NCBI RefSeq assembly: GCF_024707485.1
Contig: NZ_CP102602.1
Coordinates: 1,302,001 to 1,366,000 of the forward strand
DNA from: Thermococcus thermotolerans
Lineage (GTDB): Archaea > Methanobacteriota_B > Thermococci > Thermococcales > Thermococcaceae
DNA length: 64,000 nt
Direction of reading: 5' to 3'
Shown here: one piece after another, positions 1 to 64,000 of the stretch
Layout of the letters: each line of letters opens with the position of its first letter
Position numbering within the stretch: the stretch's first letter is position 1
Program-made: the position numbers and the translations under genes
The notes under the pieces: model-generated
The model's database searches: none
What the model saw: the letters and a program-made list of their open reading frames with translations, nothing else
Told to the model about the DNA's origin: nothing

Positions 1-1
1 T

Positions 2-364
2 ATTGCCGACAGCGAGAGAGCCCATTCCGAAACCTTTGACACCATCGCAAAGCTGAAGGCATTCTCCATCGATATCAGGGACTCTGTTGTCAAGGTCTAC
101 ACCGCCGGAGAGGGATTTACCGTGAGGAAGGAACTCCCGATAAACCTGGATGCAGGGGACAGGGTAACCGTCAGTCTTGTTGCCCCGGATAGCGTCGTTG
201 TTAACGCCACAATAGGGGGGAGGGGATACCGGGTGATCCAGAAGAGCCCAGTACCGATATACGAGAACACCTCTGTGACCCTTACAGCGACGGATAAGGA
301 CTTTGGAATAGTGGCAACGTACAACGAAACGGAGGGGAGGCTGGATGTCACCCTCTCGCCGTAA
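2..364 (+). CDS. C-terminal part of a secreted pilin-like protein (5' end outside window)
   Basis: The reading frame is open from the window edge to the TAA at 362-364, so only the last 120 residues are visible. They are beta-rich and polar with N-glycosylation sequons (NAT, NTS, NET) and no cytoplasmic-enzyme motif, as in archaeal surface proteins. The stop lies inside the next gene, whose ATG at 345 overlaps it by 20 bp, so the two are co-translated. I take it as the first visible member of the pilus-like operon reaching 8529. The N-terminal signal that would prove a pilin lies outside the window. Confidence 0.6.
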   Translation: MADSERAHSETFDTIAKLKAFSIDIRDSVVKVYTAGEGFTVRKELPINLDAGDRVTVSLVAPDSVVVNATIGGRGYRVIQKSPVPIYENTSVTLTATDKDFGIVATYNETEGRLDVTLSP

Positions 365-818
365 GGCACAGACGGCCATAGAGGTTCTATTCATAACAGC
401 AATAATTCTCGCAGGGATCCTTCTGGTTGTTCCCACGTATCTGGACGAGAACACAGCTTCTTCGATAATATCCTACGTTAGAGGTTCCGCCTCAGATGCA
501 TGCGCCTACCTGAATACTGGAGTCATTATTAACGAGAGCATCTACACTCCCCTTAACGCAATAATAAACGCCAGTAACTACACGTACAGGGCGTTTCAGC
601 TCGCAGGGGTGCGCACGGCAGAGATTAACGGCACGATACAGGTCAACGTCACGATAACCTATACTGGAGCCGGGCTTCCTGAAAGCACCGTTGAGGCAAA
701 CATAAAACAGTACATCGAGGATGACCTGACATCCAAGACCAATGTGGTCAAACAGGATGGAAAGCTCTACCTCGGTGGGAGAGAGATTGAGATAAACGTG
801 GATGTGGTGAGAGTATGA
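345..818 (+). CDS. Class III signal peptide (type IV pilin-like) protein
   Basis: This is a 157-residue protein. After a short basic N-terminus (MSPSRRKA) comes QTAIEVLF and a hydrophobic helix at about residues 9-30. That is the archaeal class III signal pattern, (K/R)(A/G)-Q-x-(S/A)-x-E, cleaved by an EppA/FlaK-type peptidase just before the Gln, with the helix then packing in the filament core. The rest is an extracellular domain with several NxT/S sequons. The stop overlaps the next ATG as ATGA. A structural pilin or minor pilin subunit is the likely role. The family name is inferred from the signal alone. Confidence 0.75.
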   Translation: MSPSRRKAQTAIEVLFITAIILAGILLVVPTYLDENTASSIISYVRGSASDACAYLNTGVIINESIYTPLNAIINASNYTYRAFQLAGVRTAEINGTIQVNVTITYTGAGLPESTVEANIKQYIEDDLTSKTNVVKQDGKLYLGGREIEINVDVVRV

Positions 819-2302
819 GGAGAGGCCAGCTTCTCTCGCTCGATGCGATGCTGTCGATGGTCATAATAATCCTGCTACTTGGCACTATCACCACCACCTC
901 AAGCGCCCTGAAGGGAGAGATAACAACCGTACTTGGCTGGTACGAAAGAGCTAATGTTGGAGATAATATGCTGGACATACTCGTCAAAAACCCAGGAACT
1001 CCAAACAACTGGCAGACCGACCCCAGCAATCTGGCTTTCATCGGGCTGGAGAACAGCCAGTATCCCACAACCATAGACTATTCAAAGATAGAAGCCCTAA
1101 GTGAGGCCGTTGCCAACGACAACCCCACAGTACGGGCGTTGTTGGCAAACATTAGCATGGGAAAGGACTTCACCCTAGGGTTCTACCTCACAAGGGTCGA
1201 GATCGAGGGGAACGTAACAGTCATACCCCCCCAAACCGAAGGCTCTGTGGACATTCCATCCGGGGGTCATCTCTCTGTTACTCCCCGCACTGGATACGCA
1301 TACGGGCTGGGGCTCATCGCTGAGTGGATAAGCCCCGAGAGGAGCGACGCTCCCGGTGTGGGGAACATAGCAAACGTTACAAATGTAACTGCTGGAGAAA
1401 GCTTCGTCTTCAAGCTCGCGGAGGACGGGAGTGTCAGGCTTGATCTCGTCGGTCCAGGAAATCAAGGTGGCCCTGTGAACTACAACATACCAGCGGGTTC
1501 AATCGTCCACATAGACGTTGAGACCGGGTACCTTCTTATAGGATGGAACAGGCTCGCAGACGGCACCTACGAGCTCTGGATTCCCCTGCACCGTCTGGGA
1601 CAGCAGATATGGACCACCTGGACGGGAACAGTATGGTGGGGACAGGGGGGAACCGTCTCCTCAACAAACCTGACGATCAGGTACGTCTACGCAACCAGGG
1701 TTGTGAACGCAGACTACAACATAACTATGATAAACGGCACTTTCGTGAGTGACCCGGCAACGATAACGGCCTCCAGGGAGCGTTCACCGTGGGTAACCTA
1801 CACCGAGAGGAGAATCCCACTGACAAAGATGGTCTACAATCGGAGCTACACCATCACCACCGATTCTCTCCCAGCTGAACTCTACGTTGGGACAATATAC
1901 ACTCCAATCCCCGACTACATGGCGCTCAAAGTTGCATTCAACGGCACCGGTCACGTTGTTGCCGTGGCGTGGATGAGGGGCACCAACATATCTGGATACT
2001 CTGTCATGGCGGTGTACAAGACCTCCGCCGATTCAAACGTCAGGGCAATCATAAACCAGACGGTCAACGGGAACTCATATGTCAAATCCTACTCCTCGGA
2101 GAACCCGTACTACGTGATAATCCCCTGGAAGGAGTTCCTTACTCAGATAAACCCGGGAGAGAGCCTCGATATCTACGTCTGGGTCTACGAGATGAAGGAC
2201 ATAGCGACGGCCGAGATAACAGACCTTAACGGGATTGATACCATCATGAAGCCCCAGGCGAGTCTGGCGGTGCTAAAACTGTGGGTGTGGGATGACTCAT
2301 GA
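815..2302 (+). CDS. Pseudopilin-like secreted protein, large ectodomain
   Basis: This is a 495-residue protein. The N-terminus MRRGQLLSLDAMLSMV runs straight into one hydrophobic helix (about residues 10-30). That is a pilin-like RRGQxxSLDA start with Asp in place of the usual Glu five residues after the cleavage point. The remaining 460 residues are a beta-rich ectodomain with many Asn-X-Thr/Ser sites and no recognised enzymatic motif. It is coupled by ATGA to both neighbours. I infer a minor pilin or tip adhesin. The divergent signal leaves processing by the class III peptidase uncertain. Confidence 0.6.
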   Translation: MRRGQLLSLDAMLSMVIIILLLGTITTTSSALKGEITTVLGWYERANVGDNMLDILVKNPGTPNNWQTDPSNLAFIGLENSQYPTTIDYSKIEALSEAVANDNPTVRALLANISMGKDFTLGFYLTRVEIEGNVTVIPPQTEGSVDIPSGGHLSVTPRTGYAYGLGLIAEWISPERSDAPGVGNIANVTNVTAGESFVFKLAEDGSVRLDLVGPGNQGGPVNYNIPAGSIVHIDVETGYLLIGWNRLADGTYELWIPLHRLGQQIWTTWTGTVWWGQGGTVSSTNLTIRYVYATRVVNADYNITMINGTFVSDPATITASRERSPWVTYTERRIPLTKMVYNRSYTITTDSLPAELYVGTIYTPIPDYMALKVAFNGTGHVVAVAWMRGTNISGYSVMAVYKTSADSNVRAIINQTVNGNSYVKSYSSENPYYVIIPWKEFLTQINPGESLDIYVWVYEMKDIATAEITDLNGIDTIMKPQASLAVLKLWVWDDS

Positions 2303-4407
2303 AGAGGCGAGGCTTCATATTCACCCTGGACGCCATACTTGCTCTCCTCCTAGTCACCATGTTCGTGGTCAGTATAACCCAGATTAACCCCAGCGCCCAG
2401 GTTTATTCCACGTACATGCGCTCCCAGTCAAAATACGTCGCTGACGATGCATTAACCATGTTCAGAACCCTCCCCCTGAGGGAACTGGTTCCCCCAGAGA
2501 AGCTGGAGGAGTGGATGACTGGCCCAGACCCCGTCATCAACACAACGCTTGTGACCCCCGACATGTCCCCAATAGATATAGTCGCCACTTACTGGGCGAC
2601 GGCGCCGCTTTTCCCCTCCGCCGACCTAAAGCACAAGGCCGAGATAATTTTGGGGTACGTACTTAACAACACCCTCAGGGACTACAACTACGAACTGATG
2701 ATAAACAACTACACCAGCCCGTACCTCCGGAAGGTTGGCTCCAACTACTCCGCGGCCAGAGACGTAACGCCGGCAACCCTAATACTGAGCGGATACGCCT
2801 ACAACCAGACGCCGAGGGGCTACATGGCGAGGGCGTTTCTCAACAAGCTGGGAAGCAAGGAGAACACGTACACCATAAGGGGCGGGTACATATACTCCCG
2901 GACTGACAATCAAAACGATGAGGTCATAATCAGGTACATAGTCCCTGCGGACGCCATTCCGCGAGATGCCCAGGTGGAGGAGATAACGTGGTTCCTAGAG
3001 CCCGCATGGGTGGGATCCAACTACGAGATATACCTCAACGGCCAGCTTATCTGGTCTGGGTACGTTAACAACAACCAACTGATCCAGGATACAAACCCCA
3101 GCGGTGGGTACGCCCTTATAGAGAACTTCCACCCCGGAGAAGCCAACGTGTTCGAAGTTAGGGTCTACAAGCCCGGATACGACGGCGGTGAAGACGGCGC
3201 TCAGTATATACGGATAAGATACCGCACGGCAATACCATCCACGCTCAGGTTTACTGATAGGTTCTACTTCGAGGACGTCACAGCCAGATATGGAATAACT
3301 GCGTGGAAGTACCTCTTCGTTCCAGGAGAGATAGACTCTCTCAGCGTCCAGATAGCCGTTGGGAACGTATCCCCAACCACACCAATCACCCTTTCGTTCA
3401 TGTTCAACAACGAGGTTTCCGTACCGCTCAGCGCCCCCTGTCAGTACAACTCCACTACCAGAGTGAAAGTGTGCTACTGGGACAATGAGACGATAGCAAA
3501 CGCACTGGCCAGTGCGGGATACAACTACACTCACATATCCAGCAGATACACGACACTAATCGTGAGGGCAGGAAACGGGAACACCAGGTACAGCCCGAAC
3601 ATTCACTTAATAGGGAACGAATCGTTCGTCTATGCCGATTACACTCCGGGCGTCCTCATTACCTCGTACACAATAGACGTGACCGAACCCATCACCCTTC
3701 CAAATCAGGATTGGACGCGCTCGGTGACCATAAACTTCAACGTTCCCCAGGGTGTGACCCCGCTGTGGGTCAAGTTCCAGTTCCCGTGGCTGTATTACGT
3801 TAACTACGGTGAACCCTCGCAGTCAATCCGCGTTGACAACCCCGAGATAGACCCCACCTACATATACCAGCACCCACCAAACCCCTTCATTTACGCACTC
3901 GCCAGGGTTGGCTATACCAGAAACACCTTCGATTACCAGTACAACCCCCTCCCCAACGCGATAGCTCCCGGAACCAATACGATAAACATCAACCTCGGCC
4001 AGGGTTACTACCTCCAGCCGAGCAACGGGGACGGCGAGCTCACATACGTTATTCAGGGATTTGCCGGCTATGGGGACGTTTTTCCGGAACTTCTGAGGTC
4101 CGGTTGTTCAGGCTACAACATAACATACTACTGGAGCGGGGATACCTCACCGCACTACGTGACCGCGGGAGATGCCCCGTACTGTGACGTCACCGCTCAG
4201 GATCTCCTCGATGGAATGGACAGATACGCCGTTGATGATGCAATAATAAGGCTCTTCCGCAACCTCGGCGGAGATGGGACGCAGGCAAACCCAATATTAG
4301 TACAGCTACCGCCAACGGTAAACATAGTCTTCGTATCCATGGGCAACATCCCCGGCCTGTTCCAGCCCATTACAATAACACTCAGAGTCTGGAGGGAGAA
4401 CGGATGA
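2299..4407 (+). CDS. Pseudopilin-like secreted protein, 702 aa
   Basis: The N-terminus MKRRGFIFTLDAILALLLV repeats the RRGxxxxLDA plus hydrophobic helix layout of the gene before it, so the two look like divergent paralogues in signal structure. The ectodomain is about 670 residues, Tyr/Asn-rich and beta-rich with many NxT/S sequons, and carries few cysteines. Translation starts on an ATGA overlap with the previous gene and ends on another with the next one. The likely role is a large surface component of a pilus-like structure. No catalytic motif is recognised. Confidence 0.6.
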   Translation: MKRRGFIFTLDAILALLLVTMFVVSITQINPSAQVYSTYMRSQSKYVADDALTMFRTLPLRELVPPEKLEEWMTGPDPVINTTLVTPDMSPIDIVATYWATAPLFPSADLKHKAEIILGYVLNNTLRDYNYELMINNYTSPYLRKVGSNYSAARDVTPATLILSGYAYNQTPRGYMARAFLNKLGSKENTYTIRGGYIYSRTDNQNDEVIIRYIVPADAIPRDAQVEEITWFLEPAWVGSNYEIYLNGQLIWSGYVNNNQLIQDTNPSGGYALIENFHPGEANVFEVRVYKPGYDGGEDGAQYIRIRYRTAIPSTLRFTDRFYFEDVTARYGITAWKYLFVPGEIDSLSVQIAVGNVSPTTPITLSFMFNNEVSVPLSAPCQYNSTTRVKVCYWDNETIANALASAGYNYTHISSRYTTLIVRAGNGNTRYSPNIHLIGNESFVYADYTPGVLITSYTIDVTEPITLPNQDWTRSVTINFNVPQGVTPLWVKFQFPWLYYVNYGEPSQSIRVDNPEIDPTYIYQHPPNPFIYALARVGYTRNTFDYQYNPLPNAIAPGTNTININLGQGYYLQPSNGDGELTYVIQGFAGYGDVFPELLRSGCSGYNITYYWSGDTSPHYVTAGDAPYCDVTAQDLLDGMDRYAVDDAIIRLFRNLGGDGTQANPILVQLPPTVNIVFVSMGNIPGLFQPITITLRVWRENG

Positions 4408-7400
4408 AGAAACGGCGGGCATTTCTAATGAACTCAACGGCCATACTCCTGCTGATACCCCTCATGCTTCTCCTAGCCACGTATGAGGACGTTTCATCCC
4501 AGATAATAATGAGTCAGAGCGAGAGAACCCAGGTTGAGAGAACGTACAGGGTGGTATCGTACGTTGAGATGGACTTCCAGAGAACCCTTGAGATATCCGG
4601 AAAGAGGGCGATAGTTACCGTTGTAGACTACATTGCAAACACTCGGGACTTTCTGGATCCAAACGACCCGGACGGTATGGCGAACGCCACTATACGCGAC
4701 CTGGTTTTGTTCGGCCAGTCACCCCAAGTCGCGAGTAACTATTCCGAAAGGCTGATGAGAGATCAAACCGTCTTAGGCTGGCTCGGAAACATGTCCACCG
4801 AACTTAGAAGACAGGGCTATGAGCTGAAGATAGCGAACAGAACCATTGCCGAAATCGAGGCTATGAGCGTATCCCAGAGGAGCAGTTTTCTCAGAAGCAA
4901 CATAGAACTAACCGTTGCCCCCCTTGACGCGTTCAGGATCGTTATACGCGCCAGAATAAAGGACGTGACGATTTCAGACGTCTCGGGCAAGGTTGTCTAT
5001 ACCGGCCCAATACCGAGGGAGAACTACGTTTACTCAATAATCTCAATCGAAAACCTTGAGGACCCCATATTCTCGGCACTCACCTACGGCAGGTACTACC
5101 GCTCAATTGAACCCTGTGAGTACACTTTCCCCGAACTCATGGATAGGCCCGTTAGAACACTCTACGGGAACGGCACCAGCACCAGTGACCATGTACTCGG
5201 CAAGTATTCCTCCACAGCCTGGGACACCGGACACATATTCTACGGCAACTCCTACCCAGGAGATGGTGCTGATGGATACGTGCTCCGCAGCGGGGACATA
5301 GCCGGCGTTACCGCCCCGATAATCGTCAATACCACAATAAACGGCGTCCCCATCTCCCCGCTTGAGATCTTCAGCGACGATGACGTGGGAGTCCTCGTGT
5401 TCGGCAATGTTAGTGCGACTAACCACTGGTGCGGATCCAACTACAAGTGGAGGGTCAACATTACGATACCCAGCTACGCCGACGGAAGCCTTGTGCTCCT
5501 AAAAATACCGGCCTCAATATTCCCCGGCATATATCACACCGATGGAACTGCCTCAATGATGATCTATGAAAAGTCCAGCATCGCGTGCACTCCGGTGCCC
5601 TTCTGGATAGAGTACTGGGGAACCTCCTACGTCTGGATATGGATAAGGGCCAGCGGTACTGACTACTCGATTTACTTTACAGACAACCCGTCCTATGCCA
5701 CCGATGGATATAACAAGGAATACCTATTCTGGCTCATCGACACGTTCGACGGCACATCAATAAATCCCGTCCTGTGGAACAACCTAGCCGACGCGTATCT
5801 TGACGGGAGCGGCCATCTCGTCGTTCCAGGCGGAACTGAAAAACTCGCCCTCCAGACGGTCAATGCAATAGACGGTCCATTTTTTGTGAGGTTCAGGATG
5901 AAGCCGGACAGCACCGCTCTGGACTTTGATGGAGGCGTTGAGACGGAGTTTAACTATACGGAAACCCAGGCTTTAGGAAATTATCTCAAGGTCATCATAA
6001 GCTACGATGGACCGGAGCTCATAGACCCGACAAACGTCCAGGTGCCAATACGTCTCAGCGCCGCAAATATAAGCGGCATAAACTCCGACCCCGCAACGAA
6101 CAGAGCGGAGATACTTACATACTCCGACCCGCTCCTCCAGAACAGGATACCCTTCTGGATAGAATACTGGGACACGAACGGCGCTCAGATATGGGTAAAG
6201 ACTAACCTCACGTACATCGGAAGAACCTGGAGCAACGGATGGGTGTACCATTATAACGCCACAGTTTACATTAAATACAACACGGGCACACTCACCAGGG
6301 GAGACGGGAACCAGGTCTTCGAGTTCTTCGATGACTTCACAGGTACAACTTTGGATACAGGGAAGTGGGACACCCATGGAAATCCAGCCGTAAACAACGG
6401 CTATCTCCTGCTTCCGAGCAGGAGCTGGATATGGTCAAAGGCAACTTTCCCGAGCACATACATAATGGACATTAGAGGAAAGCTTGTCGACAACCCCGGA
6501 ATAATGTGGAACATCCGCAGGAGCACGGGATGGGGTCGCATTGAGGACATCAACTACTACGGCGATGGAAGGGGGTATCTGTGGTGGTTCAACGTCCTGA
6601 CGAGCAACTGGATTGGATGGTATGACTCTAGTACGACGGAGTACACACTAAACTCATTCCAGAACATAGAACTGAGAGTAACACCATTCTGGACCGACAT
6701 ATACCAGTTCTCAGACTGGACCAACAAGGTTCTAAGGAGCTCGTACAACGCTGGGGCTAGTAGCAACCGTGCCATAGGTTTGGAGCAGTGGAATGGAGGC
6801 CCCAGCGAATACGACTGGATATTCGTCCGCAAGTACCTGGAGGACGAGTACCTGAGCTACACCATAACGCAAGCCGGAGGCACCCAAACAACGACAGAGA
6901 CGGAGAGAGTACAGTTCATCGACGACAATCCAGGATTCAGCGACCACAATGGGGACACGCTGGCCATACTCGAAAACTGGGAAAACAGCTTGGTGTCAGA
7001 CAACCCCACGACACTGTCTGACTACCGCAGGTACCAGATTGTATTTACGCCTGTTTCCGGAGGAGTAGATCTTGAGTTCACGGACGTTGACAACCCGCTA
7101 AGAAGCACCACCGTGAGAATAAACAAAGAGCCCGTATCACCTACAAAAGTGGGCATCGTGATAGACAGCCAGCCCCAGGGCACCCTCATTAATACCGCAT
7201 ACTTCGATTGGATAGTTATAGGCAGGATGCCCTACTATACAACCGACTCCATAAGCTCCACCACCGTTGAATCGGCACCCCAGACAAGCAGTGCATACAA
7301 TGCCCGTGCCTACGACCTGCAACCGCTGATATCATGTATAGTAGATCAGAAGTACTTTGGGACGTATAATGGAATATCGTTCTTTGAGCGCCTTGAAAAC

Positions 7401-7778
7401 AGTGTGACCAACCATGCTAAATACTTCCAGCTGGCAAAGGAGATGCAGGACGAGCTGGGAATGAAATATGGAGGCGAATACTATCCCATCGGGCTCGTCA
7501 GCTTTATGGTGCCCAATGCTGACTACGACCGTAAGCTCTTTGATATATTCAACAACTTTGGAATAACAGTAGAAGACGGACAAAGTAGCGTGGATTACTA
7601 CTTCCTCAACTATTACTTCGGAAGGATGGACAAGACGCCAGCCTATCGTGTCTGGGGCATATCCTACGGTACGAGCGCTCTCACAGGGGATTTGAGCGTT
7701 GTGCCATTCTTCCTCGACAATCAAACGGCAGCGGCCATACTTGGACCAACCGGAGCAGAAGACCTGCTGAAGAGGTGA
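4404..7778 (+). CDS. Giant surface protein with two DUF2341/lectin-like modules
   Basis: This is an 1124-residue protein. It starts MKKRRAFLMNSTAILLLIPLM, a basic N-terminus and single hydrophobic helix like the upstream pseudopilins. Two repeats starting near residues 342 and 525 match the DUF2341 pattern (VPIRLSAANI, followed by IPFWIEYWDT and hydrophobic IWVK). Each is followed by a concanavalin-like stretch (FFDDFTGTTLDTGKW near residue 640). DUF2341 modules occur in secreted archaeal and bacterial proteins and are thought to bind carbohydrate. This is the largest product of the operon and may be the adhesin. The next ATG lies just after its TGA, and the preceding GAGGTGA serves as ribosome site. 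Confidence 0.7.
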   Translation: MKKRRAFLMNSTAILLLIPLMLLLATYEDVSSQIIMSQSERTQVERTYRVVSYVEMDFQRTLEISGKRAIVTVVDYIANTRDFLDPNDPDGMANATIRDLVLFGQSPQVASNYSERLMRDQTVLGWLGNMSTELRRQGYELKIANRTIAEIEAMSVSQRSSFLRSNIELTVAPLDAFRIVIRARIKDVTISDVSGKVVYTGPIPRENYVYSIISIENLEDPIFSALTYGRYYRSIEPCEYTFPELMDRPVRTLYGNGTSTSDHVLGKYSSTAWDTGHIFYGNSYPGDGADGYVLRSGDIAGVTAPIIVNTTINGVPISPLEIFSDDDVGVLVFGNVSATNHWCGSNYKWRVNITIPSYADGSLVLLKIPASIFPGIYHTDGTASMMIYEKSSIACTPVPFWIEYWGTSYVWIWIRASGTDYSIYFTDNPSYATDGYNKEYLFWLIDTFDGTSINPVLWNNLADAYLDGSGHLVVPGGTEKLALQTVNAIDGPFFVRFRMKPDSTALDFDGGVETEFNYTETQALGNYLKVIISYDGPELIDPTNVQVPIRLSAANISGINSDPATNRAEILTYSDPLLQNRIPFWIEYWDTNGAQIWVKTNLTYIGRTWSNGWVYHYNATVYIKYNTGTLTRGDGNQVFEFFDDFTGTTLDTGKWDTHGNPAVNNGYLLLPSRSWIWSKATFPSTYIMDIRGKLVDNPGIMWNIRRSTGWGRIEDINYYGDGRGYLWWFNVLTSNWIGWYDSSTTEYTLNSFQNIELRVTPFWTDIYQFSDWTNKVLRSSYNAGASSNRAIGLEQWNGGPSEYDWIFVRKYLEDEYLSYTITQAGGTQTTTETERVQFIDDNPGFSDHNGDTLAILENWENSLVSDNPTTLSDYRRYQIVFTPVSGGVDLEFTDVDNPLRSTTVRINKEPVSPTKVGIVIDSQPQGTLINTAYFDWIVIGRMPYYTTDSISSTTVESAPQTSSAYNARAYDLQPLISCIVDQKYFGTYNGISFFERLENSVTNHAKYFQLAKEMQDELGMKYGGEYYPIGLVSFMVPNADYDRKLFDIFNNFGITVEDGQSSVDYYFLNYYFGRMDKTPAYRVWGISYGTSALTGDLSVVPFFLDNQTAAAILGPTGAEDLLKR

Positions 7779-7782
7779 AATC

Positions 7783-8529
7783 ATGTCGGTGGAAGACATC
7801 CTCTACAGAATCGGTGAGTCCGTGGATTCAGGGATCAGAGAACTCATGGATTTCATAAATCCCTCCCCCTCAGAGGAGCCGCCAAGCTTTAGATATCTCA
7901 GCAGACTCGTGAAGAAGAGGTTCACTGCCCATGAATACCTCAGCCTCAAGCTCCAGCTGGCCTTTCTCAGCTATCTTATTCTCAATCTAATCCTGCTCTT
8001 CATCAAGGCCAGCCCACTGTGGCTCGTGGGCGTGGCGGTGGTTTACTTCCTCTATCTCCGCTACACATTGGTTAGGAACCGGGAGTTCTTTGTGGAGTAT
8101 GAACCCTACAGGTTCTTTTACTACGCAATATCTCTTATTTCCCTCGCTGTTTTCCTGGGATACCTCGTGATACGGAAGATAGCCACGAGCATCTACTATT
8201 ACTACGCATACCTGCTGGTGGCCTTTGCCATCGTGATGGCATTCAGATGGTACTTCAAGCAGAGATACGGAAGGGACTATACCTACGGCATCGTTGAGGA
8301 GATCAAGGGCGATGCCGTCAGGGTCTTTGTTCACGACGACATAGCGGCGAACGTCAAGCCCGGCCACTACTGGGTCGATGCCGTGGAAGACCTGGAAGTT
8401 GGCAGGGTGGTGAAGCTCATCGTGGAGGACAGGAAGCTCAAGGGGGCGGTTCCGGTAAGGATAATAGAGGTCTATCTCACGGATCAGTCCTCCCAGAGCT
8501 CGACAGAGCCGAAGGAAGAAACCGAATGA
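7783..8529 (+). CDS. DUF2101 family membrane protein
   Basis: This is a 248-residue protein with an N-terminal cytoplasmic part (about 1-65) and hydrophobic segments near 68-90, 92-110, 122-140 and 147-163. A soluble C-terminal beta domain (about 175-230) contains DYTYGIVEEIKGD. The size and layout agree with the DUF2101 family of Euryarchaea, whose function is not known. It closes the pilus-like operon, starting 5 bp after the previous stop with GAGGTGA overlapping that stop. A platform or assembly role in the membrane would fit but is inference. Its last 46 bp overlap a minus-strand gene. Confidence 0.65.
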   Translation: MSVEDILYRIGESVDSGIRELMDFINPSPSEEPPSFRYLSRLVKKRFTAHEYLSLKLQLAFLSYLILNLILLFIKASPLWLVGVAVVYFLYLRYTLVRNREFFVEYEPYRFFYYAISLISLAVFLGYLVIRKIATSIYYYYAYLLVAFAIVMAFRWYFKQRYGRDYTYGIVEEIKGDAVRVFVHDDIAANVKPGHYWVDAVEDLEVGRVVKLIVEDRKLKGAVPVRIIEVYLTDQSSQSSTEPKEETE

Positions 8530-8759
8530 AGAATGAGGAGATATATCGAGTGACAGGGCTCAACAAGGTTCGTCTTGACGAATCCCCTACCTCTCTTCTT
8601 TATCTCCAGGGGCTCGACTCCGCGGCATTCTGGAAAGATTATAACGGTGTCTTCTCCCTCTACAAGACGGAAGCCGAGTCCCCCACAGACCCTCTCAAGG
8701 AAAACCCTGAACTCCTGCCATCTATCAATTTTAGTGAGATAGTAGACCGTGTGCCCCAA
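8484..8759 (-). CDS. Small conserved-looking protein (91 aa), TTG start
   Basis: I favour this minus-strand frame over the competing plus-strand frame 8526-8786. Its composition is protein-like (MGHTVYYLTK, WQEFRVFLERVCGG, then FVKTNLVEPCHSIYLLILHS). A ribosome site GGTGAT sits 3 bp before the TTG, and a TATA-like CTTTTTAAAG lies at 8797-8788. I recall similar Thermococcales proteins beginning MGHTVYY but cannot name a function. Two cysteines and a basic middle are visible, with no membrane segment. It converges on and overlaps the end of the DUF2101 gene by 46 bp. Confidence 0.55.
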   Translation of the reverse strand: MGHTVYYLTKIDRWQEFRVFLERVCGGLGFRLVEGEDTVIIFPECRGVEPLEIKKRGRGFVKTNLVEPCHSIYLLILHSVSSFGSVELWED

Positions 8760-8787
8760 GCTATCACCAAAAATAGTAAGAGTTAAA

Positions 8788-8797
8788 CTTTAAAAAG
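8788..8797 (-). promoter_or_regulatory. TATA box for the 91-aa gene
   Basis: CTTTTTAAAG on the minus strand lies about 29 bp before the TTG at 8759, the distance expected for an archaeal TBP site with a leader of only a few bases. The sequence is palindromic, so it could also serve the plus strand towards the sRNA at 8862. Confidence 0.4.
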
Positions 8798-8861
8798 TTT
8801 TCTAATTTGCAATCTATAGTCGTAACCAGCAAGGCTTTTCAGGTGGGGTCTCAAAATGATG

Positions 8862-8929
8862 GGGGAGCGATGATGAGAGAACCCGTTACCGATAAAAGAT
8901 GGGGAGAGGACCGACTAGCTGAGCTCCCC
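8862..8929 (+). ncRNA. C/D box small guide RNA
   Basis: A C box ATGATGA (8870-8876) and a D box CTGA (8919-8922) are enclosed by a perfect 7-bp terminal stem, GGGGAGC (8862-8868) with GCTCCCC (8923-8929). A D' box CCGA at 8889-8892 leaves exactly 12 nt after the C box, the standard archaeal guide length. The C' box is degenerate (around 8898-8906). Such RNAs direct 2'-O-methylation of rRNA or tRNA with L7Ae, Nop5 and fibrillarin. The D'-guide (8877-8888) would pair with TAACGGGTTCTC; I cannot name the target. Its 3' end overlaps the antisense end of guaAA. Confidence 0.65.
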
Positions 8930-9484
8930 GCAGAGTTGTGCGAAGTTACGGTAAATATCCGCCCCCCTCTCCGTGTGGGCAACCTCGGGATGGAACTGGA
9001 CGCCGTAGATGGGAAGGCTCTCGTGCTTCATGGCCTCAACAGGGCAGGTCTCACTCCTGGCCAAGAGCTTGAAGCCTCCAGGCAACTCCTTTACCTCGTC
9101 CATGTGGCTCTCCCACACCTTGAGCCTCTTTGGAAGCCCGCGGAAGATGTCGTTCTCCTCCAGTATCTCCACCTCAACGAGGCTGTATTCAGCCTTTTCG
9201 CCCCTTCCGACCTTCCCGCCGAAGTGCTTCGCTATCAGCTGGTGGCCGAGGCAGATGCCAAGGATTGGGACGTTGAACTCGTCGTAGTGCTCCAAGATGG
9301 CGGAGCAGTTGCCGGTTTTCTCTATGTCCGGGCCACCAGAGAAAATGATGCCTTTCGGCTTCATTGCCTTTATCTCCTCAAGCGGCGTCGTGTTGGGGAT
9401 TATCTTGGCCTCAACGCCGAGGTATCTTAAAGTCCTCCATATCCTGTGGACGTACTGCCCGCCGTTGTCCATTATGACTATCAT
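8915..9484 (-). CDS. guaAA: GMP synthase, glutaminase subunit A
   Basis: This is a 189-residue class I glutamine amidotransferase that hydrolyses glutamine and passes ammonia to the ATP-pyrophosphatase subunit to convert XMP to GMP. The triad is visible: Cys78 in GICLGHQ, and His165 and Glu167 in QFHPEVAH. It is a separate chain, as usual in Euryarchaea. The start ATG is preceded by GGAGGTGA and overlaps the stop of the PIN toxin gene as ATGA. It is therefore translationally coupled to a toxin-antitoxin pair that separates it from guaAB. Its last bases lie under the antisense C/D RNA. Confidence 0.95.
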
Positions 9485-9927
9485 TCTCTCACCTCCAGGA
9501 GGTTGAAGAAGGCATTGGATTCTTCAGCGAGGTAAAAAGCCCTCAAATCGAGTGATTTGGCCAGCTCGGCCATTCTTTTGTCGTTGGTTATCAAAACAGC
9601 GTCAAGGTAACGGGCAGTCGCAATGAAGTATATGTCAGATGCCTTGTGGTGCGTCTGAAAGGCCACTTCCCTCAAATCCTCCATTATCAGTTCCTCCGGA
9701 ACCCATATGACGATTTCTGAGTAGTGGTCCAGCGCTCTCTCCACGGATTCCCTCTCAAAGTACCTCGACAGAACGGCTATAAACTCAACCTCGCCGAGTC
9801 GCGGGGCATAGAGCTCAATTCTGCCGAGCTGGGCGTTCTCAATGACCTCTTCGGAAATCTCTGTTCGTTCAGGATAGAAACTTGAAAACAGATGAAAAAT
9901 CACCGATGTGTCCACAACGACCCTCAT
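9481..9927 (-). CDS. PIN-domain toxin (VapC-like)
   Basis: This is a 148-residue PIN-domain protein. The acidic residues of the RNase site are visible: Asp6 in VVVDTSV, Glu near residue 47 in LGEVEF, and Asp in [11 protein letters not shown] followed by ITNDKRM. PIN toxins are Mg2+-dependent ribonucleases held in check by a partner antitoxin. The ATG overlaps the antitoxin stop (ATGA) and its own TGA overlaps the guaAA ATG, so three genes are coupled. GGAGGAAAC precedes the start. The RNA target is unknown. Confidence 0.8.
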
Positions 9928-10133
9928 GTTTCCTCCTCCCTTAGGCGAAGGAGGTAGTCAGTGGGATCCTCCTTGAACTTCGCAGGTGTTACTTTCTTCC
10001 TCATCTCCCTCGTCAGCTCAAGGAAGTCATCGCTGTAAACCCTAACCCTAAGCCTCTGCCCTTCCTTGAGCTTAAGGGGCTTCAGCGGCTTCAGCACGCC
10101 GTTCTCATAGATGACCTCAATGATCTCCCCCAT
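9924..10133 (-). CDS. DUF104 (AF2212-like) antitoxin
   Basis: This is a 69-residue protein starting [20 protein letters not shown], the DUF104 signature strand that forms a small beta-barrel and precedes PIN toxins in archaea. The second half is charged and likely binds the toxin. I chose the ATG at 10133 because GGTGGGA stands right before it; an upstream in-frame start at 10160 has no ribosome site. The gene lies 48 bp after guaAB and overlaps the toxin gene. It probably neutralises the PIN protein and may repress the transcript. Confidence 0.8.
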
Positions 10134-10181
10134 TCTCCCACCGTATCCTTTTACGCTCAAGATGTAAATAAGGGTATCGAG

Positions 10182-11105
10182 TCACTCAAACTCAATCGTT
10201 GCCGGGGGCTTGTTGGTGATGTCGTAAAGCACCCTTCCAACCTCGGGAATCTCGCTGGTTATCCTGAAGGCTATCCTCTGCAGGACCTCGAAGGGAACGT
10301 TCATGGCATTTGCTGTCATGCCGTCGAGGCTCTCAACCACACGAACCGCTATCGTTTCCTTGTAGGCCCTTATGTCGCCCTGAACACCGACGGTCTTCAC
10401 CCCCAGCAGAACAGCGAATGCCTGCCAGGGCTTTAGACCGGCCTTCTCGATCTCCTCCTCCACTATGGCGTTTGCCTCCCTTACAATGGCGACCTTCTCC
10501 GGGGTAACCTCACCGAGAACCCTAACCGCCAACCCCGGCCCCGGGAAGGGCATGCGGTTGTATATCTTCTCCGGGAGGCCGAGTTCTTTGCCCAGCTCCC
10601 TGACCTCGTCCTTGTAGAGGTCGCGGAGCGGCTCTATCAGCTTGAGGTTGAGCCTCTCCGGGAGTCCACCAACGTTGTGGTGGCTCTTGATTTTCCCCTT
10701 GCTCTCGATCCAGTCCGGGGCTATCGTTCCCTGGATTAGGAACCCGGCGTCGATCTCCCTCGCGACCTCTTCAAAGGCCTCGATGAAGACCCTGCCGATT
10801 ATCTTTCTCTTTTCCTCGGGGTCGGTGACGCCCTTGAGCTCGCTGAAGAACCTTTCGCCGGCATCGACGTAGTGCAGGTTGAGACCAAACTCGTCCCTGA
10901 AGGTCCTGACGACGAATTCAGGTTCGCCCTTCCTCATGAAGCCGGTGTTGACGAAGACCGCGTGGAGCTTATCGCCTATGGCCTTGTGAGCAAGCACCGC
11001 AGCGACCGAGCTGTCAACGCCGCCGGAGAGCGCTATTATGGCCCTACCATCGCCGACCGTCTTCCTTATCTCCTCAACCTTCTCCTCGATGAACCTCCCC
11101 CACAT
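10182..11105 (-). CDS. guaAB: GMP synthase, ATP-pyrophosphatase subunit B
   Basis: This is a 307-residue N-type ATP pyrophosphatase that adenylates XMP and aminates it with ammonia from GuaAA. The PP-loop SGGVDSS lies near residues 28-34, and the C-terminal dimer domain includes FPGPGLAVR and the GMP-synthase ending [13 protein letters not shown] chose ATG 11105 (MWGRFIEEK) because GGTGGT lies 4 bp upstream; a GTG 9 bp earlier overlaps that site. It has its own TATA box and leads the guaAB-antitoxin-toxin-guaAA order. Confidence 0.95.
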
Positions 11106-11138
11106 GAGCACCACCTTTTCCCAACCATTCGGACGTCA

Positions 11139-11147
11139 ATTTATAAA
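11139..11147 (-). promoter_or_regulatory. TATA box of guaAB
   Basis: TTTATAAAT on the minus strand is centred about 38 bp before the guaAB ATG, between guaAB and purP. It indicates that the gua genes have their own promoter rather than depending on read-through from purP. Confidence 0.6.
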
Positions 11148-11173
11148 CCTATCCGAGCGGGAATTAAACAGGT

Positions 11174-14307
<3,134 letters not shown>

Positions 14308-14311
14308 GGAA

Positions 14312-14983
14312 TCACCTCCTCACCCACTCCACCATGCTTCTAAAGAGCCTCAGACCGTCTTCACTGCCCAAAAAGCGGTCGCTCGCGCGCTCCGGATGGG
14401 GCATGGTTCCAAGGACGTTGCCTCTCTCGTTGGCTATCGCCGCTATGTTCAGAATCGAGCCGTTGGGGTTAGCTTCCTCGCTCATGTTTCCTCTCTCGTC
14501 GCTGTACTGGAAGACGATTCTAACCTTCGATGGGTCGTCCACGTAGTAGTTCCCCTCTGCATGGGCTATAGGCATCCTTATGACCTCTCCCGGCTCGTAG
14601 AGGGAAGTGAACGGCGTTTCAACGTCGTTAACGTGAAGGTGCACCCACCTGCAGAGGAATCTTGGCTTCTTGTTCGGCCTCAGTGCCCCCGGAAGGAGCC
14701 CCGCCTCCGTCAGAACCTGAAAGCCGTTGCATATCCCGAGGACGGGTCTCCCCTCGCGGGCGAACTCCTTCACTTCTTCCATTATCTCCTGCCTTGCCGC
14801 TATCGCCCCGGCGCGGAGGTAATCGGCGTAGCTGAAGCCACCGGGCAAAACCACGCCGTCGAAGTCCTTGAGGCTCGTTTTGTACCAGACGCGCTCGACC
14901 TCGGCGCCGGCCTTTCTTATCGCCCTCTCCGTCTCGAAGTCGCAATTCGTTCCGGGGAATACGACCACGGCGAAGCGAACCAT
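14312..14983 (-). CDS. purQ: FGAM synthase, glutaminase subunit
   Basis: This is a 223-residue class I glutamine amidotransferase feeding ammonia to Pur[10 protein letters not shown] at the N-terminus, GICNGFQVL with the nucleophile Cys, and the late [10 protein letters not shown] with catalytic His and Glu are all present. The start follows purS closely, and the tail GGAGGTGA provides the ribosome site for purL, so translation is coupled. Confidence 0.95.
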
Positions 14984-14984
14984 C

Positions 14985-15227
14985 TCAGCTCACCGGCTCG
15001 ATGCTGTACTCGTAGTCGTGGATGAGCGGGTTGGCAAGGAGCCTTTTGCACATCTCCTCCACTTCCCGCTCTGGCTTTTCGCTCTCCAGCTCGAACTCGA
15101 AGTACTTGGGAACGTGCAAGCTCTCCACCGCGTAGCCGAGGTTCCTGAGGGCGTTTCCTATGACCCTTCCTTCGGGGTCGTTGAGTCCCTCTTTTAAGCG
15201 AACGATGATGGTAACCTTCCACCTCAT
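14985..15227 (-). CDS. purS: FGAM synthase subunit PurS
   Basis: This is an 80-residue protein with the PurS core: [18 protein letters not shown], then [16 protein letters not shown] and a C-terminal strand. PurS dimers bridge PurL and PurQ and channel ammonia. The start was set at ATG 15227 (MRWKV) since AAGGTGAT lies just upstream; an earlier GTG overlaps it. It is first in the purSQLP operon, behind a TATA box near 15267 and the dyad at 15278-15299. Confidence 0.92.
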
Positions 15228-15277
15228 GGGCATCACCTTATCAAAAATATGTAAAAATTTGGAGTTTTTAAGGTTTA

Positions 15278-15299
15278 TTTTAACATAAATTTGTCAAGA
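15278..15299. promoter_or_regulatory. Purine dyad upstream of purS
   Basis: TTTTAACAT-N4-TTGTCAAGA, one copy of the dyad TTTTnnCAT-N4-ATGnnAAAA found before the other pur operons. It lies just upstream of the purS TATA (CTTAAAAAC on the minus strand, about 15264-15272), a position typical of an activator. A partial second right half (ATGTAAAAA) lies nearer the gene at 15249-15257. Confidence 0.5.
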
Positions 15300-15401
15300 A
15301 TACGTCAGCTCCAGCGCGAGCCTTACGGAATCCTCCGAGACGACTCTCATTACCCCCTTGTCCCCCATGAGGAGAACGACATCTGTATGAAGCGTCTTCA
15401 T
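15294..15401 (-). other. Possible 35-residue gene remnant
   Basis: An in-frame stretch MKTLHTDVVLLMGDKGVMRV continues to LALELTYS and a TGA at 15294. It reads like the C-terminus of a real protein but has no good ribosome site, and its end runs into the purS dyad. It lies at the edge of the low-GC island, so it may be what remains of an older gene. I cannot assign a family. Confidence 0.2.
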
Positions 15402-15497
15402 GAAGACCCAACTTCCTCTCGGTCTCATAGAAGATAAAGAAGAGAAAGCTTGATACATCTGAACAAAAAAGCAAAGATGAGAAGGAGTACTTATTTT

Positions 15498-16658
15498 TTA
15501 GGAATGTTTGATCGCCATCATTAAGAATAAGCTCGCAAAGAGCGCAAGGATTCCAGATACAACATAAGCGCCTCCAAGGCCAAAGATATCAGCAATGAGC
15601 CCAACTGCAATGTTGGCAAGCATTGAGAACATACCTCCTATCGTGCTAAGTGCGGATGTAACGGTAGAGCGGATTGGAGAGGGTATAAGCTCATTTCTGA
15701 ACGTTATCATGGCGGGTGCTCTAATGGCTATTATTATCTCAAAGAGAGTTATGAGTGCGAGGAGGGATAAGAGGCCCTTAACAATGCCCATTGCGATTAT
15801 CAGAAGACCCATCAACGGCGTTGTGATTGCTAAAATTTTCCTGTGGTCCATGAACCTAGAGAGCCTGAGAGATACGAATCCCCCGAAAGACGTTGAAAGT
15901 ATCAGCAGGGGATAAACGTAACCTATACTGCTTTCCCTGAGTCCGGCTTCCTTTGCAAGAACCATCCAGAACATGAAGAACGAGCGACCTGCGAACGACA
16001 GGAAGAAACTCGCAACGAGAAGATAGTGGAGGGTCCTTTCCCGGGCTATATGTTTCAATCCATCCTTAAGGATTTCTCCGTAAGGTTTTGCCTTTCCGTG
16101 GCCATAGTTTTCCTCAAGGAAGAGGAGTGCCAACAGGGAAGCGCTTATCCCACAGATGCCGGCCAAGAGTATGGGAAGGTTAAGGGCATAGCGTGAGATG
16201 GTTCCAGCAACAAAGCCAGCTACTGTCCCTAAAATACCGTTTATAATCCTCATGCGGCTGAAGACCATGTGAGCCCTCTTTTTATCGCCTTTAATGGCAT
16301 CATAGAGCCAGGGAGTGAGCGTTCCGCTCATAAAGGCACTTCCAATACCAGCCAGAGCAAATGCCAGGGCTATTATAAAAAAGCTGCTCGAACAGGCGAT
16401 TATGATAAGAGAGACTCCAAATAGCAAGATACCAACCGCGTAGTTAAGCCTTCGCCCGTACCTGTCAGCCAGACCTCCCGTCGGGAAGTCCGTTATGAAT
16501 GTAAGGAGAGATGAAACCGACTGAAAAAAGCCGATTTGAGCAAATGAGATTCCCAAACTCCTAAGCCAGATTGTGAGGTACGGGCCCATTAAGTGAGTCA
16601 TCCACGCCCCTAAGGAGGATACGAGTATGTATCCCTTTTCTGGTGAAATCTTTTTCAC
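15498..16658 (-). CDS. MFS transporter of the radical SAM island
   Basis: This is a 386-residue polytopic protein with about twelve hydrophobic segments and the MFS motif-A type loop GGLADRYGRR (about residues 57-66 of this start). I chose GTG 16658 (MKKISPEKGYI): GGGGGGAG lies 5 bp before it, and the long upstream ORF start at 16727 would fall inside the preceding peptide gene. It is the last gene of the order peptide B, radical SAM enzyme, peptide A, MFS. The place suggests export of a modified peptide. A drug or metabolite exporter unrelated to the peptides is the alternative. Confidence 0.75.
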   Translation of the reverse strand: MKKISPEKGYILVSSLGAWMTHLMGPYLTIWLRSLGISFAQIGFFQSVSSLLTFITDFPTGGLADRYGRRLNYAVGILLFGVSLIIIACSSSFFIIALAFALAGIGSAFMSGTLTPWLYDAIKGDKKRAHMVFSRMRIINGILGTVAGFVAGTISRYALNLPILLAGICGISASLLALLFLEENYGHGKAKPYGEILKDGLKHIARERTLHYLLVASFFLSFAGRSFFMFWMVLAKEAGLRESSIGYVYPLLILSTSFGGFVSLRLSRFMDHRKILAITTPLMGLLIIAMGIVKGLLSLLALITLFEIIIAIRAPAMITFRNELIPSPIRSTVTSALSTIGGMFSMLANIAVGLIADIFGLGGAYVVSGILALFASLFLMMAIKHS

Positions 16659-16717
16659 TGGTTCTCCCCCCATTTCTTGATATCCTGCCCAGAGACAAAG
16701 AGGAAAAAGATAAAGAT

Positions 16718-16843
16718 TTATATCCATTCGTCGATGTCCTCGTCACACCCACCTCCGTTGCATTTTGTATTCACTTCAACTTCTAGTCCATCAATATCTA
16801 AAACCAGCCCTTTGATTGTTTTCTTCTTTATCTGCCCTAGCAA
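16718..16843 (-). CDS. Candidate RiPP precursor peptide A (41 aa)
   Basis: A TTG-started frame of 41 residues has a strong ribosome site, GAGGTGAT, 4 bp before the TTG; a stop codon directly before the TTG rules out a longer form. It begins MLGQIKKKTIKG, continues LVLDIDGLEVEVNTK, and ends with a Cys/Gly/Asp-rich tail holding Cys28 and Cys33. It aligns with peptide B on the other side of the radical SAM gene (L-x-L-x-I-D, then V-E-V/I-N-T-K-x-N-G, then Cys). Short length, two homologous copies, a leader-like first half and a radical SAM/SPASM neighbour 30 bp away are the hallmarks of a RiPP precursor. No expression evidence is available. Confidence 0.6.
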   Translation of the reverse strand: MLGQIKKKTIKGLVLDIDGLEVEVNTKCNGGGCDEDIDEWI

Positions 16844-16873
16844 CTAAATCACCTCGTAGTAAAGGGATCTATA

Positions 16874-17905
16874 TCATTCCATACGGCCCCACACTAACCT
16901 ACTAATGTGTACGTCGTGGAATACTTTTTCTTTCCCAAGCAACATACAGTACAACAAATCTGGATTCTTGAAGTTTTTGTACAATGAATATATTCTGCCA
17001 GCACATGGCTCACACACTTCTTTGAATTTACACACGTTACACTTGGCGGTTCCATACTTCTGGTAATGGAGAAGTTCTGAATCCCCGTTCATCCAGGATA
17101 CGTATATATCCCTCAAACTTTCGACATAAATATTTCCTAATGAGTGGTGGTGTGTCGACCTAAAATAGTGACACGGATAAACTGTGCCATCAAAATTTAT
17201 GGCAAGCTGATGAATTAGTGCAGTACAAGTATAATTTGAGTCAGGGTTTGTAGAATCGATATTAAACTGATCTTTGAGTTTGTGTATTTTTAGCATGCTC
17301 CTAATCTCGTCTAATTTTTCATCTGGAAAACAAACATTATTCTTTTTTGCTTCACCAACTAGGGAAGGGATAGTTAACAGAAGCTTTGAAACGCCTATTG
17401 ACTTCAAAAATGAAGCATATTCTTGAATATTGTCAATTATGTCTTTTGTTAGTTGAGTATTAACAGTAACCCTAATACCAGCATCTACAAGGAGTTTTAT
17501 CCCAGATATTGTTCTTTCAAAGGTTCCTTTACCTCTAATTTTTTCGTGCATCTCTTTTAGTCCTTCAAGACTAACTTGAACTCCATTTATGTTGCACTCT
17601 TTCAAAACACTTACTATGTCTTCGTTCAATGTCGTTGCATTGGTAAATATTGTTATCTTAAACTCTAATTTGTTAGCAAGATTAAGAATTTCTGGAAATT
17701 TTGGATGGAGGGTAGGCTCTCCTCCAGTCAACGTTACATGATGTGCGCCAAGATCCCTAGCATCTGTGAGGACTTCTTCAATTTTCCCAAAAGGCAATGT
17801 AATCTTTGCGTTTTTCAAGTCTTCCAGATAGCAATGTTTACATTTTAAATTACATGACGATGTTATTGAGATGTCAACACTCCGTAGACCTAACCTCGCC
17901 TCCAT
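16874..17905 (-). CDS. Radical SAM/SPASM peptide-maturase-like enzyme
   Basis: This is a 343-residue protein. The SAM-binding [4Fe-4S] motif CNLKCKHC gives Cys18, Cys22 and Cys25, and GGEPT at 61-65 binds SAM. The C-terminal SPASM region has Cys227, 245, 289, 292, 298, 301 and 320 (GTVYPC, then CNVCKFKEVCEPC), enough for two auxiliary clusters. SPASM enzymes mostly modify peptides or proteins (PqqE, AlbA, anSME). I chose ATG 17905 because GGGGGGAG lies 4 bp upstream. Homologous small peptides flank it on both sides and an MFS gene follows. The DNA is clearly more AT-rich than the pur genes around it. No RRE domain is seen in the enzyme. Confidence 0.88.
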   Translation of the reverse strand: MEARLGLRSVDISITSSCNLKCKHCYLEDLKNAKITLPFGKIEEVLTDARDLGAHHVTLTGGEPTLHPKFPEILNLANKLEFKITIFTNATTLNEDIVSVLKECNINGVQVSLEGLKEMHEKIRGKGTFERTISGIKLLVDAGIRVTVNTQLTKDIIDNIQEYASFLKSIGVSKLLLTIPSLVGEAKKNNVCFPDEKLDEIRSMLKIHKLKDQFNIDSTNPDSNYTCTALIHQLAINFDGTVYPCHYFRSTHHHSLGNIYVESLRDIYVSWMNGDSELLHYQKYGTAKCNVCKFKEVCEPCAGRIYSLYKNFKNPDLLYCMLLGKEKVFHDVHISRLVWGRME

Positions 17906-17953
17906 CAAACTCCCCCCACGTTTATTCCAAATAGATTAAAAATATAATAAAAA

Positions 17954-18070
17954 TCAAAACATCAGATCTTTGCAGTATCCCTCATCTCCATTAACTTTTG
18001 TGTTTATTTCAACGTCGAACTCCTCATCAATCTCTAAAGCTAAAATCTTAGTTTTTTGTTTGTTCTCCAC
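17954..18070 (-). CDS. Candidate RiPP precursor peptide B (38 aa)
   Basis: The frame starts at GTG 18070 (MENKQKTKIL), with GGGGGTGG 5 bp upstream; in-frame GTGs at 18079 and 18085 are possible longer starts. It continues ALEIDEEFDVEINTKVNG and ends with one cysteine (Cys33) in GYCKDLMF. The core I-D-(x)-V-E-I-N-T-K-x-N-G matches peptide A, so the two are paralogues with different tails. The stop lies 48 bp before the radical SAM gene, making this the first gene of the cassette. I read it as a second substrate of the same enzyme. Confidence 0.58.
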   Translation of the reverse strand: MENKQKTKILALEIDEEFDVEINTKVNGDEGYCKDLMF

Positions 18071-18278
18071 TTTCTCCACCCCCACTTTCTTTGCCTCATC
18101 GTTATCTCGGCATGTTATCCTAAGTACGTAGTATTATTTAAGTATTTTGTAAACTTAAGGTTTGTGATTTAAAGTTATTAAATTTCTAAAAAAAAAAGTA
18201 ATCCATAAAAAGCTCCTTTTCACAAATTCGGAATTTTTAAACAAATAAAATTTTAAGAAGTAATCAAGAGATTGTAAA
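18071..18278. promoter_or_regulatory. AT-rich promoter/terminator segment between purP2 and the peptide cassette
   Basis: No gene is supported here. On the minus strand the run of eleven T residues at about 18189-18199, just past purP2, fits an archaeal oligo-T terminator. Farther on, CTTAAATAAT at about 18133-18142 could be the TATA box of the cassette. No copy of the purine dyad is present, so the cassette is probably outside that regulon. Confidence 0.4.
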
Positions 18279-19421
18279 TCATGTAACAACCTTCTCAAGC
18301 TCATCTAACTCAATCGCGCGCTTTATCTCAAGGGCAACCCTCCTTCCCGTGCTCATCGGCTTCCTCCAGAGGGAATTCCCATAGGGGTGACCCATCGCCA
18401 TGTGGATGTTGGTTCCGCCGCCGGTTCTCGGGGCGACGTCGTAGATGTAGAAGTTGAGGTCCTTGTCCACCGCAGTTTGCAGGGTGAAGGGGCCGATGAT
18501 TCCCGGGGAGTAGTACTCCCGGGTGGCCTCCACATAGCGCTCGGCCATGTCGAAGACCTTCTCAAGGAGGGACTCGCGGAGCGTTGAGGATGCGTGGCCG
18601 CAGACGGTGTATTCCGGCTCGAACTGCCACTCGGGCAGGGCTAACTGCTGTGCCGCTGGAAGGCGAACGTGGCCGTCCAGGCTGGTCTCAAAGCGCCAGT
18701 CAATGCCCAAAAGCTCTATCTCCTCATCAATCGGCGAGTAGAAGAAGTCGAAGTTGAACACCGGGCCAATGATGTAGCGCTCAATTCTCGCTTTGGCGAG
18801 GTCTTCCTCGGTGATTACGCCGAGCTTGATGAGCTTCTCTGCCTTCTCGCGGAATTCTTTGTAGCTTGCCGCCGTGAAGAAGCCGCGCTCAAGCCTCTTC
18901 TTGGCATGGGGAAGCTTGACGATGACGAGGCCGACCTCGTCAATCTCTTCTGGTTTAACAGGTTCAGGATAAGGGAGCCCGGCCCTCTCAAGGAGCCAGT
19001 AGTAGCTCCTCCCCTCGCTTCTCTCCTCGCTTCTGAGGAGATTTCTGCTGCCGAAGAGTGGAACTTTGAAGTCGTTCTCAACCCTGTCGATGCCGGTGTA
19101 GACCACGAAGGAGCGGTTTGGCACGAAGATGACGTTCCTTTTGACCAGCTCCTCCTGAACGTCAATTATCTGAGCGAACTTCTCAAGAACCATGACCTCG
19201 TCGATGAAGCCCTTTGTCAGGCCACCCCTCGTCTTCCTAAGCTTGAAGTACTCGGCGTAGGTCCTGTGCCTGCCCCTCTGGGCGACGACGAGAACCGGAA
19301 GGCCTTCCTCCCTTACCCCGTCGGCTATGTCTAAGGCCGAATGGCTCCCGATGACTCCAACGGTTATCTTCTCCGGGTCGTAGCTTTCAAGAACGCCCAA
19401 AATCTCCTCACGGCTTATCAT
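18279..19421 (-). CDS. PurP paralogue (PurP2-type ATP-grasp protein)
   Basis: This is a 380-residue ATP-grasp protein clearly related to PurP at 11174: IGSHSALDIADG at the start, GIDWRFETSLDGHVRLPAAQ, and PYGNSLWRKPMSTGRRVALEIKRA at the end. It is about 50 residues longer, and its ATP-grasp strand reads LVIVKLPHAKKRLERGFF rather than [12 protein letters not shown], so the glycine loop is altered. I chose ATG 19421 because GAGGTGG lies 5 bp upstream. It follows purD by 10 bp. It may have another ATP-dependent step in purine synthesis; the activity is not known from sequence. Confidence 0.8.
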   Translation of the reverse strand: MISREEILGVLESYDPEKITVGVIGSHSALDIADGVREEGLPVLVVAQRGRHRTYAEYFKLRKTRGGLTKGFIDEVMVLEKFAQIIDVQEELVKRNVIFVPNRSFVVYTGIDRVENDFKVPLFGSRNLLRSEERSEGRSYYWLLERAGLPYPEPVKPEEIDEVGLVIVKLPHAKKRLERGFFTAASYKEFREKAEKLIKLGVITEEDLAKARIERYIIGPVFNFDFFYSPIDEEIELLGIDWRFETSLDGHVRLPAAQQLALPEWQFEPEYTVCGHASSTLRESLLEKVFDMAERYVEATREYYSPGIIGPFTLQTAVDKDLNFYIYDVAPRTGGGTNIHMAMGHPYGNSLWRKPMSTGRRVALEIKRAIELDELEKVVT

Positions 19422-19431
19422 TCCAACCACC

Positions 19432-20748
19432 TCAGCATGAATTCGGCTCGAACTCCCTTCCAAACTCCCTCATGGTGCGTACCCTCTTCTCAACGCTCTC
19501 TCTCGTGCCGACGTCTCTGCGATAAAACAGCTCACCCCTAACGTGGGGGACGGCTTTCTCGGCTATCCTCTCCGCCTCTTCGAGAGTGTCGGCGATTCCA
19601 ACGACCGCTATGGCACGGGAACCGAGGAGCGTGAAGCTCTCATCGATCGAGGCGTAGTAGAGCCTTGCCCCGGCATCTTCCACCGCTTTTTCATCGACCT
19701 CGACCTTTACACCCCTAACCGGGCTAAGGGGGTAGCCCCTTGGAGCGAGGTACTTGACGACTGTGGCTTTGTTCTCAAACTCCGCCTTTCCGAGGTTGCC
19801 GTCAACGATCCCCTCGGCAATATCAAGCAGGCTCGTCTTAAGGAGCGGGAGGACGTTCATTGCCTCCGGGTCGCCAAAGCGGGCATTGTACTCGATTATA
19901 ACCGGGCCATCTTTGGAGAGCATGAACTGGCCGTATAGGATTCCCCTGTACGGTGTTCCGTTCTTCCGCATGGCTTCAACGGTCGCCTTCAGGGTTTCAA
20001 GGGCCTTTTCGTAGTCTTCCCTCGGAACGAAGGGGAGTAGGTGGCTGGAACATGAGTAGCTCCCCATGCCGCCGGTGATGGGACCTTTATCGTCCTCGTA
20101 GGCGTGGGGATAGTCCTGGGCAAGGGGCATGGGGATTACCCTCTTCCCGTCCGTGAAGACCTGGAAGGTGAACTCAACGCCCTCGGTTCTTTCCTCAATT
20201 AGGACTTTTCCATCTTTTCTAATCAGCTCCTCGGCGTAGGCCTTGGCTTCCCCGTTGTCCCTCAGCTGATGGCCGACCACCTTAACGCCCTTCCCGCCGG
20301 TGAGCCCGAGGGGTTTCACGACGACCGGCCTTCCGAAGTCGTCCATCCAGGAGCGCATCCCAGAAATATCATCAAAGACGCGGAAGAGCTTCCTGCCGGG
20401 AATTTCATACCTCTCCATGAGGGAGCGGGCGAAGGCCTTGTTGGTCTCAAGCTGAGCGGCTTCTTTAGTCGGTCCAACCGCAGGAATACCCTTCTCCTCG
20501 AAGGCATTTACGATTCCCTTCTCCAGGGGTGACTCAGGCCCTATGAACGCGATGTCAATTCCCCACTTCTCTGCAAACTCAAGAACTTTGGGAACATCAG
20601 TTTCCTTCGCGAGGCCATACTCCTTCGCCAGCCTGACCAGTCCAGGATTCCTGTGCTTCGAAACGACGTACAGCTCGGCGCCGCTCCTCACGAGCGCCTC
20701 ACCGATGGCGTTCTCCCTACCGCCGCCTCCAACGAGCAGAACCCTCAT
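19432..20748 (-). CDS. purD: Phosphoribosylamine-glycine ligase
   Basis: This is a 438-residue ATP-grasp enzyme that makes GAR from phosphoribosylamine, glycine and ATP. It opens with VLLVGGGGRENAIGEAL, contains FGRPVVVKPLGLTGGKGVKV (glycine-rich ATP loop), and has the late FGDPEAMNVLPLL block. The start is ATG 20748 because GGTGA lies 5 bp upstream. It shares a 105-bp divergent promoter region with purE; its TATA (GCTTAAAAAC) is at about 20780-20789. Confidence 0.93.
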   Translation of the reverse strand: MRVLLVGGGGRENAIGEALVRSGAELYVVSKHRNPGLVRLAKEYGLAKETDVPKVLEFAEKWGIDIAFIGPESPLEKGIVNAFEEKGIPAVGPTKEAAQLETNKAFARSLMERYEIPGRKLFRVFDDISGMRSWMDDFGRPVVVKPLGLTGGKGVKVVGHQLRDNGEAKAYAEELIRKDGKVLIEERTEGVEFTFQVFTDGKRVIPMPLAQDYPHAYEDDKGPITGGMGSYSCSSHLLPFVPREDYEKALETLKATVEAMRKNGTPYRGILYGQFMLSKDGPVIIEYNARFGDPEAMNVLPLLKTSLLDIAEGIVDGNLGKAEFENKATVVKYLAPRGYPLSPVRGVKVEVDEKAVEDAGARLYYASIDESFTLLGSRAIAVVGIADTLEEAERIAEKAVPHVRGELFYRRDVGTRESVEKRVRTMREFGREFEPNSC

Positions 20749-20793
20749 GAGCTTCACCATTTATTTGTCAAAAACTTGAGTTTTTAAGCTTTG

Positions 20794-20815
20794 TTTTTAC
20801 ATTAAAATGACAAAA
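20794..20815. promoter_or_regulatory. Purine dyad between purD and purE
   Basis: TTTTTACAT-TAAA-ATGACAAAA, a near-perfect inverted repeat (the right half reads TTTTGTCAT on the other strand). It sits directly upstream of the TATA boxes of both divergent genes: purE on the plus strand (AAATTTATAAAGG, about 20812-20824) and purD on the minus strand. Confidence 0.6.
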
Positions 20816-20853
20816 TTTATAAAGGTCAAGATGAACTCAATCCGGTGAAGCCC

Positions 20854-21285
20854 ATGAAGGTGCTCGTGGTAATGGGAAGCAAGAGCGACTCCCATATAGC
20901 CGAGAAGGTTACCGGGGTTCTCGACGAGTTCGGCGTTGACTACGACGTTGAGGTCGCCTCAGCCCACAGAAACCCGAAAAAGGTTGAGGAGCTTGCCAAT
21001 AAAGACTACGAGGTTTTCATAGCCATCGCCGGACTGAGTGCTGCACTACCCGGGGTTATAGCGGCCCACACGGTCAAGCCCGTCATCGGAGTTCCTGTTT
21101 CGGCCAAGCTTGACGGTCTCGATGCCCTCCTGAGCATAGCCCAGCTCCCTCCAGGTGTTCCAGTTGCCACCGTTGGTATAGACAACGGCAAAAACGCCGC
21201 ACTGCTTGCAGTGGAAATCCTCGCGGTAAAGGATGAAAAACTGAGGGAGAAGCTCGAAGAGTACAGGAAAAGGATGCGGGCATAA
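20854..21285 (+). CDS. purE: N5-CAIR mutase / AIR carboxylase PurE
   Basis: This is a 143-residue PurE that carboxylates AIR towards [21 protein letters not shown] binds the nucleotide, followed by SAHRNPKKV and [15 protein letters not shown]. No purK is seen nearby, so a class II type use of CO2 directly is possible but cannot be settled here. ATG 20854 is preceded by GGTGAAG. The gene faces purD across the shared dyad. Confidence 0.93.
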
Positions 21286-21415
21286 GCCCGCATCAGGACA
21301 ATCTCTTATTCAATCCTCACTTTATTTTAGAAACATCTGATTTAAGCACACATTTTGGAACATTTTAGCATTTTTAAGTCTTTTCTTTTTCCGTCGAACT
21401 GTAACAAGGTGTTAA
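21286..21415. terminator. Convergent purE/purT intergenic with T-run
   Basis: This 130-bp AT-rich stretch separates the convergent ends of purE and purT. The plus strand has GTCTTTTCTTTTT (about 21378-21390), a possible oligo-T terminator for purE. On the minus strand several short T-runs precede it. No gene is seen. Confidence 0.3.
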
Positions 21416-22705
21416 TCAAATCAGGTGTTTTCTCCTCTCGTAGTCCTGGGAGTGCCACTCTGAACTCCTGGTTCTAAGCTCAACCGTGTGTGCAACCATC
21501 TCGGCACGTTTCTTAGCTTCAACAACGTTCCTCCCCCATGCGAGCACAACCCCGAGCCTTCTGCCCGGATACGCCTCCGGCTTTCCAAAGAGCCTCAAAG
21601 TTGCGTTCGGTACGCTTAAAGCCTTGACCAGCCCGCGGAACCGTGGGGAGTAACCGGAGACGTTGGCCTTGATGACGTGAGTTGCCGCCGGCGTTAGGAT
21701 TGGGAACAGGCGGTACCCACCGACCCACTCTCCGGGAATGGGAAGTCCCAAAACCGCCCTGAGGTGAAGCCCGAACTCGGAGAAGCCCGTTGGATGGGAG
21801 GCTAAAGTCACCATGCCCGTGTCGTGGGGCCTCGGCGAGACCTCGTTGGCGTAAACCTTATCTCCCTTCACGAACATCTCGACGCCGAACAGTCCGAGGC
21901 CGCCGAGGACGTCGGTTATGAGCTTCGCTATGCGGTAAACCTCGCGCTCGGCCTTTTCGCTTATCTCCGCCGGCTGCCAGCTCGCGTGGTAGTCGCCGTC
22001 AATCTGGTAGTGGCCAACCGGCTTCGGAAAGGTCGTGACTACCTCACCGTCCTCATCGTAGTGTCTGACAGCTAACTCGGTTATCTCGACGTCGAAGTCT
22101 ATGTGCTCCTCGACTATGATTTTCTCCGCGCTGCCGCGGGCCTTCTTCTTAGCGACTTCCCACGCCTTCGGAATATCCTCCGGCCCCTTAACGAAGTAGG
22201 AACCCTTTCCCGAGGAGCTCATTATGGCCTTGGTGTGGCAGGGGTAGCCTATCCTCTCGCAGGCATCGTAGAGTTCGTCGAGAGTAGTTGCATACGCGTA
22301 TCTCGACGTTGGAACCTTGGCTTCCTTCGCGAGGGTTTCCCTCGTCCTCTCCCTGTGCATGGCTATCCAGGTTGCTTTCGCGTTTGGAACCACGAAGTAG
22401 CCGTCCTTCTCCAGCTCGAAGAGGGCATCGAGGTTAATCGCCTCAATCTCGGGGATTATCGCGTCCGGCTTTTCCCTCTCGACAACCGAGAAGAGGAAGT
22501 CCGCGTTTCTCATGTTACCGACGTAGGAGCGATGGGCGACCTGCATCGCAGGGGCGTTTGCGTAGCGGTCAACCGCTACGACCTCAACTCCCAGCCTCTG
22601 GGCTTCAATCGCTATCTCCTTTCCCAGCTCGCCGCTTCCGAGGAGCACTATCTTCTGGGCAGAATCCGTCATAGCGGTTCCGAGCTCATTCCGGGGCTTG
22701 ATCAT
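21416..22705 (-). CDS. purT: Formate-dependent GAR transformylase
   Basis: This is a 429-residue ATP-grasp enzyme making FGAR from GAR, formate and ATP. The blocks KIVLLGSGELGKEIAIEAQR, CHTKAIMSSSGKGSYF and NEVSPRPHDTGMVTL are diagnostic of PurT. Together with PurP it means both formyl transfers of purine synthesis here use free formate rather than folate. ATG 22705 was chosen since GAGGTG lies 6 bp upstream; a GTG and an ATG inside that site would give three more residues. Confidence 0.94.
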   Translation of the reverse strand: MIKPRNELGTAMTDSAQKIVLLGSGELGKEIAIEAQRLGVEVVAVDRYANAPAMQVAHRSYVGNMRNADFLFSVVEREKPDAIIPEIEAINLDALFELEKDGYFVVPNAKATWIAMHRERTRETLAKEAKVPTSRYAYATTLDELYDACERIGYPCHTKAIMSSSGKGSYFVKGPEDIPKAWEVAKKKARGSAEKIIVEEHIDFDVEITELAVRHYDEDGEVVTTFPKPVGHYQIDGDYHASWQPAEISEKAEREVYRIAKLITDVLGGLGLFGVEMFVKGDKVYANEVSPRPHDTGMVTLASHPTGFSEFGLHLRAVLGLPIPGEWVGGYRLFPILTPAATHVIKANVSGYSPRFRGLVKALSVPNATLRLFGKPEAYPGRRLGVVLAWGRNVVEAKKRAEMVAHTVELRTRSSEWHSQDYERRKHLI

Positions 22706-22720
22706 GACCATCACCTCAAA

Positions 22721-22742
22721 TTTTGACGTTAAAATGTTAAAA
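22721..22742. promoter_or_regulatory. Purine dyad 1 between purT and purM
   Basis: TTTTGACGT-TAAA-ATGTTAAAA, matching the shared dyad with one change in the inner triplet. It lies between the purT TATA (about 22745-22757 on the minus strand) and its ATG, over the expected transcription start, which would suit repression of purT. Confidence 0.5.
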
Positions 22743-22762
22743 ATCCATTATATTTAAGCCTT

Positions 22763-22784
22763 TTTAAGCATAAATATGACAAAG
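22763..22784. promoter_or_regulatory. Purine dyad 2 between purT and purM
   Basis: TTTAAGCAT-AAAT-ATGACAAAG, placed immediately upstream of the purM TATA (GCTTTTAAGC, 22784-22793) and also upstream of the purT TATA on the other strand, as in the purD/purE region. Confidence 0.55.
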
Positions 22785-22822
22785 CTTTTAAGCCCTCGAT
22801 GGAACTCTCACCGGTGATGCTC

Positions 22823-23824
22823 ATGCTAACCTACGCTCAGGCCGGAGTCGATGACGAGAAAACCGCGAGGGCCCTCAGGGGAATCATCGGGCTCGCGAAG
22901 AAGACCTTCGAGTTCAGGAGGGGTAAAACCGGTGAGCCGAGTGGAATAGGCCACTACGCTGCGCTTATGGACTTCGGCGAATTCTACATAGCCATGACAA
23001 CCGACGGGGTTGGGACGAAGGTGCTCGTAGCTGAGGCCGTCGGAAAGTTCGACACAATAGGGATAGACATGATAGCGATGAACGTGAACGACCTGCTCTG
23101 CGTTGGTGCCGAGCCGGTGGCGCTCGTCGACTATCTCGCCGTGAAGGAGCCGGACGAGAAAATCTTTGCCGAGATAGCCAAGGGGCTCTACGAGGGGGCG
23201 AGGCAGGCGGGGATAGCGATAGTCGGGGGAGAAACCGCTGTGATGCCCGACCTGATAAACGGCCTCGATTTGGCAGGAACGGCCATAGGTACTGTCCGGA
23301 AGGGAGAGGTAATAACCGGTGAGGAGATAAAGCCAGGCGATGCCGTCATCGGAATCGCCAGCTCGGGAATACACTCCAACGGTCTGACACTGGCGAGAAA
23401 GCTCCTCATCCCGAAGTACGGCCTCGACTACGATTATGAAGGCAAAAAGCTCTGGGAGTGGCTTTTGGAACCGACGAGGATTTACGTTAGGGCCGTCTTG
23501 GAGCTCATCGAGAGCGTTGAGGTTCACGGATTGGCACACATAACCGGCGGTGGTCTGACCAACCTCAAGCGCCTCACCAGCCACGGTTTTTCCCTTAAGA
23601 TGCCACCAATCGGAGGAATATTCAAGCTCATCCACGAGAACGGCGTTCCTCTGGAGGAGATGTTCAGGGTTTTTAACATGGGGGTCGGCCTCATAGCGAT
23701 AGTCGCGCAGGGAGAGAGGGAAACGGCCCTGGAAATCCTCAACAAGCACTTCGAGAGCTTCGAGCTCGGCACCGTCACGGAAAAAGAGGGGATAGTCGTG
23801 AAGAACTACGGGATAAGGCTTTAA
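22823..23824 (+). CDS. purM: AIR synthetase
   Basis: This is a 333-residue enzyme that cyclises FGAM to AIR with ATP. Typical PurM blocks are [41 protein letters not shown], and [19 protein letters not shown] chose ATG 22823 ([10 protein letters not shown]) because GGTGAT lies 4 bp upstream; the longer frame from 22799 would begin at or before the likely transcription start. It is divergent from purT. Confidence 0.94.
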
Positions 23825-23854
23825 GCCCCCCTCCAAACTTTTCTTGGTGGTCGC

Positions 23855-24028
23855 ATGGAGCTCACGGTAAAGAGGAAGGCTTTCCTTGAGAACCTGCCGG
23901 GGCTGGTGGAAAGGGCCGTAAGCGAATACGGAATCCGGCTGAGGAAAATAGTGATAGAAGAAGACGAAAAGGGCTGCTACACGGTTCTTATAACCTACGA
24001 GAGCGAACTGCCCGTAAGGCGCTCGTAG
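23855..24028 (+). CDS. Small protein of 57 aa between purM and purC
   Basis: This frame is below usual length cut-offs. It starts MELTVKRKAFLENLPG, continues VERAVSEYGIRLRKIVIEED, and stops at 24026-24028. GGTGGT sits 3 bp before the ATG, the usual good site here. Composition is charged and protein-like, with one Cys. It begins 30 bp after purM and overlaps the end of convergent purC by 34 bp. No family is recognised; being last in the purM transcript is the only hint. Confidence 0.5.
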   Translation: MELTVKRKAFLENLPGLVERAVSEYGIRLRKIVIEEDEKGCYTVLITYESELPVRRS

Positions 24029-24696
24029 AGCTCCTCGTAAGCTTTAACGAGGTCGCCTTTATCAAACCTGAAGACATCCTTGTCGAGGCTCTTCTTTGTC
24101 TCGGCGTCCCAGAAGCGGCAGGTGTCCGGGCTTATCTCGTCGCCGAGGATTATTTCACCCCTCTCGTTCTTTCCAAACTCCAGCTTGAAGTCGACCAGGA
24201 TTACTCCGCGCTCGGCAAAGTACTCTCTAAGGATTTCGTTCACCTTGAGGGCTATGCGCTCCATCTCCCTTATCTCGCCCTCGCTTATCCCGAGAACTCT
24301 GGCATGGTGATGGTTTATCATGGGATCGCCGCGGCTGTCGTCCTTGTAGTAGAGCTCGACTATCGGCTCTTTTAATTCGGTTCCCTCCTCAAGGGGAAGG
24401 CGCTTCTTCAGGCTCCCGGCAACGACGTTTCTAACCACGACCTCGATGGGGTACATCTTCAAGCGCTCAACGATGAGCCTGTTGTCGCCGGCGACCCCTA
24501 TGAAGTGCGTCTTAACACCCCTCTCCTCAAGGACTTTGAAAAGAACCGCGCTTATCTGGGCATTGAGCCAGCCCTTGCCCCTAAACTGGCCCTTCTTCTT
24601 ACCGTCGAAGGCCGTTGCATCGTCCTTGAACTCCATAATGGCCTTTCCATCGTCGAGAGGGATAACCTTCTTGGCCTTACCTTCGTAAACCTGCAT
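23995..24696 (-). CDS. purC: SAICAR synthetase
   Basis: This is a 233-residue enzyme joining CAIR and aspartate with ATP. The N-terminal [20 protein letters not shown] and the middle [26 protein letters not shown] and [14 protein letters not shown] are diagnostic. The start was set at ATG 24696 ([10 protein letters not shown]) after GGTGA; a longer ATG at 24708 overlaps that site. A TATA (CCTTAAATATGG on the minus strand, about 24726-24737) lies downstream of the dyad at 24742. Confidence 0.95.
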
Positions 24697-24741
24697 GGGC
24701 TTCACCATTTTTGTGTAAAATCATTCCATATTTAAGGCTTG

Positions 24742-24763
24742 TTTTAGCATGTAAATGTCAATC
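24742..24763. promoter_or_regulatory. Purine dyad 1 between purC and purF
   Basis: TTTTAGCAT-GTAA-ATGTCAATC, directly upstream of the purC TATA box and just before an AAAGCTTTTAAAC element (about 24771-24783) that could be a purF TATA. Confidence 0.55.
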
Positions 24764-24819
24764 AATGGGCAAAGCTTTTAAACACAAAAGGGCTAAAATA
24801 CGGCGTCGAAACTCATATT

Positions 24820-24841
24820 TATTAACATGTTTAAGTCAAAA
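24820..24841. promoter_or_regulatory. Purine dyad 2 before purF
   Basis: TATTAACAT-GTTT-AAGTCAAAA lies 16 bp before the purF ATG at 24858, overlapping an AT-rich CATATTTATTAA (24814-24825) that could itself be the TATA box. The position suits repression of purF, the first committed enzyme. Confidence 0.45.
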
Positions 24842-24857
24842 ATTGGCGGGATTCCTC

Positions 24858-26192
24858 ATGAGGGAGAAGTGCGGCGTCTTTGCAGCTGTTGCCGAGAACG
24901 CCCCCAAGAAAGCCTACTACGCACTCATAGCCCTACAGCACAGGGGACAGGAGAGCGCGGGGATAAGTGCCTGGAGGCACAGGATAAAAACCGTGGCCGG
25001 CCGAGGGCTCGTTTCGGAGGTCTTCAGGAACGGCGAGATAGCGAAGCTGAGATCCAAGATGGTAATAGCCCACGTCCGGTATTCCACCTCCGGCTCCCTC
25101 ACGGAAACCCAGCCGCTGGAAACCGGCTGCTGCGGAAGGACAATAGCGATAGCCCACAACGGAACCCTCACAAATTTCCTTCCCCTCCGGCGGCACTACG
25201 AACGGCTGGGAGTTAAGTTCAGACACTCGGTGGATTCTGAGCTGCTGGGTATCTCTTTTCTCTGGCATCTAAAAGAGACGGGAGATGAGTTTGAGGCTAT
25301 GAAGGCTGTCTTTGAGGAGGTCAAAGGGGCATACTCCATGGCCCTTCTCTTCGACGGGAAGATACTCGTCGCCAGGGATCCGGTCGGCTTTAGGCCATTA
25401 AGCTACGGGAGTGGAGACGGCCACTATTTCGCCTCGGAGGATTCCGCGCTGAGGCTCTTCGTGGAGGAGGTGAGGGACGTCAGGCCGGGGGAGGTCTTCC
25501 TCCTCTCGGAGGATGAAATCGAAAGCAGGGTCGTGGCGACGGGGGAGCGCCGCGGTTGCGTATTTGAGTACATATACTTCGCCCGTCCGGACAGCACTAT
25601 AGACGGCGTTAACGTCTATACCGCAAGGGTCAGGATGGGGGAGGAACTGGCAAAGGAGAGCCCGGCCGACGGAGACGTCGTCATAGCCGTGCCGGATTCG
25701 GGGAGGGCTTCAGCTTTGGGCTTCTCCAGGATCAGCGGGGTTCCCTACTCGGAGGGCCTCATAAAGAACCGCTACATAGGGAGGACGTTCATAACCCCCG
25801 GGCAGTTCTACCGCGAGCTGAAGGTTAAGCTCAAGCTCTCGCCGGTGAGGGGGGTAATAGAGGGCAAGAGCGTCGTTCTTGTTGATGACTCAATCGTCAG
25901 GGGGACCACCATGAAGCGCATCGTGGCAATGCTTAGAAGGGCTGGCGCGAGGGAGGTGCACGTGAGGATTGCCTCACCTCCGATAAGGTACCCGTGCTAC
26001 ATGGGGGTGGACATTCCTACGAGGCACGAACTCATAGCGGCATTTGGAAGCGTTGAGAAGGTGAGGGAATCCATAGGGGCCGACAGCCTGGCTTACCTCA
26101 GCGTCGATGGGCTGAAAAAGGCCGTTGGGAGGAGGGACCTCTGTCTGGCATGCCTAACCGGGGAGTATCCGGAGTGGGCGTTTAGGTTTTAG
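24858..26192 (+). CDS. purF: Amidophosphoribosyltransferase
   Basis: This is a 444-residue enzyme making phosphoribosylamine from PRPP and glutamine, the first step of purine synthesis. The short start [11 protein letters not shown] puts the Ntn nucleophile at Cys5, exposed after removal of the first four residues. [13 protein letters not shown], the PRTase loop [17 protein letters not shown] and cysteines in the last third ([10 protein letters not shown]) are typical. A longer frame reaching 24711 would cross the promoter dyads, so ATG 24858 is preferred. Its end overlaps a convergent PIN gene by 11 bp. Confidence 0.94.
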
Positions 26193-26670
26193 AATATATC
26201 TCCTTCAGGGCCTCCACAACTTTATCACTGAAGTACACGCCTTTACGCCTTAGCTTTCCGATTAATGAATCAAGATCCTCATCTAGAATTCCCTTTTTCT
26301 TGGCCATGAAGAGAACCGCGAGACTTCCGGCAACTTTAAGGCCAAGGGACTTCGCTATTATCCTCGGAATCTTCTCGTCAAGGAGCAGAAGAGAAGCGTT
26401 TAGCTCCCTTGCAAGCACTATGGCCTCAGCCTCTCCCCTCTCGATTTCCCTCTCAAGGATTTCAACGCCGAGAGTGTCCCTGACTTCAATAACTTCAACC
26501 CACTTGGCGTTTTTAACTTCTTCCGAACCTGGCTTTCCCTCACCGCGTTCTACGACCTCTATCCATACTGCCTTTGGAATAACCACCGTCCCAAACAGGT
26601 CGTGTAAGACGTGAAGCTTCCCTATCTTTGCGAGGGCTATAAGCGGACCAGAATCGGCGACAACGATCAT
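26182..26670 (-). CDS. DUF3368 PIN-like toxin
   Basis: This is a 162-residue protein with the DUF3368 branch of the PIN fold: [15 protein letters not shown] (first Asp), [26 protein letters not shown] and [23 protein letters not shown]. Such proteins are predicted RNases paired with UPF0175 antitoxins, and one lies directly upstream here with an ATGA overlap. Its end overlaps the end of purF, so the pair has been placed tail to tail with the purine cluster. Confidence 0.82.
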
Positions 26671-26927
26671 AGTAACCCCTCAAGGGTCTCAATGTCCTCT
26701 TGAAGGTCGTTCTCATCGTAATTCAGAGAGACACCCCGGGAAGCGAGGAGCTCCATCATCTCCCATCTGCTAATCCCGGCTATTTCGGCGGCTTTTCCAA
26801 GGCTAACGATGCCCTCGCGGTACAGCTCGATGGCCAAGTATACCCGAACCGCCCGCGAAAGTTCTCTCTCATCAAGGCGGAGGATTCTCATGAGATCCGA
26901 GGGAACCTTGACAATAACTTCTCCCAT
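26667..26927 (-). CDS. UPF0175 antitoxin
   Basis: This is an 86-residue protein beginning MGEVIVKVPSDLMRILRLDE and then AIELYREGIVSLGKAAEIAG, which is the UPF0175 helix-turn-helix core (GKAAEIAGISRWEMMELL). It probably represses its own promoter and masks the DUF3368 PIN protein. ATG 26927 was taken because GGTGGT lies 4 bp upstream, excluding four extra residues. The TGA overlaps the toxin ATG. Confidence 0.83.
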   Translation of the reverse strand: MGEVIVKVPSDLMRILRLDERELSRAVRVYLAIELYREGIVSLGKAAEIAGISRWEMMELLASRGVSLNYDENDLQEDIETLEGLL

Positions 26928-26980
26928 AATAACCACCAAAAGAAATAGAGCCGAACCCTCCTAAAAACATAACGTTCCCC

Positions 26981-29002
26981 TCATCTGGGAATACTCGGAG
27001 TGGGCTTTCCGCTTTTGAGCTTCCTTAACCTAGCCGCGGAGAACTTGAGCTCCGGCGTTCCTGCTTTGTTCAGAGCCGGACTCGTTATTTTGTTCGCCTT
27101 GAAGTGGAAGGGAACCGCAACGACACCCGGGGGAATACCTCCAAGCTTGGCCCTCATTCTAATCTTTCCGCGCCTAGTCTCGATCTCCACCCAGTCGCCG
27201 TCGTTGATTCCGAGCCTCTCCGCGTCGCTCCTGTTTATCATCACCCTGGGCTCCCCCATAAGCCTGACGAGCGATGGGCTCCTGAGGGTCATTTCACCGG
27301 TGTTGTAGTGGCTTATCAGCCTGATTGTGGTGAGGATGAAGGGATACTCGTAGTCCTGCCTCTCCCAGGGCTGCACCTGCTCCACAGCGATGAACCTGGC
27401 CTTTCCGTCTGGAGTTGGGAACTCCCAGGTGTGGAGCCTCTTCTTCGGAAGGAATATCCCCTCTGAGTTCTTCAGCTCCTCAACGCTCCTTTCCTCCAGT
27501 GAGGGGAATAGGCGGAAGTATTCAGCTGTTATTTCCTCAACGCTCGAATAGTTGAACCCGGGCAAACCGAGGGCCCTGCCGAGCATGGTAAGTATCTCCC
27601 AGTCGGGCTTGGAATCACCCATCGGCTCGCAGATCTTATGGCTCCACTGAATCCTTCTTTCGCTGTTCATGTAGCTTCCGGACTTTTCGCAGAAGGCCGA
27701 AGCCGGCAAGACGTAGTGGGCGTAGCGGGCAGTCCTGCTCATGAAAACGTCCTGAACAACGAGGAGGTCGAGCTTTCTGAGGGCATCTCTCACCCTGAGG
27801 AAGTCCGCCTCACTGACGGCAGGGTTTTCCCCGACTATGTAGAGCGCCTTAATATCGTTGCTCTCTATCGCATCCCAGAGCTCCGTGAGGTAGAGCCCGC
27901 GCTCCGTCGGGAGGTCCTCCACGCCCCATATCTTCGCCACGCGCTTCCTGAACCTCTCGTCGGTCAGCGGGACGTAGCCCGGTAGGAACTCGCTCAGCGC
28001 ACCCATGTATGCCGCTCCCTGGACGTTGTTCTGACCGCGCATCGGGTAGAGGCCGCCCTTTTCCCCGATGTAGCCCAGGAGGAGTGCTATGTCTATAACG
28101 GCCATGACATTCTCAACGCCTGAAACGTGCTGGGTGAGCCCCATACCCCACATTATCGCGCCGCTTCCGGCCAAGGCAAAGGTTCTCGCAACTTTGCGGA
28201 TCACTTCGGCCGGAATTCCCGTTACCTTCTCCGCGTACCCCGGAATGTACTTCATTACAGCCATCCTCACCTCGGAAAAGCCGGCGGTTCTGGTCTTTAT
28301 GAACCCCTCATCGTAGAGCTCCTCCCGGATTATGACGTTCATCATGGCATTCGCGAGGGCTATGTCGGTCCCCGGACGGATGATGAGCCTATAGTCCGCG
28401 AAGGCCATCGTCCTGGTTTCCCTGACGTCGACGACGATTATTTTGGCCCCATTCCTCTTGGCCCTCAGAATGTAGTCCATGACAACCGGGTGGGTCTCCG
28501 CCGGATTGTAGCCCCAGATGAGTATTGCCCCGAACCCCTCAAGGTCCTCGTAGGGGTTGGTCTGTGCCCCAGCCCCAACGGTCATCTTGAGGGCGTGAAC
28601 ACTCGCCTCGTGGCAGAGACGGGCACAGTTGTCTATGTTGTTGGTGCCGAAGAGCCTCGCTATCTTCTGGAGGAGGTAGTTTTCCTCGTTGCTCACCTTG
28701 GACGATGCCATGAACGCTACAGCGTCAGCACCGTACAGCTCGCGGATTTCGAGGAGCTTGCCCGCTATCTCCCCAATTGCCCTTCCCCAGCTTATCGGCC
28801 TCATCCGGCTCTTCTCACGCTTCAGGGGGCGCTTGAGCCTGTCCCCTGAAAGAACGAACTCCGTCGCGTGGAGACCCTTGGGGCAGAGCTTACCCCTGTT
28901 GGGCTCACCACCGTAAGGCTTTACTTTCATTGTTCTGGTGTCAACGAGAAGCCTGCAGCCAAAGCCGCAGTAGGGACAGACGACAGTCCTAAGTCCATCC
29001 AC
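26981..29002 (-). CDS. Formate dehydrogenase-like molybdopterin oxidoreductase
   Basis: This is a 673-residue bis-MGD enzyme of the FdhA/FdhF family. An N-terminal [4Fe-4S] site uses Cys9, Cys12, Cys16 and Cys40. CARLCHEASV places Cys130 at the metal-ligand position that is selenocysteine in some homologues. GYNPAETHPVV, WGMGLTQHVSG and the C-terminal molydopterin-dinucleotide domain (about 555-660) follow. GTG 29002 was chosen because GGTGGT lies 3 bp upstream. No FdhB, hydrogenase or formate channel gene is adjacent, so its electron partner is not evident. Formate use by PurT and PurP is a possible but unproven link. Confidence 0.8.
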   Translation of the reverse strand: MDGLRTVVCPYCGFGCRLLVDTRTMKVKPYGGEPNRGKLCPKGLHATEFVLSGDRLKRPLKREKSRMRPISWGRAIGEIAGKLLEIRELYGADAVAFMASSKVSNEENYLLQKIARLFGTNNIDNCARLCHEASVHALKMTVGAGAQTNPYEDLEGFGAILIWGYNPAETHPVVMDYILRAKRNGAKIIVVDVRETRTMAFADYRLIIRPGTDIALANAMMNVIIREELYDEGFIKTRTAGFSEVRMAVMKYIPGYAEKVTGIPAEVIRKVARTFALAGSGAIMWGMGLTQHVSGVENVMAVIDIALLLGYIGEKGGLYPMRGQNNVQGAAYMGALSEFLPGYVPLTDERFRKRVAKIWGVEDLPTERGLYLTELWDAIESNDIKALYIVGENPAVSEADFLRVRDALRKLDLLVVQDVFMSRTARYAHYVLPASAFCEKSGSYMNSERRIQWSHKICEPMGDSKPDWEILTMLGRALGLPGFNYSSVEEITAEYFRLFPSLEERSVEELKNSEGIFLPKKRLHTWEFPTPDGKARFIAVEQVQPWERQDYEYPFILTTIRLISHYNTGEMTLRSPSLVRLMGEPRVMINRSDAERLGINDGDWVEIETRRGKIRMRAKLGGIPPGVVAVPFHFKANKITSPALNKAGTPELKFSAARLRKLKSGKPTPSIPR

Positions 29003-29075
29003 GATACCACCAATAAGCATTTGAATGGCAAAGATAAAAAGCTTTCTGGAGAAAATTGATGAAAAAATGTTCAGA

Positions 29076-29669
29076 TTATATCGCCTTCTCCAGGAAGTAT
29101 TCGTGAACCCTTGTGTCCTCCGTTAGCTCCGGATGGAACTCCAGCCCGATTACGTTGCCGGCCTCGACTCCAACGACCCTGTCGCCGAACCAGGCTATCG
29201 GCCTGACCTTATCGTTCAGGAGTTCGACTATCCTTGGAGCGCGGATGAAGACGCCGGGGAAGGGCTCGTCGCTGAAGGCCAGATTTATCGGTGCCTCGAA
29301 GCTGTCCACCTGCCTGCCGTAGGCGTTTCTGTTAACCCTGACGTCGAGAAGCCCGAGGAACCTCTGCTCCGGCGTTGCACCGATTACCTCCTTCGAGAGC
29401 ATTATTAGACCGGCACAGGTGCCCATTATGGGTAGACCTTCCTCACCGAGCTTTTTGATGGGTTCAAAAAGGCCGTTCTTCACCATGAGCTTCGATATCG
29501 TCGTGCTCTCGCCGCCGGGGATTATGACCGCGGAGACCCCTTCCAGTTGCCCCGGTTTCCTTAGCCAGACCACCTCTCCGGTGACGCTGAGGTTTTTCAG
29601 GGCATTCCTTGCAGCTTCGATGTGCTCGCCCACGTCGCCCTGAAGGCCGATAACACCCACCTTGACCAT
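29076..29669 (-). CDS. pdxT: PLP synthase glutaminase subunit
   Basis: This is a 197-residue class I-like amidotransferase supplying ammonia to PdxS for pyridoxal 5'-phosphate synthesis. GVIGLQGDVGEHIEA at the N-terminus, GTCAGLIML with the nucleophile, and LEFHPELTEDTRVHEYFL with His and Glu are present. ATG 29669 follows GGTGG. It lies 36 bp after pdxS, in one operon. Confidence 0.94.
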   Translation of the reverse strand: MVKVGVIGLQGDVGEHIEAARNALKNLSVTGEVVWLRKPGQLEGVSAVIIPGGESTTISKLMVKNGLFEPIKKLGEEGLPIMGTCAGLIMLSKEVIGATPEQRFLGLLDVRVNRNAYGRQVDSFEAPINLAFSDEPFPGVFIRAPRIVELLNDKVRPIAWFGDRVVGVEAGNVIGLEFHPELTEDTRVHEYFLEKAI

Positions 29670-29705
29670 TCCCACCACCCCATTGAAAAGGCAAAAGAAA
29701 AGAAA

Positions 29706-30713
29706 TCAGACGCCCCTCTCCTCAAGGCGAACCTCCAGCTCTTCAATGTCCCTGCCGCGCATCGGCTCGCCGATTTCCCTGCTTATCTCGGCCAGGACAT
29801 CGGGTTCATCCCAATGGTTGACGGCCTCAACTATGGCCCTCGCCATCTTCTCTGGGTTGGAGCTCTTGAAGATTCCCGAGCCGACGAAGACACCGTCCAT
29901 TCCCATCCCCATCATGAGTGCCGCGTCGGCCGGGGTGGCGACCCCTCCAGCCGCGAAGTTAACGACCGGAAGGCGGCCAAGCTTCTTTATCTCCAGGAGA
30001 ATCCTGTAGAGCCCCTCAACTATCTCGCCGTAGGTGTAGTGGCCGTAAACCGGCTCATTTTCGAGTATCTGCTTGGGAATTCCGCTGATGTCCTTTATGC
30101 TGGCGGCCAGCCTCAGGTAGGGCTCGGCGAATCTCTCGGCTATGATGTATACCTGCTCGTCAGTCATGCGCTGGATGAGCCTTATGTTGTCTGCGACGAG
30201 GCGGACGTGTCTTACTGCCTCGACGATGTTGCCGGTTCCGGCCTCACCCTTGGTTCTGATCATGGCCGAGCCTTCCCATATCCTCCTGACGGCCTCGCCG
30301 AGGTTCCTGGCGCCGCAGACGAAGGGGACGCTGAATTCCCTCTTGTCTATGTGGAAATATGGATCGGCGGGCGTCAGAACCTCGCTTTCATCTATCATGT
30401 CGACGCCAAGGGCCTCAAGGATTTTTGCCTCGGCCACGTGGCCGATCCTTACCTTTGCCATGACCGGGATCGTCACCGCGTCCATTATCTCCTGGATCTT
30501 CTCAACGGGGGCCATCCTGGCAACGCCGCCGGCCTTTCTTATGTCCGCGGGAACCATGTGGAGCGCCATGACAGAAACCGCGCCGGCTTCCTCGGCTATT
30601 CTGGCCTGCTCAGCGTTGGTGACGTCCAGGATGACGCCGCCCTTAACCATCTTGGCAAAGCCCCTCTTCAGCCTCTCAGTTCCCTTTCTCTCAATAACCT
30701 CAAGCTTCCCCAT
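29706..30713 (-). CDS. pdxS: PLP synthase subunit PdxS
   Basis: This is a 335-residue TIM-barrel enzyme forming PLP from ribose 5-phosphate, glyceraldehyde 3-phosphate and ammonia. [33 protein letters not shown] with the Schiff-base lysine, and [28 protein letters not shown] are diagnostic. It is about 40 residues longer than bacterial PdxS owing to an insert after [10 protein letters not shown], as in other Thermococcales. ATG 30713 is preceded by GGTGGTG. Confidence 0.94.
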
Positions 30714-30846
30714 GGGCACCACCATTTCAAGTTATGACTTGCAATGTTATTCAAGAAAAAACTTGAATATAAACCTTGCCGCGGAAAAGCCGCACCAGCC
30801 CCCAAGAAACTTCAGGAAAAATAAGGCAGCACAGAAAAGCCCTCGT

Positions 30847-31680
30847 TCAGGTCTTTCCAATTATCTCAAGGCTGACGTCGAAGTTCTTGACGGAGTGCGT
30901 GAGGTAGCCGAGGCTTATGATATCAATGTCGAGCCTGGCGTACTCCTCGATGTTTTCGGGGGTTATTCCGCCGGAGACCTCGATCTTCACCCTATCGCGG
31001 AGGCCCTCGCGCTTTAGAGTCGCTATCGTCTCGGCTATTTCAGCCGGGCTCATGTTGTCGAGCATCACGACATCGGCACCGGCCCTTGCCGCTTTGAGGG
31101 CATCCTCAAGGGTCTCGACCTCCACCTCGACAACCTTGTAGAGGCTGAAGGCCTTGGCGCGCCTTATGGCCTCCTCCAACGGAACCAGCGCGAGATGGTT
31201 GTCCTTTATGAGCATCGCGTCGCTCAGCGAGAATCGGTGGGGCTCGCCGCCGCCGATGAGTATCGCCCTCTTATCCAGCGGCTTGAGGAGGGTCTTCCTC
31301 GTTCCAGCAACGCGGACCTTGGGATTCACGGCCTTAACCCTGTCCACCAGCCTTCTGACCTCGGTAGCAATGCCGCTCATCCTGCCCATTACGTTCAAAG
31401 CGGTTCTCTCGACGAGGAGTATGGAGCGTGCGTTCCCTTCGAGCTCAAGGATGGTATCTCCCTTCCTCACTCTCTCCCCGTCATGTTTTCTAGTCTCAAC
31501 TTCAACCCCGAAGTGCTCGAACAGAGCTTTAGCTTCCTCAACGCCCGCTATAACCCCTTCCTGCTTCGCGATAATTACGGCCCTAGCATTGATTCCCTCC
31601 GGAACCACCGCCTCGCTCGTGACGTCGCCGAAGGGAGCGTCCTCCTCAAGGAACCTGAGCAGATAGGAAAGGGAGACCAT
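30847..31680 (-). CDS. nadC: Quinolinate phosphoribosyltransferase
   Basis: This is a 277-residue enzyme converting quinolinate and PRPP to nicotinate mononucleotide. EDAPFGDVTSEAVVPEG, LNVMGRMSGIAT, AGTRKTLLKPLDKRAI and EVSGGITPENIEEYA are the usual blocks. ATG 31680 fits GGAGG 7 bp upstream; the longer frame lacks a site. It is the last gene of nadB-nadA-nadC. Confidence 0.94.
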   Translation of the reverse strand: MVSLSYLLRFLEEDAPFGDVTSEAVVPEGINARAVIIAKQEGVIAGVEEAKALFEHFGVEVETRKHDGERVRKGDTILELEGNARSILLVERTALNVMGRMSGIATEVRRLVDRVKAVNPKVRVAGTRKTLLKPLDKRAILIGGGEPHRFSLSDAMLIKDNHLALVPLEEAIRRAKAFSLYKVVEVEVETLEDALKAARAGADVVMLDNMSPAEIAETIATLKREGLRDRVKIEVSGGITPENIEEYARLDIDIISLGYLTHSVKNFDVSLEIIGKT

Positions 31681-31738
31681 AAAGTTTCCCTCCAAACTTG
31701 ACAAAAATCTCGGAATCTTTCCTTCTCAACTTAACACC

Positions 31739-32647
31739 TCAGCTCATCTCCAGCATCCTCTCTATGGCCTTCCTGGCCTTCCGGGCTATCTCCTCCGGCA
31801 CTTCAACCTCATACTTCATGTCCCTGAGGGCCTCGTATATGTGGTTGAGCGTTATGGCCTTCATTCCTATGCAGACCGCATCCTCCTTAGCCGGGTGGAA
31901 CTTGATATCGGGGTAGAGCTTCCCGAGCCTGTACACCATCTCATGCTCCGTGAAGACGACCCACTCGTTCCACTCCCTTGCGCGCCTTATCATCCCTCCG
32001 GTGGAGACTATGATGTCCGCCTTTTCCTGAACTTCCGGCTCGCACTCCGGGTGAACCATCAGCTTGGCGTTGGGGTAGAGCTTCCTAGCGCGTTCGACGT
32101 CCTCAAGGGTGAACTGCCTGTGCACGTAGCAGTGCCCGTACTCTGGCACGGGAATAACCTTCTTGCCGGTCTGTTTGGCCACGTAGTTCGCCAAGTTCTT
32201 ATCCGGCCCGAAGATGATGACATCGGAATCGAGCTTTTCAACTATCCTGACCGCGTTGGCCGAGGTTACGGTCACGTCGGCGTAGGCCTTGGTCTCGGCC
32301 GTTGTGTTGACGTAGAGAACCACCGGAGCGTTCGGATACTGCTCCTTGGCCCTGAGGATGTGCTCGACCTTCAGCATGTTGGCCATGGCGCAGGTTGCCC
32401 GCTTGCTCGGAAGCAGGACCCTCTTCTCGGGGTTGAGGATTTTGGCAGTTTCTGCCATGAAGTCCACTCCCGCGAAGACTATGACGTCGGAATCAACGTT
32501 GACGGCCTTCCTCGCGAGCTCAAGGCTGTCGCCGAGGAAATCGGCTATGTCCTGGATTTCAGGCAGCTGGTAGTTGTGGGCCATGATTATAGCGTTGCGC
32601 TCCTCCTTCAGGCGTTCAATCTCCCGCACGAGTTCTTCAATTTTCAT
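31739..32647 (-). CDS. nadA: Quinolinate synthase A
   Basis: This is a 302-residue [4Fe-4S] enzyme condensing iminoaspartate with dihydroxyacetone phosphate. The three cluster ligands fall at Cys86 (ATCAMAN), Cys173 (GHCYVH) and Cys259 (AVCIGMK), with the same spacing as in characterised Nad[17 protein letters not shown] and HPECEPEVQ bind substrate. A GAGGTGAG site precedes the ATG. It lies between nadB and nadC. Confidence 0.95.
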
Positions 32648-32708
32648 GGTCTCACCTCACCTGATTAGGGTACAGCCGGAGAATTAAAAGGTTGTTGGCC
32701 ACCTTTAG

Positions 32709-34109
32709 TTAGAGCCTGCACCTTCCGTCGAAGAAGCTCGGTCTCTCGAAGACCTTCCTCATAACCGGAAAGTCCTCGCGGTAGTGGGCGCCCCTGCTTT
32801 CTTCCCTCGCCAAGGCACACTCCATGACGCCCCCGGCGAGGAGTTTGAGCCTCGGGTCTGCCTCAACCGAATCGAGCTTCCTCAGGCCTTCCCTCAAAAA
32901 GGGGCCGCTCCTCACAATGCCAGCATGCTCCCAAAGTACTTCCCTGATGGAATCGACGTCCCCCAGTGAATCAAAGCGGTATGGAATCTCCCGAACCTCG
33001 CCGAGCTTCGGCCTCTCCCTCGCTATCGTTCTGGCCACTTCCAGACCCGAAACAATGCACTCAAGGAGCGAGTTGCTGGCCAGTCTGTTCGCGCCGTGGA
33101 AGCCGTTGCTCATGGCCTCCCCAACGGCGTAGAGGTTCTCGATTGCCGTTCTGTACCAGATGTCAACCGCTATCCCGCCGATGGTGTAGTGGGCTATCGG
33201 GGAGACCGGGATTAGGTCTTCAGCCGGATCGATGCCGTCCTTCCTCAGGAAAGCGTATATCTGGGGGAAGCTTTTCTTGAAGTCTTCTATCGAGGTGGCG
33301 TCAAGATAAACGGTTTTCCCAGATTGCATCTGGCGGTAGATTGCCCTCGCGACGATGTCCCTCGTGGAGAGCTCGTTGACGAAGCGTTCGCCGTCCTCCG
33401 TCACCAGCCTCGCCCCCGCACCGCGGACGGCCTCGCTGATGAGTTTAACTCCCGATTTCCCCAGGTAGCCGGTCGGGTGGAACTGTATAAACTCAAGGTC
33501 CCTGGCGAGAGCGCCCTTCATAACCGCATCCCCGATGAGAAGGCCGGTAGTTAGAGGGGAGCCCGCGGTGTATTTGAAGAGCCCCGCAAAGCCCCCCGTT
33601 GCTATCACAGTCGCGTCGAACTTCATGAGCTCCCCCCCGAGAAAGGCCCCGTAGGCTTTCCTCTCGCTTACGGCGAGCTCTTCAGCAAAGCCCTCAACGA
33701 AGTGCACTCCCGCCTCTTTAGCGGCCATGTGAAGAACCTTCATCATGTGCTTTCCGGTCTCGTTCCTTATCGTGAAAACGCGGTGGAAGGAGTGACCGCC
33801 TTCGGTCTCGCTGGTCTCGAACTCGACGCCGATTGAGGTTAAAAAGTCGTAGGCCCCGCTCGCCTTTGAGATTACGCTCCAGACAACCTCTTCATCGTTG
33901 AGGTACTTGCCTGCCCTGATGGTGTCCAGAACGTGAGCTTTAGGAGAATCACCGTCGAGGATGGGAAAGGCTATCCCGGCCTGGGCGAGGTATGAGTTAG
34001 TGTTTTTGAACCCCTTTCCGATGACAGTGACGTCAAAGCCACGCCTCGCGAGGGCTATTGCGGCGGTCAACCCAGCGGCACCGCTCCCGATGATTCCAAC
34101 GCTGGCCAT
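32709..34109 (-). CDS. nadB: L-aspartate oxidase
   Basis: This is a 466-residue flavoprotein that oxidises aspartate to iminoaspartate for NadA. VGIIGSGAAGLTAAIALARRG binds FAD, HSFHRVFTIRNETGKHMM and FIQFHPTGYLGK are conserved, and GGIAVDIWYRTAIENLYAVGEA is the second FAD block. It is shorter than bacterial NadB at the C-terminus. First gene of nadBAC, with GGGGAGA before the ATG. Confidence 0.93.
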   Translation of the reverse strand: MASVGIIGSGAAGLTAAIALARRGFDVTVIGKGFKNTNSYLAQAGIAFPILDGDSPKAHVLDTIRAGKYLNDEEVVWSVISKASGAYDFLTSIGVEFETSETEGGHSFHRVFTIRNETGKHMMKVLHMAAKEAGVHFVEGFAEELAVSERKAYGAFLGGELMKFDATVIATGGFAGLFKYTAGSPLTTGLLIGDAVMKGALARDLEFIQFHPTGYLGKSGVKLISEAVRGAGARLVTEDGERFVNELSTRDIVARAIYRQMQSGKTVYLDATSIEDFKKSFPQIYAFLRKDGIDPAEDLIPVSPIAHYTIGGIAVDIWYRTAIENLYAVGEAMSNGFHGANRLASNSLLECIVSGLEVARTIARERPKLGEVREIPYRFDSLGDVDSIREVLWEHAGIVRSGPFLREGLRKLDSVEADPRLKLLAGGVMECALAREESRGAHYREDFPVMRKVFERPSFFDGRCRL

Positions 34110-34172
34110 AGCTCTCCCCAGGCTGGACTGGGAGAAACGCCTTATAAGGTTTTCAAAAAGATAAGGAAGGAA

Positions 34173-35657
<1,485 letters not shown>

Positions 35658-35817
35658 TTAACATGAACCTGGCATGGGTTTTTAAGGGTTTCCCACCCCT
35701 CCAACCGAACCGTTATCGGTCGTCGGGGCAAAACTCCGAACTTCCAACTGTATTCATCCGGATTTTACAAACGTAAAGCTTTTAAAGCCAGGGCACCTCT
35801 CCCCAGCGGTGATGTCC

Positions 35818-35889
35818 ATGAACCTTGCAAAGGCACTCGCCCACCTGGCTCCCATAGCCATAGCGGCACTCATCCTCATAATTGCCTGA
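35818..35889 (+). CDS. Very small hydrophobic membrane peptide (23 aa)
   Basis: The frame MNLAKALAHLAPIAIAALIL ends IIA and a TGA. GGTGAT lies 4 bp before the ATG and a TATA-like AAAGCTTTTAAAGCC stands at about 35775-35789, the right distance for a short leader. One transmembrane helix fills nearly the whole peptide. It lies alone on the plus strand upstream of divergent guaB. The combination of promoter, ribosome site and helix argues for a real gene. The function is unknown. Confidence 0.5.
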   Translation: MNLAKALAHLAPIAIAALILIIA

Positions 35890-36027
35890 CGATAATCCAT
35901 CATCCGATTTCATTGTTTGACGGTCATTCAAAATTTTGCCCATTCTTTTTCTTATCCAGACAAAATGACGGGGAAACTTGGAAAAAATTAAAATAGTCAA
36001 ACGCACCCCTTAACCGTGGTGATACCC

Positions 36028-36382
36028 ATGGAGGCAGCGGTAAGGTTGAACATAAGGGGGGAGGGCCAAACCCTCCGCTGATGTAAGCCTTAAGAAGGGT
36101 CTTGGTTTTGAGGAGCTGTTGGGCGAAATCCTGAAGGAAGGTCTCTTCTGGGCGGCCCTCGGCCGGCCGTCGGAGGTCATGCCGTTTCTGAGGGGCAAGC
36201 TCTTGAGCAACGGCATCGGTGTTGACAACGGGCGCAGGGAATACCTGGAGTACCTGCTCGACGACCTGGAAAGGTTCTACAAGAGGGTGTCGTGGAGCGG
36301 GGAAATTGAAAAACGCCACTGGAAGGCCCTAAAGTCATTCCACAGGGACATAGTTTCGGTGATTTTCTCCGAGAGGGCTTAG
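36028..36382 (+). pseudogene. Frameshifted small gene, about 118 aa if repaired
   Basis: ATG 36028 follows GGTGAT by 4 bp and encodes MEAAVRLNIRGEGQTLR before TGA at 36079. One base on, the frame reads DVSLKKGLGFEELLGEIL and stays open to TAG 36382 through a clean alpha-helical, charged sequence (PFLRGKLLSNGIGV, LDDLERFYKRVSW). Removing one base near 36079 restores a single protein. The downstream part has no start better than TTG 36119. This may be a true mutation, a sequencing error or a recoding site. No family is recognised. Confidence 0.5.
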
Positions 36383-36400
36383 CTTTTTAACCCCTCTTTC
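36379..36400. repeat. Left copy of a 22-bp perfect direct repeat
   Basis: TTAGCTTTTTAACCCC plus six more bases, identical to 38741-38762. The left copy covers the stop of the frameshifted gene. The right copy forms the promoter of the C/D RNA. The pair brackets two genes of low GC. Confidence 0.65.
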
Positions 36401-36412
36401 TCTGCTTGTCAT

Positions 36413-37729
36413 TTATCTTCTTCTCGCCTTAGCTATCCCTCCGATAAAGAGCAGTACAAAGGTCACGCCGAGGAGGCTTAACCAGCGAATCATCACCCGA
36501 TTCACCGGGAGTTTAATGGGTTTAAGCGTATATCCATCAAAGTAGGCTAACTCTTTCCCATTTGAGAGCAGACAACCGTTGCTGCAATCGGCCAGTATAA
36601 CGTTAAAGGGAATTTTGAGGCTTTTTCCATCGTAGCTTAACAGGGTGCCGTTGATTGTGACGTCTTTTCCGTTTAACTTCAACGGCGATTTAACAACCTG
36701 CCTTCCCTTAAAAACAATCTGGGGATAATTTCGCCGGCAGGTTCCCGTCAGGTTTGAGGAGTTACCGATTTTTTCAACGCCCTTCCGAGATACGAGAAAG
36801 TAATTCAGGGTTCTCTCGTGACAGCTCCGAGAGTAGTTTCCCGTTCTGTTGCACCAGTACAGGTACTTCCTGACAACCCACTCTCCACCCTGATAGCCGA
36901 GAAGGTCGAGGTAAACGTGCTCCCCCTTCTCCTTGGCAAAGGAGTCAATGGGGATGAGCCAGTAGTTACCGTTTGGGGATATAATCTGGAGGTAGTACTT
37001 CCAGACCGAGGCGTTGTAGAAGATCACTTTAAACCAGTTGCTGTCCAGGGCGGCAAAGTGAGTGCCATTAAAGCACAGACCTCCCACGGAGAGGTTTGCA
37101 GGGGTTAGATTCCTGAAAACAAGGCGGGAACCGTTGAGGGCGATGAGAAAGAGCTCGCTCTGGTAGCTCATCGGGTCATTCCCCTCAATGAGATAACCGC
37201 TCGGCAGCTCCCATACTCCTAATAAATACAGCGAGCTATCAGGGCTTGGGGGAAAGACCCTGTAAATTTTATCGCCGACTATGGCGTACCAGTCGTAGTA
37301 ATCTCCCCTCTGGGTTGACCAATCGGCCTCGAGGAACAGGTAGAACTTGCCGTTCCAGTAGATCTCACTGCCTACTCCCCAGTTGTCCGTCTCGGAGTAA
37401 TTTCCCAGGAAATGAAGCTTCCCGTCGTAGATGTAGAGCCCGAAATCCTGGAGGTACGGCCCCTTTGAGAGGTTCCTGTAGAGGAGCACGCTGTCTCCAG
37501 TCGAGTGTATGAAGGTCAAGTTCGGGAAAGTTGCGTTCAAAAGCTTGAAGCCTTTTCCGGGCTCAAAAAACCAGAGCTGAGTTGTGTTGTTTGAGTGATG
37601 AGTCAAAACAAGAAAACCGTCGTGGTAGTGGATTATGCCAGTAATCTCCGGCTCGCTGGCCAGAACATTGGAAGAAATTAGAAAGCTCAAAAAGAAGAAC
37701 ACAAATACTGGCACAACACGCTCCTTCAT
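36413..37729 (-). CDS. Secreted, C-terminally anchored protein of unknown function
   Basis: This is a 438-residue protein with an N-terminal signal (ERVVPVFVFFFLSFLISS, ending ASEPEIT), a large beta-rich ectodomain with about 15 NxT/S sequons and several cysteines, and a C-terminal hydrophobic anchor (WLSLLGVTFVLLFIGGIA) followed by KARRR. Repeated short strands (IYDGKLHFLG, YWNGKFYLFL) hint at a beta-propeller. GGTGA spans the previous stop, so it is coupled to the upstream DUF4855-like gene. The role is not known. The ectodomain faces outside. Confidence 0.7.
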   Translation of the reverse strand: MKERVVPVFVFFFLSFLISSNVLASEPEITGIIHYHDGFLVLTHHSNNTTQLWFFEPGKGFKLLNATFPNLTFIHSTGDSVLLYRNLSKGPYLQDFGLYIYDGKLHFLGNYSETDNWGVGSEIYWNGKFYLFLEADWSTQRGDYYDWYAIVGDKIYRVFPPSPDSSLYLLGVWELPSGYLIEGNDPMSYQSELFLIALNGSRLVFRNLTPANLSVGGLCFNGTHFAALDSNWFKVIFYNASVWKYYLQIISPNGNYWLIPIDSFAKEKGEHVYLDLLGYQGGEWVVRKYLYWCNRTGNYSRSCHERTLNYFLVSRKGVEKIGNSSNLTGTCRRNYPQIVFKGRQVVKSPLKLNGKDVTINGTLLSYDGKSLKIPFNVILADCSNGCLLSNGKELAYFDGYTLKPIKLPVNRVMIRWLSLLGVTFVLLFIGGIAKARRR

Positions 37730-37733
37730 CACT

Positions 37734-38651
37734 TCACCATCCTAGACAGTGGCTCCTCATCTCTTCAAAAGTGTTGCCTCTTTTGTCAAAATAATATGCC
37801 CTGTCTGACCACAAGTAACCCAGCGCCTCCCTCTGGGCCTTTACATAGTCGCAAGCATACTCCCAGTTGGCTTGATAATTTAAATCGCCATCTACTTCCA
37901 TCTCGATGGAGACATTTGAAGGCATAAATTTGTGTATGTCCCTCAGAATGTTCACTAAAAGATTATAGGTGTATACTATGCCATGCTCTAGAAGTATCTT
38001 TTTAGTCTTGTTTTCGGTGTTGCGCATCTTTTTATTTGCAAAGTAGTAACCCGGCTGAATGAAAACCTTGTTGAAGTAGTTCGCTATATTGGGAACGTCC
38101 GTTTCATAAGCTACTGCCTCTAAAACATCCTGTTCCGATGAAAAATATCTGCTCACAAAGAGACTTCTCAAGCTTGGTATCCAGATAAACTGGTAATCCT
38201 GCCCGTATTCTCTTCTGTTCTCCATTATTCTACCCCATATAGCCTCTATCGTGTATCTACTCAGCTCTCCCGCTTGAATATACCTAATGTTTTCCAGTGA
38301 CCAATAAAATCCCTTGAGTCTTGAACTACCCCAAGCGGCAGCACCATCAATCCAGCCAAGCCAATAGTTCAAGTCTCTGGCATGAGGCTTTTGTTGATAT
38401 TTGAAGTATGGAATCTCCACAATGTAGTTTCTGCCACTTAACCACTGGTTTTCTATCTTCTCTATCAACTCTCCTGCATCATTGTATCCATTGTTGTATC
38501 CTGCTCCAGAATATTTGGTTGTGAGGCCCTCAGTTCCTCCTTCTCCCCCATCGGTAACGATGATGTAATCAAACTTCTGGTCGTTCCAATCACTTAGGAC
38601 CTCGTACTCTGACCCGTTCCACTTATAATACCACAATCCCCAGGTCGCCAT
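37734..38651 (-). CDS. DUF4855-like protein
   Basis: This is a 305-residue protein starting MATWGLWYYKWNGSEY with GGTGAT 4 bp before ATG 38651. DYIIVTDGG, WLGWIDGAAAWGSSRLKGFYWSLE and FIWIPSLR recall the DUF4855 family, thought to be a glycoside-hydrolase-like barrel; the resemblance is from memory and uncertain. No signal peptide is seen with this start. It is more AT-rich than its surroundings and is coupled to the secreted protein after it. Confidence 0.55.
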   Translation of the reverse strand: MATWGLWYYKWNGSEYEVLSDWNDQKFDYIIVTDGGEGGTEGLTTKYSGAGYNNGYNDAGELIEKIENQWLSGRNYIVEIPYFKYQQKPHARDLNYWLGWIDGAAAWGSSRLKGFYWSLENIRYIQAGELSRYTIEAIWGRIMENRREYGQDYQFIWIPSLRSLFVSRYFSSEQDVLEAVAYETDVPNIANYFNKVFIQPGYYFANKKMRNTENKTKKILLEHGIVYTYNLLVNILRDIHKFMPSNVSIEMEVDGDLNYQANWEYACDYVKAQREALGYLWSDRAYYFDKRGNTFEEMRSHCLGW

Positions 38652-38740
38652 CTGAATCACCTTCAAACTTATCAACAAGAACTTTGGATAGTAGTATATA
38701 AACTTTTTCCACCCAATGGTTATTATTAACTAAGCACAGG

Positions 38741-38762
38741 TTAGCTTTTTAACCCCTCTTTC
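38741..38762. repeat. Right copy of the 22-bp direct repeat; contains sRNA TATA box
   Basis: Identical to 36379-36400. GCTTTTTAAC inside it lies about 25 bp before the C/D RNA, so this copy acts as promoter. Confidence 0.65.
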
Positions 38763-38771
38763 CTACTCCCC

Positions 38772-38832
38772 CAGGGATGATGAGGGAAGTTTCGTCCGAG
38801 CGGTGAGGAAACTCGCATGGGCTGACCGCCCT
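38772..38832 (+). ncRNA. C/D box small guide RNA
   Basis: All four boxes are present with ideal spacing: C ATGATGA (38777-38783), 12-nt guide, D' CCGA (38796-38799), 3-nt loop, C' GTGAGGA (38803-38809), 12-nt guide, D CTGA (38822-38825). A TATA box lies at about 38744-38753. Guides GGGAAGTTTCGT and AACTCGCATGGG would pair with ACGAAACTTCCC and CCCATGCGAGTT; I cannot name the rRNA or tRNA targets. The terminal stem is weak (about 2 bp), which is common in these RNAs. Confidence 0.8.
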
Positions 38833-38857
38833 CCAAAGACCTTTTCTTATTCTGCGC

Positions 38858-40339
38858 TCATCTCAGCTCCTCCCTAGTAAGGGGTCTTACTCCGAGTTCC
38901 TGACAGAGCCGGAGCGCCTTCTCGGTGAACCCTGCCTTTGAGAAGAAGAACATCTTGGCGCTGCCGAATTCGTCCCTCACCTTTTCGACAAATTCTTTGA
39001 CATCCTTATACGAGGCCGGACGGCTCCTCCACTTGACTTCGAGCACATGCGGCACGTCTCCGAAGGCAACCCCATCAAACTCCATGTCGCCCCTGCGGTA
39101 GGGCTTAAATTCAAGACCCAGAGTCCTTCCAAGCCTTTCCCTCACCCAAGCCTCACCCGTAAGGCCAAGCTCCGTTTTTGCCTTCAGAAACTTCTCTTCA
39201 AGCTCTTTAATGAGCTCCTCACGCAGTCTCTCCCGGCGGAGTTCCAGTCCGGTGATACCGAGATAGGTTTTGGCAAGCCAGAAACGCATTAGCTTGTCTG
39301 CAAAATAATACCTGCCATTTTCCTTGACTATTAAGTCCGTCCTGAGCAAAAACTTCAGGTAGTTTGAGACCTCCCCGCTCGGCTTTCCAAGCTGTTTGGC
39401 GATCTCAGAGAGCCTCAGCCCTTCCTCTCTGGCAAGGGTAAGAAGTATCTCCCTGTGGACTGCCCCTCTGTAAGCTCTCGAAAGGGATTCATTGAACACG
39501 TAATCGAGATGCATGTAAATCTCCCCAGTCTCAGTAAGGAGCTCCGTGAGGAAAGCGTACTCGACCTCTCTCGGTCCAGCTCTCTCAACTCCCTCTTCAA
39601 CAATCCTCCTGCAGACTGCATGGACGTAGAACGGATGCCCCCCAGTCAGCCGGTAAACTGCCTCAAGGGCTGAGTGGGAGTAAGCCACGCCGGAGTTCTT
39701 GAGTATGCTTTTGGCAAGCTCGAAGGTATCCTCCTTGGGTAATCCCTGCAGATAGATCCTCCTAAACTGGCCAAAGAACGGTTTCTCGGGGGACAGTATC
39801 TCCTCCATCATGCTCACTGCCGAGCCGGAGATGAAATAAGCAACCCGTTTCTCCTTCTCCGTGATGGCCCTCATCACCTCAAGGAACCTGGAAAGGTTCT
39901 TAACCTCCTGGAACTCATCGAGGATGAAGATGGCTCTCTCACCAAGCTTCTCCAGAATCCTCTCTTGGACTTCAAAAAGAGTTTCCAGAGTACCATTTTT
40001 AATGGCTTTGGCCTCCTCACCAACGCCGAGCTTAGCTGCGAGTATGAGCAGGTCATCCCAGTTCAAAAGGTGAATTCTTTCAACGTTGAGTTTTTTGACC
40101 TGGGATAGCTCATAGAGCAGTTCACGGGTGTATGCAAAGATGAAGGAGTCTATGCTTCCAATCCTTTGAAGGTTGAGATAAGGTACCACCCCGTCGGCTT
40201 CTTCCTTGAATTTGAGAAGGAGCTCTGTCTTGCCCATCCTCCTTGGACCTATTACTGCGATGTTTACTTTGTGCCCTTCTTTGAGGGCTTTGTAGGCAGA
40301 GTGCAGAATTCTCAACTCTCTTTTCCTATCCACGAACAT
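38858..40339 (-). CDS. Archaeal ATPase with C-terminal nuclease-like domain
   Basis: This is a 493-residue protein. The N-terminal AAA/STAND-type ATPase has a Walker A variant GPRRMGKTELL (about 31-41), Walker B ERAIFILDEFQEV (about 134-146) and sensor FISGSAVSMM. A winged helix follows near 295-340 (LRLSEIAKQLGKPSGEVSNYL). The end carries a DUF234/PD-(D/E)XK-like core (MEFDGVAFGD, HVLEVKWRSRP). The family is abundant in hyperthermophiles and its role is undefined, perhaps defence or mobile-element related. Direct repeats lie in its promoter. Confidence 0.82.
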   Translation of the reverse strand: MFVDRKRELRILHSAYKALKEGHKVNIAVIGPRRMGKTELLLKFKEEADGVVPYLNLQRIGSIDSFIFAYTRELLYELSQVKKLNVERIHLLNWDDLLILAAKLGVGEEAKAIKNGTLETLFEVQERILEKLGERAIFILDEFQEVKNLSRFLEVMRAITEKEKRVAYFISGSAVSMMEEILSPEKPFFGQFRRIYLQGLPKEDTFELAKSILKNSGVAYSHSALEAVYRLTGGHPFYVHAVCRRIVEEGVERAGPREVEYAFLTELLTETGEIYMHLDYVFNESLSRAYRGAVHREILLTLAREEGLRLSEIAKQLGKPSGEVSNYLKFLLRTDLIVKENGRYYFADKLMRFWLAKTYLGITGLELRRERLREELIKELEEKFLKAKTELGLTGEAWVRERLGRTLGLEFKPYRRGDMEFDGVAFGDVPHVLEVKWRSRPASYKDVKEFVEKVRDEFGSAKMFFFSKAGFTEKALRLCQELGVRPLTREELR

Positions 40340-40348
40340 GGTTCATCA

Positions 40349-40392
40349 CATTATAGTTTTATGCATAAAATTGTAATGCATTATACTTTTAT
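40349..40392. promoter_or_regulatory. Two 14-bp direct repeats before the ATPase gene
   Basis: CATTATAGTTTTAT (40349-40362) and CATTATACTTTTAT (40379-40392) differ at one base and lie 30 bp apart, about three helical turns. A TATGCATAA palindrome lies between. They sit just before the ATPase ATG (40339), possible operator sites. Confidence 0.4.
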
Positions 40393-40467
40393 ACCTTTCG
40401 CGGGAGGCAAATCTTCAGAAGCCCAACCCTTTTAAACGGCTCTTCTCTTCGCTCATCGGGAGGAAAA

Positions 40468-42459
40468 ATGGACGAAAAACTGGAGAAGTTCATCTCTCAC
40501 CTAAAAATCCTAGTCGAGATGGAGCGTAGGGCCGAGATAGAGGCGATGAGGACAGAGATGAAAAGGCTCTCCGGCAGGGAGAGGGAGAAGGTAGGCAGGG
40601 CCGTTCTTGGGCTCAACGGAAAGGTCGTTGGGGAGGAGCTGGGCTACTTCCTGGTAAAATACGGGCGCGATAGAGAGATAAAGACGGAGATAAGCGTCGG
40701 CGATTTGGTAGTTGTCAGCAGGAGAGACCCGCTGAAGAGCGATCTGGTCGGAACGGTCGTCGAGAAGGGGAAGCGGTTCATAACGGTCGCCCTTGAAACC
40801 GTTCCCGAGTGGGCCCTGAAGGGCGTTAGGATAGACCTCTACGCCAACGATATAACCTTCAAGCGCTGGCTTGAGAACCTGGATGGCCTGAGGGAGAGCG
40901 GGAGGAAGGCGCTGGAGCTCTACCTGGGCCTTAGGGAGCCGGAAGGGAGTGAGCCCCTTGAGTTCACGCCCTTTGATAGAAGTTTGAACGCGAGCCAGAG
41001 GAGGGCAATAGCGAGAGCCCTCGGAAGCCCGGACTTCTTCCTCATCCACGGGCCGTTCGGGACGGGCAAGACGAGAACCTTGGCCGAGCTGATAAAGCAG
41101 GAAGTGGCGAGGGGCAACAGGGTCTTAGCGACAGCGGAAAGCAACGTTGCCGTTGACAACCTCGTGGAGAGGCTGGTTGACTCGGGGATTAAAGTTGTCC
41201 GCGTCGGTCATCCGAGCAGGGTCTCAAGGAGCCTCCACGAGACGACATTGGCTTACCTTATAACCCAGCACGAGCTCTACGGCGAGCTGAGGGAGCTTAG
41301 AGTCATAGGCCAGAACCTCAAGGAGAAGCGCGACACCTTCACCAAGCCTTCGCCGAAGTACAGGCGCGGGCTGAGCGACAGGGAGATACTCAGGCTGGCC
41401 TCGAAGGGCATCGGAACAAGGGGCGTTCCGGCGAGGCTGATCCGGGAGATGGCGGAATGGCTGAAGATTAACCAGCAGGTTCAAAAAACGTTCGACGATG
41501 CCAGAAAACTTGAGGAGAGAATCGCGAGGGAAATCATCCGCGATGCCGATGTTGTTCTCACAACGAACGCCTCTGCCGGCCTCGATGTCGTCGACTACAG
41601 CTCCTACGATGTTGCGATAATAGACGAAGCGACGCAGGCGACGATTCCAAGCGTTTTGATACCAATAAACAGGGCGAGGCGTTTCGTCTTGGCCGGCGAC
41701 CACAAGCAGCTGCCCCCGACGATACTCAGCGAGAAGGCCAAGGAGTTGAGTAAGACGCTCTTCGAGGGTCTGATTGAGCGCTATCCCTGGAAGAGCGAGA
41801 TGCTCACCGTCCAGTACAGGATGAACGAAAGGCTCATGGAGTTCCCGAGCAGGGAGTTCTACGGCGGAAGGGTTGTGGCAGATGAGAGAGTGAAAAACAT
41901 AACGCTGGCCGATTTGGGCGTTAAGGGTCCCGCGCTCGGCGATTCCTGGGGCGAAGTTCTGAGGCCGGATAACGTCTTGGTCTTCGTGGACACCTCTGGA
42001 AGGGAAGACCGCTTCGAGAGGCAGCGCTATGGGAGCGAGAGCAGGGAGAACCCGCTTGAGGCGAGGCTGGTTAAGGAAACAGTTGAGAGACTTCTGGAGC
42101 TCGGTCTCAATCCGGAGTGGATTGGAGTGATTACCCCCTACGACGACCAGCGCGACCTGATACGCTCGCTCCTGCCGGAGGAGGTCGAGGTGAAGACTGT
42201 AGACGGCTACCAGGGCAGGGAGAAGGAAGTTATAGTTCTCTCCTTCGTCCGCTCCAACCGGAAAGGCGAGCTTGGTTTCTTAAAGGATTTGAGGCGCTTG
42301 AACGTCTCGCTGACGAGGGCGAAGAGAAAACTGATTTTGATAGGTGATTCCTCGACTTTAAGTGTTCACCCAACGTACAAGCGGTTGGTGGAGTTCGTTG
42401 GAGAGCGGGGGACTGTGGTCGATATTGCCACGTTGGGGGAATCTAAGGAGAAAGGTTAA
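40468..42459 (+). CDS. SF1 helicase of the IGHMBP2/UPF1-like group
   Basis: This is a 663-residue helicase. Motif [11 protein letters not shown] (about 196-205), motif Ia [13 protein letters not shown], motif II DEATQAT, motif [12 protein letters not shown], motif [10 protein letters not shown] and motif [13 protein letters not shown] are all present. An N-terminal beta-barrel ([20 protein letters not shown]) is typical of IGHMBP2-like SF1B enzymes with 5'-3' polarity. A role in DNA or RNA unwinding and repair is expected; substrate choice cannot be read from sequence. Confidence 0.88.
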
Positions 42460-42496
42460 AATCCTCCAAAAACAAAAAGTCCTAACAGGTGTTGAG

Positions 42497-42718
42497 ATGG
42501 GCAAAATCATAACTCTTTCCGTTCCTGACTGGGTCGATGAGAAGAGGTTCAAGGAGGCCTTTATGAGGGCACTGATGGAGAGTACCCCCGAGAGACTAAG
42601 CGTAGAGGAACTCAGAAAGTTACTCGGAATTGAAGAGACCGAAGACGAAATTGAAGTTCCCAAAGAGGTTGAGAACGTAAGGAAAAAGGACAAGGAGCGG
42701 ATTAAATGGCTGTCATAG
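42497..42718 (+). CDS. VapB-like antitoxin
   Basis: This is a 73-residue protein (MGKIITLSVPDWVDEKRFKE) with an N-terminal strand and helix of ribbon-helix-helix type and a very charged tail (EIEVPKEVENVRKKDKERIK). AGGTG lies 5 bp before ATG 42497; the longer frame from 42362 lies within the helicase gene. It overlaps the PIN toxin start by 13 bp. Likely binds and neutralises that toxin. Confidence 0.75.
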   Translation: MGKIITLSVPDWVDEKRFKEAFMRALMESTPERLSVEELRKLLGIEETEDEIEVPKEVENVRKKDKERIKWLS

Positions 42719-43038
42719 ACACAAACGTTGCCATAGAACGTCTCAGGAAGGGAGAGGAAATAGAGGAGAGCATAACTGGAGTTACCTTCGTGGAGTTTCC
42801 AAGAATTGTGAGATATTCCCGTTTCAAAGGGGATGTCCTGTTTCCAACTCTTGACGACTATCTTCTCGCTCATGAGATCCAAGAGAAACTCCTTAAAAAT
42901 GGCAATCCGAGGGGATTTGCAGATTTACTCATAGCAGCAATCTGCATCAACCGGGGAGAGGAGTTAATAACATATGACTCTGATTTCGTGGAGATAGCCA
43001 AGATCTCCTCTCTAAGGCTGATTCTCCTTGAACGTTAA
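42706..43038 (+). CDS. VapC-like PIN toxin
   Basis: This is a 110-residue PIN protein: VIDTNVAIERL (first Asp), VTFVEFPRI, NPRGFADLLIAAICI and ELITYDSDFVEIAK supply the acidic site. It is short for the family but holds all the key residues. Translation is coupled to the upstream antitoxin by overlap. Predicted RNase; target unknown. Confidence 0.82.
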   Translation: MAVIDTNVAIERLRKGEEIEESITGVTFVEFPRIVRYSRFKGDVLFPTLDDYLLAHEIQEKLLKNGNPRGFADLLIAAICINRGEELITYDSDFVEIAKISSLRLILLER

Positions 43039-43068
43039 GCCTTTAAACTCCATCCACAACCCAAAATC

Positions 43069-43665
43069 ATGTTCCTCTACACCAAGAACTTCGACGAGCA
43101 GAAGGCTAAAGCTATGGAGAGCCTTCGGAAGGCGCTGGCCGAGAATAAAGTGGACGAGGACATAGTTTCGCTGCTTGAAAAAATAAACGCGCTGGAGAAC
43201 TACTTTACCACCTCCTCCTGCTCCGGCAGGATTTCGGTCATGGAGATGCCCCACTTCGGGGACAAGGTCAATTCCGTCTGGCTCGGCAAGTGGCACAGAA
43301 CCGTCAAAGTCGAGGAGGTGCTTGAGGCCATCGGGAGGCACGAGAAGGGCCAGCTCTGGTTTCTGGTCAGAAGTCCTATCCTACATGTCGGCGCGAGGAC
43401 GATGGAGGACGCGGTTAAACTTCTTAACCTGGCGATAGGCCTCGGCTTCAAATACTCCAACATAAAGAGCGTCAGCCATAAGAAGCTCCTCGTTGAGATA
43501 CGCTCCACCGAGAGGATGGACGTTCCGCTCGGAGCGGACGGGGAACTCTGGGTGAGCGAGGAATACATCAAAAGAATCGTGGGCATAGCGAACGACCAGC
43601 TGAGGAGGTTTAAAGGGAAGCTGAGGAGACTGGAAGGAGAGATTGGAAAGCTCGAATTGAAGTAG
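43069..43665 (+). CDS. taw3: tRNA-Phe wyosine methyltransferase Taw3
   Basis: This is a 198-residue member of the TYW3 family, which methylates N4 of 7-aminocarboxypropyl-demethylwyosine at position 37 of tRNA-Phe. TTSSCSGRISVMEMP is the family signature, followed by WFLVRSPILHVGARTM and the C-terminal KSVSHKKLLVEIRSTERMDVP. The start at 43069 lies 30 bp after the toxin gene. A standard cytosolic tRNA-modifying enzyme. Confidence 0.9.
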   Translation: MFLYTKNFDEQKAKAMESLRKALAENKVDEDIVSLLEKINALENYFTTSSCSGRISVMEMPHFGDKVNSVWLGKWHRTVKVEEVLEAIGRHEKGQLWFLVRSPILHVGARTMEDAVKLLNLAIGLGFKYSNIKSVSHKKLLVEIRSTERMDVPLGADGELWVSEEYIKRIVGIANDQLRRFKGKLRRLEGEIGKLELK

Positions 43666-43975
43666 GAGAACACAGCAATTAGAAACAAAATGTCCATCAT
43701 TAGTACCCTACTTTCGCAAATAATGTTATGATAATCATACTACGGCCGAATCAGATATAATTTATAAAGTCAAAGCTTTCACCCCAGCTGAAATATCTAC
43801 GGAAGTTCCCACTATAAAATCTAAAAACCCTCAAATGCATTATGAAGAAAATGCGATTCCACATTATCAGCGAGTGAAAACGTGTCCTTAATACAAAATA
43901 ATTAAGGAAAGCCCATCAAAATCATATTGTCCAGTGTATATAATTTCAATGGACTCACTTGTGACTCCTTTAATG
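43666..43975. other. AT-rich intergenic segment
   Basis: No gene is supported. The plus strand has a good TATA-like AATTTATAAAG (about 43759-43769) without an obvious start behind it, and a hairpin CCTTAAT/ATTAAGG at about 43884-43905. The GC fall matches the archaeocin-like region that follows. Confidence 0.4.
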
Positions 43976-44245
43976 CTATACCCCTCCCTTTAGAGTTGTC
44001 CACACGCCCAGAATTCCAGTTATGAGTAACCACACTACGGCAATATCTTCTAAAGAACTATTTTCGTATCCCTTGCTTTCACGAAGAAGAATCATTGTTC
44101 CAATGAGAAGATATAAGAAAACCGAGTTTATAAACCACAGCTTCCAGTTCTTTTCTGCATTGTCTCTTCCTGAAAGGACCATCAACAATGCCGTGATAAG
44201 TAAAACCATACCCACAACTGTTATCAAGAGTTTTATCTCGATCAT
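43976..44245 (-). CDS. Small membrane protein of the archaeocin-like locus
   Basis: This is an 89-residue protein (MIEIKLLITVVGMVLLITAL) with three hydrophobic segments near 4-24, 36-52 and 66-84. ATG 44245 follows GGAGGGGTG by 4 bp. It lies just after the decayed precursor gene and is AT-rich. Small three-helix membrane proteins next to bacteriocin-type genes often give self-protection, so an immunity role is a reasonable guess, no more. Confidence 0.55.
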   Translation of the reverse strand: MIEIKLLITVVGMVLLITALLMVLSGRDNAEKNWKLWFINSVFLYLLIGTMILLRESKGYENSSLEDIAVVWLLITGILGVWTTLKGGV

Positions 44246-44291
44246 ACTACACCCCTCCAGCAGTTTATCATTTGTGAATAAATTTTTAAAG

Positions 44292-44989
44292 TTATGAATA
44301 TATTCCACACTTAGTAACTAAAATCACAGTATAGCAAACTTTCCAATATCCACACATCCCTTCCAAAGCTACCGTTGTTAAAAGCGCCGTCCCAATGCAA
44401 CCAACAAATGCAGTAATTGACGATGCAGCACACGCCGCGATCATGACCATTAACGAACCTGCAACTGTTGCATATATCTTCCAAAGAGGTTCTTGAGGAT
44501 TTCCACAGTATATCTTTAGATAGCCAATTCCCACAGGAGTTCCTATTACAAAATATTCCCCATCTGCCACTGTCGCCATGCCTGCTGCTTTTTCCTGGTT
44601 GTACTCAGGTAGTTTAAGCCTCACTAAGTGAGAGAGGTGCCTCAGCTCATAAGCACTCCTGCCCCAAATCCAGCTCGTCTCGTCACCCCTGCGAAGCTTC
44701 ATAAGAATCTTGTTCAGAGTCCAGTAGTAATCTGAAAGCGTGAGATTACCAAGTACCAGTACAGTATCCCAACAGGAACTGCCCTGTTCTTATCATCAGG
44801 AGCGATGTTCATTCCAGTAACAAAAGCTGTGTACTTTCCAGTCTTTGGGTCAGTTAAGATTTTAGTGATTAGCGTAAAATTATACTGACTCCTCTCGGCT
44901 CTATAAACAAGGTTGTATATGGTGTAGTTAAAGGTGGCATTGTAAGCAGTAACCTTGACGAACAACAGCTGTTCATGCTTCCCTGTCAT
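44292..44989 (-). pseudogene. Decayed second archaeocin-like precursor
   Basis: Two frames, 44989-44714 and 44702-44292, align end to end with residues about 100-250 of the intact precursor at 46008-47045 (TGKHEQLLF, NIAPDDKNRAVPVG, then MKLRRGDETSWIWGRSAYEL and RLKLPEYNQEKA). A single missing G in the run after PVG (near 44779) causes the frameshift; adding one base restores DTVLVLGNLTLSDYYWTLNK. The signal and first 100 residues are gone, with a stop just upstream. After NQEKA the tail differs from the intact copy: hydrophobic, with six cysteines (CGNPQEPLW, MIAACAASSITAFVGC, GMCGYWKVC, KCGIYS). Confidence 0.7.
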
Positions 44990-45033
44990 GTTGTGAAGTC
45001 AGAGAGAACAGAAGTTCACCCTTAGCAATATTA

Positions 45034-46011
45034 TTAGTCATCAAGTTTTATCCCATGGGCCTTCACCCTCAACCACCCGATTAGCGTCCCAAAGGGGAGG
45101 AAAACCGCTGTAAACAGATACAGGAGCCTGAACACCGTTAGAAGGGACTCACGTATAAAGAGGACACTGTAATTTCCCGTGACTGCCATCAAAGCCATCA
45201 TCGCTCCAAATCCATAAAAGATGCCATAAAATAACCTCCAAGCCCCGCCTTCGGCATATTTCTTTTCCAGCAAGCCCGTTTCCACAAGTTTTCGGGTTAT
45301 CTTGTAGTCTTTTTCAGACGCAACCGCGAAAAGTGCTCCAATTAGCCCGCTTATGGCCAGATTATCAATTACGAAGAGGTAAAGCCCCAAAGTTATGGCC
45401 ACAAAATCCACAACGGCCCGGATTTTGAGTATCCTGTCGGATATTACGTACTTGTGGGCCATCATAGAATAGTACCAGCCGGCTATAACAGAAACGTAGA
45501 GCGCCATCGAGACGCTCTTTTCTAGGCTCACCCCTGAGAAGTAGGCAATGATAAACACGAGAAGGAACGCTGAAAGCTCGTTTATGAAGTTTCTCCAGGA
45601 ATAGACGACTTTTTCTGGTGTCTCCTTATCCCTGCCGTGTAGTGTAACTATGAACAGCGCAAAGGCACCAATTATGAACAGAATGGTAAGCCCTTTAATG
45701 AGAAAAACGAAAGAACCATCTTGTTTTGCAGACATCAGGTAGATAAGCCCAAATAGTAGCACCCCGAACCCAAACAAAATCAGAAAAAAGAGTATGAGCC
45801 AGATACCCGAAGATCCTAAAAAATGATAGTCTCTCCAGTGTTTATCTAGTCTTTCCCAGAAAATGTGCACAGATGTGTAGAGAATTGACAAGACGACTGC
45901 GAATAATAAGCTTTCTGCCCACGAAAGCGATAGAGCATAGTAGAAAAGAACTGCTAGGAAAACTGTCCCAATAAAAAAGTTTAGAAGGAGAAAATTTTTC
46001 CGTCCCTTCAT
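45034..46011 (-). CDS. Polytopic membrane protein of the archaeocin-like locus
   Basis: This is a 325-residue protein with about ten transmembrane segments and short loops, and no nucleotide-binding motif. ATG 46011 (MKGRKNFLLL) overlaps the precursor stop as ATGA, with GAGGTGG upstream in the precursor end, so the two are made together. Export, processing or immunity for the cysteine-rich product would fit the context. No family is recognised with confidence. Confidence 0.65.
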   Translation of the reverse strand: MKGRKNFLLLNFFIGTVFLAVLFYYALSLSWAESLLFAVVLSILYTSVHIFWERLDKHWRDYHFLGSSGIWLILFFLILFGFGVLLFGLIYLMSAKQDGSFVFLIKGLTILFIIGAFALFIVTLHGRDKETPEKVVYSWRNFINELSAFLLVFIIAYFSGVSLEKSVSMALYVSVIAGWYYSMMAHKYVISDRILKIRAVVDFVAITLGLYLFVIDNLAISGLIGALFAVASEKDYKITRKLVETGLLEKKYAEGGAWRLFYGIFYGFGAMMALMAVTGNYSVLFIRESLLTVFRLLYLFTAVFLPFGTLIGWLRVKAHGIKLDD

Positions 46012-47045
46012 CCACATACCACCTCACAAGCCCCAGTACAAGCTGGAGCACACGCATATTCTTCACAGAAAAATGAAAATGGCCCAAGTTTTGTACATGC
46101 AGCTGAGCAAAGTCCTGCACAGAATCCACCACATCCTACAGAACAGAGATCAGTAGTTCCTGTACAAGCAACACTACAGCCAAAACCACAAGCACCTCCC
46201 CACAAGATCGAGCAGGTTATGCCACAGAGAGGATTTTCTGCAACAATTCCACATAATAAGAAACAGAAAGGGGTTGTAGATAACGAACATATGAGCCCAC
46301 AACTTGATGTACATGCATCATCTGTTATTATTGTCAGCCCTATTGCTTTTTCCTGATTGTACTCAGGTAGTTTAAGCCTCACTAAGTGGGAGAGGTGCCT
46401 CAACTCGTAAGCACTCCTGCCCCAAATCCAGTTTGTCTCATCGCCCCTGCGGAGCTTCATGAGAACCTTGTTAAGAGTCCAGTAGTACTCAGAAAGCGTA
46501 AGGTTATCCTTAGTGACAATCGTGTCCCCAACGGGAACGACTCTGTTTTCGTCATTGGGAGCAATGTTCATTGTGGTGAGGTATATCCAGTAACCACCAT
46601 GGATTTTATCTGTAAGAATCTTCGTGACTAACGTGAAGTTGTACTGACTCCTCTCAGCCTTGTAAACGAGGGCATACATGGTGTAATTAAAAGTCTCGTT
46701 GTAGATCGTTATCCCAAAGAAAAGCAACTGCTCGTGCTTTTCCGTCATGTTGTAAAGCGTAACCACTGAAACGTTAAAGTTTGCAGTTAAGTTCGAAGCG
46801 CAGGAACTGGCGTTCTGGCAAGCGCAGGGAGAATGCGTTAAATTAGTGAGGTTTAATGTTGCATTCACCCAAGTAACGTTCATCTCAAGCTTACCCTTCT
46901 CATCATACCAAGCAACGACTGCCCTCCTAAAGGTTACGCTGGCGTTGTTGGTGCTCATCGCCATGGCCTGGGGAGCCGCTATCAACTGCAGGCTCAACAC
47001 CATGAAGACCAGCACAAGACTAAACCCAACCTTTCCCCACTTCAT
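46008..47045 (-). CDS. Secreted precursor with 20-cysteine C-terminal domain (halocin C8-like architecture)
   Basis: This is a 345-residue protein. A Sec-type signal (GFSLVLVFMVLSLQLIAA, then PQAMA) is followed by an extracellular domain of about 215 residues with many NxT/S sites. The last about 100 residues hold 20 cysteines mostly spaced C-x3-C (CTSSCGLIC, CGFGCSVAC, CSVGCGGFCAGLC, CAPACTGACEVVC). A long prodomain and a compact Cys-rich tail resemble halocin C8, where the N-terminal part is the immunity protein. A decayed paralogue nearby keeps the prodomain but has another tail, as toxin families do. ATG 47045 follows CAGGTGAT. A structural surface protein is the main alternative. Confidence 0.65.
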   Translation of the reverse strand: MKWGKVGFSLVLVFMVLSLQLIAAPQAMAMSTNNASVTFRRAVVAWYDEKGKLEMNVTWVNATLNLTNLTHSPCACQNASSCASNLTANFNVSVVTLYNMTEKHEQLLFFGITIYNETFNYTMYALVYKAERSQYNFTLVTKILTDKIHGGYWIYLTTMNIAPNDENRVVPVGDTIVTKDNLTLSEYYWTLNKVLMKLRRGDETNWIWGRSAYELRHLSHLVRLKLPEYNQEKAIGLTIITDDACTSSCGLICSLSTTPFCFLLCGIVAENPLCGITCSILWGGACGFGCSVACTGTTDLCSVGCGGFCAGLCSAACTKLGPFSFFCEEYACAPACTGACEVVCG

Positions 47046-47307
47046 AACCATCACCTGACCAGGTGTCGGAGAGAGCAGACAATCGCCATATATAAATTTT
47101 TCTTTTTACAAGTTGGATTGAATAACGTTTTTTTTTCGTTGCAATTTACAATTTTCAACCGTATCAAAAAGACGAGAATAAACCGAAAGAAGGGTGAGTA
47201 AAGGAGTGGACAAAAGAATACAAGTAATCAATGATAACAACTTTTGGGCTTTCACAGATAATTTTTGTGATTCAACCCACAAAAAATTAGCACGGCGTCT
47301 ATCACTA

Positions 47308-47541
47308 TCATTTTCTATCCTCCGCAATAAGCTTGGAGGGGCTTTTGAACTTTGGCAGGCTCTTGCTGAGCTCCTCAAGCTTTCTAAGAAACTCCTGGGT
47401 TATCACCTTCTCCTTGACGGCCAGCACTACCCACTCATTATCGCGGAGAGGGGGCTTTTTGAGGGGCTTAAATACGCCGTTCTCATAGATGGCCTCAATT
47501 TCTCCATCTCTTTCATCAATAAATGTCTTGGTGTTCGACAT
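47308..47541 (-). CDS. Orphan DUF104-type antitoxin
   Basis: This is a 77-residue protein with IEAIYENGVFKPLKKPPLRD, the same beta-barrel core as the antitoxin at 9924-10133. No PIN gene follows it; the 200 bp downstream hold none. ATG 47541 follows GAGGGGTGA by 8 bp; a GTG at 47553 is the alternative start. It begins inside the reach of the ABC permease gene end, so it shares that transcript. It may be a leftover of a lost TA pair or act in trans. Confidence 0.7.
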   Translation of the reverse strand: MSNTKTFIDERDGEIEAIYENGVFKPLKKPPLRDNEWVVLAVKEKVITQEFLRKLEELSKSLPKFKSPSKLIAEDRK

Positions 47542-47549
47542 ATAGAAGC

Positions 47550-48233
47550 TCACCCCTCAAGCCCCGCGAACCTGAGGAGGAAGGCCACGCCCAGGAGGCC
47601 CCAGAGGGCCGCCACAGTAGCCGAAAGGCCGTCCCCGCTCCCCGAGATTAACCGTGAGGCGCTCACCGTCGGGAGGAAAACGAGAACTCTGACAAGCGTC
47701 TCGGGCAGAACGCTCGGGGGATAGTAGACCGGCGGGAACACCGTGAGGCCGGTCACGAGTATGTTCGAGAGCCGCATCGTTCTAACCGGCTCCTTCATCC
47801 TCACGCCGAGGAGGAAGCCTATCCCCGCACCCCACAGCCAGAGAGATATTATCCCGAGAACCATTCCGGGGAGTGCCCGGACTCCAAGGCGCGAGAGGAG
47901 AAGAACCGTGAGGAGAAGGACGTAGGGCAGAGCCGGGACACTCATCCCTATGGAAATTCCAAGAGCCTTCTTCCAGCCGCTTCCCGGGAGGGACATGAGG
48001 ATGTCGTAGAACCTTGAACGCGTCTTCATTCCGACCAGCTCTATCGCCAAATCCGCTACCCCGACCCCGACTATGAAGCTGACGACCGCTCCAGCCAAAG
48101 CAGTGTTCAAAAACCTACCCCCGCTCACGACGTAGACTATGAAGATGAAGGAGAGCGGCTGGATTGCGAAGCTGATGAGGGAGAACCTCCCCCCGGTCAG
48201 TGCCCTTGCGTAGTACTCAATCAGCGCCATCAT
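47550..48233 (-). CDS. ABC-2 type permease
   Basis: This is a 227-residue membrane protein with six hydrophobic segments, typical of ABC-2 exporters. ATG 48233 follows GGTGGT by 4 bp and lies inside the end of the ATPase gene, so the two are coupled. Substrate unknown; such pairs export drugs, lipids or peptides. The archaeocin-like locus lies 0.5 kb downstream, and a link to it is possible but unsupported. Confidence 0.82.
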   Translation of the reverse strand: MMALIEYYARALTGGRFSLISFAIQPLSFIFIVYVVSGGRFLNTALAGAVVSFIVGVGVADLAIELVGMKTRSRFYDILMSLPGSGWKKALGISIGMSVPALPYVLLLTVLLLSRLGVRALPGMVLGIISLWLWGAGIGFLLGVRMKEPVRTMRLSNILVTGLTVFPPVYYPPSVLPETLVRVLVFLPTVSASRLISGSGDGLSATVAALWGLLGVAFLLRFAGLEG

Positions 48234-49098
48234 CGAGACCACCCGCGAGGAAAACGTCCTCTATCGTCAGGCTCTCCCTCTTGAAGGGCACGCCGGCCTT
48301 TTCAAGGGCCTCAACGGCTTCTCTCTCCTCAGCTTTCGAGCGGGTGTAGATGTAGGTATTCCTGCCGGCCTTTTTGACGAGAAAGCCCTCAAGGGTGACA
48401 TCCTCGAAGGCAACGACCTTTGAATGGAGCCCCCTTAGGTACTCTCCAGCTATATTCTCAGGTCTCCCAAATGCTCTCACTCTACCGTCCTTCAGGAGGA
48501 GAACGCGGTCGCAGACGCTCGATATCTCGTTGAGGTAGTGGCTGGTGAGGACTATCGTTGATTCTTCCGCCTTTTCCCGGAGAACCCCCCACAGCTTCAG
48601 CCTGTTCTCGACGTCCAGGCCAACGGTGGGCTCGTCGAGGAAGTAGAGCTTGGCATCGGCTGAGAGAACCATGGCCAGCAGGGCCCTCCTGACCATTCCC
48701 CCGGAGAGCGTGGACATGGGCTCGTCCGCGTAGTCTATTCCGAAGAGCTTCATGGCATCGTCCGCAACTCTTCTGGCTTCCTCCCTCCCGAGCCCCCTCA
48801 TCCGGAGGTAGTGGTAGACGTAGTCCCTAGGGGTGAGCGTGTAGAAGTGGGCCTTAACGTCCTGGGGGAGGAGCGCGAAGAGGCCCTTTGCCTCGCAGGG
48901 CTTCTTACCAAAAATCCCCACTTCACCGGAGTCGGGCTTCAGGAGACAGCTCAGAATCCTTATAAGCGTCGTCTTTCCCGCTCCATTCGGCCCGATTATT
49001 CCGACTATCTCGCCCTCCTGCACGGTGAAGGAAACGTCGCTGAGGGCTTTCTTTGAGCCGTACCATTTGGAGAGGCCCATTACTTCAATGGAGGACAT
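48217..49098 (-). CDS. ABC transporter ATP-binding protein
   Basis: This is a 293-residue ATPase: Walker A GPNGAGKTT (about 36-44), Q-loop LLPQDVKAHF, signature LSGGMVRRAL, Walker B LYFLDEPTVGLD and the H-loop TSHYLNE. The C-terminal extension of about 80 residues is like those of drug-export ABC proteins (DrrA/NatA type). It drives the permease that overlaps its 3' end. Confidence 0.9.
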   Translation of the reverse strand: MSSIEVMGLSKWYGSKKALSDVSFTVQEGEIVGIIGPNGAGKTTLIRILSCLLKPDSGEVGIFGKKPCEAKGLFALLPQDVKAHFYTLTPRDYVYHYLRMRGLGREEARRVADDAMKLFGIDYADEPMSTLSGGMVRRALLAMVLSADAKLYFLDEPTVGLDVENRLKLWGVLREKAEESTIVLTSHYLNEISSVCDRVLLLKDGRVRAFGRPENIAGEYLRGLHSKVVAFEDVTLEGFLVKKAGRNTYIYTRSKAEEREAVEALEKAGVPFKRESLTIEDVFLAGGLDDGAD

Positions 49099-49169
49099 AC
49101 AAGAAAAGTTCCCGTTGGACTAAAAATGCTTTTCGGAGGTGTTGAAAGGAAAGAAGAAGTTAAAGGCCT

Positions 49170-50807
49170 TCAGTCAAGGTCGCTGCCGAAGTCCTCGCTT
49201 CCGCCCTTGCCCTCCTTGTCCTTCTCAAGCTTGCTGGCGGCGATGACGTCGTCGATCCTGAGGATCATTATGGCAGCCTCGCTGGCGCTCTTGATGGCCT
49301 GCTTGGTGACCCTGACCGGGGCGATGACGCCGCGCTCCATCATGTCGGCCGGCTCGCCCTCGAAGACGTCGACACCGATGGTCGGTCCCTTCTCCTTGTG
49401 CGCTGCTATGACCTTCACGAGGGTCTCGATCGGGTCGAGACCGGCGTTCTCTGCCAGGGTCCTCGGTATGACCTTGAGGGCCTCGGCGAAGGCCTCGATG
49501 GCGAGCTGCTCCTTGCCGCCGACCTCCTTGGCGAACTCGTCGAGCCTGATGGCGAGCTCGATCTCCGGAGCACCGCCGGCTGCCAGTATCTTGCCGTCCT
49601 CGACGATGTCCTTGACGACCTTGACGGCGTCCTCAAGGGCCCTCTCGACCTCGTCGACGACGTGCTCGGTTCCACCGCGGATGAGTATGGTCACGGCCTT
49701 CGGGTTCTTGCAGCCCTCAACGAAGATCATGTTCTCGCCGGCGACCTTCCTCTGCTCGACGAGCTCGGCCTCACCGAGGTCCTCGCTGGTGAGGTCGCGG
49801 ACGTTGGTGACAATCTTGGCGCCGGTGGCCTTGGCGAGCTTCTCCATGTCGCTCTTCTTGACGCGCCTGACTGCGAGGATGCCGTACTTGGCCAGGTAGT
49901 GCTGGGCGAGGTCGTCAATACCCTTCTGGACGAAGACGACGTTGGCTCCGACCTCCTTGATCTTCTCGACCATCTCGCGGAGCATCTTCTCCTCCTGCTC
50001 AAGGAAGGCCTGGAGCTGCTCCGGGCTGGTGATCCTTATCTCGGCATCTGTTTCAGTCTCCTTGACCTCAAGGGCCTCGTTGATGAGCGCTATCTTGGCG
50101 TTCTCGACCCTCTTCGGCATTCCTGGGTGGACGACCTCCTTGTCGATGACGACGCCCTTGATGAGCCTGGTGTCCTTGACGCTTCCGCCCTCCTTTTTCT
50201 CGAACTTGATGTTGTCGAGGTCGACCTTGTAGACGCCGTCAACCTTCTCGGCGACCTGCTTGACGGCCTCGACGGCGATGTTGGCGAGGTACTCGCGCTC
50301 CTCCTCAGCGGCCTTTCCGGTGATAGCTGTAACGGCGGCCTTCTTGAGCATCTCAACGTCCTCAACGTCGACGTCCTTGGCTATCTCATCGAGTATCTCC
50401 TGGGCCTTCTCGGCAGCGAGGGCGTAACCCTTGATGACTATGCTCGGGTGGATGTTCTGGTCGAGGAGCTCTTCAGCCTTCCTGAGAAGCTCGCCAGCAA
50501 TGACAACTGCCGTGGTGGTACCGTCACCGGCCTCCTTGTCCTGGGTCTTGGCAACCTCAACCATCATTTTGGCAGCAGGATGCTGGATATCCATCTCGTC
50601 GAGTATCGTCGCACCGTCGTTGGTGATGACGATGTCTCCGAGGCTGTCGACGAGCATCTTGTCCATTCCCTTCGGACCGAGGGTGGTTCTGACGGTCTCG
50701 GCTATGATCCTCGCGGCGAGAATGTTGAGCCTCTGCGCGTCCCTACCAACGTACCTCTGAGTTCCCTCAGGCAGAATAACAACCGGCTGTCCGGCAAGCT
50801 GGGCCAT
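49170..50807 (-). CDS. Thermosome subunit (group II chaperonin)
   Basis: This is a 545-residue chaperonin that folds proteins in an ATP-driven double ring. [19 protein letters not shown], the nucleotide motif [15 protein letters not shown] (about 92-106) and VVAGGGAPE-like [14 protein letters not shown] are present. The tail is acidic ([11 protein letters not shown]) without GGM repeats, more like the cold-inducible CpkA type of T. kodakarensis than CpkB; that assignment is tentative. Only one subunit gene is in the window. Confidence 0.96.
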
Positions 50808-50894
50808 CTCCTCTCACCTCCGTCCTTTTTTGTTTTTGTCGACGGAGGACTTTTAGTTACAATTAGTGTTTCCGGTTTATGGTTCCTTTAGGTT

Positions 50895-50903
50895 ATTTAT
50901 AAA
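50895..50903 (-). promoter_or_regulatory. TATA box of the thermosome gene
   Basis: TTTATAAAT on the minus strand, about 90 bp before the ATG, implies a leader of about 60 nt, long for this genome. CTCCGTCGAC and GTCGACGGAG-type palindrome (50838-50848) lie in the leader, with GGAGGTGAGAGG before the ATG. A heat-shock operator would be expected here but I cannot identify one. Confidence 0.5.
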
Positions 50904-50967
50904 TTTTGCGGTCAGGGGTAGTCAGGAATCCGCGGGGGCAAATGGACATAGAAAAGGGAAAGAAGAG

Positions 50968-52479
50968 TCAGGCCTCCTGCAGAATTGCAATAACGTCTCC
51001 GAGGTCTATTATGCCGTTACCGTCCATGTCGATGGCCTTCTCAGTGTCATCGTCCACAGTGGCACCGAGGAACAGCCTGAGAACCAGGTAGGCGTCCTTG
51101 GCATCGACCCTGTGGTCTCCGTTCAGGTCGCCCTCAACGGTGCTGGTGCCCGCAAAGGCGACGTTTATGGTGCCGACGCCGTAGACCATCAGCTCGGCGA
51201 TGAGCCTTCCGGTCTGGGTGTGGTGGTGGAAGCCGACGAACTTGCTGGCGCCGGGCCCGTAGGCAAAGAGGGGCACCGGCTCACCGGTGTGTTTGTGGGA
51301 CGCGAACCTGACTCCGAGCCTCTCAGCAAGCACCTCTCCGATGCCGTTGGAGAGGCCGTACTTCGGGTCCTCCTCCGCACGCTTCTGGATGTAGGCCACC
51401 TCATCGTCGCTCAGCTCGATGCCCGTGTACTTTTTGACAACCTCCTTTATGTCGGCACCGTTCTTGATCTCTGCCGCCATGGTGCCTGCGCTGGCCTTTA
51501 TGTTGAGGATTCCCTGGACATCAACGACCTTTCCGTAGTTGGTTCCCATGGCGAGGCCGCCCGTCTCGTGGTCTGCGGTGACGATGACCAAGGTGTCGCC
51601 CCTCTGCCTGGCGTACTCAAGGACGTAGCCCACAACGTCGTCAAGCTCCTTGGTCTCGGCGAGGGCCGCCGCTATGTCGTTGCCGTGGCTGGCGTGGTCT
51701 ATCCTTCCGGCCTCTATCATGAGGAAGAAGCCGTTGGGGTTCTTCTCAAGGAGCTCGATTGCCTTCTTGGTCATGTCGAGGAGCCCGACATCATTCTCAG
51801 TCCTGTCGAGGACGTACGGTATGTGGCTTGAGGAGAAGAGGCCGAGGACGTGGTCACCGCTGGCCGATTCGAGGCCCGCCCTGTCAAAGACGACCTGGTA
51901 GCCGTAATCCTTTGCGAGGTTCAGCGTCTCATCGTCAAAGTACTTCTTGCCCCCTCCGAAGAGGACGTTGATCCTGTTCTCAATGAGCTGCCTGGCTATC
52001 TCGGCCTCCATGTCCCTGTCCTCAACGTGAGCTCCAAAGGCCGCCGGGGTAGCGTGGGTTATCCTCGTCGTGGTGACGAGTCCGGTGGACTTGCCCAGGG
52101 CCTTGGCAAGCTCAAGAACGGTGGTGAGCGTGTAGGTCTTCCCGCCCTCCGTGACCGTTGATATCATGCCGTTGTACGTCATGATGCCGGTGGCGAGGGC
52201 GGTTGCGGAGGCCGCTGAATCGGTAACCTCTCCTGACCTGGAGTACGTCATCTCAACGCCGCTGTACGGCATCTTCTCAATGTTCAGCGGGCCGTAGACA
52301 AGCCTCGTGAGCTGAAGGTGCGCAAAGCCCATGCCGTCCCCTATTATCAGGATGACGTTCTTGACGCCGTGGTTGGCCTGAATGGTGCCTTCTGCAACCG
52401 GGGTTGTCGCTGTCCCCATCTGGGAAAACACCAAAATTCCCACAAGCAGTGCCAGACCCAGAACCTTCTTCACGTCCAT
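50968..52479 (-). CDS. Secreted alkaline phosphatase with C-terminal dockerin module
   Basis: This is a 503-residue protein. A signal peptide (KKVLGLALLVGILVFSQMG) precedes a PhoA-type domain: NVILIIGDGMGFAH (metal Asp), EVTDSAASATALATG with the nucleophilic Ser, RIDHASHGND and VTADHETGG. Residues about 448-503 form a type I dockerin: two calcium loops, GDLNGDHRVDAKDAYLVLR and DMDGNGIIDLGDVIAIL. It releases phosphate from organic esters outside the cell. ATG 52479 follows AAGGTGG. The dockerin implies binding to a cohesin-bearing surface partner. Confidence 0.9.
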   Translation of the reverse strand: MDVKKVLGLALLVGILVFSQMGTATTPVAEGTIQANHGVKNVILIIGDGMGFAHLQLTRLVYGPLNIEKMPYSGVEMTYSRSGEVTDSAASATALATGIMTYNGMISTVTEGGKTYTLTTVLELAKALGKSTGLVTTTRITHATPAAFGAHVEDRDMEAEIARQLIENRINVLFGGGKKYFDDETLNLAKDYGYQVVFDRAGLESASGDHVLGLFSSSHIPYVLDRTENDVGLLDMTKKAIELLEKNPNGFFLMIEAGRIDHASHGNDIAAALAETKELDDVVGYVLEYARQRGDTLVIVTADHETGGLAMGTNYGKVVDVQGILNIKASAGTMAAEIKNGADIKEVVKKYTGIELSDDEVAYIQKRAEEDPKYGLSNGIGEVLAERLGVRFASHKHTGEPVPLFAYGPGASKFVGFHHHTQTGRLIAELMVYGVGTINVAFAGTSTVEGDLNGDHRVDAKDAYLVLRLFLGATVDDDTEKAIDMDGNGIIDLGDVIAILQEA

Positions 52480-52692
52480 GGCCACCACCTTCCGCACGAC
52501 CCCCATACGGGGGGTGGGAGTGTGGAGATTATATCCAAAATGATATTAAAGCTTTTCGATTTTCAAACCGCAGCGATAGTAAAAACAGAAGATTCAAACT
52601 GCAGTTACTCCCCTGGTTCGGTTAGCGAAGAAAAGGCCAGAACCACCATACCTTTTTAACCCGTTCGGGAAAGCAGAATCAGGTGATGAAGA

Positions 52693-53718
52693 ATGGCCGA
52701 TGTTAAAGCCCAGTGGGAGAAAGCGCTGAGCGAGAGGGACTGCGAGAGGCTGCTTGAGCTCTTTGATGATTACATTGAGGCCATCGAAGATGAGGAGGTT
52801 CTCAGGCGCGAGCTGGAGAGGTTGGAGGGGGTTGTTATCGACTGCGACGACCCCTACGAGCTCGCCCATGAGATAGCCCACGTCTACGCTCACCTCAATG
52901 ATACCGATGCGGGGATAGGGCTTTACAGGAGGATAGCCGAGAGGAGGAAGGACGACCCGGAGGAGTACGCGACGGCTCTCTACTACCTGGCCGATGCCTA
53001 CGAGCACTTCGGCATGCCGGAGAAGGCGATAGAGACCTACGAGGAGCTCCTCAAGCTGGAGGAGGAAGTCCTCAAGAACGAGAGGGAGATAGCGCTTACG
53101 CTGGCCAACATTGCGGTGAACTACGACGAGATTGGCGAGACCGAGAAGGCTATAGAGCTCATGGAGCGCGCTAGGGAAATCTTCGAGAGGCTCAACGACG
53201 AGAAGAACCACATGATAAGCCTGCTCGACCTGGCACACTTCAGATACGAGCTCGGCGACTACGATGCTGCAGAGGCGCTGATAGGAGAGGTTCTCAGGAA
53301 ACCCCGGGAGGACGAGATAGAGGTCAACGCCAGGCTGGTGGAGGCGGAGATATTCGCGGGCAGGGAGGAGTACGGAAAGGCCTTCAGGGCGATAAGAGAC
53401 GCGCTCCTTAAGGCCGTCGATACAAGCGATGAGATTTTCGGCCTCGTCTTTGACACGTTGGTTGACTTCATAGAGGGGCTCTTCAACGAGGGTTCCTACG
53501 GCGTTGTAGCGGAGAACATGGAGCCCTTTGCCGAGCTCTTCGAGGACGACACTGCGTACTTCTTCAGAGCCATAGGAGAACTGGCGCGCTGGAAGGCTGG
53601 AGAAGAGGGTGCGAAGGAGCGCTTCGATGAGCTGTATTCCAGGGTGGAGAACGAGGATCTGAAAGCAATCCTCGACGAGTGGAAGAGGCCGAAGCCGAGT
53701 TTGAGCTTGGGGCTCTGA
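52693..53718 (+). CDS. TPR-repeat protein
   Basis: This is a 341-residue all-helical acidic protein with several tetratricopeptide repeats: ALYYLADAYEHFGMPEKAIE, TLANIAVNYDEIGETEKAIE, SLLDLAHFRYELGDYDAAEA. It has no signal or membrane helix, so it is cytosolic and probably a protein-binding scaffold. AGGTGATGAAG precedes the ATG and a TTTTTAA TATA box lies about 30 bp earlier. Partner unknown. Confidence 0.85.
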   Translation: MADVKAQWEKALSERDCERLLELFDDYIEAIEDEEVLRRELERLEGVVIDCDDPYELAHEIAHVYAHLNDTDAGIGLYRRIAERRKDDPEEYATALYYLADAYEHFGMPEKAIETYEELLKLEEEVLKNEREIALTLANIAVNYDEIGETEKAIELMERAREIFERLNDEKNHMISLLDLAHFRYELGDYDAAEALIGEVLRKPREDEIEVNARLVEAEIFAGREEYGKAFRAIRDALLKAVDTSDEIFGLVFDTLVDFIEGLFNEGSYGVVAENMEPFAELFEDDTAYFFRAIGELARWKAGEEGAKERFDELYSRVENEDLKAILDEWKRPKPSLSLGL

Positions 53719-53731
53719 GTTTCTTTTTCAT

Positions 53732-54475
53732 TTAAACAAAAGAGAGCTCCAGCTCCTTAATAAACTTATCCAAGGCCCTGCTTCTGAGTCCTTTTTCCGC
53801 GAGTATCTTTCTGAGGATCACCGCCTTCTCGTGAAGAAGCCCCACAAGCCATTCAAATCTCTCCGGCTCAATGATCGTTCTTTGATGATTAAGCTCACCA
53901 AGCATTACCTTAAAATCAACACCATGCTCAAGCAGGCGAAGCAGATCATCAACGTCCTTGGCTCTGCCGAGAGAGGTAACTCCTTTGAACAGGAAAATGT
54001 CCTCAAGGGACACCAGCCTAACCTTAAGGGTTTCGAAATCCTCAACCTCGCCGGGAAGTACCGAGCGGTTTTTCATACCCTCCGACAGTGTGAGCCCTCC
54101 TAGGACTCTCTTCACAAAGACATCCATGTTGAAATCACGCATCTCCGGGTCAAGCTTTCTATAAACCGAAACGGCCCCCAGTTTAACTTTGTATCCGTGC
54201 TCAACCGTCTTCACGTAGATAACCCTGACACCCGGGCCCACTTTAAGTTCAGGTGAGGGATTCGTAAGAACTTCATCAAGGGATCCCAGAACTCGAACGT
54301 TCTCGACCACCACATCTACGTCTGCAGTGGCGTCTTTTATGCCCCTCAATGCAAGATTGCCACCACCTATAAGGTAAAGCCTTATTTCCTCGGGGATAAC
54401 TTCCCGGGAGGCCAATAGAGTTGCTTTCTCGTCCAGCAGGGCAAACTCTTCAACCAATCTTTCCCTCGTTATCAT
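53732..54475 (-). CDS. Nucleotidyltransferase-fold protein (DUF6036/AbiEii-like)
   Basis: This is a 247-residue protein. LYLIGGGNLALRGIKDATADVDVVVEN shows the nucleotidyltransferase core, a GG motif followed by D-x-D. LVSLEDIFLFKGVTSLGRAKDVDDL is the second helical block of the family. ATG 54475 lies within the upstream HTH gene and follows GGAGG by 8 bp. With that HTH partner it resembles AbiE-type toxin-antitoxin pairs, in which the transferase is the toxin. Function is inferred from context. Confidence 0.7.
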   Translation of the reverse strand: MITRERLVEEFALLDEKATLLASREVIPEEIRLYLIGGGNLALRGIKDATADVDVVVENVRVLGSLDEVLTNPSPELKVGPGVRVIYVKTVEHGYKVKLGAVSVYRKLDPEMRDFNMDVFVKRVLGGLTLSEGMKNRSVLPGEVEDFETLKVRLVSLEDIFLFKGVTSLGRAKDVDDLLRLLEHGVDFKVMLGELNHQRTIIEPERFEWLVGLLHEKAVILRKILAEKGLRSRALDKFIKELELSFV

Positions 54476-55397
54476 TTTTGGGGCCTCCAAAGTACTGACG
54501 GCAGAGCTCCTCAACTTCATCCCTGGAAGGGAACGGATAACCTTTCTCTTTTCCGCCAAGATACTCAATAATATCGTCAACGACTCCGAGGACATCAAAC
54601 TTAATGGCCAGACGTCTGAGCCGCTCAACGTTAAACTCCCTAGCCTTTAGAATGGCCACGATGTAGAGGAGCTCCCTCGCGCCAGCTCCAACTGCCAGTG
54701 TATGAACAATGACCTCTTCGAGCGTTATCTCCCTGGAAGGCCAGTAATAGTGGTAAACTCCCCCTGAGATTACGCTGAGACCATAGCTTGAAAAGCGGGA
54801 GGGGCCGGTAAGCTGGAAGGAATCTACCACCAAGCCCCTGAAGCTTCTCGTAGCAAGGATGAACTCATTAACGCCGCTCCAGAGGATTACCGAATCATGG
54901 CTGAAGCTCCTTGCCTTTATCGAGTTCTGCAGGCGAAAGTATTCGTCGGCGAACTCTTTGACGAGAGAAAACCGTTCCGCAATAAAGTACCCCTTCTCGT
55001 TTTTCCCGACGATGAGCCTTTCCATCAGCTCCGTTAGGACGTGATGCACCGTGTAGCGGTTAACGTTGGACCTCAGGGAGATTTCCCACACCGGCCTGGG
55101 CTCCTCAACGGCCATTCCGCCTATGACCTTAAGCTTTCTACCTGCCAAGAGAGAGATGAAGTCAACATGAGGAAACCTCGTTAGAAGCTCGTGGAAGAGT
55201 TCGAGGGGCTTGGAGCTGGAAGGAATGAGTAGAATCTCCTTTCCATCCTTCTGCCGCTCAATAAGACCCTTTCGTTCTAGGGAACGGGCGATTATCGAAA
55301 GGCGAGAGCGGGAAACCCCAAGCTGCCCAGAGAGTTCTCTGAGGGTGACCGGCCCATGCAGGACTGAGAGAACCCTGAGCTCTGCCCGGGTTAGCAT
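54450..55397 (-). CDS. Winged-helix regulator paired with a nucleotidyltransferase
   Basis: This is a 315-residue protein. Its N-terminus is a winged helix (TLRELSGQLGVSRSRLSIIARSLERKGLIER), and a second HTH-like region follows (PVWEISLRSNVNRYTVHHVL). The C-terminal 170 residues have no known motif. ATG 55397 was chosen since a TATA box (TTTTTATAAAACC, about 55424-55436) puts transcription start near 55405. The 26-bp overlap with the next gene argues for a joint unit, possibly antitoxin and toxin as in AbiEi/AbiEii. Confidence 0.7.
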   Translation of the reverse strand: MLTRAELRVLSVLHGPVTLRELSGQLGVSRSRLSIIARSLERKGLIERQKDGKEILLIPSSSKPLELFHELLTRFPHVDFISLLAGRKLKVIGGMAVEEPRPVWEISLRSNVNRYTVHHVLTELMERLIVGKNEKGYFIAERFSLVKEFADEYFRLQNSIKARSFSHDSVILWSGVNEFILATRSFRGLVVDSFQLTGPSRFSSYGLSVISGGVYHYYWPSREITLEEVIVHTLAVGAGARELLYIVAILKAREFNVERLRRLAIKFDVLGVVDDIIEYLGGKEKGYPFPSRDEVEELCRQYFGGPKNDNEGKIG

Positions 55398-55567
55398 GCT
55401 AATCATCGTGTCAAAATTGTTAAAGGTTTTATAAAAACTTTTTGATTTTTGGCACATCACTTCGGAATGAGGGTACTTTCAGCGGCGTTCATAACAAGCA
55501 ATGTTAGATACTGGTGGTACAGAACAAGACAACAGAAGCCCTCCAAATCAAAGGAAGAGAAGAGGAT

Positions 55568-55843
55568 TCAGATCCTCGAAACGGTCTCAACTTCCGCGCT
55601 CTCGACGTTCTCGACCTGCCTGAAGAGCTCCGCCACCTCGTCGTAGGAGTAGCCCTCCTCGTCCCTACCGAGGACGTAGAACTTGAGGGCGACGAGGCCG
55701 AAGGCAATCGGCTCGCGCTCGACCTTTGCCAGGCCGAACTTCTCGGGGATGACAGCTTTAAGCTTCTCCTCAAGCTCGTCGAGGTTTACCTCCGGGTCGG
55801 TCGGCATGACCTTTATAACGCCAACAAGGTTGAAGTCAGCCAT
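55568..55843 (-). CDS. ef1b: Translation elongation factor 1-beta
   Basis: This is a 91-residue aEF-1beta, the GDP/GTP exchange factor for aEF-1alpha. MADFNLVGVIKVMPTDPEVN, then PIAFGLVALKFYVLGRDEEG and VENVESAEVETVSRI match the family. ATG 55843 follows AGGAGGTGA. It is preceded by the zinc-ribbon gene, a common archaeal pair. Confidence 0.93.
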   Translation of the reverse strand: MADFNLVGVIKVMPTDPEVNLDELEEKLKAVIPEKFGLAKVEREPIAFGLVALKFYVLGRDEEGYSYDEVAELFRQVENVESAEVETVSRI

Positions 55844-55862
55844 CTTTTTCACCTCCTAAACT

Positions 55863-56042
55863 TCACGGCCCCTCCCAGCCGCAGTTGGGGCACTTGTAGG
55901 GGACGCTTAACACCCTGCAGGATTCGCAGCGCCAGATGATCTCCTCGCCACAGTTCGGGCAGACGAAATGAGTGGCGTGCTCCCTTGGGGTTATCTCCTT
56001 TCCGCATGATGTGCATACGGGTATCTCGAACTTGGCTTCCAC
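55863..56042 (-). CDS. Zinc-ribbon protein (HVO_2753-like)
   Basis: This is a 59-residue protein with four CxxC knuckles: [29 protein letters not shown] and [10 protein letters not shown], enough for two zinc ions. Its size and pairing with aEF-1beta fit the HVO_2753 family linked to translation. GTG 56042 is chosen because GGAGGTG lies 6 bp upstream. TATA GGTTTATAAGCC (minus strand, about 56097-56108) lies about 60 bp before it. Confidence 0.85.
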
Positions 56043-56051
56043 TGCGAACAC

Positions 56052-56430
56052 CTCCGAGAAAGGTGGTTTTTAATCACTGGTGGGCATTGAGGGGGTTGGC
56101 TTATAAACCTTTCTCTGGGCAGGTTCCGCCAGGCTAGTGATTTTTCTTCGATTCATGGCCGTCTTAGTCAGGATGTCGATAAAATTTTCGGAACGAGGTT
56201 AAATGGGTGTAACTTGTTATATTGCACAACTGCTCATCCTGATGGAACGCAGGGGCAGAGCCCCTGCACCCCACTTTTATCAAACTACTGGGGGGCCTCA
56301 CCCCCTCGCCCCGGAGGTTTCTAACTGTCTCGAGGACTTTCGTTAAGTTTGTGGACTTAACCAAACTTAACGATACTGACGTCCTTTCCACCCGGGGGTG
56401 GGATTTGGATAAAGGGAACTACGAAAAAGC
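56052..56430. other. Gene-poor segment with hairpin and perfect palindrome
   Basis: No gene is supported. It holds the zinc-ribbon promoter, a stem GCAGGGGC-AGA-GCCCCTGC (56249-56267), a C-rich/G-rich stretch (56290-56325), and a 10-bp inverted repeat CGTTAAGTTT/AAACTTAACG (56341-56350 and 56363-56372) with a 12-bp centre. The ATPase gene ends at 56431, so some of this may be terminator structure. Confidence 0.5.
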
Positions 56431-57813
56431 TCAAAGCATTAGGAGGAACAATTCACGGGGGACAAACCACACGCCATTTCTGTTTTCAAGCTTCCCATTA
56501 TGGACGACCACACCACAGTCCAGGCCGGTCTTTTTCATCGTTCTTAGAACCTGCTTAGTTCCTTTCTTCCCCCATCCAACTTCAACGACAATGCCCATTT
56601 TCCCCCCACTTAAGATGAAGTCGGCCCCTCCTTTCTGGGCATCGTAGTGAAGGCGGAGCCGCTTTTCCCTTGCCAGGATATGGAGATAGAACGCCGCCAC
56701 GTCCCCAAGGAGCATACCCAGCGTCTTACTGTCCCTCTCAAAGAGGCCAAATTCATAGAGCACCGCGCTTCTGAGTATTGAGGCGAGGAACTTGTATTTG
56801 GGGGTCTTCCTTGCGACCTTACCTATAGAGCCATAGGCCCTGACGGGGAATATCACTTCAAGGTCTTCGAGCTTCTCCAGGAGTTTGGCCACGGCATCCC
56901 GGGATATTCCAAGCGTTGATGTGATTGTGTCATAGGTCAGGCTCTCCCCGGAAGCCATCAGGAGGAGCAGGCCGAGGGCCTTCTCTCGGGTTGTTTCACT
57001 CAGCCCCTCGTGTCTGAGGTCAACTTCGATGATTTTCCTGAGAATCTCATAGGCGTCCTCCAGGGGGTTTTCGGAGTTCAGGTAGACCGGAAGCGAACCA
57101 TGAACGAGGTAGTCTTCAACATCCTTCTCGCTGAACTTCAGGAGAACGTCGCCCAGTATGTTTTCGATTCCGGTAAAATTACAGGTAAGAAAAGCGTCTT
57201 TCAGGGCATCACTTAACTCTCCTGGAATGTGAACTCCCTTCTTCAGGAGAAGGTACTCAGTGAAAGTGAGCGGTGGCACTCTGAGCTTCTTGGCGCGGCG
57301 TGTTAGGTCAGGGTCGAGCTTCAATGTAAGGGAAGAGGAACCTGTAATGATGATCATTAGGTTGTTCGCGGAGTCGTGAAGTGCCTTCACCGTGGTCCCG
57401 AAGTTCCTATCGTAATGAGCCTCGTCGATGAACAGAAAGGTAGGCGCACTAAACTCTTCCGCTCTCTCGCCGATCAGGCGCTCATAGGCCATTATGAAGT
57501 CGTTTAGACTGATGCCGAGGGGATAGAGTCTGTCCAGGGAGAGGTAAACCAGCCGCTCGCGGGAGACTCTAGATAAAAGGTCAAAGTAGACTTGAGCTAG
57601 CATCGTTGTCTTCCCGACACCGCGGAGACCGTAGAGGACAAGAACCCGATTCTCTCCATCCCGAAGAAAAGACTCAACCTCATAAGACAGTTTTGAGAGG
57701 AGTTTTCTTTCCGGACGTTTTTTCCCGCTAGGAGCAAAAGCGTACTTTTTGAGGGTTCTATCGGCGGTATCAACGGTGCGTCTCACAAAAGTTTCCAGGA
57801 ATTTCTCGTCCAA
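56431..57813 (-). CDS. AAA_14/DUF4143-type ATPase
   Basis: This is a 460-residue protein. Walker A YGLRGVGKTTMLAQ (about 61-74), Walker B PTFLFIDEAHYD, sensor IIITGSSSLTLKL and the arginine-rich RRAKKLRVPPLTFTEYL identify the AAA_14 ATPase; a winged helix (ITSTLGISRDAVAKLLEKLE) and a DUF4143-like nuclease-type end (GADFILSGGKMGIVVEVGWGKKG) follow. TTG 57813 is favoured since GGTGA lies 5 bp upstream and the TATA puts transcription start near 57825; GTG 57825 is the alternative. Inverted repeats flank its promoter. Confidence 0.82.
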   Translation of the reverse strand: MDEKFLETFVRRTVDTADRTLKKYAFAPSGKKRPERKLLSKLSYEVESFLRDGENRVLVLYGLRGVGKTTMLAQVYFDLLSRVSRERLVYLSLDRLYPLGISLNDFIMAYERLIGERAEEFSAPTFLFIDEAHYDRNFGTTVKALHDSANNLMIIITGSSSLTLKLDPDLTRRAKKLRVPPLTFTEYLLLKKGVHIPGELSDALKDAFLTCNFTGIENILGDVLLKFSEKDVEDYLVHGSLPVYLNSENPLEDAYEILRKIIEVDLRHEGLSETTREKALGLLLLMASGESLTYDTITSTLGISRDAVAKLLEKLEDLEVIFPVRAYGSIGKVARKTPKYKFLASILRSAVLYEFGLFERDSKTLGMLLGDVAAFYLHILAREKRLRLHYDAQKGGADFILSGGKMGIVVEVGWGKKGTKQVLRTMKKTGLDCGVVVHNGKLENRNGVWFVPRELFLLML

Positions 57814-57828
57814 GGTCTTCACCACGGT

Positions 57829-57884
57829 CTAGTCTGTTCAAACAGAATAAAAACCTTGTGGTCTAGTCGACTTGAGCAGACTAG
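57829..57884. promoter_or_regulatory. Inverted repeat flanking the ATPase promoter
   Basis: CTAGTCTGTTCAA (57829-57841) and TTGAGCAGACTAG (57872-57884) are 13-bp inverted copies with one mismatch. Between them lies the TATA-like TTTTTATTC (minus strand, about 57846-57854). The arrangement suits a dimeric regulator that closes the promoter, perhaps autoregulation. Confidence 0.5.
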
Positions 57885-59103
57885 AGTCGAACTTTTAGCA
57901 AAGGTCGACCAAAGAGTTTTCCCCATATGCACACAGCAAAGAGCAGTCGCCTCTTAGAATTACCGTCCTCACGGCGCGAAGAATGCCAAGAAAGCTCAAA
58001 TAGGCCGTTCTTTTCCCGAACAATTCGTCAATTGATGTCTTTGGCTGGACATCAAACAACATGTCTGGACACACCCTATTATGGGGGATGTCCAAAGATG
58101 TATATTAAGAGTTGCGGGGCTTAACCGTCAATGAACCTCTCAATCGTATCCTGCATCCAGGACTCATCCGCACCATTGAAGATTCATACAGAGGTGGAAC
58201 GCATGAGGAAATGGGCACAGTGAAGCGAACGAACCTTGGGAAAGGCTCGCGAAAGGAGTTAAACCCTCATTTCCAAGCTTATGACACAGACATTCCCATC
58301 CAAAAGTAATCATTAAAATAGTGAATTCCAGCCAAATTGCCCATATAAATTTGAGTTCAACTTTTTTAGACGCCCGAAGGGCGTCGGTGGGGAGGAACTC
58401 AAGGTAGAATGCTGGTTTAATGGGAATTCAGTAATGGGGAGAGCTTGAAGTGGAATGCAGCTTTAAGACGAGGGCAGTTAAGACAGTCAAAAACATTCCG
58501 CCAGCGCTGAACCTTTTGGAAAAAGCTTCACCAAAGAAACTTTTCTGGCGAAAAGTTTCATCAAGGTTTGTGATTCCTCAACAGGGTACTCTTGAAGTGG
58601 GATTTCAATTCAAAACCCCGCCGTTAGAAATTTTGGATTCATCAAACAGGCCGTTTCCACACGGGTTCTACTATAACCGCGCTCCAAAGGAGCGCTAAAA
58701 AACTTGAACCCCCTGAAAAGTGCCCTTTGGAACGAATCCACATATCAAAAAACAGCTCTTAAAGAAAATCCACTTCAAAAGCAGTCATTCAATAAGGAAT
58801 CACAAACCTTGATCAAACTTCGCGCAGGCGAACAAGCTTTTAGAAAAAGCTTGACCAAAACAGTGCCCTTCTCATTAAATTAGCAGAGATTAGCTGTGCA
58901 CTAACTAAAGGCAACTTTAAGAGGGGTTTATCTCTTAAATAACCATTTCAAAGCAGTTTCAACTTTGTTTTGGCGCCCGAAGGGCGCCTTCCTAAGTGAA
59001 ACACTCACAAAACAGACCAGTAGGAAAGAAACCCACACTCAAATGAGTTCCCTTCAAAAAAGCACACACTCTTCCGCCAGCGCTTGCGAAGCAAGGGCTG
59101 TTA
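57885..59103. repeat. Gene-free 1.2-kb region rich in inverted repeats
   Basis: I see no credible gene. Three 17-nt hairpins with 7-bp stems and 3-nt loops occur at 58369-58385, 58679-58695 and 58972-58988 (GACGCCC-GAA-GGGCGTC and similar). A longer inverted repeat (18 bp perfect, 26 bp with one mismatch) spans 58553-58578 and 58795-58820. Related phrases such as TTGAAGTGG recur. A 19-residue C-terminus-like frame ending ERFIDG (minus strand, stop near 58128) and a six-codon frame at 58203 look like gene debris. It lies next to tRNA genes, a usual landing place for mobile DNA. Confidence 0.5.
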
Positions 59104-59181
59104 TGGTGGGCCCGCGGGGCTTCGAACCCCGGACCTCCCGCTTATCAGGCGGGCGCTCTGACCAGGCTGAGCCACGGGCCC
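59104..59181 (-). tRNA. tRNA-Ile (GAT)
   Basis: The minus strand folds as a full cloverleaf: acceptor GGGCCCG/CGGGCCC, anticodon arm CCCGC-CTGATAA-GCGGG with anticodon GAT (59146-59144), T arm GGGGTTCGAAGCCCC, discriminator A, and an encoded CCA (59106-59104). It follows tRNA-Glu by 13 bp, so both are likely cut from one transcript. Confidence 0.95.
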
Positions 59182-59194
59182 GCGAGAAGGATTT

Positions 59195-59272
59195 TGGTGC
59201 CCCGGCCGGGATTTGAACCCGGGTCGCGGGATCGAGAGTCCCGCATGATTGACCGGGCTACACCACCGGGGC
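59195..59272 (-). tRNA. tRNA-Glu (CTC)
   Basis: Minus-strand cloverleaf: acceptor GCCCCGG/CCGGGGC, D arm with GTAGCCCGGTCAATCA, anticodon arm CGGGA-CTCTCGA-TCCCG with anticodon CTC (59236-59234), T arm CCGGGTTCAAATCCCGG, discriminator A and encoded CCA (59197-59195). It is the upstream member of the tRNA pair. Confidence 0.93.
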
Positions 59273-59459
59273 GCGTCCGAGATTAGGGAGGAGGGAGGGT
59301 TTAAAAAGATTTCGGTAAACTGCCAACGGCCTAGGTAGACAAATAACAGCAGGGTTCATAAAACCGCAGTAAAAGATCCCCGAACAGTGGAGAATACCCA
59401 ATTTTGTGAAATTATTTCGGAAAGTTGCCATAAAATTTTGCAATAAATAAAAGCAAAGG

Positions 59460-59467
59460 TTTATATA
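59460..59467 (+). promoter_or_regulatory. TATA box of the putative structured RNA
   Basis: AAAGG-TTTATATA, a strong BRE/TATA pair on the plus strand about 25 bp before 59486, with no protein gene downstream on this strand. Confidence 0.55.
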
Positions 59468-59485
59468 GTTAAAGCCCCCAATAGT

Positions 59486-59640
59486 GTTTGAGGGGTGCTG
59501 TGCGGAGGAGACTGAAGCGAAAGCTTCACCCCGAAACAAACCTGACCCGAGTGGTTTCATGAGCCACAACGGAACATGAAACCGCAATTAACAGGGAAAG
59601 GTTTGCGAGGAGTGGAACTTCACTCCGGCCTCTTTCGTAC
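59486..59640 (+). ncRNA. Putative structured non-coding RNA
   Basis: Downstream of a good TATA box the sequence folds strongly: GGGGT/ACCCC closing an arm with GAAGC-GAAA-GCTTC (GNRA loop, about 59513-59526), then CAAACCT/AGGTTTG enclosing an 11-nt arm GTGGTTTCATG (59551-59561) with CATGAAACCGC (59575-59585), then GGAGTG/CACTCC (about 59609-59626). It is GC-richer than the flanks. It does not match tRNA, SRP, RNase P or C/D patterns, and I find no coding frame of merit. Ends are estimates. It could be an H/ACA-like guide or a new family. Confidence 0.4.
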
Positions 59641-59665
59641 GGTGCCCCTCACTATTCTTCAAGTC

Positions 59666-60619
59666 CTAATGACTCAACAGAAGTTCCCTAACGGTTCTCC
59701 TTACTGCTTCATAGCTGCTGAGCTTCGGTTTCCATCCCGTTTTCTTTGCCTTCTCTATGCTCAGGCGCATGAACTTGACGTCGCCCTTCCAGCCGCGGCC
59801 ACCGTCGACGCCTCCGGTGAATTTGAATGCCGGCTTTAGTTGCATTTCTTCACTGACTATCTCGGCTATCTCCTTAACGGTGATCCAGTCGTCGTTGCCG
59901 AGGTTATAGAAGTCGACCCGCTTGTTCTCCTTCTTGAACGCTTCAAAGATGTGGAGCATTCCTTCAACGGTATCGCTCACGTGGAGGTAGCTCTTCCTCT
60001 GCGTTCCGTCTCCGAGTATCTCAAGTTCCTCCGGGTTTCTTCTCAGCTTGTTGATGAAGTCGTAGATGACACCGTGGTTGGAGCGCTCGCCTATGATGTT
60101 TGCCAGACGGAAGATTAACGCTTTAAATCCGAAGGTGTGGGCATAGCCGCTGATTATGGCCTCGGCCGCTAGCTTCACACCGCCGTAGACACTTATCGGC
60201 TCCAGGGGGGCGTAGTCCTCCGGCGTGGGTATAACTTCGGCCTCACCGTAGACCGTCGATGAGGATGTGAATATAATGTATCTGACGCTGGAATCCCTCA
60301 CTGCATTGAGCAGGTTGTAAGTTATGAGGACGTTAGTCTCGTAGAGAAGCTCCGGGCTCTGGGAACCGATCCTTACTTCGGGATTGGCGGCAAGGTGGAA
60401 AACGACATCGACACCATCGAGGGCGTTCTTGACTGTTTCGGGGTCTCTCATGTCCCCTTCTATGAATTCAAATCTTTCATGGTTTAACCAGCCCTTGATG
60501 TTGTCCAGGCTGCCCGCACTCAGGTCGTCGAGAACCCTCACGTCGTATCCCCTCTCCATCAGAGCATCAACGAGATGGGAACCTATGAAGCCTGCACCCC
60601 CAGTGACGAGAACCTTCAT
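59666..60619 (-). CDS. UDP-sugar 4-epimerase-like protein (GalE family)
   Basis: This is a 317-residue extended SDR enzyme. VLVTGGAGFIGSHLVDALMERG binds NAD, TSSSTVYGEAE holds the catalytic Ser/Thr, and YGGVKLAAEA the Tyr-x3-Lys. It probably converts UDP-glucose to UDP-galactose or a related nucleotide sugar. ATG 60619 follows GGTGGT by 4 bp. It is divergent from the sugar nucleotidyltransferase and near aglB, so it likely serves glycan supply. Confidence 0.85.
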   Translation of the reverse strand: MKVLVTGGAGFIGSHLVDALMERGYDVRVLDDLSAGSLDNIKGWLNHERFEFIEGDMRDPETVKNALDGVDVVFHLAANPEVRIGSQSPELLYETNVLITYNLLNAVRDSSVRYIIFTSSSTVYGEAEVIPTPEDYAPLEPISVYGGVKLAAEAIISGYAHTFGFKALIFRLANIIGERSNHGVIYDFINKLRRNPEELEILGDGTQRKSYLHVSDTVEGMLHIFEAFKKENKRVDFYNLGNDDWITVKEIAEIVSEEMQLKPAFKFTGGVDGGRGWKGDVKFMRLSIEKAKKTGWKPKLSSYEAVRRTVRELLLSH

Positions 60620-60708
60620 TTCTACCACCACCGTTGATGAAACGGAATAATTTAAATACATTTGGGGCGTATCCCCCTTCAGCCTCAGAGATAACCACGG
60701 TGGTAGCT

Positions 60709-61704
60709 ATGAAAGTTCTAATCATGGCCGGTGGGTATGCCACGAGGTTGTGGCCAATCACAAAAGATAATCCCAAAGCCCTGCTTCCCGTCGGAAACCG
60801 CGTGATACTCGACTATATTCTGGAGAAGGCGGGAGAGCTGGAACTGGATACATACATCTCAACGAACCGGTTCTTTGAAGCACACTTCCGGCAGTATGCT
60901 GAGAGGTATGGGGTGGGTCTGATAGTCGAGGACACCCTCCACGAGGACGAAAAGCTTGGGACAATAGGGGCGCTAAAAAACGCACTGGATGAGCTTGGCC
61001 CCGATGACTACATCGTGATAGCCGGGGACAACTTGTTCTCCTTCTCCCTCCGGGACTTCCTAAACTCCTACGACGGAAGGACACTCATAGCGGTCTACGA
61101 CGTCGGTGACCTTGAGCTGGCTAAGCGCTACGGCGTGGTAGTCCTTGAGGGGGAGAGGGTCATTTCCTTCCAGGAAAAACCCGCCGAGCCCCGGTCGACC
61201 CTAGTGAGCACCGGCGTTTATGTCTTTCCGAGAAGGGTCATGGAGCGTGTGGACGAGTACCTCTCCAACGGCAACCGCGATTCTCCCGGCTACTTCATCC
61301 AGTGGCTCCTTGAGAGGGGCGAGGAGGTCAAAGCTTACCGCTTCTCCGAGTACTGGTACGACATAGGTTCCGCCGATAGCTACCTTGAGGCGCTGAAGAC
61401 CCTCCTGAAGGAAAGCCACGTGGAGGAGATCCAGATCAGTCCCTACGCGAAGATAATACCTCCGGTTGTCATAAAGCGCGGTGCCAAAATACTCGGCCGG
61501 TCGATGATAGGGCCCTACGCCTACATCGGCGAGAACTGCGTGATAGAGAACTCCGACATAAGCGACTCAATAATCTTCAGGGGAACGATAATACGCAACT
61601 CCACGATATGGCGTTCGATCATAGACGAGAAGTGCGAGATAAGAAACCTTGAGCTGAGGAAGAGTTTAGTTGGCGGACACGCAAAGATACAGAGGGGAGA
61701 ATGA
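60709..61704 (+). CDS. Sugar-phosphate nucleotidyltransferase
   Basis: This is a 331-residue enzyme. VLIMAGGYATRLWPITKDNPKALLPVGNR is the nucleotide-binding signature of NDP-sugar pyrophosphorylases, and VIAGDNLFSFSLRDF carries the metal Asp. A C-terminal left-handed beta-helix (hexapeptides such as IGPYAYIGENCVIENSDISDS) begins near residue 255. The exact sugar and nucleotide (glucose-1-P/dTTP, UTP or mannose-1-P/GTP) cannot be decided. ATG 60709 follows GGTGGT. It shares a short promoter region with galE and leads into aglB. Confidence 0.87.
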   Translation: MKVLIMAGGYATRLWPITKDNPKALLPVGNRVILDYILEKAGELELDTYISTNRFFEAHFRQYAERYGVGLIVEDTLHEDEKLGTIGALKNALDELGPDDYIVIAGDNLFSFSLRDFLNSYDGRTLIAVYDVGDLELAKRYGVVVLEGERVISFQEKPAEPRSTLVSTGVYVFPRRVMERVDEYLSNGNRDSPGYFIQWLLERGEEVKAYRFSEYWYDIGSADSYLEALKTLLKESHVEEIQISPYAKIIPPVVIKRGAKILGRSMIGPYAYIGENCVIENSDISDSIIFRGTIIRNSTIWRSIIDEKCEIRNLELRKSLVGGHAKIQRGE

Positions 61705-61716
61705 GGGGGAATGTTA

Positions 61717-64000
61717 ATGGATGTTGACGGGATCAGGAAGAGACTCGCCGTGGGGTATGGCCTGATTTTAACCCCGAAGTACGCCGCCGTTATTCTCACG
61801 GTTTTGGCCTCCGCCATCAGGCTCCTTCCGATGCGTTTTAAGTACCTCCTCGGCTATGATCCGTACTTCCACCTCGCATATATAAGGTACGCGCTAGAGA
61901 AGGGGGAGTGGGTGAACTTTTTCCCCTACGCTACCGGACCATGGGGATCCCAAATACACAACTCTCATCCCCTCGGTCTCTGGATGACCCCGGCTTACGT
62001 GTATAAGTTACTTTCAGTCTTTGGAGTGTCCCTCTATGATGCATTCAGGATAACGCCTGTCATCTTTGGGGTTCTGACTGTGCTGTTCACGTATCTGGCC
62101 GTTTTGAGGCTCTATGGGAGGAGGGAGGCCTTTCTCTCGGCGTTCTTTCTGGCAGTTCTCTTCGGCCACATCTTCCGCTCGATGGCCGGCTATTACAGGG
62201 GAGATAACTACATGCTCTTCTGGTACAGCGCGGCCCTGCTTGGAATCGCACTCGCATTAACCTGGAAGCCGAGAAAACGAAAGTACGAGAGGCTGGCATT
62301 TTACCTGATACCCGCCCTTGCGAGTGGTTTTGCTGCGATATTCTGGCAGGCATATTACCCAATATTTGGCTTTCTTCTGGGCAGTGCTCTGCTCATGGCC
62401 ATTGGAGCATTTCTGCTAGAGAAGAAGGAGGTTTTTGTCGATTCCTTTGTTTTGGTGTTGGCGACTCTTTTTGGGGCATTGTTGGCTAACTCACTGGGCG
62501 CTTGGTTTGGATACGGCATGGCAGCCTCGACCAGGGGACTTGGAAAGGCGCTCGCCGAAGAGTTTGGACTCCAGTTCGGGTTCATCAAGGATGCTTTTCT
62601 CCTGATCTATCTAAAATACGCTGTGCCTGTTTCCGTTGTGTTCATTGCAGTTCTCTTCGTGCTTTCTAAGGCGTTAAAGGAGAAAAAGCAGCGGGCGGTT
62701 GTGGTCGGTATCGGAGCCGTGATCGCACTATGGGTGGGGGTGAGATACTACGGGACACTAAATGAAATACTGTTGAGGCTCTTCCCGGCGGCTCCCATAG
62801 TGGAGACCCAGAGGGCCTCATTAAACGATCTCTGGGAGGCCTATGGACCAGCAATTTTCATTGCACCGGCATTCCTGTTAAGTTTCCAGTCAAACAAAAG
62901 CAGAACAGGAGACTTTGTCCTGCTCGGACTTTCAGTAGTGGCCGTTCCAATGATCCTTCTCTGGACGCGCTTCCTCTTCATAGGCTCGCTCGCAATTGCT
63001 GTGATGGCCGGAATCGGGGTTGTAAGAACGTATGAAACAATGCTACCGCGGGTAAATGACCGGAGATTCGGGGCCACGGCACTGGCCGTGATCCTGCTTT
63101 CAGTTCCCCTCGCGACGGGGGTGCATGGAGTCTGGACAACGAAGGGCATTGAACCACTTGCCAACGAGGCATGGGACAGAGCCCTCACCTACCTCGGGGA
63201 ACACTCGAACATTAACGACGTCGTCCTGACGTGGTGGGATCAGGGCCACTGGGTCACATATTTCTCCGAAAGGGCCCCTGTTGCCCAGGGAGGGCCCAGT
63301 AAATGGGTGGCCCAGTATTACCTGGGTATCAGAAAAAGTGCGGACCTCATGAAGCTGGGCGTGGACTACGTCATCGTTTCCTACGACACCATAATGAAGT
63401 TCGGGGCGGTTCTTGAGACGGCAGGCGCCTCTCCGGCAGAGTACACAATGCTCCCAATGCCCCTTGTGTCGTCCGCAGGTGGAATGCTACTATTCTCGGC
63501 TGGACCGTATTCCATCATGGCAGTCCCCAAAGGAGACCACTGGAGCGTTCAGGTTAACGCAGGCGGAGCGATACTGATTCCCCGGGAAGTCCTCGTTGAG
63601 AGGGGAGGCTCCGTGGAGAACGCAACCTTCACCGGCAGGCCGAACGCCGATGTCTACGTTTACATCAACCTGAACTACGGCTACGCCGTGCTGATGAACG
63701 GGAAAGCCTTTGAAACTCCCCTCGCCAGACTTATGTTTACGGATGACCATCCAAACTTCACGGAGGTTTATTCGGACGGCGGGTACATCAAGATATTCCG
63801 GTTTGAGCATCCGAATGTTAGAGTAACAGCTGAGAACGGTTCGGTGGTTCTAAGGTTCACAAACGCCACCGGAACCGGTCTCGGCATCTACGGTTACCTC
63901 GACAACGGCACTCTAGTCTTCAAGAAGTGGTACGGGGTTAAAGGAAAGGACAAATTCACCCTGCCCGATGACCTGAATGGAAGCGTTGTCATCCGCTACA
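61717..64000 (+). CDS. aglB: Oligosaccharyltransferase AglB (3' end outside window)
   Basis: The frame is open from ATG 61717 through 761 codons to the window edge. The N-terminus has many transmembrane segments. GYDPYFHLAY near residues 46-55 supplies the first acidic metal motif, and WWDQG near residue 506 is the STT3/AglB signature (WWDYG variant) that binds the Asn-X-Ser/Thr acceptor. It moves the lipid-linked glycan to secreted proteins, such as the sequon-rich surface proteins at the start of the window. GGGGGA lies 6 bp before 61717; ATG 61711 is an alternative. Confidence 0.92.
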   Translation, partial: MDVDGIRKRLAVGYGLILTPKYAAVILTVLASAIRLLPMRFKYLLGYDPYFHLAYIRYALEKGEWVNFFPYATGPWGSQIHNSHPLGLWMTPAYVYKLLSVFGVSLYDAFRITPVIFGVLTVLFTYLAVLRLYGRREAFLSAFFLAVLFGHIFRSMAGYYRGDNYMLFWYSAALLGIALALTWKPRKRKYERLAFYLIPALASGFAAIFWQAYYPIFGFLLGSALLMAIGAFLLEKKEVFVDSFVLVLATLFGALLANSLGAWFGYGMAASTRGLGKALAEEFGLQFGFIKDAFLLIYLKYAVPVSVVFIAVLFVLSKALKEKKQRAVVVGIGAVIALWVGVRYYGTLNEILLRLFPAAPIVETQRASLNDLWEAYGPAIFIAPAFLLSFQSNKSRTGDFVLLGLSVVAVPMILLWTRFLFIGSLAIAVMAGIGVVRTYETMLPRVNDRRFGATALAVILLSVPLATGVHGVWTTKGIEPLANEAWDRALTYLGEHSNINDVVLTWWDQGHWVTYFSERAPVAQGGPSKWVAQYYLGIRKSADLMKLGVDYVIVSYDTIMKFGAVLETAGASPAEYTMLPMPLVSSAGGMLLFSAGPYSIMAVPKGDHWSVQVNAGGAILIPREVLVERGGSVENATFTGRPNADVYVYINLNYGYAVLMNGKAFETPLARLMFTDDHPNFTEVYSDGGYIKIFRFEHPNVRVTAENGSVVLRFTNATGTGLGIYGYLDNGTLVFKKWYGVKGKDKFTLPDDLNGSVVIRY

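Follow-up and report, generated by a model that had tools for sequence, protein, structure and literature searches.

What do four closely spaced genes that interrupt a purine gene cluster of Thermococcus make together, and how did they come to lie there? They occupy part of a 64,000-nucleotide stretch (G000:C1:1302001-1366000; the window) of a 2.07-Mb genome, and the initial annotation had read them as a unit in which a radical SAM/SPASM enzyme matures two tiny peptides and an MFS protein exports the product. We consider it likely that the locus is a compact RiPP-type cassette, with pep1 and pep2 matured by the SPASM enzyme and transport provided by the MFS protein, and that it has spread recently among Thermococcus species. 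Most likely the kind is a known one and the precursor family is new.

Two homologous peptides around one enzyme gene

The four genes are ordered pep1, radical SAM/SPASM gene, pep2 and MFS gene (Table 1), separated by gaps of 48, 30 and 59 bp. This agrees with the positions, strand and order first proposed for them and with gaps then put at about 30–60 bp. An SD-like sequence lies upstream of all four genes, as had been claimed for the two peptides; that of pep2 comprises 8 bases. A longer, 43-residue reading of pep1 begins at a GTG at 18085, a codon that is TTG in both other genomes carrying the cassette, and the MFS gene could instead start at an ATG at 16727, where it would overlap the end of pep2. 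The transcript probably starts in the AT-rich spacer between purP2 and pep1. The probable TATA-like element there was read by eye and aligned in the three genomes, where a TTAAAT core is kept although the spacers are only 74–91% identical. A sigma-70 promoter scan is not meaningful for an archaeon. The block is AT-rich, as noted earlier, with a GC content of 0.34–0.47 compared with 0.53 for the whole window and 0.56 for the adjoining pur genes. No protease or immunity gene is present within the four-gene unit, which counts against a RiPP cassette.

Table 1 Features of the cassette and its immediate surroundings, in window coordinates
Feature	Position	Strand	Description
pep1	17954-18070	-	38 aa; candidate precursor; starts with GTG; SD-like GGGGGTGGAG
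Radical SAM/SPASM enzyme	16874-17905	-	343 aa; CNLKCKHC, GGE, seven SPASM Cys; SD-like GGGGGGAG
pep2	16718-16843	-	41 aa; candidate precursor, paralogous to pep1; starts with TTG; SD GAGGTGAT
MFS transporter	15498-16658	-	386 aa; possible pump for export or self-protection; Pfam MFS_1 1.4e-29; SD-like GGGGGGAG
TIGR00725-family remnant	15294-15458	-	Decayed, internally deleted; reads as a 54-aa ORF
Shared block	15306-18084	-	98.5% DNA identity across three genomes; flanks 72-81%
AT-rich spacer, purP2 to pep1	18084-18278	-	Probable TATA-like element AAAATACTTAAATAATA at about 18,150-18,130

The two peptides resemble each other beyond chance and, judged by their sequences, are paralogues. Their local alignment has a BLOSUM62 score of 55, which none of 20,000 shuffles reached and against which the next best among the 835 small ORFs of the window scores 29–30; the homology proposed for them thus holds. 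About 31 residues of pep1 (VENKQKTKILALEIDEEFDVEINTKVNGDEGYCKDLMF) and pep2 align, with 16 invariant columns, and both share LxLxID, VE(V/I)NTKxNG, a glycine and a cysteine. The N-terminal two thirds are alike and the tails (GDEGYCKDLMF in pep1, NGGGCDEDIDEWI in pep2) diverge, each with cysteine and acidic residues and with an aromatic or acidic end (...YCKDLMF and ...DEWI); each peptide has one or two cysteines. A conserved front followed by a divergent tail is the leader/core pattern expected of RiPP precursors, and the predicted peptides combine such a front and a variable, modifiable tail with a position next to the enzyme gene. That paralogous peptides directly flank the enzyme gene, each with its own ribosome site, counts in favour of a RiPP cassette.

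Neither peptide matches a described family, in keeping with their having been called undescribed. The wider search that had been suggested, extended over 61 genomes of the genus, 115 of the phylum and plasmids, found relatives of pep1 and pep2 in only three Thermococcus genomes (G000, G022 and G068), and a motif scan of fetched loci, including those of 80 enzyme relatives, found nothing convincing outside these three. This lack of relatives elsewhere weighs against a RiPP cassette. From the chosen starts, both peptides are identical in the three genomes, with one synonymous change each, and both frames are intact in all three. The refuting condition set at first, frames broken wherever the enzyme gene occurs, was thus not seen, although this is a weak test for copies that are about 98.5% identical. 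Because the block is near-identical, the three copies amount to one observation and not to independent conservation of the peptides; the synonymous-only changes agree with coding and carry little weight. A predicted structure of pep2 (pLDDT 53) was unusable and was discarded.

A SPASM enzyme outside the curated families

The enzyme is intact, with every motif cysteine that the first reading had listed. The radical SAM motif (C18-x3-C22-x2-C25) is accompanied by the SPASM cysteines C227-x12-G-x4-C245, C289-x2-C292-x5-C298-x2-C301 and C320, and in 45 homologues most of these positions hardly vary; CxxxCxxC together with SPASM cysteines is what a radical SAM/SPASM-dependent RiPP cassette should contain. 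Pfam matches are Radical_SAM (3.5e-30) and SPASM (1.7e-7). No NCBIfam cut-off was approached, the best score being 124 of 625 bits for StsB; PapB (NF047865) scores 96.2 of 340, SkfB 89 of 300 and AlbA 85 of 850. Many of the best NCBIfam matches are peptide maturases, and AhbD scores similarly. The nearest PDB entry by sequence is SkfB (1e-18). An AlphaFold2 model (mean pLDDT 82, pTM 0.84) best matches the peptide maturases CteB (entry 5why, which we take to be CteB), SuiB and SkfB, with TM scores of about 0.7, and also resembles anSME, PqqE and BlsE. The resemblance to peptide maturases in family scores, sequence and fold speaks for a RiPP cassette. The similar matches to AhbD and BlsE, SPASM proteins with non-peptide roles, count against a RiPP cassette. 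In G068 the enzyme gene carries an in-frame 15-bp insertion that leaves the frame intact. A viperin or anti-phage role was rejected: the PADLOC matches reflect the radical SAM core common to both, and the SPASM cysteines favour a peptide maturase.

In the model, the core strand begins at residue 9 and the protein opens directly with the SAM-binding core, so that a fused RRE-type N-terminal domain is, by prediction, absent. A majority of RiPP clusters have an RRE domain, according to one study (PMC7470986). Such a domain, fused or nearby, is common without being strictly defining; none was found here, and the absence of a fused one weighs against the RiPP assignment. Pfam PqqD has no match in G022 or G068 and one in G000, distant and unlinked; leader recognition therefore probably needs no PqqD of that type, although divergent RREs could escape a search that uses only the PqqD model. 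The G000 match is a PqqD-like protein of 111 residues (L206:5078-5413); in the sequence read around its gene, neither a radical SAM gene nor a peptide gene adjoins it.

The sactipeptide and ranthipeptide systems of CteB, PapB and SkfB are the nearest in fold and sequence, and like the present locus they place a full-cysteine SPASM enzyme beside a cysteine-containing precursor. By contrast, the Thermococcus enzyme is far below the family cut-offs, including those of StsB, SkfB and AlbA, and has no fused RRE, and its cassette has two paralogous precursors around one enzyme, few cysteines per peptide and no ABC exporter. Assignment to the ranthipeptide PapB type finds neither the score nor the repeated CX3D motifs, pep1 having CKD and pep2 CDEDID. 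The streptide system also pairs a short precursor (SuiA) with a SPASM enzyme, and SuiB is the second-best fold match, but pep1 and pep2 lack the KxxxW motif of streptide-type precursors and the enzyme lacks the N-terminal extension of SuiB.

One possible alternative is that the tails are crosslinked or trimmed and that proteases then release a redox or signalling compound, making the peptides the source of a cofactor or small molecule like PQQ or mycofactocin. The resemblance of the model to PqqE (TM 0.64–0.69), the short tails with aromatic or acidic ends and the lack of a dedicated ABC- or peptidase-type exporter would all suit such a product. We nevertheless think this improbable: a patchy distribution (3 of 61 genomes) and recent transfer are ill-suited to a core cofactor, no dehydrogenase-like partner lies nearby, and two divergent precursors with a late cysteine fit a crosslinked peptide better.

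Transporters and other peptide loci of the genus

The MFS protein plausibly exports the product, by analogy with other loci. Its closest relatives, 42–46% identical, are in other Thermococcus, with a methyltransferase-like neighbour at most loci examined and no radical SAM gene within the approximately 4 kb read per locus; that none of them was seen beside a SPASM gene there counts against a RiPP cassette. MFS genes at 27–30% identity directly follow SPASM genes in G021, G007 and G029. In two of these species, G021 and G007, nearly identical 26-residue peptides, M(K/R)(R/K)KLKI(K/R)KL(T/S)NAGCYHWNSHDSVGL (L141:5488-5568 and L142:4611-4691), are each followed by a SPASM enzyme and an MFS gene. 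These loci share with the cassette the genus, the peptide–SPASM–MFS order and an MFS protein homologous at about 30%; they differ in having a single, unrelated peptide and an enzyme of about 430 residues with an N-terminal extension.

More generally, SPASM genes in other Thermococcus genomes are preceded by different tiny cysteine-containing peptides, and at several of these loci an ABC or MFS transporter gene comes next; none of the peptides tested has an NCBIfam match. By analogy, these loci support the general cassette plan independently of pep1 and pep2. A family of 42–45 residues, MDP(K/H)YVV...C.(L/I)C..DGP(I/V)PDFEG.G.YGLFGLF, precedes SPASM enzymes at L145:6054-6182, L209:4725-4853 and L149:5166-5303, with ABC-type genes downstream in L149 and probably in L145. 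A very cysteine-rich peptide of 70 residues (CDGDCGTDCICNGLCICDGLCVCH; L030:2151-2363) precedes a SPASM gene (L030:2407-3831) whose product scores 353 bits against the CefB family, for which the cut-off is 600. Further tiny cysteine-containing peptides lie beside SPASM genes at L025:4967-5107 and about 5115-5261, L147:5431-5562, L148:6667-6780, L142:9044-9139 and L022:7539-7634, the last in G022, itself a carrier of the purP2–purS cassette. The closest relative of the enzyme outside the three genomes in a whole-genome search, in G048, is 34% identical; a divergently oriented, cysteine-rich ORF of 47 residues (GGGCGYCTVQYYACWPKYC; L024:1442-1585) lies near it. In G030, a SPASM gene (L023:6252-7455) is split into two overlapping frames and is probably a frameshifted pseudogene.

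These loci bear on a second alternative, in which the small ORFs encode short regulators or a toxin–antitoxin-like pair unrelated to the enzyme, and the enzyme and MFS protein act on another substrate. As pep1 precedes the enzyme gene and pep2 the MFS gene, both might serve as regulatory or leader ORFs for the gene that follows, and the confinement of the peptides to three genomes would be in keeping with this. Such a role appears decidedly improbable, given that two homologous peptides, alike in a conserved cysteine and different in their tails, flank an enzyme resembling peptide maturases, and that comparable tiny cysteine peptides precede SPASM genes elsewhere in the genus.

Probable recent transfer or replacement at the purP2–purS junction

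Among the 61 genomes of the genus, searched with the peptides and the MFS protein, the cassette occurs in three, always between purP2 and purS. These two genes are only 13 bp apart in most other genomes in which they are adjacent, confirming that the purine cluster is interrupted here. Likelihood segmentation of all three genome pairs places the limits of the shared block at 18,084–18,108 and 15,296–15,306; within them, pairwise identity is 98.47–98.58% over about 2.8 kb, compared with 79–81% in purP2 and 72–77% in purS–purQ. A block of this identity within such diverged flanks is good evidence for recent transfer or for replacement by recombination, and it supports the arrival by transfer that had been suspected from, among other signs, the AT-rich DNA and the interrupted purine cluster. 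Because the flanks of all three genomes differ from one another, a single event does not suffice and two or more must have taken place. Contamination as the source of the block was ruled out by each genome's own diverged flanks.

The block also holds the remnant of a TIGR00725-family gene, which is not a working part of the cassette. An intact 168-residue gene of this family occupies the purP2–purS junction in G036, G071, G080 and G081; the family name comes from the copy in G081, and those in G036 and G080 were seen as matches and open frames. In G068 the gene is broken although it has almost its full length, and in G000 and G022 it has lost an internal part. The decaying gene that separates the cassette from purS was also located in L143, at about 7425-8010. 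In one reading, these lineages may have carried the insertion for a long time, and recombination has lately replaced its body; in a second, a discrete unit was inserted repeatedly at one site. No clear terminal repeats were seen at the block ends. Phage DNA gave no match, viral contigs only four weak relatives of the enzyme, and plasmids only enzyme matches below 60% identity.

That the small ORFs are spurious and non-functional within a decaying insertion, as the AT-rich DNA and the adjoining TIGR00725 remnant in the same block might suggest, is scarcely credible when pep1 and pep2 align far above chance, pep2 has a long SD, and the enzyme and MFS genes are intact in three species, the latter with 11–13 synonymous and 3–6 non-synonymous differences.

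Taken as a RiPP cassette, the locus would be expressed as a single transcript carrying pep1, the SPASM maturase, pep2 and the MFS gene, with both peptides translated; we infer that both are substrates of the enzyme. The shared N-terminal two thirds (KxLxLxID...VE(V/I)NTKxNG) would serve as the recognition region, bound directly by the enzyme without a fused RRE. The enzyme would cleave SAM and crosslink the divergent tails, which are acidic and contain cysteine, by radical chemistry; the most plausible link is a thioether that joins the conserved cysteine to a nearby Asp or Glu or another carbon. PapB joins Cys to Asp or Glu and tolerates Cys-Xn-Asp with n = 0–6 (PMC9413430); because the CKD and CDEDID tails suit an enzyme with this tolerance, we tentatively favour a Cys-to-Asp/Glu thioether, at somewhat under even chances, and a sactionine, epimerization or a C–C link are possible products. 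Trimming of the products may fall to proteases of the host, and their export, or protection of the producer, probably to the MFS protein. Recombination at the purP2–purS junction would then have spread the cassette among Thermococcus species.

Archaeal RiPP clusters with radical SAM enzymes have been reported in general terms, and few archaeal RiPP products have been identified (PMC12144867); the main text of that paper does not mention Thermococcus. Our literature search, its broader part judged by leading titles only, found no RiPP product from Thermococcales and no paper combining Thermococcus with RiPPs, radical SAM enzymes and archaea. At the level of sequence, the new aspects of the cassette are its precursor family, an RRE-less enzyme outside the curated families and the signature of recent replacement. 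That it represents a new archaeal RiPP class, in which an RRE-less SPASM enzyme recognizes two paralogous precursors by their shared motif and forms a novel crosslink, encoded by a discrete, transferable unit with near-fixed ends that independently and recently replaced DNA at a purine-operon site in at least two species, seems unlikely.

That species otherwise so divergent carry a nearly identical block suggests that the cassette was recently under selection. Thermococcus species can be cultured and, in some cases, genetically modified. With its four genes and two matched candidate substrates, the cassette thus offers a practical test case for peptide crosslinking in hyperthermophiles and for how a leader is recognized when no RRE is fused to the enzyme.

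Follow-up and report, generated by a model that had tools for sequence, protein, structure and literature searches.

How two genes came to lie between two identical copies of a short sequence that ends one neighbouring gene and drives the other is the question raised by this locus of Thermococcus thermotolerans. In the window (the whole stretch of 64,000 nt that was analysed; genome G000) the 22-mer TTAGCTTTTTAACCCCTCTTTC occurs at positions 36379-36400 and, identically, at 38741-38762, with starts 2362 nt apart, as the original prediction had it. These are its only two exact places in the whole genome (2,070,864 bases), and up to three mismatches raised the number of places to 3, the third having two mismatches. 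None of 100 shuffles of the window matched the 22-mer at this tolerance, and the longest repeat per run in 300 Markov simulations of the 5-kb region measured 10-15 nt; the pair is far beyond chance. Within this genome the 22-mer is thus not a common dispersed promoter sequence, the finding that would have spoken against the prediction, despite one 20-nt match at an unrelated locus. That match is a place where stop and promoter overlap in a gene pair unrelated to this one, and no tRNA genes were found near this second 20-mer place (five loci scanned, four being that place). The 16-mer TTAGCTTTTTAACCCC gave a raw count of 10 matches in viral contigs.

The left copy (36379-36400, + strand) starts one base ahead of the stop codon (TAG) of a small gene (36028-36382, +) and contains a T5 run, and T5 runs of such kind terminate archaeal transcripts. 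The right copy (38741-38762, +) is conserved in front of a C/D box sRNA (38773-38827, +) and represents its promoter, its TATA-like TTTTTAA lying some 28 nt ahead of the RNA, in agreement with the TATA box that had been predicted there. For T. kodakarensis a median distance of 23 bp between TATA box and start is given in PMC4247193. The best Rfam match of the sRNA was sR28 (34.4 bits, under the gathering score of 39), and the layout of C, D', C' and D boxes, known from archaeal C/D box sRNAs, was conserved in the alignment. With or without its promoter the sRNA was matched in 86 of 94 family genomes, and the same number (86/94) was found for the small gene.

The two minus-strand genes that had been described between the copies are both present as ORFs. 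Gene 1 (36413-37732, -) is a secreted-type ORF of 439 aa, for which the model (mean pLDDT 67) predicts an N-terminal hydrophobic helix, a beta-rich body and a C-terminal hydrophobic helix with a basic tail; many of the 50 listed fold matches were propeller or WD proteins (best E 1.3e-5, TM low), and the body may be called propeller-like only. Gene 2 (37734-38651, -) encodes 305 aa from the ATG at 38651, or 314 aa from an alternative TTG start (37734-38678, -), and is a distant relative of DUF4855. Three divergent homologues matched the Pfam family DUF4855 (PF16147) at E 6e-5, 1e-4 and 0.1, all under the curated cut-off, and neither the gene 2 protein of the window (at E 0.1) nor its close copy in G075 gave a DUF4855 match; the earlier label 'DUF4855-like' is thus to be read as one taken from sub-threshold matches of homologues. 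The model of gene 2 (pLDDT 52) is too weak to name a fold, which is possibly TIM-barrel-like at best, and a sequence search of the PDB gave no match. An element on the minus strand (38695-38707, AAAAGTTTATATA) was read from the sequence as the likely cassette promoter, and a similar element is present in G075, G069 and G070. The module had also been called AT-rich: its GC content is indeed low (46.0%, with 49.2% and 42.5% for the two ORFs, compared to 52.6% for the window), but since 59 of 617 sliding windows of the same size equal or exceed it in AT-richness the value is not extreme (lowest tenth).

By profile, gene 1 was found in 10 of the 94 family genomes, all of this genus. Gene 2 matches of any strength occurred in 50 of the 94, and close copies of gene 2 adjoin gene 1 in four other genomes. 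A scan of named genomes with strict peptide patterns, which missed carriers found by the other genome search, identified four cassette loci, all in Thermococcus or in Thermococcaceae MAGs. The cassette probably encodes a cell-surface protein. No recombinase or transposase matches were found for the cassette genes (Pfam, NCBIfam, PHROGs), and no plasmid or viral carriers were found either (gene 1 compared with plasmids and IMG/VR contigs, gene 2 with phages). Neither cassette gene matched anything in PHROGs. A role in defence was considered and dropped, as the two cassette genes, and likewise the small gene, were without a match in PADLOC.

The state of the locus in relatives was established from 57 sRNA loci of the same genus (the window included) and 8 of other genera; four genomes without an sRNA match (G002, G006, G026 and G082, the last with a short contig) fall outside the counts of filled and empty sites. 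Fifty of the 57 same-genus loci were empty: in all 50 the small gene adjoins the sRNA and a single promoter copy separates the two, as had been predicted for an empty site, and 33-55 nt separate the end of the small-gene match from the sRNA. The distance is exactly 33 nt in 30 of these 50 loci, in which the stop codon falls within the promoter (..GGGCTTAGCTTTTTAACCCC.. or a closely similar sequence). One shared sequence normally comprises the stop codon that ends the small gene, the T-run and the sRNA's TATA box. Two of the empty genomes (G068 and G031) have the cassette at another site. Of the eight loci from other genera, six have a gap of 40-95 nt and one of 1119 nt, and no small gene was found in the stretch for the eighth. 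Gene 1 was not found in any of the 33 family genomes of other genera, from which it follows that the empty state is ancestral and the filled state derived. The single copy in empty relatives and the derived filled state support the original proposal that the module entered at the sRNA promoter and that the promoter was duplicated. When the 65 loci were compared at a fixed distance from the sRNA, the 22-mer of the window was shared only with G001, which has it as a single copy; this fits a doubling of the local promoter, and a later homogenisation of the two copies would look alike.

Besides the window, the site is filled in G069, G070, G075, G022, G076 and G011 (7/57 in total). Exact flanking repeats measure 22 nt in G000 and in G070, 16 nt in G069 (20/22 ungapped) and 13 nt in G075, and G000, G069 and G070 resemble one another at the right edge of the cassette (TAARCACAGG, followed by TTAGC), with G075 coming close. 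For G022, G076 and G011 no promoter repeat of at least 9 nt was found within 300 nt of the cassette; a left relic is recognisable in G022 and G076 and not in G011. The ten gene 1 copies occupy two sites only, the sRNA site (seven genomes) and the gap between nadA and nadC (G068, G031 and G082). Around the nadA-nadC copies the longest flanking repeat is 10 nt, found in one of the three, which suggests that the repeat belongs to the site and not to the cassette. The case of modules without repeats, which the original prediction had named as evidence against itself, is thus found in part: the three nadA-nadC genomes lack such repeats, and three of the seven filled sites have no clear one; clear repeats are present at the other four. 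Elsewhere in the genomes of G070 and G022, two far weaker gene 1 matches (E 4e-10 and 4e-8) were found in the neighbourhood of DUF4855-like genes. Among other DUF4855-like loci (19 scanned, 18 with a gene 2 match, a selection among all gene 2 matches), exact repeats of at least 15 nt within 3.5 kb were found in 3 of 18 and none in 15 of 18; at one of the three, long repeats adjoin two such genes in tandem, and none of these repeats equals the 22-mer.

A further finding was that the event looks recurrent, a point that the original prediction had not foreseen. In a tree of 51 rows built by a quick search from neighbouring proteins, which may itself be recombined, five of the seven filled genomes could be placed (G075 and G076 had too few columns), and each stood isolated among empty loci, requiring a minimum of five changes. 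The tree of the cassette proteins joins G000 with G075 and G069 (100/99) and G070 with G022 and G076 (100/98), and rejects a grouping of G000 with G070 (p-AU 1.5e-57). G000 and G070 nevertheless belong to one flank clade of 13 rows (support 99), and are 96% identical in IMPDH and 91% in the small gene. Conversely, G068 and G069 are nearest relatives with flank proteins 97-99% identical, and their gene 1 copies are only 50% alike and lie at different sites. The isolated filled lineages, together with cassette versions that contradict their flanks, make several acquisitions likely, and repeated acquisition or replacement would be the simplest reading. The insertion is real and derived, and its site probably a recurrent one. 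Alternative versions of the cassette, discordant with the flanks, were found at this one locus, as in a cargo hotspot.

How such an exchange may proceed can be seen in one pair of genomes. G076 and G022 are 98% identical in the 5' region of the cassette, 100% in the promoter and 91% in gene 1, compared to 77% and 80% in the flanks, and the identity drops just beyond the sRNA; their sRNAs are identical, as are those of many other genomes. Judged by these identities, cassette, promoter and sRNA were transferred as one block, and this pair is the only one in which we found a transferred tract ending in a conserved flank. On the left side of G076 a native-type promoter and the first ~20 nt of an sRNA remain, and this remnant, like the small gene of G076, resembles those of G016 and G031. 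In G076, on this evidence, the sRNA is the right-hand homology and the left joint is irregular, so that two promoters would arise without transposition. A value of 100% identity for the 5' regions of G070 and G076 was discarded as an end-gap artefact of unequal lengths.

On balance we consider it probable, by no great measure, that recombination at the conserved RNA gene and its promoter carries the cassette from one species to another, and that copies with a duplicated promoter persist. The two-gene cassette would have been inserted exactly at the shared stop/T-run/TATA sequence, leaving two copies, of which the left one would close the small gene and the right one would drive the sRNA. It would spread among Thermococcus-type species by ordinary DNA uptake and recombination at the locus, for which ordinary enzymes suffice, the homology for exchange being supplied by the sRNA, which is nearly invariant, and by its promoter. 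An insert without duplication would cost one neighbour a function, so that selection would leave mainly duplicated arrivals; filled sites would tend toward direct repeats because arrivals that leave neither neighbour without a working copy of the shared sequence would have the best chance to persist. The duplication may be kept, in other words, as one sequence serves as stop codon, T-run and TATA box. At nadA-nadC no such overlap was seen; a duplication would be unneeded there, and none was observed. The direct repeats should also permit precise loss.

T. kodakarensis, T. barophilus and P. furiosus are reported to undergo natural transformation, and 40 bp of homology sufficed in P. furiosus COM1 (PMC5099854). 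For T. kodakarensis recombination, at least 500 bp is the figure cited in PMC5495485, which also describes a Thermococcus integrase that recombines stretches down to 104 bp with low specificity. For the promoter and for the flanks on either side, G000, G070, G069 and G075 are most similar to their near relatives, which would place both exchange points within ~20 bp, bounded by the repeat. Such a span is short for ordinary recombination and counts against this reading. The same holds for G011, with no recognisable left copy, and for the left copy of G069, which differs from its right copy at 2 of 22 positions, mismatches that would fit a doubling of the local promoter less well. For G000, G070, G069 and G075 recombination at short homology, a recombinase or precise loss from an older insertion are all possible.

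The last of these, one old insertion with duplication in the ancestor of the genus, followed elsewhere by precise loss through deletion between the repeats, is the alternative that survives best, and we regard it as possible though rather doubtful. Direct repeats permit clean loss, the filled tips are scattered, and the right edge common to three filled genomes and nearly kept in a fourth is in line with a single origin. A single gain would, however, require 17 losses as opposed to 5 gains in the 50-row version of the tree, and the cassette tree contradicts the flanks, with G076 showing block transfer.

We consider it improbable that the cassette arrived by site-specific integration of a circle, with a recombinase acting in trans on a promoter core of 16-22 bp. 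Integration of a circle would yield direct repeats and restore the sRNA promoter, several lineages have the same insertion point between flanks that are local left and right, and repeats identical in 22 of 22 positions flank two filled sites. Thermococcales integrases are known, and archaeal att sites of 11, 13 and >100 bp appear in PMC8371274. Direct repeats of this type were found at both ends here and in G070 (22 nt) and, at 16 and 13 nt, in two further genomes, and are absent from three of the seven filled sites; the cassette genes gave no recombinase match, no plasmid, phage or viral relative was found with the three queries used, and the nadA-nadC cassette lacks such repeats. Equally improbable, in our judgement, is the wider proposal that the C/D sRNA promoter is a true attachment site in Thermococcaceae at which a recombinase encoded elsewhere repeatedly inserts and removes surface-protein cassettes that carry no integrase. 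If it were true, a core of 16-22 bp would combine stop codon, terminator-like T-run and TATA box, and the make-up of the surface could be switched with both neighbours unharmed.

That the cassette is a transposable unit with a 22-bp target-site duplication seems very unlikely: two different cassette versions (G000 and G070) do both have exactly 22 bp, but no transposase match was found, only two sites are used in 94 family genomes, one of them without such a duplication, and the exact repeats at other filled sites measure 13 and 16 nt. A coincidental likeness between two promoters or gene ends of some common type, for which the 20-nt match at another stop/promoter overlap could be quoted, is scarcely credible and effectively refuted by the single copy at the joined site of empty relatives, by the shuffles and Markov simulations and by the repeats in G070, G069 and G075.

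The small gene itself had been described as frameshifted, with the left copy overlapping its end. The left copy does hold its stop codon, but the frameshift, on comparison of the genomes, is a state common to relatives and not a local lesion, the second point that was unforeseen. The ATG at 36028 opens frame 0, and the conserved body lies in the +1 frame, which stays open from position 36056 until the stop codon at 36380-36382. A core, AGGRGGG followed by AAACC, is common to 81 of the 84 genomes compared (the remaining three matches are located at the end of a contig), and is also kept in other genera, even with the gene located elsewhere. In 80 of the 81 a start codon and a loosely defined motif resembling a ribosome-binding site precede the core in frame 0. 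In the stretch that leads to the core from the stop before it, or from where the data end, the +1 body lacks ATG, GTG and TTG in 68 of the 81; the other 13 have such a start codon (8 TTG, 3 ATG and 2 GTG). Variation at the proline codon is concentrated in the third base (1.49 bits, compared to 0 and 0.10 for the first two), while no variation was seen at two further third positions and some was seen at first positions, so that the variation would fit the +1 frame in part. Three readings are candidates: the +1 frameshift may be programmed, translation may have an unusual start, or it may begin deeper within the body; the first is favoured because the +1 residues before the body are conserved. 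For Archaea a 2021 review gives one reported case of programmed frameshifting, a -1 shift, plus unconfirmed candidates (PMC8211752), and the small gene thus offers this domain a candidate of its own, open to testing, for a programmed shift to +1.

The locus suggests how a compact archaeal genome may admit genes at a place where no base is spare: with the shared sequence doubled, one function can stay with each copy, and the step can be undone precisely. It also suggests that a C/D sRNA gene, through its conserved sequence and promoter, can serve as an added anchor for the exchange of cassettes between species. A limited literature search on archaeal sRNA genes, together with their flanking genes or in the role of integration sites, returned nothing relevant, and a term count for 'sRNA' gave zero mentions in a review on archaeal recombinases (PMC8371274). 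The locus resembles the integrase-borne islands at tRNA genes of Thermococcales in the adjoining conserved RNA gene, the direct repeats and the RNA gene that is left whole, whereas here the target is the promoter of a C/D sRNA, the insert consists of one or two genes and no integrase was found. Hotspots also exist where variable cargo is exchanged by homologous recombination between conserved flanks. With these the locus has in common the fixed spot, the alternative cargo and a cargo tree discordant with the flanks; it differs from them in that the anchor is an RNA gene of ~60 nt and that the regulatory sequence which the two neighbours share by overlap is doubled.

At the C/D box sRNA site of G076 (contig C157, locus L041) the cassette, which in the window is a low-GC pair of genes, is flanked on its left, at about 355-405, by a relic of the native-type sRNA promoter and the 5' end of the sRNA, and on its right by a promoter and sRNA of the type found in G022. 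In G011 (C1, about 251.8-254.4 kb, locus L101) the sRNA site holds cassette gene 1 twice, in tandem, the copies having diverged. Genes resembling gene 2 of the cassette (DUF4855-like) have a patchy, multi-copy distribution, with matches in 50 of the 94 family genomes, at most seven per genome and several with internal stops.

The place matching the nadA-nadC gap (31704-31739 in the window) ranges among relatives from 4 nt to 2.5 kb, often contains other DNA and in three relatives holds the cassette itself. The sRNA-helicase interval, on the side of the sRNA opposite to the cassette, is likewise insertion-prone: the spacing exceeds 100 nt, reaching 6.6 kb, in 14 of the 53 compared loci that include the helicase gene. 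In the window this interval (38835-40467) carries a gene for an archaeal ATPase/HTH protein, which also occurs in G001, G032 and G073 and matches PADLOC candidate systems (top match PDC-S27, E 3e-11).

A 20-nt match to the 22-nt repeat bounding the cassette is present at another place in the window's genome (C1:1626055-1626076, locus L173) and in relatives, where, in 11 of the 13 loci examined, it forms the stop codon/promoter overlap of an unrelated protein-gene pair. Elsewhere in the window, two direct repeats (44599/46357 and 44650/46408), each perfect over 18 nt or more, share a spacing of 1758 nt, which suggests that a stretch was duplicated there.

The small gene left of the cassette (36028-36382, + strand) has a +1 frameshift common to the window and 80 other genomes. 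Sequence comparison across genomes places the start codon in frame 0, whereas the body of the protein, which is conserved, reads in frame +1, and the core AGGRGGG...AAACC was found in 81 of the 84 genomes compared. The gene is a candidate for programmed +1 frameshifting in Archaea, for which a 2021 review gives a -1 case as the sole programmed frameshift reported, besides unconfirmed candidates (PMC8211752).
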